From: Bacteroidota bacterium
Lineage (GTDB): Bacteria > Bacteroidota > Bacteroidia > 2-12-FULL-35-15
Assembly (NCBI GenBank): GCA_947466965.1
Contig: CANIFU010000023.1
Location: forward strand, 1-39,766
DNA: 39,766 nt
Direction: 5' to 3'
The notes beneath the pieces were generated by a model that was not told the DNA's origin, did not search any database, and saw nothing but the letters and a program-made list of their open reading frames with translations. Both the position numbers and the translations under genes were made by a program. This document shows positions 1-39,766 of the stretch, piece after piece. Numbering within the stretch: the first letter of the stretch is position 1; each line of letters starts with the position of its first letter.

Positions 1-330
1 CGAAGTCAATCCCCCTGGCCCCCTTCTCCAAGGGGGAAGAGTAAGAATTGAAATCAATCCCCCTAGCCCCCTTCTCCAAGGGGGAAGAGTAAGAATTGAA
101 ATCAATCCCCCTAGCCCCCTTCTCCATGGGGGAAGAGTAAGAATTGAAGTCAATCCCCCTAGCCCCCTTCTGCAAGGGGGAAGAGCGAGAATTACATTAC
201 CAGTAATAGCCTCAAAAGAAGAAACGAAGTCAATCCCCCTGGCCCCCTTCTCCAAGGGGGAAGAGTAAGAATTGAAATCAATCCCCCTAGCCCCCTTCTC
301 CAAGGGAAGAGCAAGAAGTTCATTGTTTAT
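1..330. repeat. Array of a 48-bp hairpin-containing repeat
   Basis: Six copies of a unit around CCCCCTTCTCCAAGGGGG begin near 8, 56, 104, 152, 232 and 280. The step is exactly 48 bp except between copies 4 and 5, where 32 unrelated bases (about 187-224) intervene. Each intact unit can fold as a CCCCCTT/AAGGGGG stem with a CTCC loop. Copy 3 has a base change in the stem, copy 4 has a changed loop and copy 6 has lost two G. Bases 1-82 and 225-306 are the same, so a two-unit block was itself duplicated. The array probably extends beyond the left edge of the window. Repeats of this kind are common between genes in Bacteroidota. No ORF of note and no cas gene is nearby. Bases 331-440 hold only AT-rich leader sequence for the next gene. 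Confidence 0.9.
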
Positions 331-440
331 AAGATCTATTCTGAAAACGTACTTTTAGTTGAATTTTTCAGATAAATAAATGCAGCCCGTATCAATGTAA
401 ATTCATAAAACTTTCTAACTTTAAACTTTAAACCTACGAT

Positions 441-1595
441 ATGAATTATCCCAATCTAATAAACAGTAAACTTCCGAATATCGGTACAACTATTTTTACT
501 GTTATGAGCAAACTGGCAGCGGATCACAAGGCAATCAATCTTTCTCAGGGATTTCCCGATTTTTCCTGTAATGAAGAACTGATCTCCCTAGTAAATAATT
601 ACATGAAATCAGGAAATAATCAATATGCTCCAATGGCCGGTTTGATTGGGCTTCGTGAAATTCTTTCCGAAAAAACAGAAGTGCTTTATGGTGCAAAATA
701 TGATCCTGAATCTGAAATCACGATTACTTCAGGTGCCACACAAGCTATCTATACCGCTATTGCAGCAATCATCCGTGAAGGGGATGAAGTGATCGTTTTT
801 GAACCTGCTTATGATTGTTACCAACCGGCTATTGCATTAAATGGAGGAAAAACCATCTATATGCAACTTCAGGCTCCTGACTATTCCATCGATTGGGAAA
901 AAGTAAAAAAGCGAATCAATCATCATACAAAAATGATTATCATAAACACGCCCCATAACCCTACAGGAAGTGTTATGAGTAGTGATGATATGATTATGTT
1001 GGAGAAGTTAATTAAAGGAACAGATATCGTAATTATAAGCGATGAGGTGTATGAACACATCATCTTTGATAACCGTCAACATCAAAGTGTTGCTCGTTTT
1101 CCGATATTGGCCGAACGCAGTTTTATCATCTCTTCTTTCGGAAAAACATTCCATGCTACAGGTTGGAAAATCGGCTATTGCGTAGCCCCAAAAAACTTAA
1201 TGACGGAATTTCGAAAAGTACACCAGTTTCTTGTTTTCTCCGCTAATACGCCAATTCAATTTGCATTGGCAGATTTTTTAAAACAAAAAAATAATTACTT
1301 GGAACTGGGTGCTTTTTATCAGCAAAAGCGTGATTATTTTATCCGTGCGATCAACACTTCTCGCTTTGAATTGATTCCTTCAGCCGGAACATATTTTCAA
1401 TTGCTGAATTATAAAAATATGAGCATGGAAAAGGATACCGATTATGCCATACGTTTAACTAAGGAATTCGGTATTGCTTCTATTCCAATTTCCGTTTTTT
1501 ATCACGGGCAGGAAGATAACCAGGTACTTCGTTTTTGTTTTGCTAAAAAGGAAGAGACGTTAGAGAAAGCTGCTCAGATATTAAATAGAATATAA
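441..1595 (+). CDS. ybdL: Methionine aminotransferase (PLP-dependent, YbdL-like)
   Basis: Class I/II fold-type I aminotransferase of 384 residues, normal full length. Visible active-site elements are the NPTG segment at 173-176, D201 and Y204 in SDEVYEH, and the PLP-binding lysine K235 in SSFGKTFHATGWK. The strongly conserved FHATGWKIGY stretch is typical of the methionine/KMTB-type subfamily rather than of aspartate aminotransferase. The family transfers the amino group between methionine (or glutamine) and 2-oxo acids in the cytoplasm. The next gene, 123 bp downstream on the same strand, is an omega-amidase. That pairing fits the glutamine transaminase/omega-amidase route, which regenerates methionine from 4-methylthio-2-oxobutyrate and removes the 2-oxoglutaramate formed. 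Kynurenine or other aromatic aminotransferase activity is possible, since related enzymes are promiscuous. The ATG at 441 is the only sensible start. Confidence 0.88.
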   Translation: MNYPNLINSKLPNIGTTIFTVMSKLAADHKAINLSQGFPDFSCNEELISLVNNYMKSGNNQYAPMAGLIGLREILSEKTEVLYGAKYDPESEITITSGATQAIYTAIAAIIREGDEVIVFEPAYDCYQPAIALNGGKTIYMQLQAPDYSIDWEKVKKRINHHTKMIIINTPHNPTGSVMSSDDMIMLEKLIKGTDIVIISDEVYEHIIFDNRQHQSVARFPILAERSFIISSFGKTFHATGWKIGYCVAPKNLMTEFRKVHQFLVFSANTPIQFALADFLKQKNNYLELGAFYQQKRDYFIRAINTSRFELIPSAGTYFQLLNYKNMSMEKDTDYAIRLTKEFGIASIPISVFYHGQEDNQVLRFCFAKKEETLEKAAQILNRI

Positions 1596-1718
1596 GTTAA
1601 ATAGTCGTTTCCTCCTTTTTCTGAGGCAGGAAGCAAGCCTTCATCGATAATAAAAACAGTCAGCATTAATTAAACAAGTTTGTTTGTTTCCTAGCATAAC
1701 GACCCCCCAAAAATAAAC

Positions 1719-2501
1719 ATGAACCAATTAAAAATAACCCTCATTCAATCGGATCTCCATTGGGAAAATAAAGAGAAAAATCTTGAAATGTTTTCTGAAA
1801 AAATCGCTTCTATCTCCGAATTTACTGATTTGATTATCCTTCCGGAGATGTTTACCACAGGATTTAGCATGCGTCCCGAATTATTTGCCGAGACGATGAG
1901 CGGAAGTACAATTTTTTGGATGACACAAAAAGCGAAAGAAAAAAATTGTGTTATTACAGGAAGTTTTATTTGTGAAGAAAATGGTAACTATTTTAATCGA
2001 CTCGTATGGATGAATGCTGACGGCTCCTATAGTAGTTATGACAAACGTCACCTTTTTAGAATGGGTGATGAAAATAAGCATTACGGGCACGGACAAAAAA
2101 AATTGATTGTGGATCTAAAAGGCTGGAAAATTTGTCCGATGATTTGTTATGATCTTCGCTTTCCTGTTTGGACAAGAAACACGAAAGAGCATGTATACGA
2201 TGTTTTAATTTATGTCGCAAATTGGCCCGAAAGACGCGCTCATCCATGGAAATCGCTTCTGATTGCCCGTGCAATCGAGAACCAATGTTTTGTTGCTGGA
2301 ATCAACAGAGTAGGGAATGATGGAAATGAAATTTACCATTCGGGTGATTCTGTTGTACTCGATTTTAAAGGTGAACCTCTCAGTAAAATAGAATCCGGAA
2401 TAGAAGTGATTCACACACTTACTTTAAATTATAAAGAGCTGGTGGAATTCAGAAAACTGTTTCCGGTGATGTTGGATGCGGATGATTTTGAAATCCGTTA
2501 A
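1719..2501 (+). CDS. yafV: Omega-amidase, nitrilase superfamily (YafV-like)
   Basis: Carbon-nitrogen hydrolase of 260 residues. The catalytic triad is visible: E43 in LPEMFTTGF, K109 in YDKRHLF and C143 in PMICYDLRFP. GFSM after the glutamate and the KRHLF lysine segment match the YafV/Nit2 omega-amidase branch rather than true nitrilases. Such enzymes hydrolyse 2-oxoglutaramate (or 2-oxosuccinamate) to the 2-oxo acid plus ammonia. It lies directly after a methionine aminotransferase, so the likely job is to pull glutamine-dependent methionine resynthesis forward. The 123-bp gap (1596-1718) shows no convincing promoter or terminator, so co-transcription is plausible but not proven. Confidence 0.87.
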   Translation: MNQLKITLIQSDLHWENKEKNLEMFSEKIASISEFTDLIILPEMFTTGFSMRPELFAETMSGSTIFWMTQKAKEKNCVITGSFICEENGNYFNRLVWMNADGSYSSYDKRHLFRMGDENKHYGHGQKKLIVDLKGWKICPMICYDLRFPVWTRNTKEHVYDVLIYVANWPERRAHPWKSLLIARAIENQCFVAGINRVGNDGNEIYHSGDSVVLDFKGEPLSKIESGIEVIHTLTLNYKELVEFRKLFPVMLDADDFEIR

Positions 2502-2516
2502 TCATATAATATTCCA

Positions 2517-2588
2517 ATGTCAGTCGGCTTCGACCATAGGGAGAATATCGAGGAGTGTTTGTGGTTCTAACTGTTCTCGAACTGACAT
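2517..2588. repeat. Imperfect inverted repeat related to the TGTCAGT/TCGAG family
   Basis: ATGTCAG at 2517-2523 is mirrored by CTGACAT at 2582-2588, and the inside carries decayed versions of the CTCGACTCCGCTCGAACTGAC repeat found elsewhere in the window (for example 2574-2588). It sits between the convergent ends of the omega-amidase gene (plus) and the lipoprotein gene (minus). It could act as a bidirectional hairpin, but there is no U-run. Confidence 0.5.
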
Positions 2589-2703
2589 CTTAGATAATAG
2601 AAATAATCAAACGCCAATGTCGCTTATAGTTTGACCAAAGGCAGCGTATTGAGTTGCAACTTTGTTACAAAGAAAATGGTAATGAGTTTATTGAAAATGT
2701 TTC

Positions 2704-4359
2704 CTATTCGCTAATTTTCCAATCCAATTCAGCATCCCAGTTTGAACGGATGTTGATTAACTCAGAATTGTAAATGACTTTTTCGGGTTGATTCTTTTTC
2801 AGATAATTCCCTGTATCCCATCTGTGATTACGGTTGTCATCAACTACGATTTTCAATTTATATTTCCTCGGTGCTAAATAAGTATAGTTTAGTTCACTAG
2901 AGCTTGCTACAAAATTTTCCCTCACAATATTATTCCCTTCATCCAATAGCTGAATAATATATTCGCCCTTGGGAGCTGGCACCACTAAGTTTAATTTCAC
3001 GCTTCCATAAAATTTTTCCTCACGTGTTTTGAAATCTATTTTTATAGAATCATTTGTCGAACCAAATATGTCAGTGATAGCACCTGGAGGAATAAATAGG
3101 TGGTAGCTGGTATTCTCTTTAAGGATAAAATTTTTCAACACGATGTAATTATTCAATAATTCATAATTGTTCGCAATGCGTTTATCTGATTTAAATAAGA
3201 GTGTATCCTCTTTAAATTCAATTTTTTCAATTTGTATTTCTCCTATCAGTGTAGAAAATTGAATTTTAATTTCACTTCCTAAATCAAAAGGCTGGTTAAT
3301 ATTCGGACTGCTTACTATATTTAATTTCAGCGGATTTTTTTTAGACTTTTCAGCTTCAACTCTCGAAATTAATTTTAACTCTACCGTATCCAATATCTTA
3401 TTTCCATTGCTCACTTGTAAAATTAAAGAATCTTTTAGGAAGTTTTTCATCCAATATACAAGTGTGTCGTTGTTCTTTGAAAACATAAGAAATTCCTGAA
3501 GCCCCTTCTGATCATTATTAAGCGCTTCAACTCGGATACTATCTGATCCTTGATTAAATATCAACGTTACTTTTCCGTACGAGTCGTGAATGTATTTTTT
3601 TAAATATACTTTTTTTGCAGGCTCCTGAAACAGATCTATTAATATGTTCTGCTTCTCGCTAATATCAATGGTTGCATCAATGAAGCCGATGCTCTCCGAT
3701 TCTCCATCGTATTTAAAATTACTGTTCCCATCCTTAAACGCTGCAAGTTTATATTTCCCCGCTTTAATATTATTTATTTGAAAGGTTCCGTCTTTTTCAG
3801 TTTTTGAAAAATAATCGGGTTGGCTTTTGTAAACAACACTGTCGCTCAAGTCGCTGTATAGGATTGCTAGTATTCCTTTTTCTGTATACTGACTAAATCC
3901 GTTTTGTACTTTACCTTTTAATGTAAGCGAATCAATAAATGTTCCGGTAGAAAAGATGTATTTGAAGTTTTCGATACCATTGTTTTCATTCAAATCCTGA
4001 ACTGAATTCCCAAAACTAATACAATAGGTGGTATTTGGTTTAAGCGTTTCATTATTATCTAATTCAATGCTCAGCGTTTTTCCTTTAACTGCGATTTCTG
4101 GTGTTTTTGAAAACATGGGAGAAATGATCAATTGATTATTCAGATCTTTTAATTGAATATATTCATCAAACGTTATTTCAATTATTCTTGAATTAAAATT
4201 AAGTTGTGCGCTATCCGGTATGTATTTTGATGTTTTTGGAGGAAGAATATCTTTGGCCCCGCCACCCGGTGAAACAATTTGAGCGCAAGAGGACAGCAGC
4301 AGTATGCCGCCCAGCAGTAGGGTGATTTTGTGAATGATATGATTCTTGTTGTTGTTCAT
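2704..4359 (-). CDS. Lipoprotein with N-terminal bacterial Ig-like domain
   Basis: The predicted protein has 551 residues when started at the ATG at 4359. An in-frame upstream extension to 4401 would put 14 charged residues before the signal peptide, so the shorter start is preferred. The N-terminus has a hydrophobic segment followed by the lipobox LLSSC, indicating a lipidated envelope protein. Next comes AQIVSPGGGAKDILPPK and a segment with FDEYIQL and LKPNTTYCISFG, which is the SbsA-type Ig-like (Big_5) domain common in Bacteroidota lipoproteins. Around residues 165-230 there is a carboxypeptidase-regulatory/SpaA-like pattern (GTFQINNIKAGKYKLAAF and DGNSNFKYDGE), and a similar one near the C-terminus (APRKYKLKIVVDDNRNHRWD). 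It lies 60 bp downstream of msrC and is probably co-transcribed with it. Its specific function is unknown. Confidence 0.8.
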   Translation of the reverse strand: MNNNKNHIIHKITLLLGGILLLSSCAQIVSPGGGAKDILPPKTSKYIPDSAQLNFNSRIIEITFDEYIQLKDLNNQLIISPMFSKTPEIAVKGKTLSIELDNNETLKPNTTYCISFGNSVQDLNENNGIENFKYIFSTGTFIDSLTLKGKVQNGFSQYTEKGILAILYSDLSDSVVYKSQPDYFSKTEKDGTFQINNIKAGKYKLAAFKDGNSNFKYDGESESIGFIDATIDISEKQNILIDLFQEPAKKVYLKKYIHDSYGKVTLIFNQGSDSIRVEALNNDQKGLQEFLMFSKNNDTLVYWMKNFLKDSLILQVSNGNKILDTVELKLISRVEAEKSKKNPLKLNIVSSPNINQPFDLGSEIKIQFSTLIGEIQIEKIEFKEDTLLFKSDKRIANNYELLNNYIVLKNFILKENTSYHLFIPPGAITDIFGSTNDSIKIDFKTREEKFYGSVKLNLVVPAPKGEYIIQLLDEGNNIVRENFVASSSELNYTYLAPRKYKLKIVVDDNRNHRWDTGNYLKKNQPEKVIYNSELINIRSNWDAELDWKISE

Positions 4360-4419
4360 TTTACTGCGAAATTGGTATGTCTTTCTATACGCCTCTTGCA
4401 ATCTCTTTCTGCTTTTGTT

Positions 4420-4899
4420 CTATAGTTTTTCTATCAACCTCATTAATTGTTCCAAATAAATGCTGTCGGTTTGATCAAATGTTGCAAGTTGATCGCTATC
4501 TATATCCAGCACCAACATCACATTTCCGTTTTTATCAAATGCAGGCAATACAATCTCCGATTTTGACAAACTGCTGCAGGCAATGTGACCGGGAAACTGA
4601 TCAACATCCTCCACTACAATCGTTCTTTTTTCTTTCCATGCTGTTCCGCAAACGCCCTTTCCTAATGCAATCCGCGTACAAGCGACTGGTCCCTGGAATG
4701 GTCCTAATACCAATTCCGTTTCCTTCACGAAATAAACGCCTACCCAAAAAAAATTCATCCCGAATTTAAGTGCGGACATAATATTGGATAGGTTAGCAAT
4801 AAAATCACGTTCTCCCTCAATCAGCGCCTTGATCTGCGGAAGCAGTGATTCATACTTTTCTTTTTTTGTTATACCCGAAATGATTACCGATTCTGCCAT
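4420..4899 (-). CDS. msrC: Free methionine-(R)-sulfoxide reductase, GAF domain
   Basis: A single GAF domain protein of 159 residues, the normal length of the fRMsr family. The signature LGPFQGPVACTRIALGKGVCG followed by FPGHIAC carries the three expected redox cysteines, C74, C84 and C108. In this family they form the catalytic/resolving set that reduces free methionine-R-sulfoxide with thioredoxin. FWVGVYFV (51-58) is the conserved core strand of these GAF domains. It is cytoplasmic and repairs oxidised free methionine. A TATCTTTG element lies 21-29 bp upstream of the ATG, so it probably has its own promoter, with the lipoprotein gene following 60 bp downstream. Confidence 0.92.
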   Translation of the reverse strand: MAESVIISGITKKEKYESLLPQIKALIEGERDFIANLSNIMSALKFGMNFFWVGVYFVKETELVLGPFQGPVACTRIALGKGVCGTAWKEKRTIVVEDVDQFPGHIACSSLSKSEIVLPAFDKNGNVMLVLDIDSDQLATFDQTDSIYLEQLMRLIEKL

Positions 4900-4920
4900 T
4901 GGTTATTCTGAATGTGGTTG

Positions 4921-4928
4921 CAAAGATA
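4921..4928 (-). promoter_or_regulatory. Bacteroidota -7 element upstream of msrC
   Basis: TATCTTTG on the minus strand matches TAnnTTTG and lies 21 bases before the msrC ATG, giving a short leader. No TTG at the usual 17-21 base spacing is present (the nearest is 14), so only the -7 box supports it. Confidence 0.45.
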
Positions 4929-5036
4929 GGAAAAATGATCTGCAATATATTCGATTACCTCTTCATTAGGAGGCAACGTATCTATCAATTTTTTTGTCAG
5001 TGATATCTTCACTCCGCCAGCACCATCCTTTAAAAA

Positions 5037-5720
5037 CTAATTACTTGCATAGGCAATTGTAGCAATGCTGATCTTAATTCCAGCGATTTGTTGCAATGTT
5101 TGTGCGCATGCTTCCAATGTTGCTCCTGTTGTAATTACATCATCCACCAATAATACGTGTTTCCCTTCCAGCGTTTTATTTTCCTTTAATTGAAAAATAG
5201 ATTCTACATTCTGCCAACGATTAAAGCGCGATTTTTTGGTCTGTGTTTCGGATTCCTGTGCGCGGAATAAAGTCTTGAAATCGGTTGCAACATGCATACT
5301 TGATGACAACCCTTCAGCAAATGATTCACTTTGGTTATACCCTCTTTTTTTAATCTTTTTAGGGTGAAGTGGAACAGGAATGATTGTATCTATGGTATTG
5401 AAATCAGTGCTTTTTTTTAACTCAAATCCATACAGCTTTCCTATTGCAAACCCAACTTCTTTTTGTCCTTTGTATTTTAGCTGATGTATCAGATGTTGCA
5501 CTTTTCCTCCTTTGTTAAATCCATAATATGCCCCTGCCGAATGAATATTTATTCGTCCCCAGAAAATTTTTGCTATCGGATTGTCGTTATGTAAATGGAA
5601 ATTAGTTTTTGGTAAGTGGTAGATGCAATGGGTACAAATAGTTCGCTCGTTCTTATAAAGGCTGTTTCCGCAGGAAGCACATACTTGTGGAAATATCAGT
5701 GAAATAAAGTCGTTCAGCAT
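5037..5720 (-). CDS. comF: ComF family phosphoribosyltransferase-like protein
   Basis: A 227-residue protein with the ComF layout. The N-terminal zinc-finger-like part has CASC and CTHC pairs. The phosphoribosyltransferase-fold part follows, with IPVPLHPKKIKKRGYNQSE and the PRPP-loop motif VLLVDDVITTGAT near residues 185-197. ComF proteins are needed for DNA uptake during natural transformation and are cytoplasmic; the biochemical reaction is not settled. It starts back to back with the coiled-coil gene at 5787, and the promoter of that gene lies in the intervening DNA. The reading frame stays open for about 50 codons past the TAG stop (see findings). Confidence 0.9.
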   Translation of the reverse strand: MLNDFISLIFPQVCASCGNSLYKNERTICTHCIYHLPKTNFHLHNDNPIAKIFWGRINIHSAGAYYGFNKGGKVQHLIHQLKYKGQKEVGFAIGKLYGFELKKSTDFNTIDTIIPVPLHPKKIKKRGYNQSESFAEGLSSSMHVATDFKTLFRAQESETQTKKSRFNRWQNVESIFQLKENKTLEGKHVLLVDDVITTGATLEACAQTLQQIAGIKISIATIAYASN

Positions 5721-5726
5721 AAGTTT

Positions 5727-5758
5727 TTGTGTGATAAGGCTAAAAAGTATTACTTTTG
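5727..5758 (+). promoter_or_regulatory. Promoter for the coiled-coil protein gene
   Basis: TTG (5727-5729), a 21-base spacer and TACTTTTG (5751-5758) match the Bacteroidota promoter consensus. The predicted transcript begins near 5762, which excludes the in-frame start codons at 5727 and 5760 and selects the ATG at 5787. Confidence 0.65.
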
Positions 5759-5786
5759 TATGTCGAAAATAAACAATCCTTTAAAT

Positions 5787-6704
5787 ATGGAACCGAATAA
5801 AGAAGAAAATAAACCAAACAATAAAATTTTATTAATTCTATTGATCGTTTTATTAGTTGGAAACGTAAGCTTTGCATGGCTTTGGTGGAAAGAGAAAAAT
5901 AGAGCAAATACGGTGGTTGTTGAAAAAGAACAAGTAATCATCGAACGGGATAATGTAAAAGGCGATCTGTTGAGATTGCAGGATGAATATTCTAAACTGG
6001 AAACTTCTGATAAACTTGTGCAAGCCGAATTAGATGCTAAGAAAGCGGAGATTGCCGAATTAATTATTCAGGCGGAAAAACATAAAGGTGATGCATACAT
6101 CATTTCTAAATTGAGAAAGGAAACAGAAACGTTGCGTTCTATTATGAAACATTTTGTTGTTCAAATAGATTCTTTAAATACATTTAGTAAAGTTGTTGTT
6201 GCAGAAAAAGAAAAAGTTTCGGCAGATCTTACTGCTGAAAAAAATGTTACAACTAAACTTACAAAAGATAAAGAAGCATTGCAAAGCACTGTAAATATTG
6301 GCTCAATCCTTAAAGCTGAAAACCCAACTGTGAAAGGTGTTAAATTCAAATCGGGCGGCACCAAAGAAGTTGAAACTTCAAAAGCTTCCCGTGTAGAGCG
6401 TATTAAGGTTTCTTTTGTGCTGGGTGAAAATAAAATTGCGAAGAAAGGTGTTAAACCGGTTTATGTGCGCGTAATGTCTCCCGATGGCAAAGAAATAACA
6501 AAGTCTGCTGATGAAGGGAATGTTGTGAAATTTAACGGATCGAAAGGATATTATGCAGCCAAGCAAGATGTAAATTATAAGAATGAAGCCATTGCTATGG
6601 ATGTTTTATGTCCTAGTCCCAATGGCTTTATTCCCGGTAAATATTTGATCGATATTATTTGTGATGATGTAATTGTAGGCCAAACCAGCATTATGCTTAA
6701 GTAG
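5787..6704 (+). CDS. Membrane-anchored coiled-coil protein of unknown function
   Basis: The protein has 305 residues from the ATG at 5787. The frame is open back to 5727, but a promoter occupies that stretch. A short charged N-terminus (MEPNKEENKPNNK) is followed by one transmembrane segment (about residues 14-33, ending in WLWW). Then comes a long heptad-rich, Glu/Lys-rich coiled coil to about residue 170 (EKEQVIIERDNVKGDLLRLQ and onward). The C-terminal globular part, about 185-305, contains KVSFVLGENKIAKKG and YVRVMSPDGKEI. The positive charge before the membrane segment suggests that the N-terminus is inside and the coiled coil outside. I do not recognise an enzyme or a named family. It precedes ruvB by 68 bp on the same strand. 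Confidence 0.75.
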   Translation: MEPNKEENKPNNKILLILLIVLLVGNVSFAWLWWKEKNRANTVVVEKEQVIIERDNVKGDLLRLQDEYSKLETSDKLVQAELDAKKAEIAELIIQAEKHKGDAYIISKLRKETETLRSIMKHFVVQIDSLNTFSKVVVAEKEKVSADLTAEKNVTTKLTKDKEALQSTVNIGSILKAENPTVKGVKFKSGGTKEVETSKASRVERIKVSFVLGENKIAKKGVKPVYVRVMSPDGKEITKSADEGNVVKFNGSKGYYAAKQDVNYKNEAIAMDVLCPSPNGFIPGKYLIDIICDDVIVGQTSIMLK

Positions 6705-6736
6705 TAATTTATTATAAAGTGAAATGATAATTGTGT

Positions 6737-6761
6737 GTCATTTCGAGCGGAGTCGAGAAAC
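6737..6761. repeat. Dispersed TCGAGCGGAGTCGAGA repeat, copy 1
   Basis: GTCATTTCGAGCGGAGTCGA at 6737-6756, extending through GAAAC, is one copy of a dispersed Bacteroidota intergenic repeat. Other copies lie at 32435-32458 and 32494-32519 (opposite orientation), with a diverged one near 9366-9385. When translated it gives the recurrent false N-terminal sequence SSGVEK. Confidence 0.75.
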
Positions 6762-6772
6762 TTTTATTATTT

Positions 6773-7804
6773 ATGAACCCAAACATCAACCCAGATAGTG
6801 AAAATTTAAGTTCTTCTGAAAAGGAGTTCGAAAAGGTTTTGCGCCCTGCGGAGTTTGATGATTTTACCGGACAATTTGAAGTTGTTGAAAATTTAAAAAT
6901 ATTTGTTCAGGCTGCCAAACAACGTGGTGAAGCCTTAGATCATATTTTGTTACACGGTCCTCCCGGTTTAGGCAAAACTACCCTTGCAAATATTGTTGCT
7001 TCGGAGTTGGGTGTAAACATAAAAATTACCTCCGGACCAGTATTAGATAAACCCGGTGATCTGGCCGGACTATTAACAAATCTTGAAGAACACGATGTTT
7101 TGTTCATTGATGAGATTCACCGATTGAGTCCAATCGTTGAAGAATATTTGTATTCTGCAATGGAGGATTATAAAATCGATATTATGATCGATAGCGGTCC
7201 CAACGCACGCAGTGTTCAAATCAAATTGAATCCATTTACTTTGGTTGGCGCAACTACACGTAGCGGTTTGCTGACGGCTCCCTTACGAGCTCGTTTTGGA
7301 ATCAATTCCCGATTAAATTACTATGATTCAGCTTTATTGAAAAAAATTATTTCACGTGCTGCAGGAATCTTAAATGTCCCTATATCTGAAGAGGCTTCCA
7401 TAGAGATAGCGCGTAGAAGCCGTGGTACACCTCGTATTGCAAATGCGTTGCTCAGAAGGATCCGCGATTTTGCACAGATAAAAGGTAACGGTTCCATCGA
7501 TATTGAAATTGCTCATATTGGATTATCCGCTCTTAATGTAGATAAAAACGGCTTGGACGAAATGGATATCCGTATCTTATCTGCCTTGATCGAAAAATTT
7601 AAAGGCGGCCCTGTTGGATTAACTACCATCTCTACAGCTGTTGGTGAAGAAGCCGGAACCATTGAAGAAGTGTATGAACCCTTTTTAATTCAGGAAGGTT
7701 ATCTGGTACGAACACCCCGCGGCAGAGAAGCAACAGAACTGGCATATAAACACCTAGGTAAAATTCCCCGAGGATTCAATGGGAGTTTATTTGATACGAA
7801 ATAA
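6773..7804 (+). CDS. ruvB: Holliday junction branch migration ATPase RuvB
   Basis: The protein has 343 residues from the ATG at 6773. The frame is open back to a TTG at 6731, but those 14 codons are only the translation of a dispersed repeat (VISSGVEK) and are rejected. Features in order: N-terminal [11 protein letters not shown] (24-34), Walker [10 protein letters not shown] with K68, Walker B LFIDEIHR with D113/E114, sensor [19 protein letters not shown], the [17 protein letters not shown] segment with the arginine-rich small ATPase domain, and the C-terminal winged helix ([16 protein letters not shown]). As a hexamer with RuvA it drives Holliday junction migration. Its partner ruvA lies about 14 kb away at 21780, so the two are not in one operon here. 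Confidence 0.97.
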
Positions 7805-7942
7805 GTTTTTAAAATTTAGTTGATCTTGCACTTTTTTATGATGTTACTCGAACCTAAAAAAACAATGTCAATTCGTAGTAATTCCGATAAAGGAGGAATG
7901 TTTCGAGAAGTGCTTTCGATAATAAAATTTAAATACTATTAA

Positions 7943-8863
7943 TTGACCACCTCCAACTATACTTCACTCATTAAAACTGAAGCAAAACGACTCGGTTTCG
8001 ATTACGTTGGTATTTCCAAAGCCGATTTTTTAGAAGAAGATGCTCCACGATTAGAAAATTGGTTGAATAATAATATGCACGGACAAATGAGTTACATGCA
8101 AAATTATTTTGATAAACGATTGGATCCCCGCCTCCTTGTTCCAGGAGCAAAATCCGTTATTTCATTATTACTCAATTATTATCCTTCCGAAATACAAGCT
8201 GACGATTCAGCTCCGAAGATTAGTAAATATGCCTATGGTAAAGATTATCACGATGTGATAAAAGAAAAATTAAATCACCTACTAGAATTCATCAAAGAAA
8301 ATATCGGCGAAGTCGATGGTCGTGCTTTTGTTGATTCTGCACCTGTTTTAGACAAAGCCTGGGCAAAAAAAAGTGGTTTGGGCTGGATTGGAAAAAATAG
8401 CAACCTGATCAATAAATCAAGTGGGTCTTTTTATTTTATTGCAGAACTAATTGTTGACCTGGATTTGGAATACGATGGGGCAATAAAAGATTATTGCGGA
8501 ACGTGTACAAAATGTATGGATGCTTGTCCTACGGATGCTATAATTGCTCCATACGTTGTAGATGGTAGCAAGTGTATTTCTTATTTTACAATTGAACTTA
8601 AAGAAAATATTCCAAATGAGGTGAAAGGTAAAATGGAAAATCGAATGTTTGGTTGCGACATTTGTCAGGATGTTTGTCCTTGGAATCGTTTTTCTAAACC
8701 ACATAATGAAGCACTATTTAAAGCCAATGAAGAACTATTGGGAATGAAGAAGGCTGATTGGGAAGAGTTGACAGAAGAAACTTTTAGACGCGTATTTAAA
8801 GATTCTGCAGTAAAACGAACCAAGTTTATAGGATTAAAAAGAAACATCGATTTTCTGAAATAA
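7943..8863 (+). CDS. queG: Epoxyqueuosine reductase QueG
   Basis: QueG reduces epoxyqueuosine to queuosine at the tRNA wobble position, using cobalamin and two [4Fe-4S] clusters. Visible features are the N-terminal ALIK-like helix ([12 protein letters not shown]), the catalytic aspartate D131 in [12 protein letters not shown], the GLGWIGKNS loop, and two ferredoxin-like cysteine sets: C185, C188, C191, C195 in [12 protein letters not shown], and C211, C238, C241, C245 in [10 protein letters not shown]. At 306 residues it lacks the C-terminal HEAT-repeat domain of the longer E. coli protein, as is usual in Bacteroidota. The start is TTG. The first in-frame ATG falls at residue 45, inside the conserved domain, so a non-ATG start is required. 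Confidence 0.94.
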
Positions 8864-9036
8864 ATAAAAATGAACCCTTCATTGCGAAGAACATGAAGTA
8901 ATATTCTTCATTTTTGGAGAGCATGTTTCTGCCCTCGAAATAAGTTAATTTAATCGATCAACTAATTTAATTTCTTAGAATGATATGAAAACAATTACAT
9001 GCTATAGAAATATGAAATAGAATGGAGACTTTTATA

Positions 9037-9231
9037 TTATGACTTTATTACGCTTTTATAAACTTCGTTGATAACATCTTTGTACTGATGTCCGAATGTT
9101 GTTAAACACCAAATCATTAATAATGCTTTCTCTTCTGGTTTAAGCCATTTTACAGCTTTTGTCAATTCTTTTCGAAAAAGAGATTTATCAAAACTCACTT
9201 TCTCTAATATTTTTTTACTTAATTCAAACAT
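9037..9231 (-). CDS. Small conserved basic/helical protein, unknown function
   Basis: A 64-residue protein beginning MFELSKKILEKVSFDKSLF and continuing with KELTKAVKWLKPEEKALL and a short Trp/Cys-containing hydrophobic stretch (LLMIWCLTTFGHQY). It has no signal peptide and looks all-helical and cytoplasmic. Similar ORFs beginning MFELSKKILEKVSFD occur in Flavobacteriia as far as I recall, which supports it being a real gene. It stands alone, 165 bp from ubiX and convergent with queG. Confidence 0.65.
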   Translation of the reverse strand: MFELSKKILEKVSFDKSLFRKELTKAVKWLKPEEKALLMIWCLTTFGHQYKDVINEVYKSVIKS

Positions 9232-9387
9232 ACGTTTTGTATTAAGGGTTAATCAATCTGTCAATTATAAAACTAAAATACGTTATTTAAAACGAAATTC
9301 CAATTCCAAAATTACTTTTAAATTAAAATAGTTAGGGGGAAGATTTTGTTAAAAAATGGTAAACATCTCGACTTCGCTCGGTCCATC

Positions 9388-9408
9388 AAAAGGCGATTAC
9401 TTTTCGCC
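9388..9408 (-). terminator. Intrinsic terminator overlapping the end of ubiX
   Basis: On the minus strand GGCGA-AAAGTAA-TCGCC is followed directly by TTTTG. The 5' arm overlaps the last ubiX codons and the stop codon lies in the loop. The stem is only 5 bp, so strength is uncertain. Confidence 0.45.
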
Positions 9409-9969
9409 CCAGCGGTAGGTGGGTTGCTCTAATCCTGCCAAATCAATTACTCTGTCGATAACTGTTGCTGCAAGTGCTTCAAAACTTTGAGGTTTGCTAT
9501 AGAATGATGGGCTTGCCGGGCAAATAATTCCTCCTGCTTCTGTGATCGTTTTCATATTGTTTATGTGGATCAAGCTGAGCGGTGTATCTCGTGTTACCAA
9601 GATCAATTTTCTTCTTTCTTTCAATATTACATCAGCAGCGCGTGATGTTAGATCATTGGATATTCCACTTGCAATACGAGCAAGCGTTCCCATAGAGCAG
9701 GGACAAATGATCATCGTGTCGTATTTTGCAGAGCCCGAAGCAAAAGGTGCAAAAAAATCCGACTTGCTATATATTTTAAAAGCTGAATTTTCGTAATCAG
9801 AATTGTCTAATTCAAATTTCCACACGTCTTTCGCATTATCACTCATTACAACACCAACAGTTTCTATTTGCTCTGCCAATTGTTCAAGTTTTTGTAACAA
9901 TACTTTTGCATAAATCGAACCGCTTGCTCCTGTTATGGCAAGTACAATTTTGTGTTTATTATTCTTCAC
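9397..9969 (-). CDS. ubiX: Flavin prenyltransferase UbiX
   Basis: A 190-residue protein of the UbiX/PAD1 flavoprotein family. It shows the N-terminal FMN-binding ITGASGSIYAKVLL, then ICPCSMGTLARIASGISNDL and ERRKLILVTRDTPLSLIHINNM, and the C-terminal GGIICPASPSFY. UbiX joins a dimethylallyl unit to FMN to make prenylated FMN for UbiD-type decarboxylases; no ubiD lies in this window. The start is GTG and overlaps the end of the upstream barrel gene by 11 bases, indicating translational coupling in a two-gene operon. The next in-frame ATG is inside the conserved domain, so GTG is accepted. Confidence 0.94.
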   Translation of the reverse strand: MKNNKHKIVLAITGASGSIYAKVLLQKLEQLAEQIETVGVVMSDNAKDVWKFELDNSDYENSAFKIYSKSDFFAPFASGSAKYDTMIICPCSMGTLARIASGISNDLTSRAADVILKERRKLILVTRDTPLSLIHINNMKTITEAGGIICPASPSFYSKPQSFEALAATVIDRVIDLAGLEQPTYRWGEK

Positions 9970-10576
9970 GTTTACTAAACATATAGGTTAATGTAAATGA
10001 TAAAACATTGTTTCGTTGTCCGGGGTTAAACCAAAAGCTTGCTCCAGAGGCATATTCCCGTATTGGAAGCAATGAGTTTGTATACCTCCAGGTGATTCCT
10101 AAATTTTTATATATCATATAATTGATACCTAAACTCGCACTTACTTCTGTTCGCTTGAATGGAATCGGATTATAAACTTTTCCTGTCTCGTCGTACTCTT
10201 TTGAGTTTATAAGATAACCGATACCCGGACCAATTTCAAATGTAAATTTCTTTTGTTTGTATTGTAATAACAATGGAACTTCCATATAGTTTAATTGTAA
10301 TAAATAATAACGGAAATCGCCTTTGTTCACATCACCCACATGCTGGCTTCCCTTTTGAACAAATAGAATTTCAAATTGCGCTGCCCACTTTTCGTTTATT
10401 TTAGCATGGAGGGTTGCGCCTCCATCGAATCCAAATTTATCAAATCCGCCATAGGTATCACCTTCCACTTGGCTGGTTGCTAAACCGGCTCTTAATCCTG
10501 CTTTAAAGCGTGTTTGTGCATGTATGCCGGTAAAGCAAATAAAACTAATAATGAAAATAGAAATGGTTTTTTGCAT
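9959..10576 (-). CDS. PorT-like outer membrane beta-barrel protein
   Basis: A 205-residue protein with a clear signal peptide (MQKTISIFIISFICFTGIHA, cut before Q). Alternating amphipathic strands follow, such as RFKAGLRAGLATSQVEG, WAAQFEILFVQKGS, YMEVPLLLQYKQKKFTFEIGPG, VSASLGINYMI and the final VLSFTLTYMF, ending near the C-terminus as an outer-membrane barrel does. The GLRAGL opening and 'YMEVPLLLQY' are typical of the PorT/OMP_b-brl_2 family of small 8-stranded barrels in Bacteroidota. Whether this one is the T9SS factor PorT itself cannot be decided. It is transcribed with ubiX and has its own promoter (10582-10613). Confidence 0.82.
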   Translation of the reverse strand: MQKTISIFIISFICFTGIHAQTRFKAGLRAGLATSQVEGDTYGGFDKFGFDGGATLHAKINEKWAAQFEILFVQKGSQHVGDVNKGDFRYYLLQLNYMEVPLLLQYKQKKFTFEIGPGIGYLINSKEYDETGKVYNPIPFKRTEVSASLGINYMIYKNLGITWRYTNSLLPIREYASGASFWFNPGQRNNVLSFTLTYMFSKREE

Positions 10577-10581
10577 ATGTA

Positions 10582-10613
10582 CAAAGTTAATTAAAATACA
10601 AACGCCCGCACAA
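10582..10613 (-). promoter_or_regulatory. Promoter for the PorT-like gene and ubiX
   Basis: On the minus strand TTG (10613-10611), 21 bases, then TAACTTTG (10589-10582), five bases before the ATG. The -33 part overlaps the loop of the terminator hairpin of the upstream Omp28 operon, so the two units are tightly packed. The transcript would be nearly leaderless. Confidence 0.6.
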
Positions 10614-10629
10614 ATGCTGTACAGGCGTT
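10601..10629 (-). terminator. Hairpin after the Omp28 lipoprotein gene
   Basis: On the minus strand AACGCC (10629-10624) pairs with GGCGTT (10606-10601) across a 17-base loop, followed by TGTATTTT. It lies 21 bases after the Omp28 stop codon and likely ends the tlpA-DUF6029-Omp28 unit. Confidence 0.55.
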
Positions 10630-10649
10630 CATAGAATTAGAATTATTTT

Positions 10650-11537
10650 TTAAGGAATAAGTTTCACCTCTTCCACTTGAATCACCTCTTTAGTAACATC
10701 GTTATAAATGAATGCAACTATGTGACATCGACTCGCAACAAAACTTGTTGCACTTGTCCCACCCGATGAAGGATAAGTGGCAGGGAAAGTGTAAGAGTAG
10801 CTTTTATTGATTGCTAAGTTTGCGATGATTGCACCAGTTGTTAAATCCTCACCCCAAACACCATTCAAATTAGCTCTTAAAACATGGCGGTGAATATATC
10901 CTGGCACATACAGCCCTGCATCCAACTGGTCAGCTGCGATACTATCTTGTGTTGCCATGACAATTAATTTATATGGTCCTCCAGTTAACGTATCATATAA
11001 AAATGTAGAATTTACATTACATGTCAGCATTTGAGTGGAAGTATTGTAGCTGTTAACAATTTCTAATTTAGCTAAAGCAGGCTTTGCTAGTTCAACAGCC
11101 ACTTCTGTTGCCCACGTGCCGTATGCTAATACGTGAGCTGTAGTAGATGAGGTATAATATTTTCTGTTTATCATCCCATTTGGATTTCCAATATTTGAAA
11201 TTCCAAAATAAGTATCGTAAGTCGTTCCTGCACTTGTTCTAAAATCTTCCAAATACTGCGTCCCACTTGTCGTAGGACTTGCAAAAAATCCAGCATGAAC
11301 TCCAATTACAACAACATTTTCGCCATTTGTCGCTGTCAAAGAATTAGCTACAATTGCAGCTGCAGGACAAGCGGTACATTTATGTCCTGTATAATCTTCC
11401 ACCAATACTTTTCTCACAACAGTTGAAGAGGTGGTATCAATTACACTTCCAGGTTGATCGGGAATATTAACAAAATCGCAAGAAGTTAGGCCTATCGCCA
11501 ACACGAATGTTAGTGGGATAAATACTGTTTTTTTCAT
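10650..11537 (-). CDS. Omp28-like lipoprotein with thioredoxin-like CxxC
   Basis: A 295-residue protein with a lipoprotein signal peptide and lipobox ending at C20 (IGLTSC). Near the start of the mature part is VEDYTGHKCTACP with the pair C54/C57, the position and context of the Omp28 family's thioredoxin-like active site. After it come VVVIGVHAGFF and GNPNGMINR, also family signatures, and then a beta-rich C-terminal half ending IQVEEVKLIP. Omp28 proteins were first seen as Porphyromonas outer-membrane antigens; their reaction is not established. It is the last gene of a tight operon (19-bp gap from the DUF6029-like gene), so a periplasmic or outer-membrane thiol role with TlpA is inferred. 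Confidence 0.85.
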   Translation of the reverse strand: MKKTVFIPLTFVLAIGLTSCDFVNIPDQPGSVIDTTSSTVVRKVLVEDYTGHKCTACPAAAIVANSLTATNGENVVVIGVHAGFFASPTTSGTQYLEDFRTSAGTTYDTYFGISNIGNPNGMINRKYYTSSTTAHVLAYGTWATEVAVELAKPALAKLEIVNSYNTSTQMLTCNVNSTFLYDTLTGGPYKLIVMATQDSIAADQLDAGLYVPGYIHRHVLRANLNGVWGEDLTTGAIIANLAINKSYSYTFPATYPSSGGTSATSFVASRCHIVAFIYNDVTKEVIQVEEVKLIP

Positions 11538-11556
11538 TCTACTAAATCTAATACGT

Positions 11557-13224
11557 TTAAAAACTACTTGTAATACTTAATGAAAACCCATTTGATGCAG
11601 GAACATTTCTACATACTCCGCCAACACAAAATATACCTTCGCGTTGCTTTCCATAACTAAGGGTAATGCGATTCGCCTTTTTTGCATATCCAACATTTAC
11701 TAAGTAATAATGATAGCGTTCTTTAACATGTTCGTTACCATAATTATATTGATCTCCAGCAGCAATAAACCAATTTTCATTAATAGTATATTCCAATAAA
11801 ACATAAGCCCAATCTTGATGGTCTTGTTTGGTTTGTAAATTTTGAAGTTCCAAACGAAGCGCACTAGTTGGTTTTAATTTGTAGGTGATGTCTGCAACAA
11901 CAATGTTTGAATGTATAGAAGGGGAACCTGGTTTTTGAATAATAGATTTATTATAAATCTGATGCGCATATATCAACGATCCTTTCCAGGTTTTATTAAT
12001 TTTTTTTGTAATTTCTATATACAAATCGCGGAAATAAACTTCTTTCCCAACTCCTAAATAATTAGAAGTATAACCCAAATGTCCTCGATCTTCCCCTTTT
12101 ATTCGAGTTGTATCTAAGCTATTTGCACCAGAATAATTGATCGTAATTTCGGTGCCATATTTACCGCCCAAAGCCGTTTCTTTTTTAATTTTATATTTTA
12201 CTTCAGTTGAATATTCTATTTCCCCTCTTGCCTGAGATGCATAAGGATAAAAGGCGAGTAAGCTATACGTGTGTTGTTTTGATAGTGCTGGAACGTAGTT
12301 GATGAGCAGGTTTGTGAGTTGAGCCGTTCTGTCTGATCGAAAACTCATATTGTCTATTCTGGATCCATTCAGTGAAATAGCAAATCCTTTTACAGCATAA
12401 TTCGCTTGCAACAAAATGGCATCGCCATATTTATAATTAAATCCGTTGTCTTGAGATGGATCATTTATTTTGTAAGCATATTCTCCATTCATTTGAAAAT
12501 TATTTCTAGTTATAGAAAATCGCCCTGCTGAATTTCCTACATTTTGGGGAAGAACAAGCGTAGGGTCCGCATCTGTTTGAAATTTACTAACAAAACTTCC
12601 GCCCAATGTTATCACTGTTTTTTTGTCGGCTAATTTTGCAAACGCTTCATTTAATTGAATTTCCCCGTCAAATCCACGAACAAGTCCTGGCCCAGTAGTA
12701 AAAAAAGAGCGTTGTTTTCCAACCAATCCTTTTAAGTAAACACCTTTGAAAGGCTTGTATTTTAAACGAATTCCGTCCAATGCATTGTCAAGCCCTAAAC
12801 TGCGCTGCTCGTAACATCTGATTGTAAGTCCATTTCCAAATTGTTCGTAAAAGCTACCAACGGTTACTTCTAATTCATCGGCTTTGTATGTTGCAAAACG
12901 ATATGGAATTCCAGTTCCTTTAAAACCGGAAGGATATCCTTGCAAGCCGTTTAAATAACTTTCATAGCGAATACCAGCCGTAAATTTCCCTTTTGTATAA
13001 ATGATGTTTGCATAGCCATTGACCAACATTTTTTCAGGCACCTCAGCGGCACCAATTGTTGAATCTGGAATATAATATTGTGCATTGGCTTCAAAATTCC
13101 CGTGTACTTCTCCTAGATTTAAGTTGTTGGGATTTAAATTTAATTGTGCAACAGAACTGTTGCTATATAGAACTGCTGTAATAAATGCAGTTAGTGTAAT
13201 CGATTTTAAATAAATTTTTCTCAC
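11557..13224 (-). CDS. DUF6029-like outer membrane protein, predicted barrel
   Basis: A 555-residue protein with a Sec signal peptide (first 26 residues, ending SNSSVA before Q). Almost the whole mature chain is alternating-hydrophobicity beta strand: FTAGIRYESYL, ADELEVTVGSFYEQFG, VYLKGLVGKQR, YALKG-like repeats, and the terminal NGFSLSITSSF with the C-terminal Phe expected of an outer-membrane barrel. Motifs such as GSFYEQFGNGLTIR and GLDNALDGIRLKY recall the DUF6029 family of Bacteroidota; this assignment is from memory. The start codon is GTG, accepted because the signal peptide begins there. It lies 18 bp after tlpA and 19 bp before the Omp28 gene. I infer an outer-membrane partner or pore for this redox operon. 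Confidence 0.75.
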   Translation of the reverse strand: MRKIYLKSITLTAFITAVLYSNSSVAQLNLNPNNLNLGEVHGNFEANAQYYIPDSTIGAAEVPEKMLVNGYANIIYTKGKFTAGIRYESYLNGLQGYPSGFKGTGIPYRFATYKADELEVTVGSFYEQFGNGLTIRCYEQRSLGLDNALDGIRLKYKPFKGVYLKGLVGKQRSFFTTGPGLVRGFDGEIQLNEAFAKLADKKTVITLGGSFVSKFQTDADPTLVLPQNVGNSAGRFSITRNNFQMNGEYAYKINDPSQDNGFNYKYGDAILLQANYAVKGFAISLNGSRIDNMSFRSDRTAQLTNLLINYVPALSKQHTYSLLAFYPYASQARGEIEYSTEVKYKIKKETALGGKYGTEITINYSGANSLDTTRIKGEDRGHLGYTSNYLGVGKEVYFRDLYIEITKKINKTWKGSLIYAHQIYNKSIIQKPGSPSIHSNIVVADITYKLKPTSALRLELQNLQTKQDHQDWAYVLLEYTINENWFIAAGDQYNYGNEHVKERYHYYLVNVGYAKKANRITLSYGKQREGIFCVGGVCRNVPASNGFSLSITSSF

Positions 13225-13242
13225 AATAGAGTTGTTTTCTAA

Positions 13243-13767
13243 TTATTCGGTAATCTTTTCTCCTGCAGCAACTTTTTTCAAAATTTCATAAATATGATCT
13301 TCTCCACCATCCACAAAGCCTTCGTGATGCCACACAATTTCTCCTTTTCCGTTTACAATAAAAACATGCGGAACAACTTCCCCAACATTCATTGCACGTT
13401 TAAAATCAGAATTTTCATCAATATAAATTTCATAATTCCATCCATGTGTTTTTGCATCAGGACCTACTTTAGCCGAACTTCTTGCTTCATCTATGGAAAT
13501 TGCAATTAGCTTCACACCCGTTTCTTTTTGCCAATCAGCGTAAACTTCCGAAATCGCATCCAATTCTTTTTTACAAGGCTTGCACCACGTTGCCCAAAAG
13601 TCAATAATCATTGGTTTGCCATCATTGGCAATTTTTCCAGTGTTAAATGTTTTGCCATCAATAGTTTTTACATCAACGGATGGTATAATTCTTCCTTCTG
13701 AATTTTGAGCGATTGTTGCAGCGGTTAAACCGGTAATTAAAAATAAACCAAGAACTATTTTTTTCAT
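13243..13767 (-). CDS. TlpA-like thiol-disulfide oxidoreductase
   Basis: The protein has 174 residues from the ATG at 13767. The frame is open back to 13830, but that extension would place a poorly conserved stretch before the signal peptide MKKIVLGLFLITGLTAATIA. The mature part is a thioredoxin fold of the TlpA/ResA type: IIDFWATWCKPCKKELD with C62/C65, the conserved VKLIAISIDEA strand, and the cis-proline segment VGEVVPHVFIVNGKGEIVWHHEGF. It would act in the periplasm as a reductant. It is the first gene of the tlpA-DUF6029-Omp28 set (18-bp and 19-bp gaps). A strong hairpin terminator stands between it and the upstream T9SS gene, and no consensus promoter is seen after that hairpin. Confidence 0.9.
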   Translation of the reverse strand: MKKIVLGLFLITGLTAATIAQNSEGRIIPSVDVKTIDGKTFNTGKIANDGKPMIIDFWATWCKPCKKELDAISEVYADWQKETGVKLIAISIDEARSSAKVGPDAKTHGWNYEIYIDENSDFKRAMNVGEVVPHVFIVNGKGEIVWHHEGFVDGGEDHIYEILKKVAAGEKITE

Positions 13768-13793
13768 ATGAGCGATAAAGTTGAATGAATAAT

Positions 13794-13852
13794 AAAAAAA
13801 TAAATCAGCAGTGGTATGTTCAAAAAACACGCCAAACTGCTGATTTATTTTT
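13794..13852 (-). terminator. Strong intrinsic terminator between the T9SS Omp28-like gene and tlpA
   Basis: A perfect 16-bp stem: AAAAATAAATCAGCAG at 13796-13811 pairs with CTGCTGATTTATTTTT at 13837-13852 around a 25-base loop. On the minus strand the 3' arm runs into TTTTTTT. It begins 9 bases after the stop codon of the upstream gene. Because tlpA starts 27 bases after it with no obvious promoter, it may be a partial terminator setting relative expression. Confidence 0.8.
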
Positions 13853-13860
13853 ATACTGAT

Positions 13861-15765
13861 TTATTTATTGATAGAAACTTTTTTGGTAATTGAATAAGTT
13901 CCAGCTGATAATTTTACGAAATACATACCGGAAGACAGATTTTCAGCATTTAATTCTACTGAGTTGTATCCTGGAGCCATTCCGCCTTTATCGTCTGAAG
14001 AAACTAATTCTCCAAGCATATTGTATACTTCCATTTTCACATTTTCTGCTTGCTTAAGTGTAAAAGCAACAGTTGTGAAATCTTTGAAAGGATTTGGATA
14101 AATATCAAAAGAGCTTAGTGTACTTGCAACTTCATCAATAGAAGTAACGATCGAAATTGCTTTTGATTGATAGATCTCCTTAGTTGTAAGATCCTGAACC
14201 CAAACAATAGCCTTCATTAAAGAAAGGTTTGTGAAGATTTTTGGAGTAGTACCAAATGTATAAGAAAGGTTAATAGGGGTTACCATGCTTACAGTTTGTG
14301 TTGAAGGCATTGCAGTTCCAGTTGCAGATGGCACCATTTTGCGCATAACATCATACCAGTCAGTTTCTCCGTTTGATTGAGTTCCGTGTGCGTTATCAGC
14401 TGTATTGATATGGTCTTCTGTTAAAGCAACCATGATCTTTAGATTTGGATTAGTGATATCGATCAAAGAAGTAACACCACCGGTAATAGTTACTGTGCTT
14501 CCTATGAAAGATGCATTTCCTGTGATAGTAAACACTGCAGGAACAGCACCGCGATTATCAATGTTTGTTTGAGAAAATCCACCTGGATGTCCTTCAAAAC
14601 CATATCCACCATCAAGTTCACCATGAGGAATACCGCTGATACCATAATAAGTATGACGCGTGCCACACTCAGCAGTATACGCTGGGTCGTTTCCTGGAGA
14701 AGGGTAGTTCATTTGGTATTTAATAGCATTCACCGTTCCACCTGTTTGATTTGCATTATTCGCAAGCAAGGTAGCATGTGTTCCAGGGTTTGTTGATGCA
14801 CAAGGACCACAGGTTGAGCTGGAGAAACCTTCATATAAAGGAACTCTTTGAGCTAGAGAAGTTGCAGCATAAACCACTTTTGTGATTGTATCATTGCTGT
14901 TCACTAAATCAGCAGATCCGTTGATGTTTGATGCCCATACTTTAACAGTGTGGTTTCCTGTAGTTCCAGGAGTCCAAGCAGTACTGTGAGAGTAACTGTA
15001 AGAACCAAGTGGAGCAATGCTTAAAGAACTTAAAGCCTGAGTAACGGGTGCTCCTCCATCTACGTTGTAATTCAATGTCATTGAAGTAACTGTTGTACCT
15101 CCTTCGTTGCTAAGAGTGCCAGCAATGGTTTGAGGTGTACTTGCTACAACATAGCTCAACAATGTAATTGTGTTTGCAGCCATATCAAGTGCAGCAGGTT
15201 GATAAACTACGAAGTTGTCAATAGCCATACCATACAACCACCCACCTGCATCAGAATAACGAAAACCTATCATTACTGAAGACATTCCGGCATAAGCACT
15301 GATATTGATCGAATGACTAGCCCAATCAGGAATTGCAGAAAGGGTTTCTAATACGGTCCATGTTGTTCCACCATCAGTAGATACTTCAACTTTACCAATT
15401 TCCGTGTCTCCGCTATATGTTGCTGCAGGATTGACAACATCAAATTTAAGAAAACAAGAAGTAAGAGCCGAAAGGTTCATTACCGGTGATTTTAAAAGGT
15501 CATTGTTTTTGTCACAGTTGCAACCGTCATCATTTGTAGCAAGAAATCTTGTATGAGTTGCGATTGGAAAAGAAGCGCTAGATAAAGATGTTCCTGTTCC
15601 GGATTTCCATCCGCCATCAGTTGCAGCAGTTACCTGTGTCCATGTTCCCGGTATAGCCGTACCGGTAGTAGATTCGAAGTTTTCACTCAGCACTATCGTT
15701 TGGGCGTTCAATATCCCTGTTGCTGCCAATAAAAGCGCAGGAATAATTAGTAAGTTTTTTTTCAT
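13861..15765 (-). CDS. T9SS cargo protein with choice-of-anchor and Omp28-like domains
   Basis: A 634-residue secreted protein. The signal peptide is MKKNLLIIPALLLAATGILNA. Residues 25-188 form a jelly-roll of the 'choice-of-anchor J' type (LSENFESTTGTAIPGTWTQ, GTSLSSASF, ending MAIDNFVVYQP). About 190-300 is an Ig/CARDB-like module. From about 307 comes an Omp28/thioredoxin-like domain, VPLYEGFSSSTCGPCASTNP, with C319/C322. The last 80 residues are a T9SS type A sorting domain (FDIYPNPFKDFTTVAF, VYNMLGELV, LSSGMYFVKL). It is therefore exported across the outer membrane and anchored or released at the surface. A surface thiol or lectin-like role is only inferred. It heads the redox cluster. 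Confidence 0.88.
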   Translation of the reverse strand: MKKNLLIIPALLLAATGILNAQTIVLSENFESTTGTAIPGTWTQVTAATDGGWKSGTGTSLSSASFPIATHTRFLATNDDGCNCDKNNDLLKSPVMNLSALTSCFLKFDVVNPAATYSGDTEIGKVEVSTDGGTTWTVLETLSAIPDWASHSINISAYAGMSSVMIGFRYSDAGGWLYGMAIDNFVVYQPAALDMAANTITLLSYVVASTPQTIAGTLSNEGGTTVTSMTLNYNVDGGAPVTQALSSLSIAPLGSYSYSHSTAWTPGTTGNHTVKVWASNINGSADLVNSNDTITKVVYAATSLAQRVPLYEGFSSSTCGPCASTNPGTHATLLANNANQTGGTVNAIKYQMNYPSPGNDPAYTAECGTRHTYYGISGIPHGELDGGYGFEGHPGGFSQTNIDNRGAVPAVFTITGNASFIGSTVTITGGVTSLIDITNPNLKIMVALTEDHINTADNAHGTQSNGETDWYDVMRKMVPSATGTAMPSTQTVSMVTPINLSYTFGTTPKIFTNLSLMKAIVWVQDLTTKEIYQSKAISIVTSIDEVASTLSSFDIYPNPFKDFTTVAFTLKQAENVKMEVYNMLGELVSSDDKGGMAPGYNSVELNAENLSSGMYFVKLSAGTYSITKKVSINK

Positions 15766-15825
15766 AAGATTTGTTTTAGTGGATGATTAAATAAAAGGTA
15801 AATTTAAATTTAATTTTTGTATTAT

Positions 15826-15833
15826 CAAAGATA
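15826..15833 (-). promoter_or_regulatory. Candidate -7 element for the T9SS Omp28-like gene
   Basis: TATCTTTG on the minus strand, 60 bases before the ATG at 15765. No well-spaced TTG is present upstream, so support is limited to the -7 box. Confidence 0.4.
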
Positions 15834-15927
15834 TGATACAAATATATAATACTTGTTTATGATTGAAATACCTACTTGTAATCTCCTTTAGTAATCGAAG
15901 GAATATAAAGTCGTCAATTTCACTGGT

Positions 15928-17364
15928 TTATTGAATGATTAAAAGTGCCGAGCCACTTATTTCTGAATGATTTAGTTTTAATATATAGCACCCTGGTGAA
16001 ACCGTTTTGCTTACATCAATATGAATACTTCCGTTGCTGAATGCGACAGTTTCACTATAAATTAATTGCCCCGATAAGCTAAAAACCTCAATAATAAATT
16101 CTTTTTCTGACACTCCTCCTGCAATATCAAAAACTCCTTCAGAAGGATTCGGGAATATAGAAAACCATTTATCCGCTGCGGTATAATCCGGGATTGATGT
16201 TAGTAATCCAAGGCTGTCTAAACTTAATAAATAGTACTCATCATTTGTTAATATGGATGTTTTTCCAGTTACTAAATACCCCCCGTTATAGGAAGCAACC
16301 AAGTCATAACCAATATCAATTCCAGGTCCGCCATAACTATTCGCCCAACTTATATTTCCTGTTGAATCTGTCTGAAACACAATAAGATCTAGTGCTGTGC
16401 CATGGTTGTAGCTGTTGCTATATCCTGTACATATAAAATCATTATTAGGAAGTTCGATCATTTCAAACATCGCCTCCTTGTATAATGGATCACCAAAATT
16501 TTTTCTCCAGGAGCTGGTGCCGTTTGCAAATACTTTTTCCATAAGGAAATCGAAAGGAGAACCGGTAGAGATTTCCGTTTCACCAAACATCAGGTAATTT
16601 CCGTCCTGAGTAGTTATTACACCCTGACTTCCGTTTTCCAGGGCATCAACGGAAACATAATTCCATTCAACATTCCCAAGCGTATCTAATTTTGATAGCC
16701 ACACATCGACCGTTCCTGAGCCAAAAGATTTTGTGTCGGCAACAAACACGTATCCCGAATCAGTTGCAGGAATTATTCTTTGTCCATAGTCAACATCTGT
16801 TCCGCCGTATCTGTTTTCCCAGATCTCAGCGCAGGTGTTATCAAGTCTTACCACATAAACATCATTAGATGAAAGAGAGGTAGAGGCATAACCGCAGGCA
16901 ATAAGTTTTCCATGGCCATCTTCTGAAATATAAGCAAAAGATTCATCCTGTAAAGGGTCTCCGAATGTATTCTGATACATAATGGTTCCGGAGGTGTCGG
17001 TGCGAATTGCAAGGGCATCGTAAAAGCCGTTTGATTGTTGCCTTGTGCCAGAGAGAACCAATGAATTATCGGGTAATGTGCTGAGTTGAAAAGCAAAATC
17101 ATTCCTGCCACCGTTGTAATATTTTATCCAAAGAAGATTGCCGTATCTGTCGAGTTTGCTAAGGGTTACATCAAACTCACCGGGTGTTATGGAATCTGAG
17201 CTGCCTAAAATATAGATGCTTCCATCGCTAAGTTGCTTCACAGAAAACGACTGGTCACTCGCAGCCGCTCCGAATTTTTTTTCAAAAAACAACGGTTGTC
17301 CGGATAGTTTTATCGATATTAGAATCAGGCTATACAGGACAATCTTGAATAAACTTATTTTCAT
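15928..17364 (-). CDS. T9SS cargo protein with beta-propeller-like repeats
   Basis: The protein has 478 residues from the ATG at 17364 (a TTG two codons earlier is less likely). The signal peptide spans about residues 1-23 (ISLFKIVLYSLILISIKLSG). About six repeats of roughly 50 residues follow, each with a core like LDRYGNLLWIKYYNGGRND and then a 'DGxxxxxGxT' turn (IPATDSGYVFVADTKSF, ITTQDGNYLMFGETE, ASYNGGYLVTGKTSI). This is the pattern of bacterial beta-propellers of the SBBP type. The C-terminal 75 residues are a T9SS sorting domain (WFSIFPNPSEGVFDI, VFSLSGQLIYSE, PGCYILKL). It is predicted to be surface-exposed or released. The ligand is unknown. It is separate from the redox cluster by 162 bp. 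Confidence 0.85.
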   Translation of the reverse strand: MKISLFKIVLYSLILISIKLSGQPLFFEKKFGAAASDQSFSVKQLSDGSIYILGSSDSITPGEFDVTLSKLDRYGNLLWIKYYNGGRNDFAFQLSTLPDNSLVLSGTRQQSNGFYDALAIRTDTSGTIMYQNTFGDPLQDESFAYISEDGHGKLIACGYASTSLSSNDVYVVRLDNTCAEIWENRYGGTDVDYGQRIIPATDSGYVFVADTKSFGSGTVDVWLSKLDTLGNVEWNYVSVDALENGSQGVITTQDGNYLMFGETEISTGSPFDFLMEKVFANGTSSWRKNFGDPLYKEAMFEMIELPNNDFICTGYSNSYNHGTALDLIVFQTDSTGNISWANSYGGPGIDIGYDLVASYNGGYLVTGKTSILTNDEYYLLSLDSLGLLTSIPDYTAADKWFSIFPNPSEGVFDIAGGVSEKEFIIEVFSLSGQLIYSETVAFSNGSIHIDVSKTVSPGCYILKLNHSEISGSALLIIQ

Positions 17365-17401
17365 GGTCAAACCTCAGTATTGTTTTAGAAAGAGCGAATA
17401 A

Positions 17402-17822
17402 ATTTAGTTATTTTTTTCGATCCATTGCTAATTTACTAGAACCTTAAATTGGAAACAAGCAAATAAATATCGATTTTTATTATCCTTTGCTAAATGACTA
17501 AAGTAAAGTGAAGACTTCTGACAATCTTTTTAAACTTGTAAAATCATTAAATAAATCCGAGAAGGGTTATTTAAGAAGCAGGAAGTGAATATACGTAAAT
17601 TCTAAAAAGGAATCGATTCAGTTTTTTAAACAACTTCGTCAATCACTGGATCAGATAGTTTAGGATTCTCTGTAAGAAAAATTCCTTATCTATTTCGATA
17701 TTATGTCGCGGCTGGAATGTAAAATTGATAATAAAAAATTTGCCTATGTTGTAAAAAGCAAATTAAAACCATTAACTTTAATAGGCAGGTTCGTTCGATT
17801 ACTAAGTATTTTGCAAGTTTTA
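17402..17822. other. AT-rich intergenic DNA with no gene seen
   Basis: Between the propeller gene (starts 17364, minus) and the small T9SS gene (starts 17901, plus) there are 536 bp. The only supported element is the promoter at 17823-17853. The rest is AT-rich, has no convincing ORF, and holds only a short inverted repeat, AAATAA...TTATTT near 17549-17572. It presumably contains divergent control sequences that cannot be resolved by eye. Confidence 0.5.
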
Positions 17823-17853
17823 TTGTAATTTTCCGAAACAAACACTAAATTTG
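17823..17853 (+). promoter_or_regulatory. Promoter for the small T9SS cargo gene
   Basis: TTG (17823-17825), 20-base spacer, TAAATTTG (17846-17853), a full match to the Bacteroidota consensus. It leaves a leader of roughly 45 bases before the ATG at 17901. Confidence 0.65.
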
Positions 17854-17900
17854 TAAGTGAAAGCAATCACTAGTTTCATAACATTTTAAAAATTTATAAT

Positions 17901-18659
17901 ATGAAAAAAATTCTTACCTCTCTATTAATCTTGTTTTTTGCATCTTCTGTGTTTGGTCAAAGTCTTCGCATTTTTGACTTAGGTGTTGATGTTACAAGCG
18001 ATACGATCATTGTTCCTATTGCTGCCGGATCCTCAATGGTAAATGACTTAGAAATTCATAATATAACTTCTTCGGCAATAAACTTTAAAGTTGGAAGAAT
18101 TATCACACCAATTGATTCATGTGCGAGCGTTTATTTCTGCACTGGTTCTCTTTGTTACAGTCCACAAACTGCTACAACTTGGTATCCTACAGGATCAGGT
18201 CAGACAATTGGCGCAAATGCAACATTGCCGAATGGTCCGGGAACTTGGGGTATTACTGCGCATTATGTTGCTTGTCCTGCTCCTGCTATTTGCAACGAAT
18301 TTTCCGTTAAATATATACTATACAGCACTTCTGGAGCACCAGACACAGCTGTTGTAACCATTAATTATGTTTGTACACTAGGGATGAATGAAAAGGAGCA
18401 AGAAGTTAGTGCAACTGCTTTTCCAAATCCTGTTAGTTCTATATTGTCAATAAATTATTCTTTAAAAGAATCTTATAATAATGGAAAGATCATTGTTTAC
18501 AACATGCTTGGAAAAAAAGTAAAGGAAATTGTTATTTCGGATAAACAAGCTATTGCTAAGGTCGATGTCGCTGATTTGAATGCCGGGGTTTATTTCTATT
18601 CAATTGTTTTAGATGATAAAACAATGATCACAAAAAAATTAATTGTCAGTTCGAAATAA
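17901..18659 (+). CDS. Secreted T9SS cargo protein, unknown function
   Basis: A 252-residue protein. The signal peptide is MKKILTSLLILFFASSVFG. The central part, residues 20-155, is a beta-sandwich rich in Thr/Ser with six cysteines (in SCASVYFCTGSLC, VACPAPAIC and NYVC), which probably form disulfides outside the cell. Its start, LGVDVTSDTIIVPIAAGSSM, resembles an Ig-like or cohesin-like fold, but I do not recognise a named family. The last 80 residues are a T9SS type A sorting domain (ATAFPNPVSSILSINYSL, VYNMLGKKVKEI, LNAGVYFYSIVL). It has its own promoter and converges on the sirtuin gene with only 5 bp between stops. Confidence 0.85.
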   Translation: MKKILTSLLILFFASSVFGQSLRIFDLGVDVTSDTIIVPIAAGSSMVNDLEIHNITSSAINFKVGRIITPIDSCASVYFCTGSLCYSPQTATTWYPTGSGQTIGANATLPNGPGTWGITAHYVACPAPAICNEFSVKYILYSTSGAPDTAVVTINYVCTLGMNEKEQEVSATAFPNPVSSILSINYSLKESYNNGKIIVYNMLGKKVKEIVISDKQAIAKVDVADLNAGVYFYSIVLDDKTMITKKLIVSSK

Positions 18660-18664
18660 ATAAA

Positions 18665-19351
18665 TTACTTTAAAAGTTCTGAAGCCAGCTTGGGTAAACC
18701 AATGCTGGCTTTTTCTTTGATGATTGTCAGATTCGCGATGCCCTTTACTTTTATGTCGTTCGGATCTATTAAATATTTGGGGATTTGCTGTGGTGAATAG
18801 TCGATGATTCCTGCTGCAGGGTAAACAGCCATGGATGTTCCGATAACGATAAAGATATCGGCATGCTCAGCCATCAGATTTGCAGTGTCCATCAGTGGAA
18901 CCATTTCGCCAAACCATACAATATGAGGGCGTAATTGAGAACCTTTACTGCATTCATCTCCTACTTTAATTTCACTTCCTTTGATCTGATAAATTAAAGA
19001 AGGGTCAAGCGTGCTGCGGCTTTTTGTGATCTCGCCATGTAAATGAAGCACTTTTTTGGAACCTGCTCGTTCATGAAGATCATCAATGTTTTGGGTGATG
19101 ATCTGAACATCGTATTTTTTCTCCAGATCCACCAAGGCATAGTGCGCATTGTTGGGCTGTGCTTCTAAAACTTGCTTTCTTCGCTTATTATAAAAATCCA
19201 ATACCAAACCTTGGTTTTTTTCCCAAGCCATTGGAGTTGCCACCTCATTCAAGTTGTATTCTTCCCACAAGCCTCCGCTGTCGCGAAATGTCTTTATCCC
19301 GCTCTCAGCGCTGATTCCAGCACCTGTAAACGCAACTAATTTTGGCTTCAT
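18665..19351 (-). CDS. cobB: NAD-dependent protein deacylase, sirtuin (class III/SIRT5-like)
   Basis: A 228-residue sirtuin. The NAD site is present: AFTGAGISAESGIKTFRD at 7-23, TQNIDDLHERAG at 86-97, and the catalytic histidine H105 in LHLHGE. Y54 and R57 in FYNKRRKQ correspond to the Y-x-x-R pair by which SIRT5/CobB bind succinyl or malonyl lysine, so desuccinylase activity is likely. Unusually, the segment between HGE and LRP, where sirtuins carry four zinc-binding cysteines, holds only C134. The protein should still fold if, as in some relatives, other contacts replace the zinc. It is cytoplasmic and a single-gene unit. Confidence 0.92.
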   Translation of the reverse strand: MKPKLVAFTGAGISAESGIKTFRDSGGLWEEYNLNEVATPMAWEKNQGLVLDFYNKRRKQVLEAQPNNAHYALVDLEKKYDVQIITQNIDDLHERAGSKKVLHLHGEITKSRSTLDPSLIYQIKGSEIKVGDECSKGSQLRPHIVWFGEMVPLMDTANLMAEHADIFIVIGTSMAVYPAAGIIDYSPQQIPKYLIDPNDIKVKGIANLTIIKEKASIGLPKLASELLK

Positions 19352-19416
19352 TTGTCACTAAAGTAACTATTATTCTTGAAAACACAATTTAATAGCTTCA
19401 ATTTCAAGTAAACGTC

Positions 19417-19445
19417 TTGTATTTATTGAGAAATTGTTATATTCG
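19417..19445 (+). promoter_or_regulatory. Candidate promoter for maeB
   Basis: TTG (19417-19419), 18 bases, TATATTCG (19438-19445), one mismatch from TAnnTTTG. It lies 23 bases before the maeB ATG. Confidence 0.4.
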
Positions 19446-19468
19446 CAATTCAAAAAAAACACCCGAAA

Positions 19469-21739
19469 ATGGCAAAATTAAGAAAGCAGGATGCATTGGA
19501 TTATCACTCTCAAGGAAGACCCGGTAAAATTGAGGTTATTCCTACGAAACCGCATAGTTCGCAGCGCGATCTTTCATTGGCATATTCACCAGGCGTTGCC
19601 GAACCTTGTTTAGAAATTGAAAAAAATCCGGAAGATGCATACAAATATACCGCGAAGGGCAACTTGGTAGCAGTTATTTCTAACGGAACCGCTGTTTTAG
19701 GCTTGGGAAATATAGGAGCATTGGCTTCTAAACCCGTTATGGAAGGGAAAGGCTTGCTTTTTAAAATCTTTGCTGACATTGATGTTTTTGATATTGAAGT
19801 GGATGCAACCGATATCGATCTGTTTGTAAACACAGTAAAAGCGATTGCGCCAACATTCGGAGGAATAAATCTGGAAGATATCAAAGCTCCTGAATGTTTT
19901 GAAATAGAACGCAGGCTGAAAGAGGAGTTGAACATTCCTTTGATGCACGATGATCAGCATGGAACAGCGATTATTTCTGCCGCAGCATTATTAAACGCCT
20001 GTGAAGTAGCGAAGAAAAAAATAGAAAAAGTAAAAATTGTTGTGAATGGTGCAGGTGCCTCCGCCATATCTTGTGCAAAACTATACATCGCTGTCGGAGC
20101 AAAAAAAGAAAATATTTTAATGCTCGACAGCAAAGGGGTTATTTCTGTTGATCGAACTGATTTAGATGGTCAAAAATCATTTTTTGCAACCACCAATAAA
20201 AAACCGAAAACATTGGAAGATGCCATGAAGGATGCCGATGTTTTTGTGGGTTTGTCTAAAGGCAATATCGTGTCTCAAAAAATGATTCAGTCCATGGCAA
20301 AGCGCCCGATTGTATTTGCACTGGCAAATCCCGATCCCGAAATCCCTTATGCATTAGCAATAGCAGCGCGCCCTGATATCATTATGGCAACAGGTCGCTC
20401 GGACCATCCTAATCAGGTGAACAACGTACTTGGATTCCCTTTCATTTTCAGAGGTGCACTCGATGTGCGTGCGACACAGATCAATGAAGCCATGAAACTG
20501 GCAGCGGTTTATGCCATTGCTAATCTAGCAAAAGAAACTGTTCCCGAAACAGTTAACCTTGCTTATGATTCAAAAAATATTACGTTCGGTCCCGAATACA
20601 TTATCCCGAAACCAATTGATCCGCGATTGATTTACACCGTTGCTCCTGCAGTTGCAAAAGCAGCAATGGAATCAGGCGTTGCTCAACATAAAATTACAAA
20701 TTGGGATGCCTATATTCAGGAACTTATCAACCGTTTAGGCTTAGATAATAAATTGATCCGCAATATTACCAACAAAGCGAAACAAAATCCAAAGCGTGTC
20801 GTGTTTGCAGAAGCAGATCACTACAAAATATTGAAGGCGGCTCAACAAGTAAATGATGAAGGTATTGCCAAGCCGATACTTCTGGGTGATGTTGAAAAGA
20901 TCAAAAAATTGATTGCTGATAATAATCTTGATTTAGGAGACACTCCCATCATCGATCCACGAAGTAAAAGTGAAGATGATCGCAGAAATGCATTCGGTGA
21001 TATTTTCTTCAAAAAGCGTCAGCGTAGAGGTTTTACATTGTATGAGGCGCGTAAAGTAATGAAGGAACGGAATCATTTTGGTGCAATGATGGTGGAAACC
21101 GGTGCTGCTGATGCGATGATATCCGGACTTACCCGAAAATATGCAGATCCAATCCGTCCTGCTTTGCAAATTATTGGGGTGCAGGAAGGCGTGAAACGTG
21201 TTGCTGGTATGTACATTATGAATACCAAACAAGGACCCTACTTCTTTGCAGATACAACCATGAATGTGGACCCTTCTGTTCAGGATCTGGTTGATATTAC
21301 CGTGCTGACCGCGAATAGCGTGAAGCAGTTCAACATCATTCCGCGTATCGCTTTGTTATCATACTCCAACTATGGTTCTGCTGAAGGTGAAGTGCCAAAC
21401 AAAATGCGTGAAGCAACAGAAATTTTACATAAGAACTATCCAGGGATGATCGTTGATGGGGAGATGCAGGCGAATTTTGCATTGAACGATGAATTGATGA
21501 AAGAGCAATTTCCTTTTTCCAATCTAGTGGATAAGAAAGTAAACACACTTATTTTCCCAAATCTTGCTTCAGGAAATATTGCCTATAAGCTGATTCAGGA
21601 AATGGGTGGTGCTGAAGCAATCGGGCCCGTATTGATCGGGATGAAAAAACCGGTGCACATTTTACAGTTGGGAAGCTCTGTTCGAGAAATCGTGAACATG
21701 GTCACGATTGCTGTTGTGGATGCGCAAGCAAAGAAATAA
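19469..21739 (+). CDS. maeB: NADP-dependent malic enzyme with phosphotransacetylase domain
   Basis: A 756-residue protein, the length of the MaeB class. The malic N-domain (1-160) has YSPGVAEPCLEI with Y39 and the catalytic lysine K94 in MEGKGLLFKIF, then EDIKAPECFEIE and HDDQHGTAI with metal-binding acidic residues. The NAD(P)-binding domain (about 165-415) has VVNGAGASAISCAKL. The C-terminal phosphotransacetylase-like domain (about 430-756) has RVVFAEADHYKIL, DAMISGLTRKYADPIRPALQ and NTLIFPNLASGNIAYKL; in MaeB proteins this part is regulatory (acetyl-CoA sensing). It converts malate to pyruvate and CO2 in the cytoplasm, giving NADPH. It lies 40 bp upstream of ruvA in an order widely kept in Bacteroidota. 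Confidence 0.95.
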   Translation: MAKLRKQDALDYHSQGRPGKIEVIPTKPHSSQRDLSLAYSPGVAEPCLEIEKNPEDAYKYTAKGNLVAVISNGTAVLGLGNIGALASKPVMEGKGLLFKIFADIDVFDIEVDATDIDLFVNTVKAIAPTFGGINLEDIKAPECFEIERRLKEELNIPLMHDDQHGTAIISAAALLNACEVAKKKIEKVKIVVNGAGASAISCAKLYIAVGAKKENILMLDSKGVISVDRTDLDGQKSFFATTNKKPKTLEDAMKDADVFVGLSKGNIVSQKMIQSMAKRPIVFALANPDPEIPYALAIAARPDIIMATGRSDHPNQVNNVLGFPFIFRGALDVRATQINEAMKLAAVYAIANLAKETVPETVNLAYDSKNITFGPEYIIPKPIDPRLIYTVAPAVAKAAMESGVAQHKITNWDAYIQELINRLGLDNKLIRNITNKAKQNPKRVVFAEADHYKILKAAQQVNDEGIAKPILLGDVEKIKKLIADNNLDLGDTPIIDPRSKSEDDRRNAFGDIFFKKRQRRGFTLYEARKVMKERNHFGAMMVETGAADAMISGLTRKYADPIRPALQIIGVQEGVKRVAGMYIMNTKQGPYFFADTTMNVDPSVQDLVDITVLTANSVKQFNIIPRIALLSYSNYGSAEGEVPNKMREATEILHKNYPGMIVDGEMQANFALNDELMKEQFPFSNLVDKKVNTLIFPNLASGNIAYKLIQEMGGAEAIGPVLIGMKKPVHILQLGSSVREIVNMVTIAVVDAQAKK

Positions 21740-21779
21740 GGCAACTGTTTAGAAATAATTCGTCATTAAAATTGAATAG

Positions 21780-22367
21780 ATGATCTATCATATAGAAGGG
21801 AAATTAGTAGAGAAAACACCAACCTACGCGGTAATTGATGCCGGTGGTGTTGGCTATGTAATGCAGATTTCGTTAAATACTTTTTCAAAAATCGGTGATT
21901 CAGAAAAATGTAAACTCTATACCGAACAGCTTTATGTGCGTGATGATATGCCCCGATTTTTTGGCTTTGCAGACATTGCTGAAAGGAATTTATTCCGATT
22001 ATTAGTTTCTGTTTCCGGTGTTGGTGGCACCAGTGCTTTATTGATGTTGTCTTCTTTAACAGCTGTAGAAATCCAAACAGCTATAGCCACAGCAAATGTT
22101 GCAGTCATTAAAAGCGTAAAAGGAATCGGTGAAAAAACAGCGCAACGCGTTATTGTTGATCTGAAAGATAAAATGGGTAAAAGTGATTTTTCTTCCGAAA
22201 TATTTTCCGGAAGTAACAATACTTTGAAGGAAGAAGCGTTATCAGCTCTTGTGATGTTAGGATTCAATAAGCTTGCTGCAGATAAAACACTTGATAAGAT
22301 CATCAGAACAGAGGGTACGGGACAAACAGTGGAACAGCTAATTAAATCAGCACTTAAAAATCTTTAA
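21780..22367 (+). CDS. ruvA: Holliday junction DNA helicase subunit RuvA
   Basis: A 195-residue protein with the three RuvA parts. The N-terminal OB-fold has MIYHIEGKLVEKTPTYAVIDAGGVGY and the LYVRDD and FGFADIAERNLF segments (the acidic pin region included). The paired HhH motifs are LLVSVSGVGGTSALLML and IKSVKGIGEKTAQRVIVDL. A flexible linker is followed by the C-terminal RuvB-binding domain (about 148-195). RuvA tetramers grip the Holliday junction while RuvB pulls DNA. It is 40 bp after maeB and 15 bp before sprA. Confidence 0.97.
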   Translation: MIYHIEGKLVEKTPTYAVIDAGGVGYVMQISLNTFSKIGDSEKCKLYTEQLYVRDDMPRFFGFADIAERNLFRLLVSVSGVGGTSALLMLSSLTAVEIQTAIATANVAVIKSVKGIGEKTAQRVIVDLKDKMGKSDFSSEIFSGSNNTLKEEALSALVMLGFNKLAADKTLDKIIRTEGTGQTVEQLIKSALKNL

Positions 22368-22382
22368 TTTTTATTTTACATT

Positions 22383-25300
22383 TTGACTAAGTCGTTCGCA
22401 AAATATATCCTAGTTACCGGTGCTTCACTTGGAATGCTCTCGCTTATCGTTAATTCCGATGCGAAAGTTAGTTCATATAAGCACGCAAATGCGGCAGACG
22501 AAAATCAACCTGTTTTTGCAATTGATACCCCTATAGATGAAGACACGCCGATTATTCTCCCGTACAATTTTCAAGACCAATCCAATAACGATCCACTGAA
22601 TTATCCGAATGCAGGTGGATTAATGCTCAATAATCCTTCGAATATCAATACATCCGTGGATTATGATCCTGTAACAGGCCAATATAATGTAAATCAGACA
22701 ATCGGAGGAATTAATTACCGTCCGCCTACTTTCCTCGAAAGTGAGGAATATCAAAAACTGATGTTCGACAAGCAAGTGAAAGACTATTGGAATGCTCGCT
22801 CGCATGCTGAAAGTCAGAGTGCACAATCAAATACCGTCATCCCTAAATTACATGTTGGTGGTGAGATCTTTGACAGGATTTTTGGTGGGAATACCGTTGA
22901 TATTCGCCCAAATGGTTCTGCCGAATTAATATTCGCATACAATGGAACGAATACTGAAAACCCTGCTATTCCTGTTAAGAACCGTAAAACAAATACGTTT
23001 GATTTTGATGAAAAAATTCAATTGAATGTTGTTGGTAAGATCGGTGACAAATTAAAATTAACAACCAGCTATAATACAGAAGCAACATTTGATTATGAAA
23101 ATCAAATGAAATTGGAGTATACTGGATACGAAGATGAGATCATTAAAAAAATTGAAGCGGGAAATGTGAGTTTGCCTTTGAATGGATCTCTGATCACTGG
23201 AAGTCAAACATTATTTGGTATTAAAACCCAATTGCAATTCGGACGGTTGACTATCACAAGTGTGTTATCTCAACAAAAAGGAAAAAAATCGGAAGTCGAA
23301 GTTACAGGTGGAGCCCAGGTTACAAAATTTGATATTCCGGGTGATCAGTACGAAGCAAATAAACACTTTTTTTTAGCGCATTATTTCCGTGATAATTTTA
23401 ATTCCGCATTAGCGGGCTTACCTTTTGTAAACTCTCAGGTTAACATCACAAGAATGGAAGCTTGGGTATCAAATACCAATGGTGCAACAAATGATGTTCG
23501 CAGTGTAGTAGCTTTTGCTGAATTAGCAGAAGACTCAGCGCATGTTCCAAGCAACCAATTCCCCTATGTCGGAGATAATCCCCTTGATAAATTGCCCTAC
23601 AATACCCAGAATGATTTGTACTTTAAAATAACAGACCCTACCGCTATTCCCTCCAATATCGGTGTAAGATCTATCAATACAACTGTTGCTAAAATATACT
23701 CAATCACCGGCGATATTGTGAAGCCGCAAACCAATTATGAATTGGTGGCAAGTGCTAGAAAACTTCAGGCATCTGAATATACATTGAATGCCCGTCTTGG
23801 ATTTATCTCTTTAAATCAACAATTAAATCCGGATCAGATCCTTTCAGTTGCCTACGAATATACTTATAATGGAATTGTTTACCGTGTTGGTGAATTTTCA
23901 ACGGATGGTATAAGTGCTCCGGAAGCATTAATCACAAAGATGTTAAAGAGCTCTGCAACAAACACAAAACATCCGATGTGGAATTTGATGATGAAGAATA
24001 TTTATTCCATCGGTGCATATCAGGTGAATTCACAGGATTTTAAATTGGAAGTTTTTTATACCAATTCTCAAAGTGGTACCGACATTAATTATTTGCCAGT
24101 GTCGGCAGCCGAAGTATTGATTGCTGCAAAACCATTAAATCAGGTTTTATTTGTCGATAGATTAAATCAACAGAATGATGCGACCCCTGATGGCGCATTC
24201 GATTTCATTGATGGTGTAACAATCAATGCGACCAATGGTCGTGTGATCTTTCCTGTTGTAGAGCCATTCGGAGATCATTTGCGGAGCAGATTTACTCCTA
24301 CTTCCACAGAGGCTAATTCCTATGTTTTCGATCCATTGTATGACTCTACTATCACAACTGCACGAAATGTTTTCGCCAATTTAAATCGTTTCAAATTAAA
24401 AGGTTCCTACCAATCAACCGGAGGCTCCGAAATTTCTTTAGGTGCACCCAATGTTCCGCAAGGTTCTGTAACCGTTACTGCAGGAGGAATTTTGTTGCAA
24501 GAGAATGTTCAGTATACGGTTGATTATACATTGGGTCGTGTGAAAATCATTGATGAGGGCGTTTTAAATTCAGGAATGCCAATCAAAATTTCCCTAGAAA
24601 GTAACGCACTCTTCGCCATTCAGCAAAAAACATTGTTTGGTACGCACCTAGATTACCGCATCAATAAAGATTTCAGCATCGGTGGAACCGTTTTGAATTT
24701 AACCGAACGACCGCTTACTAAAAAGGTAAATATCGGTGATGAGCCTATTTCAAATACCATCTGGGGATTAGATGCGAATTATAGAACAGAAGCACCTTTC
24801 CTTACTCGTTGGATTGATAAGATCCCCTTTATTGAAACAAAAGAAATGAGTACGATTACTGCTGCAGGAGAGTTTGCATATTTGGTTCCGGGGCATAGTA
24901 GTGCAATTGGTAAAAGTGGTAATTCATACATTGATGACTTTGAAGGTAGTCAGTCGGAAATAGATCTTCACGCACAAAGTGCATGGAGTTTGGCGAGCAC
25001 ACCACAAGGACAAACAGCTTCGGGGATGTTTCCCGAAGGAGCACTTTCTGATTCTTTACCAAATGGATTTAATAGAGCAAAATTGAATTGGTATCACATC
25101 GATCCATTGTTTATGCGCAATCAATCGGGAACAACTCCCGGTTATTACAGCACAACGGATATGTCCAACAATTTTGCACGTGAAATACCTGAAACGGAAG
25201 TTTTCCCGAACAAGCCTTCTTCATCAGGAACTCCTGTAATTACAACAACACTCGATCTGGCTTATTATCCCAGTGAACGCGGACCATACAATTATGACGT

Positions 25301-28300
25301 AACTCCAACTTCTTTATCTGCCGGATTAGATGCAAACGGAAATTTAAATAGTCCCACATCCCGTTGGGCTGGTATCATGCGCTCTATCAGTACAAACGAT
25401 TTTGAAGCAGCAAATATTGAGTTTATTCAGTTTTGGGTCATGGATCCTTTTAACAGTGATCTACCGGTTGCTGATCAGATTACTTCTGGAGAATTGTATT
25501 TTGATCTTGGAAATATTTCTGAAGATGTTTTGAGAGATGGATACAAAAGCGCAGAAAACGTGTTGCCCGCTCCAAGTACAGCGGCTCAAAATAATGGAAA
25601 TAATTTACCAATAGATACTACCGCATTCGGTATCGTTCCATTAATTCAACCCCTTGTAAATGCTTTTAACAGCGATGAAGGCGACAGAGCTTTTCAGGAT
25701 ATTGGTTTGGATGGGATGAGTAATGCACAGGAACAAAGTTTTTTTAATGATTATTTGAATCAGGTTGCGCTCACCTCTCCTGCAGGTTATGGCGCCATTT
25801 TAGCCGATCCTTCTGGTGATGATTACCGCTATTTTAGAGATGGTATTTATGATGCTGCAAGTAGTAAAACATTAGAGCGCTATAAGAAATTTAACGGACT
25901 GGAAGGAAACTCTGCAATTACCTCCGGCTCATTTCCTACCGCTGCAACCACATTGCCTAACGTTGAAGACATAAACCGCGATAATAACTTAAGTACCGTT
26001 GAGAGTTATTATCAATACAAAGTTGGTTTAACTCCGGGTGCTTTTGCAGGTGGTGTGGGAACCAATTACATTACAAATGTGTATACCACAACCGGTCAAA
26101 ATATTAAAGACGGAACCACAAAACCAATTACTTGGTATCAGTTTAAAATCCCTATCAAAGATCCGAACGCTTTGCGTGTTGGTGCAATCGAAAATTTTCA
26201 ATCGATTCGTTTTATGCGGATGTTCATTAAAGGATGTGATAAACCGATTGTATTGCGTTTCGCCCGCCTAGAGTTGGTTCGTAACGATTGGCGAAAATAT
26301 GCTTACGACCTTTTATTACCCGGCTTGTATCAGCCAAATGACGATGCAAATACACAGTTCGATATTGGTGCTGTGAATATTGAAGAAGATGGAAGTAAAC
26401 AACCTGTGAACTACGTATTGCCCCCCAATATCGACAGGGAGATCAACACCGGTTCTGCAAATTTGGTTGCATTAAATGAACAGGCCATGTCTTTGACTAT
26501 CTGTAATCTGGAAGACGGACATTCACGAGCAGCTTTCAAAACTTCTAACTTGGATGTTCGTTCGTACAAAAAATTAAAAATGTATATCCATGCGGAAGCT
26601 TCCGCGAACACATCTAATCCGCTTAATGATAATGATCTTTATGCCTTTGTTCGCTTAGGAACAGATTACACGGATAACTATTACGAATATGCTATTCCTT
26701 TAAAAGTGACTCCTCCCGGTTATTATAACGGTTCGGATGTTGATGATCAATACCGCGTTTGGCCAGAAGCGAATGAAATGATACTTGAGTTTGAAAAATT
26801 ACAAGCAGCGAAACAACTAAGAAATATTGATATGTTCAATGGGGGAACAGTTACGCTTACGTCCGAATATATTGTGCCGGATGGCACACGGCTTATCACT
26901 GTTAAAGGAAATCCCAATTTAAGTGCCATCAAAACGATGATGATCGGTATCCGTAATCCGAACAAAGGTGGACCAACAGACAGTGATGATGGTTTGCCAA
27001 AATGCGGACAGGTTTGGGTGAATGAATTACGTTTAAGTGATTTTGATGAGCAAGGTGGATGGGCAGCTACAGCAAGGGTTACCGCTAAGCTAGCCGATTT
27101 TGGAAATTTATCCTTGTCAGGAAACATGTATACTCCTGGATTTGGTAGTATCGAAAATAAAATTCAAGAACGTAAGCGCGCAACGTTGAAGCAATATGAT
27201 GTGTCTTCAAGTTTAGAATTGGGTAAGTTCTTGCCCGAAGAATACAATATTCATATTCCAATGTATGTAGGGTATTCTGAAACATTTATCACTCCCCAAT
27301 ATAATCCGCTTGATCCGGATATCTTGTTGGCTCCAACTTTAAAGGATGAAGAAATCCCTAAAAGTGTGCGCGATTCACTGAAACATGTAACACAAGATTA
27401 TACTAAACGAAGGAGTATTAATTTTACGAATGTAAAAAAAGATAAAGGAAAAAATTCCAAGAAGAGCCGTATCTATGATATTGAAAATTGGGCGGCATCT
27501 TATTCATATAATGAAACATATAAGCGTGATGTAAATATAGAATATAATACCCAACGAAGTTATCGTGGTGGGTTGGTTTATAATTTTGCTCCTACCCCAA
27601 AAAATTATAAACCTTTTGCGAAAACAAAATTATTTCAGAGCCAATACCTTCAGCTGATCAAGGACCTTAACTTTTATTTACTGCCCAATAAAATTGGCTT
27701 CGGAACGGATGTTGACCGCGATTTCAGTACTTCTAAAAATAGAAATACAACGGGTGGGGATTTATTGATCCTACCGACCTTTAATAAGCGTTTTACAATG
27801 AGTCGTAACTATGAATTTAAATATGACCTTACAAAAGGATTGAAGTTTGATTATACTGCCACAAATGATGCCCGTATCCTTGAGCCTGCTGGCGAAATTG
27901 ACACCGGTGAAAAAAAGGATACTCTTTGGAATAATTTTCTTGAAGGCGGACAAACAACCCGCTTCAATCAGCAAGTAGGAGTTAATTATACAATCCCTAT
28001 TAATAAAATTCCTTTACTTGATTTTATAACGGCATCCGTTAGATATGGTGGAACCTATGGCTGGGAACGCGCCCCATTTAATGCCGATTCCTTAGGGAAT
28101 ACCATACGCAATTCACAAACAATTAATTGGAACGGTCAGTTTAATATGATCACCTTATACAATAAGATCCCTTACTTTAAAAAGATTAATCAGAAAGGAA
28201 ATAAAGCACAGAACAAAGGTGGTAAAGCGAGTGCTATTACTAAGCAGAGTGCTCCTAAAACTCCTGCTGAAATTGCAGATTCAACTAAAAATGCAAAAAA

Positions 28301-29678
28301 TAATAAATTCGAAATATTGGAATATGTCGCCAAAATAATAATGTCGATAAAAACGGTTACGGTTACTTATTCTACAACCGAAGGGACAATTCTGCCTGGT
28401 TACGGACAAAATACGAGTATGTTTGGTATGGATGACCACTTGCAGGGACCAACAGCAGGTTTTGTATTGGGAAGTCAAAAAGATATTCGACCCGAAGCGA
28501 TCGAAAAAGATTGGCTTGTTCAAACCCAATCAATAAACTTGCCCTATACCCAAACCTATAGCCAAAATTTAAATATCCGTGCCAACGTAGAACCACTGCC
28601 CGATCTAAAGATTGAGCTAACCGGTTCACGAACGAAAGCAAGAAGTAATAGCGAATTTTTCAGATGGGATGGAGACGAATTTGTATCGCAATCACCAATG
28701 GAAACAGGAAATTTTAGTATGTCGTATGTAACATATAAAACGTCTTTTGTAAAAGATGGGGATGAAACATTTCAGAAATTTTTGAATGTACGACCAGGCA
28801 TTTCTGCTCGCCAGGGAGATGAAAATCAGTTTTCTGCTGGTACTGTTGGCGGTGTTTATCAGGAAGGATATAATGCAACGTCTCAGGATGTATTGATCCC
28901 TGCTTTCCTTGCAGCCTATTCAGGTAAAAGTGAAAACAATATCAGTTTGAGCCCTTTCCCAAAAATTCCCAAACTAAACTGGAGAGCAACATATGACGGA
29001 CTGTCGAAGATGGAAAAAATCAAAAAATATTTTAAATCGTTTACCTTAAGTCATGCGTATCGCTCAACTTATAGTGTAGGCGGTTATACATCTAATTTAT
29101 TATTTGTGGATGATGGAACAGGACATACGGATATTAAGGAAACCGTTTCATCGGTTGCCGGTAATCCGAATTTCTTATCCCGAGATCTGATTAGTACAGT
29201 TTCTATTTCTGAACAATGGAGTCCGCTTATTAAACTGGATATGACTTTAAAAAATAGTGTTTTGCTGAGTTTTGAATTCAAAAAAGATAGAAATTTATCC
29301 TTGGGATTAACAAGTAAAACAATTACGGAGGTTGCCGGACAAGAGATTATTGGTGGACTTGGTTATAGAATTCCTAATTTGAAATTGGGGAAATTACAAA
29401 TCAAAGGTAAGCCCATTAAGAGTGATTTAAACTTAAAACTGGATCTCTCATTCCGTAAAAATGAAACGGTCATCAGACGAATTGTAGAAGAGGTTAGTCA
29501 ATATACTGCAGGCACGAATATTATTTCTATAAAAGTTTCTGCTGATTATGTGATCAGTGAAAAGATCAATATACGCTTGTTTTATGACAGAATTATTAAT
29601 AAGCCGGTTATTTCTTCTTCATTCCCGACAACAAATACCAACGCAGGAATCAGTCTTCGTTTGACTTTGGCAAATTAA
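22383..29678 (+). CDS. sprA: SprA, outer membrane translocon of the type IX secretion system
   Basis: A 2431-residue protein, within the usual SprA size of about 2300-2500. SprA (Sov in Porphyromonas) is a very large single-chain beta-barrel through which folded T9SS cargo crosses the outer membrane. Visible hallmarks are the early GGEIFDRIFGGNTVDIRPNGSA segment, KLKLTTSYNTEATFDYENQMKLEY, the 'GNVSLPLNGSLITGSQTLFGIKTQLQFG' strand region, SYIDDFEGSQSEIDL, and the C-terminal barrel strands ending GISLRLTLAN. The start is TTG at 22383; there is no earlier ATG and the next Met is inside the signal peptide (MTKSFAKYILVTGASLGMLS). No frameshift interrupts its 7.3 kb. The several T9SS cargo genes in this window need it for export. 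Confidence 0.96.
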   Translation: MTKSFAKYILVTGASLGMLSLIVNSDAKVSSYKHANAADENQPVFAIDTPIDEDTPIILPYNFQDQSNNDPLNYPNAGGLMLNNPSNINTSVDYDPVTGQYNVNQTIGGINYRPPTFLESEEYQKLMFDKQVKDYWNARSHAESQSAQSNTVIPKLHVGGEIFDRIFGGNTVDIRPNGSAELIFAYNGTNTENPAIPVKNRKTNTFDFDEKIQLNVVGKIGDKLKLTTSYNTEATFDYENQMKLEYTGYEDEIIKKIEAGNVSLPLNGSLITGSQTLFGIKTQLQFGRLTITSVLSQQKGKKSEVEVTGGAQVTKFDIPGDQYEANKHFFLAHYFRDNFNSALAGLPFVNSQVNITRMEAWVSNTNGATNDVRSVVAFAELAEDSAHVPSNQFPYVGDNPLDKLPYNTQNDLYFKITDPTAIPSNIGVRSINTTVAKIYSITGDIVKPQTNYELVASARKLQASEYTLNARLGFISLNQQLNPDQILSVAYEYTYNGIVYRVGEFSTDGISAPEALITKMLKSSATNTKHPMWNLMMKNIYSIGAYQVNSQDFKLEVFYTNSQSGTDINYLPVSAAEVLIAAKPLNQVLFVDRLNQQNDATPDGAFDFIDGVTINATNGRVIFPVVEPFGDHLRSRFTPTSTEANSYVFDPLYDSTITTARNVFANLNRFKLKGSYQSTGGSEISLGAPNVPQGSVTVTAGGILLQENVQYTVDYTLGRVKIIDEGVLNSGMPIKISLESNALFAIQQKTLFGTHLDYRINKDFSIGGTVLNLTERPLTKKVNIGDEPISNTIWGLDANYRTEAPFLTRWIDKIPFIETKEMSTITAAGEFAYLVPGHSSAIGKSGNSYIDDFEGSQSEIDLHAQSAWSLASTPQGQTASGMFPEGALSDSLPNGFNRAKLNWYHIDPLFMRNQSGTTPGYYSTTDMSNNFAREIPETEVFPNKPSSSGTPVITTTLDLAYYPSERGPYNYDVTPTSLSAGLDANGNLNSPTSRWAGIMRSISTNDFEAANIEFIQFWVMDPFNSDLPVADQITSGELYFDLGNISEDVLRDGYKSAENVLPAPSTAAQNNGNNLPIDTTAFGIVPLIQPLVNAFNSDEGDRAFQDIGLDGMSNAQEQSFFNDYLNQVALTSPAGYGAILADPSGDDYRYFRDGIYDAASSKTLERYKKFNGLEGNSAITSGSFPTAATTLPNVEDINRDNNLSTVESYYQYKVGLTPGAFAGGVGTNYITNVYTTTGQNIKDGTTKPITWYQFKIPIKDPNALRVGAIENFQSIRFMRMFIKGCDKPIVLRFARLELVRNDWRKYAYDLLLPGLYQPNDDANTQFDIGAVNIEEDGSKQPVNYVLPPNIDREINTGSANLVALNEQAMSLTICNLEDGHSRAAFKTSNLDVRSYKKLKMYIHAEASANTSNPLNDNDLYAFVRLGTDYTDNYYEYAIPLKVTPPGYYNGSDVDDQYRVWPEANEMILEFEKLQAAKQLRNIDMFNGGTVTLTSEYIVPDGTRLITVKGNPNLSAIKTMMIGIRNPNKGGPTDSDDGLPKCGQVWVNELRLSDFDEQGGWAATARVTAKLADFGNLSLSGNMYTPGFGSIENKIQERKRATLKQYDVSSSLELGKFLPEEYNIHIPMYVGYSETFITPQYNPLDPDILLAPTLKDEEIPKSVRDSLKHVTQDYTKRRSINFTNVKKDKGKNSKKSRIYDIENWAASYSYNETYKRDVNIEYNTQRSYRGGLVYNFAPTPKNYKPFAKTKLFQSQYLQLIKDLNFYLLPNKIGFGTDVDRDFSTSKNRNTTGGDLLILPTFNKRFTMSRNYEFKYDLTKGLKFDYTATNDARILEPAGEIDTGEKKDTLWNNFLEGGQTTRFNQQVGVNYTIPINKIPLLDFITASVRYGGTYGWERAPFNADSLGNTIRNSQTINWNGQFNMITLYNKIPYFKKINQKGNKAQNKGGKASAITKQSAPKTPAEIADSTKNAKNNKFEILEYVAKIIMSIKTVTVTYSTTEGTILPGYGQNTSMFGMDDHLQGPTAGFVLGSQKDIRPEAIEKDWLVQTQSINLPYTQTYSQNLNIRANVEPLPDLKIELTGSRTKARSNSEFFRWDGDEFVSQSPMETGNFSMSYVTYKTSFVKDGDETFQKFLNVRPGISARQGDENQFSAGTVGGVYQEGYNATSQDVLIPAFLAAYSGKSENNISLSPFPKIPKLNWRATYDGLSKMEKIKKYFKSFTLSHAYRSTYSVGGYTSNLLFVDDGTGHTDIKETVSSVAGNPNFLSRDLISTVSISEQWSPLIKLDMTLKNSVLLSFEFKKDRNLSLGLTSKTITEVAGQEIIGGLGYRIPNLKLGKLQIKGKPIKSDLNLKLDLSFRKNETVIRRIVEEVSQYTAGTNIISIKVSADYVISEKINIRLFYDRIINKPVISSSFPTTNTNAGISLRLTLAN

Positions 29679-29692
29679 TTCTGAACATTATT

Positions 29693-29721
29693 TTGAAGTA
29701 ATAGAATTAACTATAAATTTG
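29693..29721 (+). promoter_or_regulatory. Promoter for gcvH
   Basis: TTG (29693-29695), 18 bases, TAAATTTG (29714-29721), 24 bases before the gcvH ATG. It shows that gcvH can be expressed independently of the long sprA gene. Confidence 0.6.
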
Positions 29722-29745
29722 TGTTTCAATTAAAAAAAAATTAAA

Positions 29746-30126
29746 ATGAACTTTCCTGAAAATTTAAAGTACACCAAAGATCACGAATGGGTTCGTGTAG
29801 AAGGTAATATCGCATTTATCGGCATAACAGAATTTGCACAAGGAGAACTTGGCGATATCGTTTATGTGGATATCACATCAGAAGGGGAGGACTTGGCGCA
29901 CGAAGAGATATTCGGAACGGTTGAAGCAGTTAAGACAGTTTCTGATTTGTTTATGCCCGTTTCCGGAAAAGTACTTGAATTGAATAAAGGCTTGGATACG
30001 AATCCTGAATCGGTAAACAAAGATCCTTACGGAGCTGGTTGGATGATTAAGGTAGAAATGAAAGATGCTGCTGAAGCAAACGCTTTAATGAGTGCTGCAG
30101 ATTACAAAGCTCTGATCGGACATTAA
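29746..30126 (+). CDS. gcvH: Glycine cleavage system H protein
   Basis: A 126-residue lipoyl carrier of normal length. HEWV at 13-16, [19 protein letters not shown] and the lipoylation loop [19 protein letters not shown] with K63 as the lipoyl-lysine are present; the C-terminal [10 protein letters not shown] also matches. It shuttles the aminomethyl group between the P, T and L proteins during glycine breakdown to CO2, ammonia and methylene-THF. None of the other gcv genes is nearby, which is common in Bacteroidota, where gcvH follows sprA. The vanZ-like gene starts 25 bp downstream. Confidence 0.97.
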
Positions 30127-30151
30127 TTCCACTCTTTTAATAGAGATAAAA

Positions 30152-30547
30152 ATGTTTCTTAAAAATACAAAATGGGCGTTGCTGTGGGCAATGTTCATTC
30201 TTATAGTATGCGGAATTCCCGGGAGGGACATTCCGCATATTTCATTTCTGGAACTTGTAAGCATTGATAAATTTGTGCATGGAGGAATGTTTTTTGTACT
30301 TCAATTGCTATTGATCAGAGGTTTTACTCTTCAAACAAATTATAGTAGCTTGCAACGCCAGGCAAAATTTTCTGCAGTGTTAATTTGTATAACATATGGT
30401 GGATTGCTTGAGTTGATGCAGGGTGCTGTGTTTTCAGAACGCAGTGCTGATGTTTTTGATTTTATTGCAAACACTATTGGTTGTATTTCCGGAATGCTGC
30501 TATATGCTAGTATTGAAAAAAAATGGTTAATAAAATTCATCAAATGA
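30152..30547 (+). CDS. VanZ-like family membrane protein
   Basis: A 131-residue protein with about four membrane segments: ALLWAMFILIVCGIPG, GGMFFVLQLLLIRG, FSAVLICITYGGLLELMQ and FIANTIGCISGMLLYASI. DKFVHGGMFFVLQ and YGGLLELMQGAVFSERSADVFD are the conserved VanZ motifs (the His and acidic residues face the membrane boundary). The family is named after the teicoplanin-resistance protein VanZ, but most members are house-keeping proteins of unknown role, so no resistance function is implied. Its TGA stop overlaps the ATG of the next gene. Confidence 0.88.
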   Translation: MFLKNTKWALLWAMFILIVCGIPGRDIPHISFLELVSIDKFVHGGMFFVLQLLLIRGFTLQTNYSSLQRQAKFSAVLICITYGGLLELMQGAVFSERSADVFDFIANTIGCISGMLLYASIEKKWLIKFIK

Positions 30548-30999
30548 ATATTGATTGGGAAATAAAAAAGTTTGAAGAACTTTCGGTATTTGAATTATAT
30601 ACCCTAATGCAATTGAGACAGGCGGTTTTTACTGTTGAACAAAATTGTGCGTATCAGGATGCCGACGGCAAGGATCTCAAGTGTTTCCATCTGATGGGTT
30701 ATAACAATGAAAAAGAACTCATTGCATATTCCAGAATAGTGCCTGCAGGGATTTCTTTTGATGAAGTTTCTATCGGCCGTGTTATTAGTTCTGACAAGGC
30801 AAGAGGTACAGGTGCAGGAAAAGCATTAATGAAAAAATCGAAGGCATTCATTGAGGAACATTTTGGAAACGTTCCAATTCGTATTGGTGCTCAATGTTAT
30901 CTTATCAAATTTTACGAAGGTCTTGGATTCCAAATTGCTAGTGAAGAGTATCTGGAAGATAATATTCCACATATTGAAATGTTATTTAAGCCTTTATAA
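30544..30999 (+). CDS. elaA: GNAT acetyltransferase, ElaA family
   Basis: The protein has 151 residues from the ATG at 30544. The start overlaps the VanZ stop in an ATGA arrangement, so translation is coupled; an upstream in-frame start at 30523 would lie inside the preceding gene and is rejected. The ElaA hallmark LMQLRQAVFTVEQNCAYQDADG is present, followed by the acetyl-CoA loop region IGRVISSDKARGTGAGKALM and the C-terminal GAQCYLIKFYEGLGF and HIEMLF. The substrate of ElaA proteins is unknown; the fold predicts N-acetyl transfer in the cytoplasm. Confidence 0.9.
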   Translation: MNIDWEIKKFEELSVFELYTLMQLRQAVFTVEQNCAYQDADGKDLKCFHLMGYNNEKELIAYSRIVPAGISFDEVSIGRVISSDKARGTGAGKALMKKSKAFIEEHFGNVPIRIGAQCYLIKFYEGLGFQIASEEYLEDNIPHIEMLFKPL

Positions 31000-31126
31000 T
31001 AATTTCAGACTTTACATATATTCTTAGGATGTTACTGATGAATCATCAAACGATCATCAAACGAATTGTTTCGGTAAAGTAAAATTTGAAATAAAAAAAG
31101 TCAAGAATTTTTTCTTATCTTTTATA

Positions 31127-32401
31127 TTAGATAATCATTCCTGCTCCAACCGTTACATTGGTAGCTTCGTCAATTAATATAATACTTCCAGTGTTTCTAT
31201 TTCTGCTGTATTTGTCAATAGTAATAGGAGCAGTCGTTTTAAAAGAGATACGAGCAATGTCATTCAGATTGATATTTTTATCATCTTCAATTTTTTCTAA
31301 TGTGTTGATGTTGACTTTATACTGAATATCTTTTACTATACATCTTACATCTTTTGAAGTATGTTTCAATGCATATTTTCCATTTGCTTGTAATTGTTTG
31401 TCAGCTAACCAGCAAATCATTACTTCAATATCTTGTGTTACTATTGGTTGATTGTCTGTTTTTACAATCATGTCACCACGAGAAATATCAATTTCGTTTT
31501 CAAGAGTAAGAGTCACACTCATTGGAGCAAATGCTTCTTCCAAGGAATTGTCTAGTAAATCAATTGATTTTATTTTAGAAGTATGCCCGCTTGGTAAAAC
31601 AGTAACAGCATCTCCTTTTTTGAAAACGCCACCAGCAATTCTTCCTGCATATCCTCTGTAATCATGATGTTCGTTGCTCATTGGGCGAATTACATATTGT
31701 ACTGGGAAACGTGCATCGGAATGATTGATGTCGTTTTCAATTTTAATATTTTCCAATAAATACATCAACGTATTTCCTTTGTACCAATCCATATTTTTAG
31801 ATGGATCAACAACGTTATCGCCTTTTAAAGCACTGATTGGTAAAAAGTACACATCGCTAATTTCTAATTTATTTGCAAAGGCTGTGTAATCGTTTTTAAT
31901 TTTTTCAAATACATCTTCTTTGAAATCTACTAAGTCCATTTTGTTTACGCAGACAATCACATGAGGAATTCTCAATAAAGAAGCGATGTAAGTATGACGC
32001 ATGGTTTGTTCAATTAAACCTTTACGTGCATCAATTAAAATAATGGCAGCATTTGCAGTGGATGCACCTGTAACCATATTTCTGGTATATTGAATATGTC
32101 CAGGAGTGTCGGCAATGATGAATTTACGTTTTGGAGTTGCAAAATAGCGATAGGCAACATCAATTGTAATTCCCTGTTCCCGTTCTGCACGCAATCCATC
32201 TGTCAGTAATGCAAGATTTACATATTCTTCGCCACGTTTTTCACTCGTTGCTCTGATCGCTTCATATTGATCTTCGAAAATAGATTTTGAATCGTAAAGT
32301 AATCTCCCGATTAAGGTACTCTTTCCATCATCAACGGATCCCGCTGTTGTGAAGCGAAGAAGATCCATAGTTAAATATCCAGCTGTTGAAAATTCCGTCA
32401 T
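31127..32401 (-). CDS. cysN: Sulfate adenylyltransferase subunit 1 (GTPase) CysN
   Basis: The protein has 424 residues from the ATG at 32401. The frame is open 22 codons further, but these are the translation of a dispersed repeat (SSGVEK) and are rejected. The EF-Tu-like G domain shows GSVDDGKST (21-29), the switch region with EREQGITIDVAYRYF, DTPGHIQYTRNM and NKMDLVD; domains II and III follow (FPVQYVIRP, TTAPITIDKY). CysN couples GTP hydrolysis to APS formation by CysD. It is the third gene of cysC-cysD-cysN; the 136-bp gap from cysD carries two repeat copies. There is no fused CysC kinase domain; the kinase is a separate gene here. Confidence 0.95.
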   Translation of the reverse strand: MTEFSTAGYLTMDLLRFTTAGSVDDGKSTLIGRLLYDSKSIFEDQYEAIRATSEKRGEEYVNLALLTDGLRAEREQGITIDVAYRYFATPKRKFIIADTPGHIQYTRNMVTGASTANAAIILIDARKGLIEQTMRHTYIASLLRIPHVIVCVNKMDLVDFKEDVFEKIKNDYTAFANKLEISDVYFLPISALKGDNVVDPSKNMDWYKGNTLMYLLENIKIENDINHSDARFPVQYVIRPMSNEHHDYRGYAGRIAGGVFKKGDAVTVLPSGHTSKIKSIDLLDNSLEEAFAPMSVTLTLENEIDISRGDMIVKTDNQPIVTQDIEVMICWLADKQLQANGKYALKHTSKDVRCIVKDIQYKVNINTLEKIEDDKNINLNDIARISFKTTAPITIDKYSRNRNTGSIILIDEATNVTVGAGMII

Positions 32402-32434
32402 AACAAATTTTATTTTACCATTTGAGGAAAAAGA

Positions 32435-32519
32435 TTTCTCGACTCCGCTCGAACTGACTGGCGACAAGCATTTTTCTTTCCTATATTAATCTCGTTCTCG
32501 ACTCCGCTCGAACTGACAC
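32435..32519. repeat. Two copies of the TCGAGCGGAGTCGAG repeat between cysD and cysN
   Basis: Two direct copies, 32435-32458 and 32494-32519 (minus-strand reading CAGTTCGAGCGGAGTCGAGA), lie in the intercistronic gap, 59 bp apart. Being inside an operon they are transcribed and could form RNA structure that affects cysN yield. Related copies lie at 6737-6761 and near 9366. Confidence 0.75.
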
Positions 32520-32537
32520 TTAATGTTGTTAATTCGT

Positions 32538-33443
32538 TTAAAAATATCCAGCTTTTTTTCTGTCTTCCATAGCCGCTTCAGATCGTTTGTCATCAATTCG
32601 GCTTCCTCTTTCGGTTACGCGTGTTGATGCTACTTCTTCAACAATTTCTTCCAGTGTAGTTGCTTTAGAAAGTACGGCTCCGGTACAACTGATATCTCCG
32701 ATCGTTCTGAATCGAACCTGCATTTTTTCAACTTTCTCATTTGGTTTGAGCGGTATCACATGAGAGTGGGCATAAATCACTCCATCACGTAAAAAACATT
32801 CGCGCTCATGTGTAAAATAGATACTTGGAATTTCAATATTCTCCTGTAAGATATATTGCCATACATCCATTTCTGTCCAGTTACTTATCGGGAACACTCT
32901 AAAATGTTCACCTACATGTTTTCTCCCGTTAAATAAATTCCACAATTCAGGCCGCTGGTTTTTGGGATCCCATTGTACGAATTCATCACGGTGGGAGAAA
33001 AAACGCTCTTTCGCTCTTGCCTTTTCCTCATCTCTTCTCGCTCCTCCGATACAGGCATCTAACTTATATTTTTCTATTGTTTCAAGCAGCGTAACCGTCT
33101 GTAAAACATTTCTGCTGGCACTAAATCCTCTTTCCTCAATAGCTTTTCCTTCATCAATACTTTGTTGAACTGATCCAACGATCAACTGAGCGCCATATTT
33201 TTTTGCTAACTCATCTCTGAATGTGATCGTTTCTTCAAAATTATGACCGGTATCAACATGTAACAAAGGAAAGGGAAATTTTGAGGGAGCAAAGGCTTTG
33301 CGTGCCAAATGAAAACATACAATGGAATCTTTTCCACCCGAAAAAAGTAGAGCCGGCTTTTCAAATTGTGCTGCCACTTCGCGCAAAACAAAAATACTTT
33401 CGCTCTCTAACTCTTTTAAATGTGTCAGGGTGTGATTTTTCAT
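32538..33443 (-). CDS. cysD: Sulfate adenylyltransferase subunit 2 CysD
   Basis: A 301-residue protein of the PAPS-reductase/N-type ATP pyrophosphatase fold. The PP-loop LLFSGGKDSIVCFHLA is at about 33-48, followed by PLLHVDTGHNFEETI, GARRDEEKARAKERFFSHRD and the C-terminal RFRTIGDISCTGAVLSKA and RGSRIDDKRSEAAMEDRKKAGYF, all CysD signatures. With CysN it makes adenosine 5'-phosphosulfate from ATP and sulfate. Its ATG overlaps the cysC stop codon as ATGA, so the two are translationally coupled. Confidence 0.96.
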   Translation of the reverse strand: MKNHTLTHLKELESESIFVLREVAAQFEKPALLFSGGKDSIVCFHLARKAFAPSKFPFPLLHVDTGHNFEETITFRDELAKKYGAQLIVGSVQQSIDEGKAIEERGFSASRNVLQTVTLLETIEKYKLDACIGGARRDEEKARAKERFFSHRDEFVQWDPKNQRPELWNLFNGRKHVGEHFRVFPISNWTEMDVWQYILQENIEIPSIYFTHERECFLRDGVIYAHSHVIPLKPNEKVEKMQVRFRTIGDISCTGAVLSKATTLEEIVEEVASTRVTERGSRIDDKRSEAAMEDRKKAGYF

Positions 33444-34018
33444 AAATTTATTTTAGCCAATATCTTTTTTACGCATTCTTCGATACTCCATGTATCCGTA
33501 ATTTCAATTGTTGGGTTTTCAGGTTTTTCAAATGGAGCATCGATTCCCGTAAAATCTTTTATCTCTCCGCTTCTCGCTTTTGCATACAATCCTTTTACAT
33601 CCCTTTTTTCACAAATTTCTAAAGGTGTATTTACAAATACTTCCACAAAATCATTTTTTCCAATAATGTTTTTAGCAATAGTTCTTATTTCATCTGTTGG
33701 ACTAATAAAACAACAGATGGTAATTATTCCGCATTCCACAAAAAGTTTCGTTACTTCAGCAATTCTTCTGATGTTTTCAATTCTGTCGACATCGCTAAAG
33801 CCTAAATTGCTGTTAATGCCACTGCGAATATTATCTCCATCTAATAGCTGAGTGAGTAATCCCTTTTTGTATAGCTCTCTTTCTAATGCAATAGCGATAG
33901 TCGTTTTCCCAGCACCACTTAATCCTGTGAACCAAATCGCAATTCCTTTTTGTTTGAGCAACTGTTCTTTGTCTGCTCGTTGTAAAATTTTATCTGTTGG
34001 AAATATTTTCGAGTTCAT
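33440..34018 (-). CDS. cysC: Adenylylsulfate kinase CysC
   Basis: The protein has 192 residues from the ATG at 34018; six additional upstream codons (MFYIYT) are in frame but less likely because the terminator U-run lies close by. The P-loop GLSGAGKTT with K38 is at 32-40, then DGDNIRSGINSNLGFS, DRIENIRRIAEV and the APS-binding ICCFISPTDEIR and KARSGEIKDFTGIDAPFE segments. It phosphorylates APS to PAPS. It is the first gene of the cysC-cysD-cysN operon, and its leader contains the predicted attenuator (34035-34179). Confidence 0.95.
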   Translation of the reverse strand: MNSKIFPTDKILQRADKEQLLKQKGIAIWFTGLSGAGKTTIAIALERELYKKGLLTQLLDGDNIRSGINSNLGFSDVDRIENIRRIAEVTKLFVECGIITICCFISPTDEIRTIAKNIIGKNDFVEVFVNTPLEICEKRDVKGLYAKARSGEIKDFTGIDAPFEKPENPTIEITDTWSIEECVKKILAKINL

Positions 34019-34034
34019 GGTATAAATATAAAAC

Positions 34035-34066
34035 AAAAAAGGTCTAACCTGTTTGGAAAGACCTTT
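34035..34066 (-). terminator. Intrinsic terminator (attenuator) in the cysCDN leader
   Basis: On the minus strand AAAGGTCT (34066-34059), a 13-base loop, AGACCTTT (34045-34038) and then continuing T residues, TTTTTTG. An 8-bp perfect stem with a U-run, placed between the leader peptide gene and cysC with no other minus-strand gene for it to terminate. This position is that of an attenuator rather than of an end-of-gene terminator. Confidence 0.75.
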
Positions 34067-34088
34067 GAATTGAGTTCAAATATATGTA

Positions 34089-34097
34089 AAAGGCCTT
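34089..34097 (-). promoter_or_regulatory. Candidate antiterminator arm in the cysCDN leader
   Basis: The minus-strand segment AAGGCCTTT begins 8 bases after the leader-peptide stop codon. It can pair along all nine bases (one G-U) with AAAGGTCTT, the 5' arm of the terminator at 34066-34058. A ribosome waiting at the stop codon would cover part of it; one stalled at the Cys codons would leave it free. Confidence 0.6.
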
Positions 34098-34104
34098 CTA
34101 TAAA

Positions 34105-34179
34105 TTAAATGCAGCACATTATACAAAACATCATTGCCCTGTTTTTGCTCATTCCTTTATAGAAGTTGTTTGTTTTCAT
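34105..34179 (-). CDS. Cys/Met-rich leader peptide of the cysCDN operon
   Basis: A 24-codon ORF from ATG 34179 to TAA 34105, reading MKTNNFYKGMSKNR then AMMFCIMCCI. The last nine residues hold three Met and three Cys, with the tandem Cys codons TGC TGC just before the final Ile and stop. It precedes a candidate antiterminator arm and an intrinsic terminator, and the operon behind makes activated sulfate for cysteine synthesis. All of this is the architecture of a ribosome-mediated attenuation leader such as trpL or hisL. The peptide itself probably has no other role. A frame open further upstream (to 34407) overlaps deoC on the other strand and is not used. Identified here by reading; no database comparison was possible. 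Confidence 0.72.
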   Translation of the reverse strand: MKTNNFYKGMSKNRAMMFCIMCCI

Positions 34180-34188
34180 TATCTTAGG

Positions 34189-34196
34189 CAAATGTA
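34189..34196 (-). promoter_or_regulatory. -7 element of the cysCDN leader transcript
   Basis: TACATTTG on the minus strand fits TAnnTTTG and lies 9 bases before the leader-peptide ATG, so the transcript would start almost at the peptide. The -33 region has only TTTT at about 20 bases, not a perfect TTG. Confidence 0.5.
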
Positions 34197-34211
34197 TCAC
34201 CTTTTTTAAAA

Positions 34212-34241
34212 TTGGGAAAAGAAATTTTTTGAATATCTTTG
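34212..34241 (+). promoter_or_regulatory. Promoter for deoC
   Basis: TTG (34212-34214), 19 bases, TATCTTTG (34234-34241), 23 bases before the deoC ATG. It diverges from the cysCDN leader promoter, the two -7 boxes being only about 40 bp apart. Confidence 0.68.
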
Positions 34242-34264
34242 CTATCCATTTATTTTCTAGCTGA

Positions 34265-35176
34265 ATGAGCACAAAAACTACTATTCCCGATTTTAGAATT
34301 ACACCAACCGTAGACCAAGTTGGAGTTGAAGAGCGTGTAACACGATTTACAACAAGAAGTATCAAAAAAGAGTCGAAAATGCAAGGCATGAAAATGATCT
34401 TAAGCATGATTGATTTGACTACTTTGGAAGGGAAAGATACGGAAGGGAAAGTAAAACAGATGTGTTACAAAGCAGCGCATTTACACGATATTATTCCTGG
34501 TTTGCCAACCGTAGCAGCAGTTTGTGTTTATCCTTCGATGGTTAAAACGGCAAAAGATGCTTTAATAGGTACAGGCGTAAAGGTTGCTTCCGTTTCTACA
34601 GCTTTTCCAAGCGGACAATCGACTCATGAAATTAAAATTTCTGATACAAAATTTGCTATTGCCAATGGTGCCGATGAAATCGATATGGTTATATCTCGTG
34701 GCGAATTTTTAAAAGGGAATTACAATTTTGTATTTGACGAAATAGCAGCCATTAAACAAGCGTGTGGAAAAGCTAGATTGAAAGTCATTTTTGAAACAGG
34801 TGAGCTTTCTACATTGGATAATATCAGAAAAGTGAGTGATATCGCCATGTATGCTGGGGCAGATTTTATTAAAACATCCACTGGGAAAATTTCTCCGGCA
34901 GCAACGATGCCCGTAACATTGGTAATGTTGGAAGCCATTCGCGACTATTATTATGCAACTGGACGAATGGTAGGAATGAAACCTGCAGGTGGAATTTCAA
35001 CATCTAAATTAGCCTTACAATATTTAATTATGGTGAATGAAACGTTGGGTGCAGATTGGTTGAGTAACGAATGGTTTCGTTTCGGAGCGAGTAGTTTGGC
35101 GAATGATGTATTGATGCAAATCGCTAAGCAAAATACAGGCGTTTATCAGTGTTCAGATTATTTTTCAAAAGATTAA
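34265..35176 (+). CDS. deoC: Deoxyribose-phosphate aldolase
   Basis: A 303-residue class I aldolase of the longer DeoC subgroup. Catalytic residues are D140 in GADEIDMVIS, the Schiff-base lysine K203 in ADFIKTSTGK and K239 in VGMKPAGGIS. The N-terminal 40 residues before the barrel are charged and not part of the core. It splits 2-deoxyribose 5-phosphate into glyceraldehyde 3-phosphate and acetaldehyde in the cytoplasm. The aldehyde dehydrogenases downstream (35766-38127) would oxidise the acetaldehyde. An inverted-repeat cassette with a GxxExxY gene now separates deoC from them. Confidence 0.95.
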   Translation: MSTKTTIPDFRITPTVDQVGVEERVTRFTTRSIKKESKMQGMKMILSMIDLTTLEGKDTEGKVKQMCYKAAHLHDIIPGLPTVAAVCVYPSMVKTAKDALIGTGVKVASVSTAFPSGQSTHEIKISDTKFAIANGADEIDMVISRGEFLKGNYNFVFDEIAAIKQACGKARLKVIFETGELSTLDNIRKVSDIAMYAGADFIKTSTGKISPAATMPVTLVMLEAIRDYYYATGRMVGMKPAGGISTSKLALQYLIMVNETLGADWLSNEWFRFGASSLANDVLMQIAKQNTGVYQCSDYFSKD

Positions 35177-35187
35177 ACAGCGACTGG

Positions 35188-35217
35188 CTATTTTTAGCCG
35201 CAGATTCGCAGATTTTT
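35188..35217 (+). repeat. Left 30-bp inverted repeat of the GxxExxY cassette
   Basis: This 30-base copy, starting CTATTTTTAGCCGCAGATTC, is perfectly mirrored at 35717-35746. It contains the tandem octamer CGCAGATT CGCAGATT. It begins 11 bases after the deoC stop. Confidence 0.9.
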
Positions 35218-35235
35218 ATATTGTAAAAAATTATT

Positions 35236-35682
35236 ATGGCAGATTTTGAAGTAGAGGAAAAATGGATTGTGGCTGAACCCATAGCTGAATATTGGGATAA
35301 GAATGATTACAAGTTTCAAGATGAAACGCGTAAAATTATTGGTATTTGTATGGAAGTTCATAGAGAACTTGGAAGAGGATTTTCAGAAATAGTATACAAA
35401 GATGCGCTTGAGTGGGAGTTTGCTCAAAGAGGTGTTCCTTTTCAAAGAGAGAAAATTTATGAAGTTAAGTATAAACAAATTCTATTGCCACATTCATTTG
35501 TTGCAGACTTTGTAATTTTTGATAATATTATTTTAGAAGTAAAAGCAAAAAATGGAATTGTCGAAGATCATTTAGAGCAAACAATAAATTATTTGGCTGT
35601 TTCTAAGTGTCCAGTCGGACTTCTTATAAATTTCGGAGAAAGTTCTTTAACATTTAAAAGATTTGTATTAACAAAGAAATAA
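35236..35682 (+). CDS. GxxExxY protein, PD-(D/E)xK nuclease-like
   Basis: A 148-residue member of the GxxExxY family. The naming motif is G48-F-S-E51-I-V-Y54, following VHRELGRGF. The core has the acidic/lysine arrangement of PD-(D/E)xK nucleases: D91 in VADFVIF and E101/K103 in LEVKAK, followed by EQTINYLAVSKCPVGLLINFG. Members lie alone in scattered genomic sites and are widely transferred, but no biological role has been proven. Here it is the only gene between two perfect 30-bp inverted repeats (35188-35217, 35717-35746). The N-terminal 25 residues precede the usual family start and are acidic. There is no signal peptide or membrane segment. Confidence 0.85.
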   Translation: MADFEVEEKWIVAEPIAEYWDKNDYKFQDETRKIIGICMEVHRELGRGFSEIVYKDALEWEFAQRGVPFQREKIYEVKYKQILLPHSFVADFVIFDNIILEVKAKNGIVEDHLEQTINYLAVSKCPVGLLINFGESSLTFKRFVLTKK

Positions 35683-35716
35683 CAGGAATAGAATCTGCCA
35701 AAATATATAACGGATA

Positions 35717-35746
35717 AAAAATCTGCGAATCTGCGGCTAAAAATAG
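35717..35746 (-). repeat. Right 30-bp inverted repeat of the GxxExxY cassette
   Basis: Perfect inverted copy of 35188-35217, ending 19 bases before the aldehyde dehydrogenase ATG. The two copies enclose 559 bp. No clear target-site duplication was found outside them. Confidence 0.9.
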
Positions 35747-35765
35747 ATAAGGTAAATCGAAAAAG

Positions 35766-37232
35766 ATGAGCTCAAAAAAAGAAAAAAAATTAAAATTCAA
35801 TGCAGCTTGGGACTTAGATCCCGCTCCGGAAGATTCAAAACATGTTTCGATTAAGAAGCAGTATGATTTGTTTATTAACGGAGAGTTTGTAAAACCAAAC
35901 AGCAAAAAATATTTTGCTACTTACAATCCTGCAACAGATGAAAAAATTTCCGAAGTTGCCGATGCGGATGAAAAAGATGTAGACAAAGCAGTGAAAGCAG
36001 CGCGTGCAGCGTTTGGGAAATGGAGCAAATTGTCTGGTAAAGAAAGAGGAAAGTATATTTATCGAATAGCACGATTAATGCAAGAAAGAGCAAGAGAGTT
36101 TGCAGTAATTGAAACGATGGATGGCGGAAAACCAATTCGTGAAAGTCGCGACATTGACGTGCCTTTGGCAGCCAACCACTTTTTTTATTATGCAGGTTGG
36201 GCAGATAAGTTAGAATATGCTTTTCCAAATAGAAATCCAAAACCATTAGGGGTAGCCGGACAAATTATTCCTTGGAATTTCCCTTTGTTGATGGCAGCTT
36301 GGAAAATAGCTCCGGCATTGGCTGCAGGAAATACTGTTGTACTTAAGCCTGCCGAAACAACTCCCTTAACGGCTTTGAAACTTGCTGAATTGATTCGTGA
36401 TAGTGGTCTACCAAAAGGTGTGGTGAATATTATTACAGGTGCAGGAAAAACAGGTGCAGCAATTGTAAATCATCCGGACATCGATAAAATTGCATTCACA
36501 GGTTCCACCAATGTTGGAAAATGGATTCAAAAATCTATTGCAGGAACAGATAAAAAATGTACACTTGAGTTAGGAGGAAAAGCAGCAAATATTATTTTTG
36601 AAGATGCGCCATTAGATCAGGCAGTAGAAGGAATAATCAACGGAATATTTTTTAATCAAGGACATGTATGTTGTGCTGGTTCTCGTTTGTTTGTTCAGGA
36701 AAGTGTTGCTGATATTGTGATTCGTAAGCTGAAAGACAGAATGGAAACGTTGAGAGTTGGAGATCCAATGGATAAGAACACAGATATTGGAGCAATAAAT
36801 TCCAAGCAACAATTATTAAAAATTCAAGAGTACATTGAGATAGGAAAAAATGAAGGCGGCGAAATTTATCAACCTTCATGCAGTCTACCGAAGAAAGGAA
36901 ATTTTTGCAAACCAACTATTTTCTTAAATGTTTCTCAGTCGCATCGAATTGTGCAAGAAGAAATATTTGGACCTGTTTTGGCAATTCAAACATTCAGAAC
37001 AATTGAAGAAGTGATAGAAAAAGCAAATAATATTCCTTACGGATTATCAGCAGGAGTATGGACCGACAAAGGATCTAAGATATTTAATCTGACAAGCAAA
37101 TTAAAAGCAGGAGTTGTTTGGGCAAACACCTATAACAAATTTGATCCTACTTCTCCCTTTGGTGGATACAAGGAAAGTGGCTTTGGCAGAGAAGGTGGAT
37201 TGCATGGATTAGGAGCATATCTAACTATTTAA
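35766..37232 (+). CDS. Aldehyde dehydrogenase, full length and catalytically complete
   Basis: A 488-residue NAD(P)-dependent aldehyde dehydrogenase. PWNFP with N171 at 169-173, KPAE at 194-197, FTGSTNVG, the general base E268 in TLELGG, and the catalytic cysteine C302 in NQGHVCCAGSR are all present; EEIFGPVL and the C-terminal PFGGYKESGFGREGG complete the fold. The first 30 residues are a charged extension. Lying behind deoC it probably oxidises acetaldehyde to acetate. It is directly followed (10 bp) by a half-length aldehyde dehydrogenase lacking the active site, a pairing that mirrors the two halves of ALDH16. Confidence 0.93.
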   Translation: MSSKKEKKLKFNAAWDLDPAPEDSKHVSIKKQYDLFINGEFVKPNSKKYFATYNPATDEKISEVADADEKDVDKAVKAARAAFGKWSKLSGKERGKYIYRIARLMQERAREFAVIETMDGGKPIRESRDIDVPLAANHFFYYAGWADKLEYAFPNRNPKPLGVAGQIIPWNFPLLMAAWKIAPALAAGNTVVLKPAETTPLTALKLAELIRDSGLPKGVVNIITGAGKTGAAIVNHPDIDKIAFTGSTNVGKWIQKSIAGTDKKCTLELGGKAANIIFEDAPLDQAVEGIINGIFFNQGHVCCAGSRLFVQESVADIVIRKLKDRMETLRVGDPMDKNTDIGAINSKQQLLKIQEYIEIGKNEGGEIYQPSCSLPKKGNFCKPTIFLNVSQSHRIVQEEIFGPVLAIQTFRTIEEVIEKANNIPYGLSAGVWTDKGSKIFNLTSKLKAGVVWANTYNKFDPTSPFGGYKESGFGREGGLHGLGAYLTI

Positions 37233-37242
37233 AAAGAAAAAA

Positions 37243-38127
37243 ATGGCACGGATAGAAATACAAAAAACGTATAAGATTTATATCGGAGGACAATTTCCTC
37301 GAACAGAATCTGGAAGATATTATCCTTTGAAAAATAAAAAGGGCGATGTGATGGCAAATATTTGTTTGTGTTCACGCAAAGATTTTAGAAATGCTGAAGT
37401 GGCTGCTCGTGGAGCGCAATCAGGTTGGGGAAGTAGAGCTGCATTTAATCGTGCTCAAATTTTATATCGTATTGCAGAAATGTTAGAAGGAAGAAAAGAA
37501 CAATTTATTTCTGAATTGGTTTTACAAGGCTCAACACTCGCTGCTGCAAAAAAAGAAGTAGAAATTTCGATAGATAGAATGGTTTATTATTCGGGATGGT
37601 GCGATAAGTTTCAAGCTATTTACAGCTCCGTAAATCCCGTTGCATCTTCGCATTTTAATTTTTCTGTTCCAGAACCAACTGGTGTAGTTGCAATTATAGC
37701 AGACGAAACTACTTCATTGCTAGGATTGGTAACAGCCATTGCTCCGGTAATTGCTGGAGGAAATACCTGTATTGTTTTAGCTTCTGAAACCAAACCATTG
37801 TGCGCCGTTACTTTTGCAGAAGTTTTAAATTCTTCCGATCTCCCAGGTGGTGTTGTAAATATTTTAACTGGAACAGCTGCAGAATTGCACGAACATTTTT
37901 CAAATCACATGGATGTAAATACTGTGATTTATTATCGCAATAACAAAGCAGAAATAAAAACAATAAAAGAAAACGCTTCTCTAAATGTGAAAAGAGTTTT
38001 TGTTTATAATAAAATAAATATTGCAACAGAGAAAGCAGAAAGTCCGTATTTCATTTTTGATACACAGGAAATAAAAACAACCTGGCATCCAATTGAAAAC
38101 ATTGGCGCTTCGAAGGCTGGATACTAA
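37243..38127 (+). CDS. Half-length, catalytically inactive aldehyde dehydrogenase homologue
   Basis: A 294-residue protein with only the N-terminal (cofactor-binding) part of the fold. It aligns with the preceding enzyme through YKIYIGGQFPRTESGRYY, VAARGAQSGWGSRAAFNRAQILYRIAEML and LPGGVVNILTG. The usual PWNFP is replaced by ADETTS, FTGS is absent, and the chain ends about residue 294 without the ELGG base or the catalytic Cys. It is intact (no frameshift), so a maintained pseudoenzyme is more likely than a decaying one. Summed with the preceding gene (488+294) the size is close to that of two-domain ALDH16 (about 800), suggesting a stable partner subunit. cysQ follows 11 bp later. Confidence 0.8.
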   Translation: MARIEIQKTYKIYIGGQFPRTESGRYYPLKNKKGDVMANICLCSRKDFRNAEVAARGAQSGWGSRAAFNRAQILYRIAEMLEGRKEQFISELVLQGSTLAAAKKEVEISIDRMVYYSGWCDKFQAIYSSVNPVASSHFNFSVPEPTGVVAIIADETTSLLGLVTAIAPVIAGGNTCIVLASETKPLCAVTFAEVLNSSDLPGGVVNILTGTAAELHEHFSNHMDVNTVIYYRNNKAEIKTIKENASLNVKRVFVYNKINIATEKAESPYFIFDTQEIKTTWHPIENIGASKAGY

Positions 38128-38138
38128 AGAGCTGATCG

Positions 38139-38948
38139 ATGATGAATTATAAAGTGGAGGAATTATTGTTTTCTGCAATCCGCGCATCTTTAAAAGCGGG
38201 TGAGGAAATTTTAAAAGTATACACTTCTGATTTTGCTGTTGAACACAAGGATGATAAATCACCACTTACATTGGCGGATAAAAATGCTCACAATAAAATT
38301 TGTGAACAATTAATGCCTTGCAATATTCCTATTTTAAGTGAGGAAGGAAAATCGATAAATTATTCTGAACGAAAAGAGTGGGAATACTTTTGGATGGTGG
38401 ATCCTTTGGATGGAACAAAAGAGTTTGTAAAACGCAATGGGGAGTTTACAGTGAACATTGCCTTAATTCACAAACAAAAATCTATTCTCGGAGTGATATA
38501 CGTGCCCGTTACTAAAACACTTTATTTTGCTGCAGAAAATGTTGGGTCTTTTAAATCCAAAATCCAAAACCCAACATCTGATTTGCTTAACCTACAAGAA
38601 CTAATAAAATCGTCAAATAAATTACCGTTAGAATCGACCATTAAAAAATTCACAGTTGTGGCGAGCCGTTCACACCTTTCTGAAGAAACAGAAATGTTTA
38701 TTGATGGTTTAAAAACCATCCACAAAGAGATTGACTTTCTCTCCTCTGGCAGTTCTATAAAATTATGCCTGGTTGCAGAAGGCAGTGCCAATGTGTATCC
38801 TCGTTTTGCTCCCACTATGGAATGGGATACTGCTGCCGGGCAAGCAATTTGCGAAATTGCCGGCAAAAAAGTCGTAGACTATACCACCAATCAAAACCTT
38901 CTCTATAATAAGCCCAATCTGCTTAATAATTGGTTTGTTGTAAATTAA
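38139..38948 (+). CDS. cysQ: 3'(2'),5'-bisphosphate nucleotidase CysQ
   Basis: A 269-residue inositol-monophosphatase-fold enzyme. Metal ligands lie in ILSEEGKSI, WMVDPLDGTKEFV and MEWDTAAGQAI; SGSSIKLCLVAEGSANVYPRF is the conserved final substrate loop of CysQ. It removes the 3' phosphate from PAP, the by-product of PAPS use, protecting the cell during sulfate assimilation. An alternative ATG one codon later makes no difference. It is last in the deoC transcription unit, not beside cysCDN, although both units share the divergent control region at 34180-34264. Confidence 0.94.
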   Translation: MMNYKVEELLFSAIRASLKAGEEILKVYTSDFAVEHKDDKSPLTLADKNAHNKICEQLMPCNIPILSEEGKSINYSERKEWEYFWMVDPLDGTKEFVKRNGEFTVNIALIHKQKSILGVIYVPVTKTLYFAAENVGSFKSKIQNPTSDLLNLQELIKSSNKLPLESTIKKFTVVASRSHLSEETEMFIDGLKTIHKEIDFLSSGSSIKLCLVAEGSANVYPRFAPTMEWDTAAGQAICEIAGKKVVDYTTNQNLLYNKPNLLNNWFVVN

Positions 38949-39005
38949 AATCCGACTGATTTTTTTTAGTTTGTATAAATATTTAAAAGGGTTCTCTTTT
39001 TTTAA

Positions 39006-39013
39006 TACTTTTG
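39006..39013 (+). promoter_or_regulatory. -7 element for the last gene
   Basis: TACTTTTG fits TAnnTTTG and lies 42 bases before the ATG at 39055. No well-placed TTG is seen upstream. Confidence 0.45.
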
Positions 39014-39054
39014 TGAACTTTATAAAACTAAACATTCTAAAAACTACACATTAA

Positions 39055-39766
39055 ATGAAAAAAAACTTACTAATAGCAACAATCACGCTGTTTGGATTTG
39101 GAGCTTTTGCTCAAGGAACGCTACAACTAAGTACTCCTAAACCAGCAGTAAAACCAGCAATTTCTTTTAATAAAGAAAGCAAATCAGCATCCATGCGTTC
39201 AATGTCTTGTGGCAACGACACAACATGGTACTCATATTTGAAAGAAGAAACACAAGGAACAAGCACGTATTGGTTGTATACTGCTGATCCTAACGTTACA
39301 GAGTGGTCTCAAACATTTTTGAACACAGGAACATTAACTGTTCATGGAATCTCCTTTTGGGGTGGCGTTCAAGATGCTAGTAACTCGGCTCAAACACTTA
39401 CTGCAACAGTAGTTTTGTATAACGTTGATGCTTCAAATGTACCTACAACACCAATTGCAACGCAAACTATTTTACTAAACACAACAATTGGTTTTAGCAC
39501 TGCAATGTTTGCTTCAGCGCAAACTGTTACAGGAAATTATGCGGTTGCAATTAAAAACACCACTGCAACAGATACAATTGCTATTGTAACAAACAATGCG
39601 GAAGTAGCAACTTATACTGAAGCATTGTCTCACGTCAATGTTCCTGCATTGGGAGGTTGGTATGAAGTATCAGCTCTTGCAACACCAGATGCTCCAGAAC
39701 CGATTATTGCACCAGTTATCAGCTACCCAATTAATACAAACTATACCATGTCGCCTTCCGCAACTA
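39055..39766 (+). CDS. Secreted protein, 3' end outside the window
   Basis: The frame is open from the ATG at 39055 to the last base (237 codons visible). The signal peptide is MKKNLLIATITLFGFGAFA, cut before Q. The mature part starts with a Lys/Ser/Pro-rich linker and then a beta-rich domain with SCGNDTTWYSYL, LTVHGISFWGG, TLTATVVLYNV and YAVAIKNT, similar to 'choice-of-anchor' sandwich modules of T9SS cargo. A T9SS sorting domain would be expected beyond the window, but this cannot be checked. I do not assign a function. Confidence 0.75.
   Translation, partial: MKKNLLIATITLFGFGAFAQGTLQLSTPKPAVKPAISFNKESKSASMRSMSCGNDTTWYSYLKEETQGTSTYWLYTADPNVTEWSQTFLNTGTLTVHGISFWGGVQDASNSAQTLTATVVLYNVDASNVPTTPIATQTILLNTTIGFSTAMFASAQTVTGNYAVAIKNTTATDTIAIVTNNAEVATYTEALSHVNVPALGGWYEVSALATPDAPEPIIAPVISYPINTNYTMSPSAT

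Follow-up and report, generated by a model that had tools for sequence, protein, structure and literature searches.

A GxxExxY nuclease gene bounded by inverted repeat arrays: a candidate engine of REPIN-RAYT-like mobile repeats

Why does a single small nuclease gene lie between two matching repeats in the interval between deoC and an aldehyde dehydrogenase (ALDH) gene, and could its product have a part in the spread of such repeats? The locus lies in a stretch of 39,766 nucleotides of a Bacteroidota bacterium (GCA_947466965.1, contig CANIFU010000023.1), here called the window, for which a first-pass annotation had described a GxxExxY gene within perfect 30-bp inverted repeats. This description was accurate. 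The gene (35236..35682, + strand) encodes a PF13366 protein of 148 aa, identified as a minimal PD-(D/E)xK nuclease from profile matches, conserved residues and a structural model. The left arm of 30 nt (35188..35217, + strand) consists of CTATTTTTAGC, two consecutive CGCAGATT units and TTT, with the units pointing toward the gene. The right arm of 30 nt (35717..35746, - strand) is its reverse complement, so that the arms are 100% complementary. The tandem octamer reported for each arm, CGCAGATTCGCAGATT, is exact in both (35199-35214, + strand; 35720-35735, - strand), and shuffles of the window gave an expectation of 0.31 matches at up to 3 mismatches. A second inverted repeat is located further in (35232-35245 and 35692-35705). 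The left inner stretch (35218..35255, + strand) carries an extra GGCAGATTT unit and overlaps the start codon of the gene, and the right inner stretch (35688..35716, - strand) carries an inverted GGCAGATTCT unit (AGAATCTGCC). With deoC ending at 35176 and the ALDH gene starting at 35766, removal of 35188-35746 leaves 11 + 19 = 30 bp, as had been calculated. The element has no space for a second gene.

For family assignment, the window protein was searched against Pfam and NCBIfam. Only PF13366 (PDDEXK_3; 119.7 bits, cut-off 22, profile positions 2-116) and TIGR04256 (GxxExxY; 131.2 bits, curated cut-off 35) matched, and no known transposase domain (DDE, HUH, serine or tyrosine) was detected in these two databases. 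PADLOC and PHROGs gave no match, and a sequence search of the PDB returned no relative. Six columns were invariant in 71 aligned proteins (E51, D91, E101, K103, Q115 and Y119); these include the catalytic PD-(D/E)xK residues and the E of GxxExxY. No cysteine was invariant among the same 71 proteins, including any that would correspond to the iron-sulphur cysteines of Cas4. The AlphaFold model was confident (mean pLDDT 88, pTM 0.82). Its best solved structural match was SSO0001 (Foldseek E 2.8e-4; VIA Z 9.0, 3.7 A over 99 residues), which places the fold in the PD-(D/E)xK superfamily on the RecB/Cas4-like side; weaker matches included Holliday-junction resolvases and exonucleases. The PD-(D/E)xK core proposed earlier is borne out by the invariant residues and by this fold match. 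GxxExxY genes were present in 78 of the 99 relatives searched, with up to 19 matches per genome. To our knowledge, the family is common and has no known function.

For the flank survey, 187 GxxExxY genes from 131 genomes were collected, of which 178 were usable. Since arm flavours vary between genes, a search with a fixed pattern was insufficient, and an aligned-flank score was therefore used, with mismatched pairs and neighbouring ORFs as controls. The upstream flank matched the reverse complement of the downstream flank with a median score of 34, compared with 19 for mismatched pairs. Scores of at least 35 were reached by 48% of GxxExxY genes and 2.8% of neighbouring ORFs. The suggestion that other GxxExxY genes might carry similar flanks thus holds across phyla. 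Genes without flanking repeats, which had been named as evidence against a cassette, form only a minority: 65% of the genes exceeded the 95% level of mismatched pairs and 35% fell below it.

The commonest arm begins with an outer TTTAACC-like leader, followed by 2-4 CRCNRAK units at a spacing of approximately 8-11 bp that run inward from both ends. This grammar was found in Bacteroidota, Ignavibacteria, Chloroflexi, Cyanobacteria and others; in Bacteroides finegoldii, for example, such arms flank a GxxExxY gene whose neighbours are radA and an FAD protein gene. Other lineages use other short units (e.g. ACGAAT), and TTAAAATTT-like repeats flank GxxExxY genes on contigs labelled viral. At four viral-contig loci (L289, L290, L291, L292) GxxExxY genes are flanked by long inverted repeats of very different short units (e.g. 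ACTTAAAATTT), which suggests that the arm principle reaches beyond the CRCNRAK grammar. The window's own genome (G000) contains four further GxxExxY genes. Two are intact, with arms of flavours unlike those of the window element (CACAGATT type and CACAGAG type); stops or a frameshift disrupt the other two, one of which keeps ACGAATT-type flanks. At two further places in this genome (L434, G000:C109; L436, end of G000:C8) tandem CGCAGAG-type array copies are followed by the apparent start of another GxxExxY gene, probably a copy broken by assembly at the contig ends. Other genes between such arms in the fetched loci, which are not an unbiased sample, were only spurious-looking ORFs or ORFs overlapping a GxxExxY locus.

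Arms and proteins were found to vary together. Within one genome, the two arms of the same gene scored a median of 39 and arms of different genes 18 (p=4e-29), and the gene's own partner arm was uniquely best in 50 of 58 cases, with 13 expected. Arm similarity also tracked protein identity after pairs with a common gene context had been removed (Mantel r=0.37, 0/500 permutations). Divergence of the protein in the window clade is accompanied by a joint change of flavour (CGC or CAC type) in both arms: in the window, G009 and G028 (73-75% identity) the arms are GCCGCAGATTCGCAGATT; in G012, a second G009 copy and a G015 copy that has decayed (57% identity) they are GCCACAGATTCACAGATT; and G007 (51% identity) has a version with three units. 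There is good support for the view that gene and arms evolve together as one unit and that this unit has gene-less derivatives.

Arrays number up to about 200 in a genome, and nearly all are intergenic. The pattern CAGAKN{1,3}CRCAGAK occurred 1311 times in 37 genomes, compared with 19 times for the reversed pattern. CAGATTCRCAGATT was present in 198 copies in G032 and 10-48 in nine other congeners, and its reversed pattern had 0 matches in any genome searched; G019 had 36 arrays of this type. Only 5 of 126 examined arrays lay within long ORFs, although such ORFs make up 63% of bases. Many arrays form inverted pairs at set distances, with interiors that are often unrelated or diverged; pairs were seen in the window's own genome, G012, G015 and G032. 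The distance is mostly 23-34 bp in G012 and G019, and 85-100 bp in G032, G015 and the C2 locus of the window's own genome. Genomes with a window-type gene (one-base-spacer arms) carried arrays of that flavour in greater number (p=0.002); the counts of arrays and of genes each scale with genome size. G032 and G019 are array-rich, and a GxxExxY gene of matching flavour was not found in them.

Near-identical hairpins in G015 were considered as recent transposition and rejected, because homology continues past the arms into another MITE. These CGCAGATT hairpins (L191-L198) are nested in that MITE, which has the ends AGTCTGTCCATA / TATGGACAGAC and multiplied them; this amplification was therefore not counted. 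Extra hairpins at contig ends of the window's own genome (C35/C46, C39/C85) were excluded as independent sites and may be tandem clusters split by assembly. In G009, many unpaired window-flavour arrays (L320-L339) are followed by a short apex palindrome (ATCGCTTCGCGAT), like half hairpins, and some stand in tandem clusters with a spacing of approximately 160-250 bp. Two G032 hairpins (L359, L360) contain an inserted repeat of about 200 bp bearing a CTGTCATCCCG ... CGGGATGACAG palindrome.

Copies of the repeat without the gene, for which a search had been proposed, do exist. Elsewhere in the window's own genome the exact 16-mer CGCAGATTCGCAGATT was found in one place only, an inverted pair at C2:116985-117101 that encloses no gene. 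Relatives of this C2 hairpin are scattered in G035, G016 and G010, with a common interior and homology that ends at the arms in the alignment. The right end of C2-type hairpins is that of the window element (AGAATCTGCCAAAATA...AATCTGCGAATCTGCGGCTA), the right arm being common to both up to approximately 35741. In 6/6 dispersed gene-less hairpins tested, the right inner end matched the right inner stretch of the window element above the 95% shuffle level, and in 3/6 the score was at least the largest of 500 shuffles. The left inner part of the best hairpin copies also resembles that of the window: the left inner stretch scored 30 against the interior of G010 hairpin L406 (shuffles: 95% 22, max 32), and its likeness to other copies was weaker. 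Because of these common termini, C2-type hairpins may be read as deletion derivatives of window-type elements.

The deoC-ALDH junction was compared among congeners. G009 has the same element there, and the sequence flanking the G028 copy can be read as the start of the same ALDH gene. The junction is short and without an array in G006, G011, G019 and G020, and contains an arm-like relic in G008. G010, the closest genome by ALDH protein, was rejected as a clean empty site, since a different 48 bp stretch fills its junction. In several congeners (e.g. G015, G014) the junction is occupied by a relative of the genes for REP-associated tyrosine transposases (RAYTs), with palindromes nearby, e.g. 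CCCCTGTCAGGGTTTCAAACCCTGACAGGGG or CCTCCGAATTCGG...CCGAATTTGGAGG. Such RAYT-like genes were recorded at L105, L108, L110, L111, L113, L115, L119 and L120; the two tested matched NF047646 with E 9e-17 and 2e-12, below the curated cut-off. One deoC-ALDH site is used by two unrelated repeat systems. Window-type elements also lie just downstream of the same ALDH gene at G009:C6:535362-535757 (L301) and G012:C147:6143-6544 (L299), so that in G009 this gene has elements on both sides.

The C2 hairpin site is occupied in the window's own genome and G035, measures only 21-42 bp in G010, G006, G031 and G020, and contains diverged sequence of similar length in G025. The short alleles also lack approximately 46 + 36 bp outside the arms. 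No target duplication was seen by eye around the window element or the dispersed hairpins, with no exact empty allele for comparison. The proposed comparison of the deoC-ALDH junction thus yielded short junctions in relatives, and neither exact ends nor a target duplication. Gene-less dispersed repeats at which no empty site exists had been held to speak against a cassette. Repeats without the gene are present, but so are empty sites; since the repeats are often paired and some have the gene element's own termini, they are read as derivatives and not as unrelated dispersed repeats.

GxxExxY copies within a genome are divergent (median best identity 0.52; one pair at 0.93, in G042), and for 76 of 80 genes the closest relative was in another genome. 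The window gene and its G009 copy differ with a dN of 0.18; dS was saturated, and dN/dS is therefore not given. Among 72,556 plasmid records one query matched 8, and scanning viral contigs by alignment gave 7 loci, so the family looks mainly chromosomal. In their behaviour GxxExxY genes are closer to RAYT genes, which are chromosomal and single-copy, than to a cassette that jumps freely. The first interpretation, a single-gene mobile cassette, is supported in part, by gene-owned matched ends, empty sites in relatives, similar flanks across phyla and gene-less copies with those ends; a homing or peel-and-paste-like mechanism found no support.

From these observations we propose a two-part repeat system, which would comprise a minimal PD-(D/E)xK nuclease gene and the inverted arrays that flank it. 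The ends of an element are arrays of 7-8-bp units about one helical turn apart, facing each other. The protein would bind its own array flavour, join two ends and cut or nick there, whereupon the bounded segment would be copied or moved. Hairpins consisting of ends only (approximately 45-140 bp) would be mobilised in trans and come to lie in intergenic positions. The master gene, which is mostly a distinct single copy, may decay or vanish and leave orphan hairpins. Our best inference, by analogy with REPIN-RAYT, is that the GxxExxY nuclease drives the spread. We consider it probable that GxxExxY genes and inverted arrays constitute a MITE-parent system of REPIN/RAYT-like kind, based on a PD-(D/E)xK nuclease that mobilises both. 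The wider proposition is evenly poised: that this is a new class of DNA-mobilising enzyme, in which a lone PD-(D/E)xK nuclease recognises short direct-repeat arrays in inverted pairs and spreads itself and gene-less hairpins in many bacterial phyla, with no need of DDE, HUH, tyrosine, serine or Cas1 enzymes.

Alternatively, the arms could be the ends of a non-autonomous element that is served in trans by an unrelated transposase such as a RAYT, with the nuclease gene captured or carried as cargo. The array-rich genomes G032 and G019, which lack a GxxExxY gene of the same flavour, and the RAYT-like genes at the same deoC-ALDH site would fit such a passenger. We nevertheless regard this as unlikely, as arm flavour tracks the GxxExxY protein within genomes and across families, and GxxExxY genes of several phyla are bordered by arms of the same grammar. 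Moreover, the element has no room for a second gene, the arms are direct-repeat arrays and not REP palindromes, and no other convincing gene lay between such arms in the fetched loci, which were not sampled without bias.

Somewhat less probable still is that a housekeeping or self-regulating nuclease, which might for instance cut hairpins or cruciforms at repeats, uses the arrays as operator or processing sites, and that other processes spread them. Mostly single, distinct, chromosomal genes with conserved catalytic residues would suit such a nuclease, as would the resolvases and exonucleases among the weaker fold matches. Against it, arrays border the gene on both sides, gene-less copies with the same termini lie at unrelated sites and share no homology beyond the arms, and site occupancy varies among congeners. 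PD-(D/E)xK folds are present among known homing enzymes, and the nuclease could accordingly be imagined to cut an arm-less allele at the insertion site, with repair copying the element in; occupation of the deoC-ALDH site in the window's own genome and G009, and the ALDH-like flank of the G028 copy, would agree with this. Homing is nonetheless very improbable, given that the short junctions of G006, G011, G019 and G020 hold no array and that elements and hairpins lie at many unrelated sites.

The first-pass observation is right and understates the case: the widespread GxxExxY family seems to power a previously undescribed system of small mobile repeats. In the open-access literature searched, none of six representative repeat sequences was found, and GxxExxY received a single mention apiece where named. 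The link to cognate repeats gives the family a testable role, and the same link offers an origin for a large body of repeats between genes. Should the nuclease mobilise these repeats, PD-(D/E)xK would join the short list of chemistries that drive mobile DNA alone, and the REPIN-RAYT lifestyle would have evolved on at least two occasions, with enzymes unrelated to each other.

For comparison with known systems, REPIN-RAYT, in which REP doublets are associated with REP-associated tyrosine transposases (PMC3116915), is the closest in organisation. In both, each flavour has a distinct gene beside its cognate repeats, the inverted doublets would fold into hairpins around a less conserved spacer, and the genes are mostly single-copy and chromosomal; gene-less inverted doublets of the same flavour, mostly intergenic, are found in both, as a likeness only. 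In contrast to RAYTs, which are HUH/Y1 tyrosine transposases, the GxxExxY enzyme is a PD-(D/E)xK nuclease, and its arm is a same-strand tandem array of direct 7-8-bp units (CRCNRAK) instead of a palindromic REP; neither GTAG nor CGTC is present in the window arm. As with MITEs and their parent transposons, short gene-less copies bear the terminal inverted repeats of the gene element and have sharp ends. Unlike MITE parents, the GxxExxY parent has no known transposase and no target duplication was seen, and unlike in MITEs, arm spacing is set per genome and interiors can be unrelated. The absence of a known transposase domain also separates the window element from a classical insertion sequence. 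The fold is shared with RecB/Cas4-like PD-(D/E)xK nucleases (SSO0001, lambda exonuclease), from which the GxxExxY protein differs as a minimal single domain of approximately 125 aa with no sequence relative in the PDB and no invariant cysteine. The GxxExxY system works like REPIN-RAYT and like a MITE parent, yet it is not a RAYT system, as both the enzyme and the repeat design differ.
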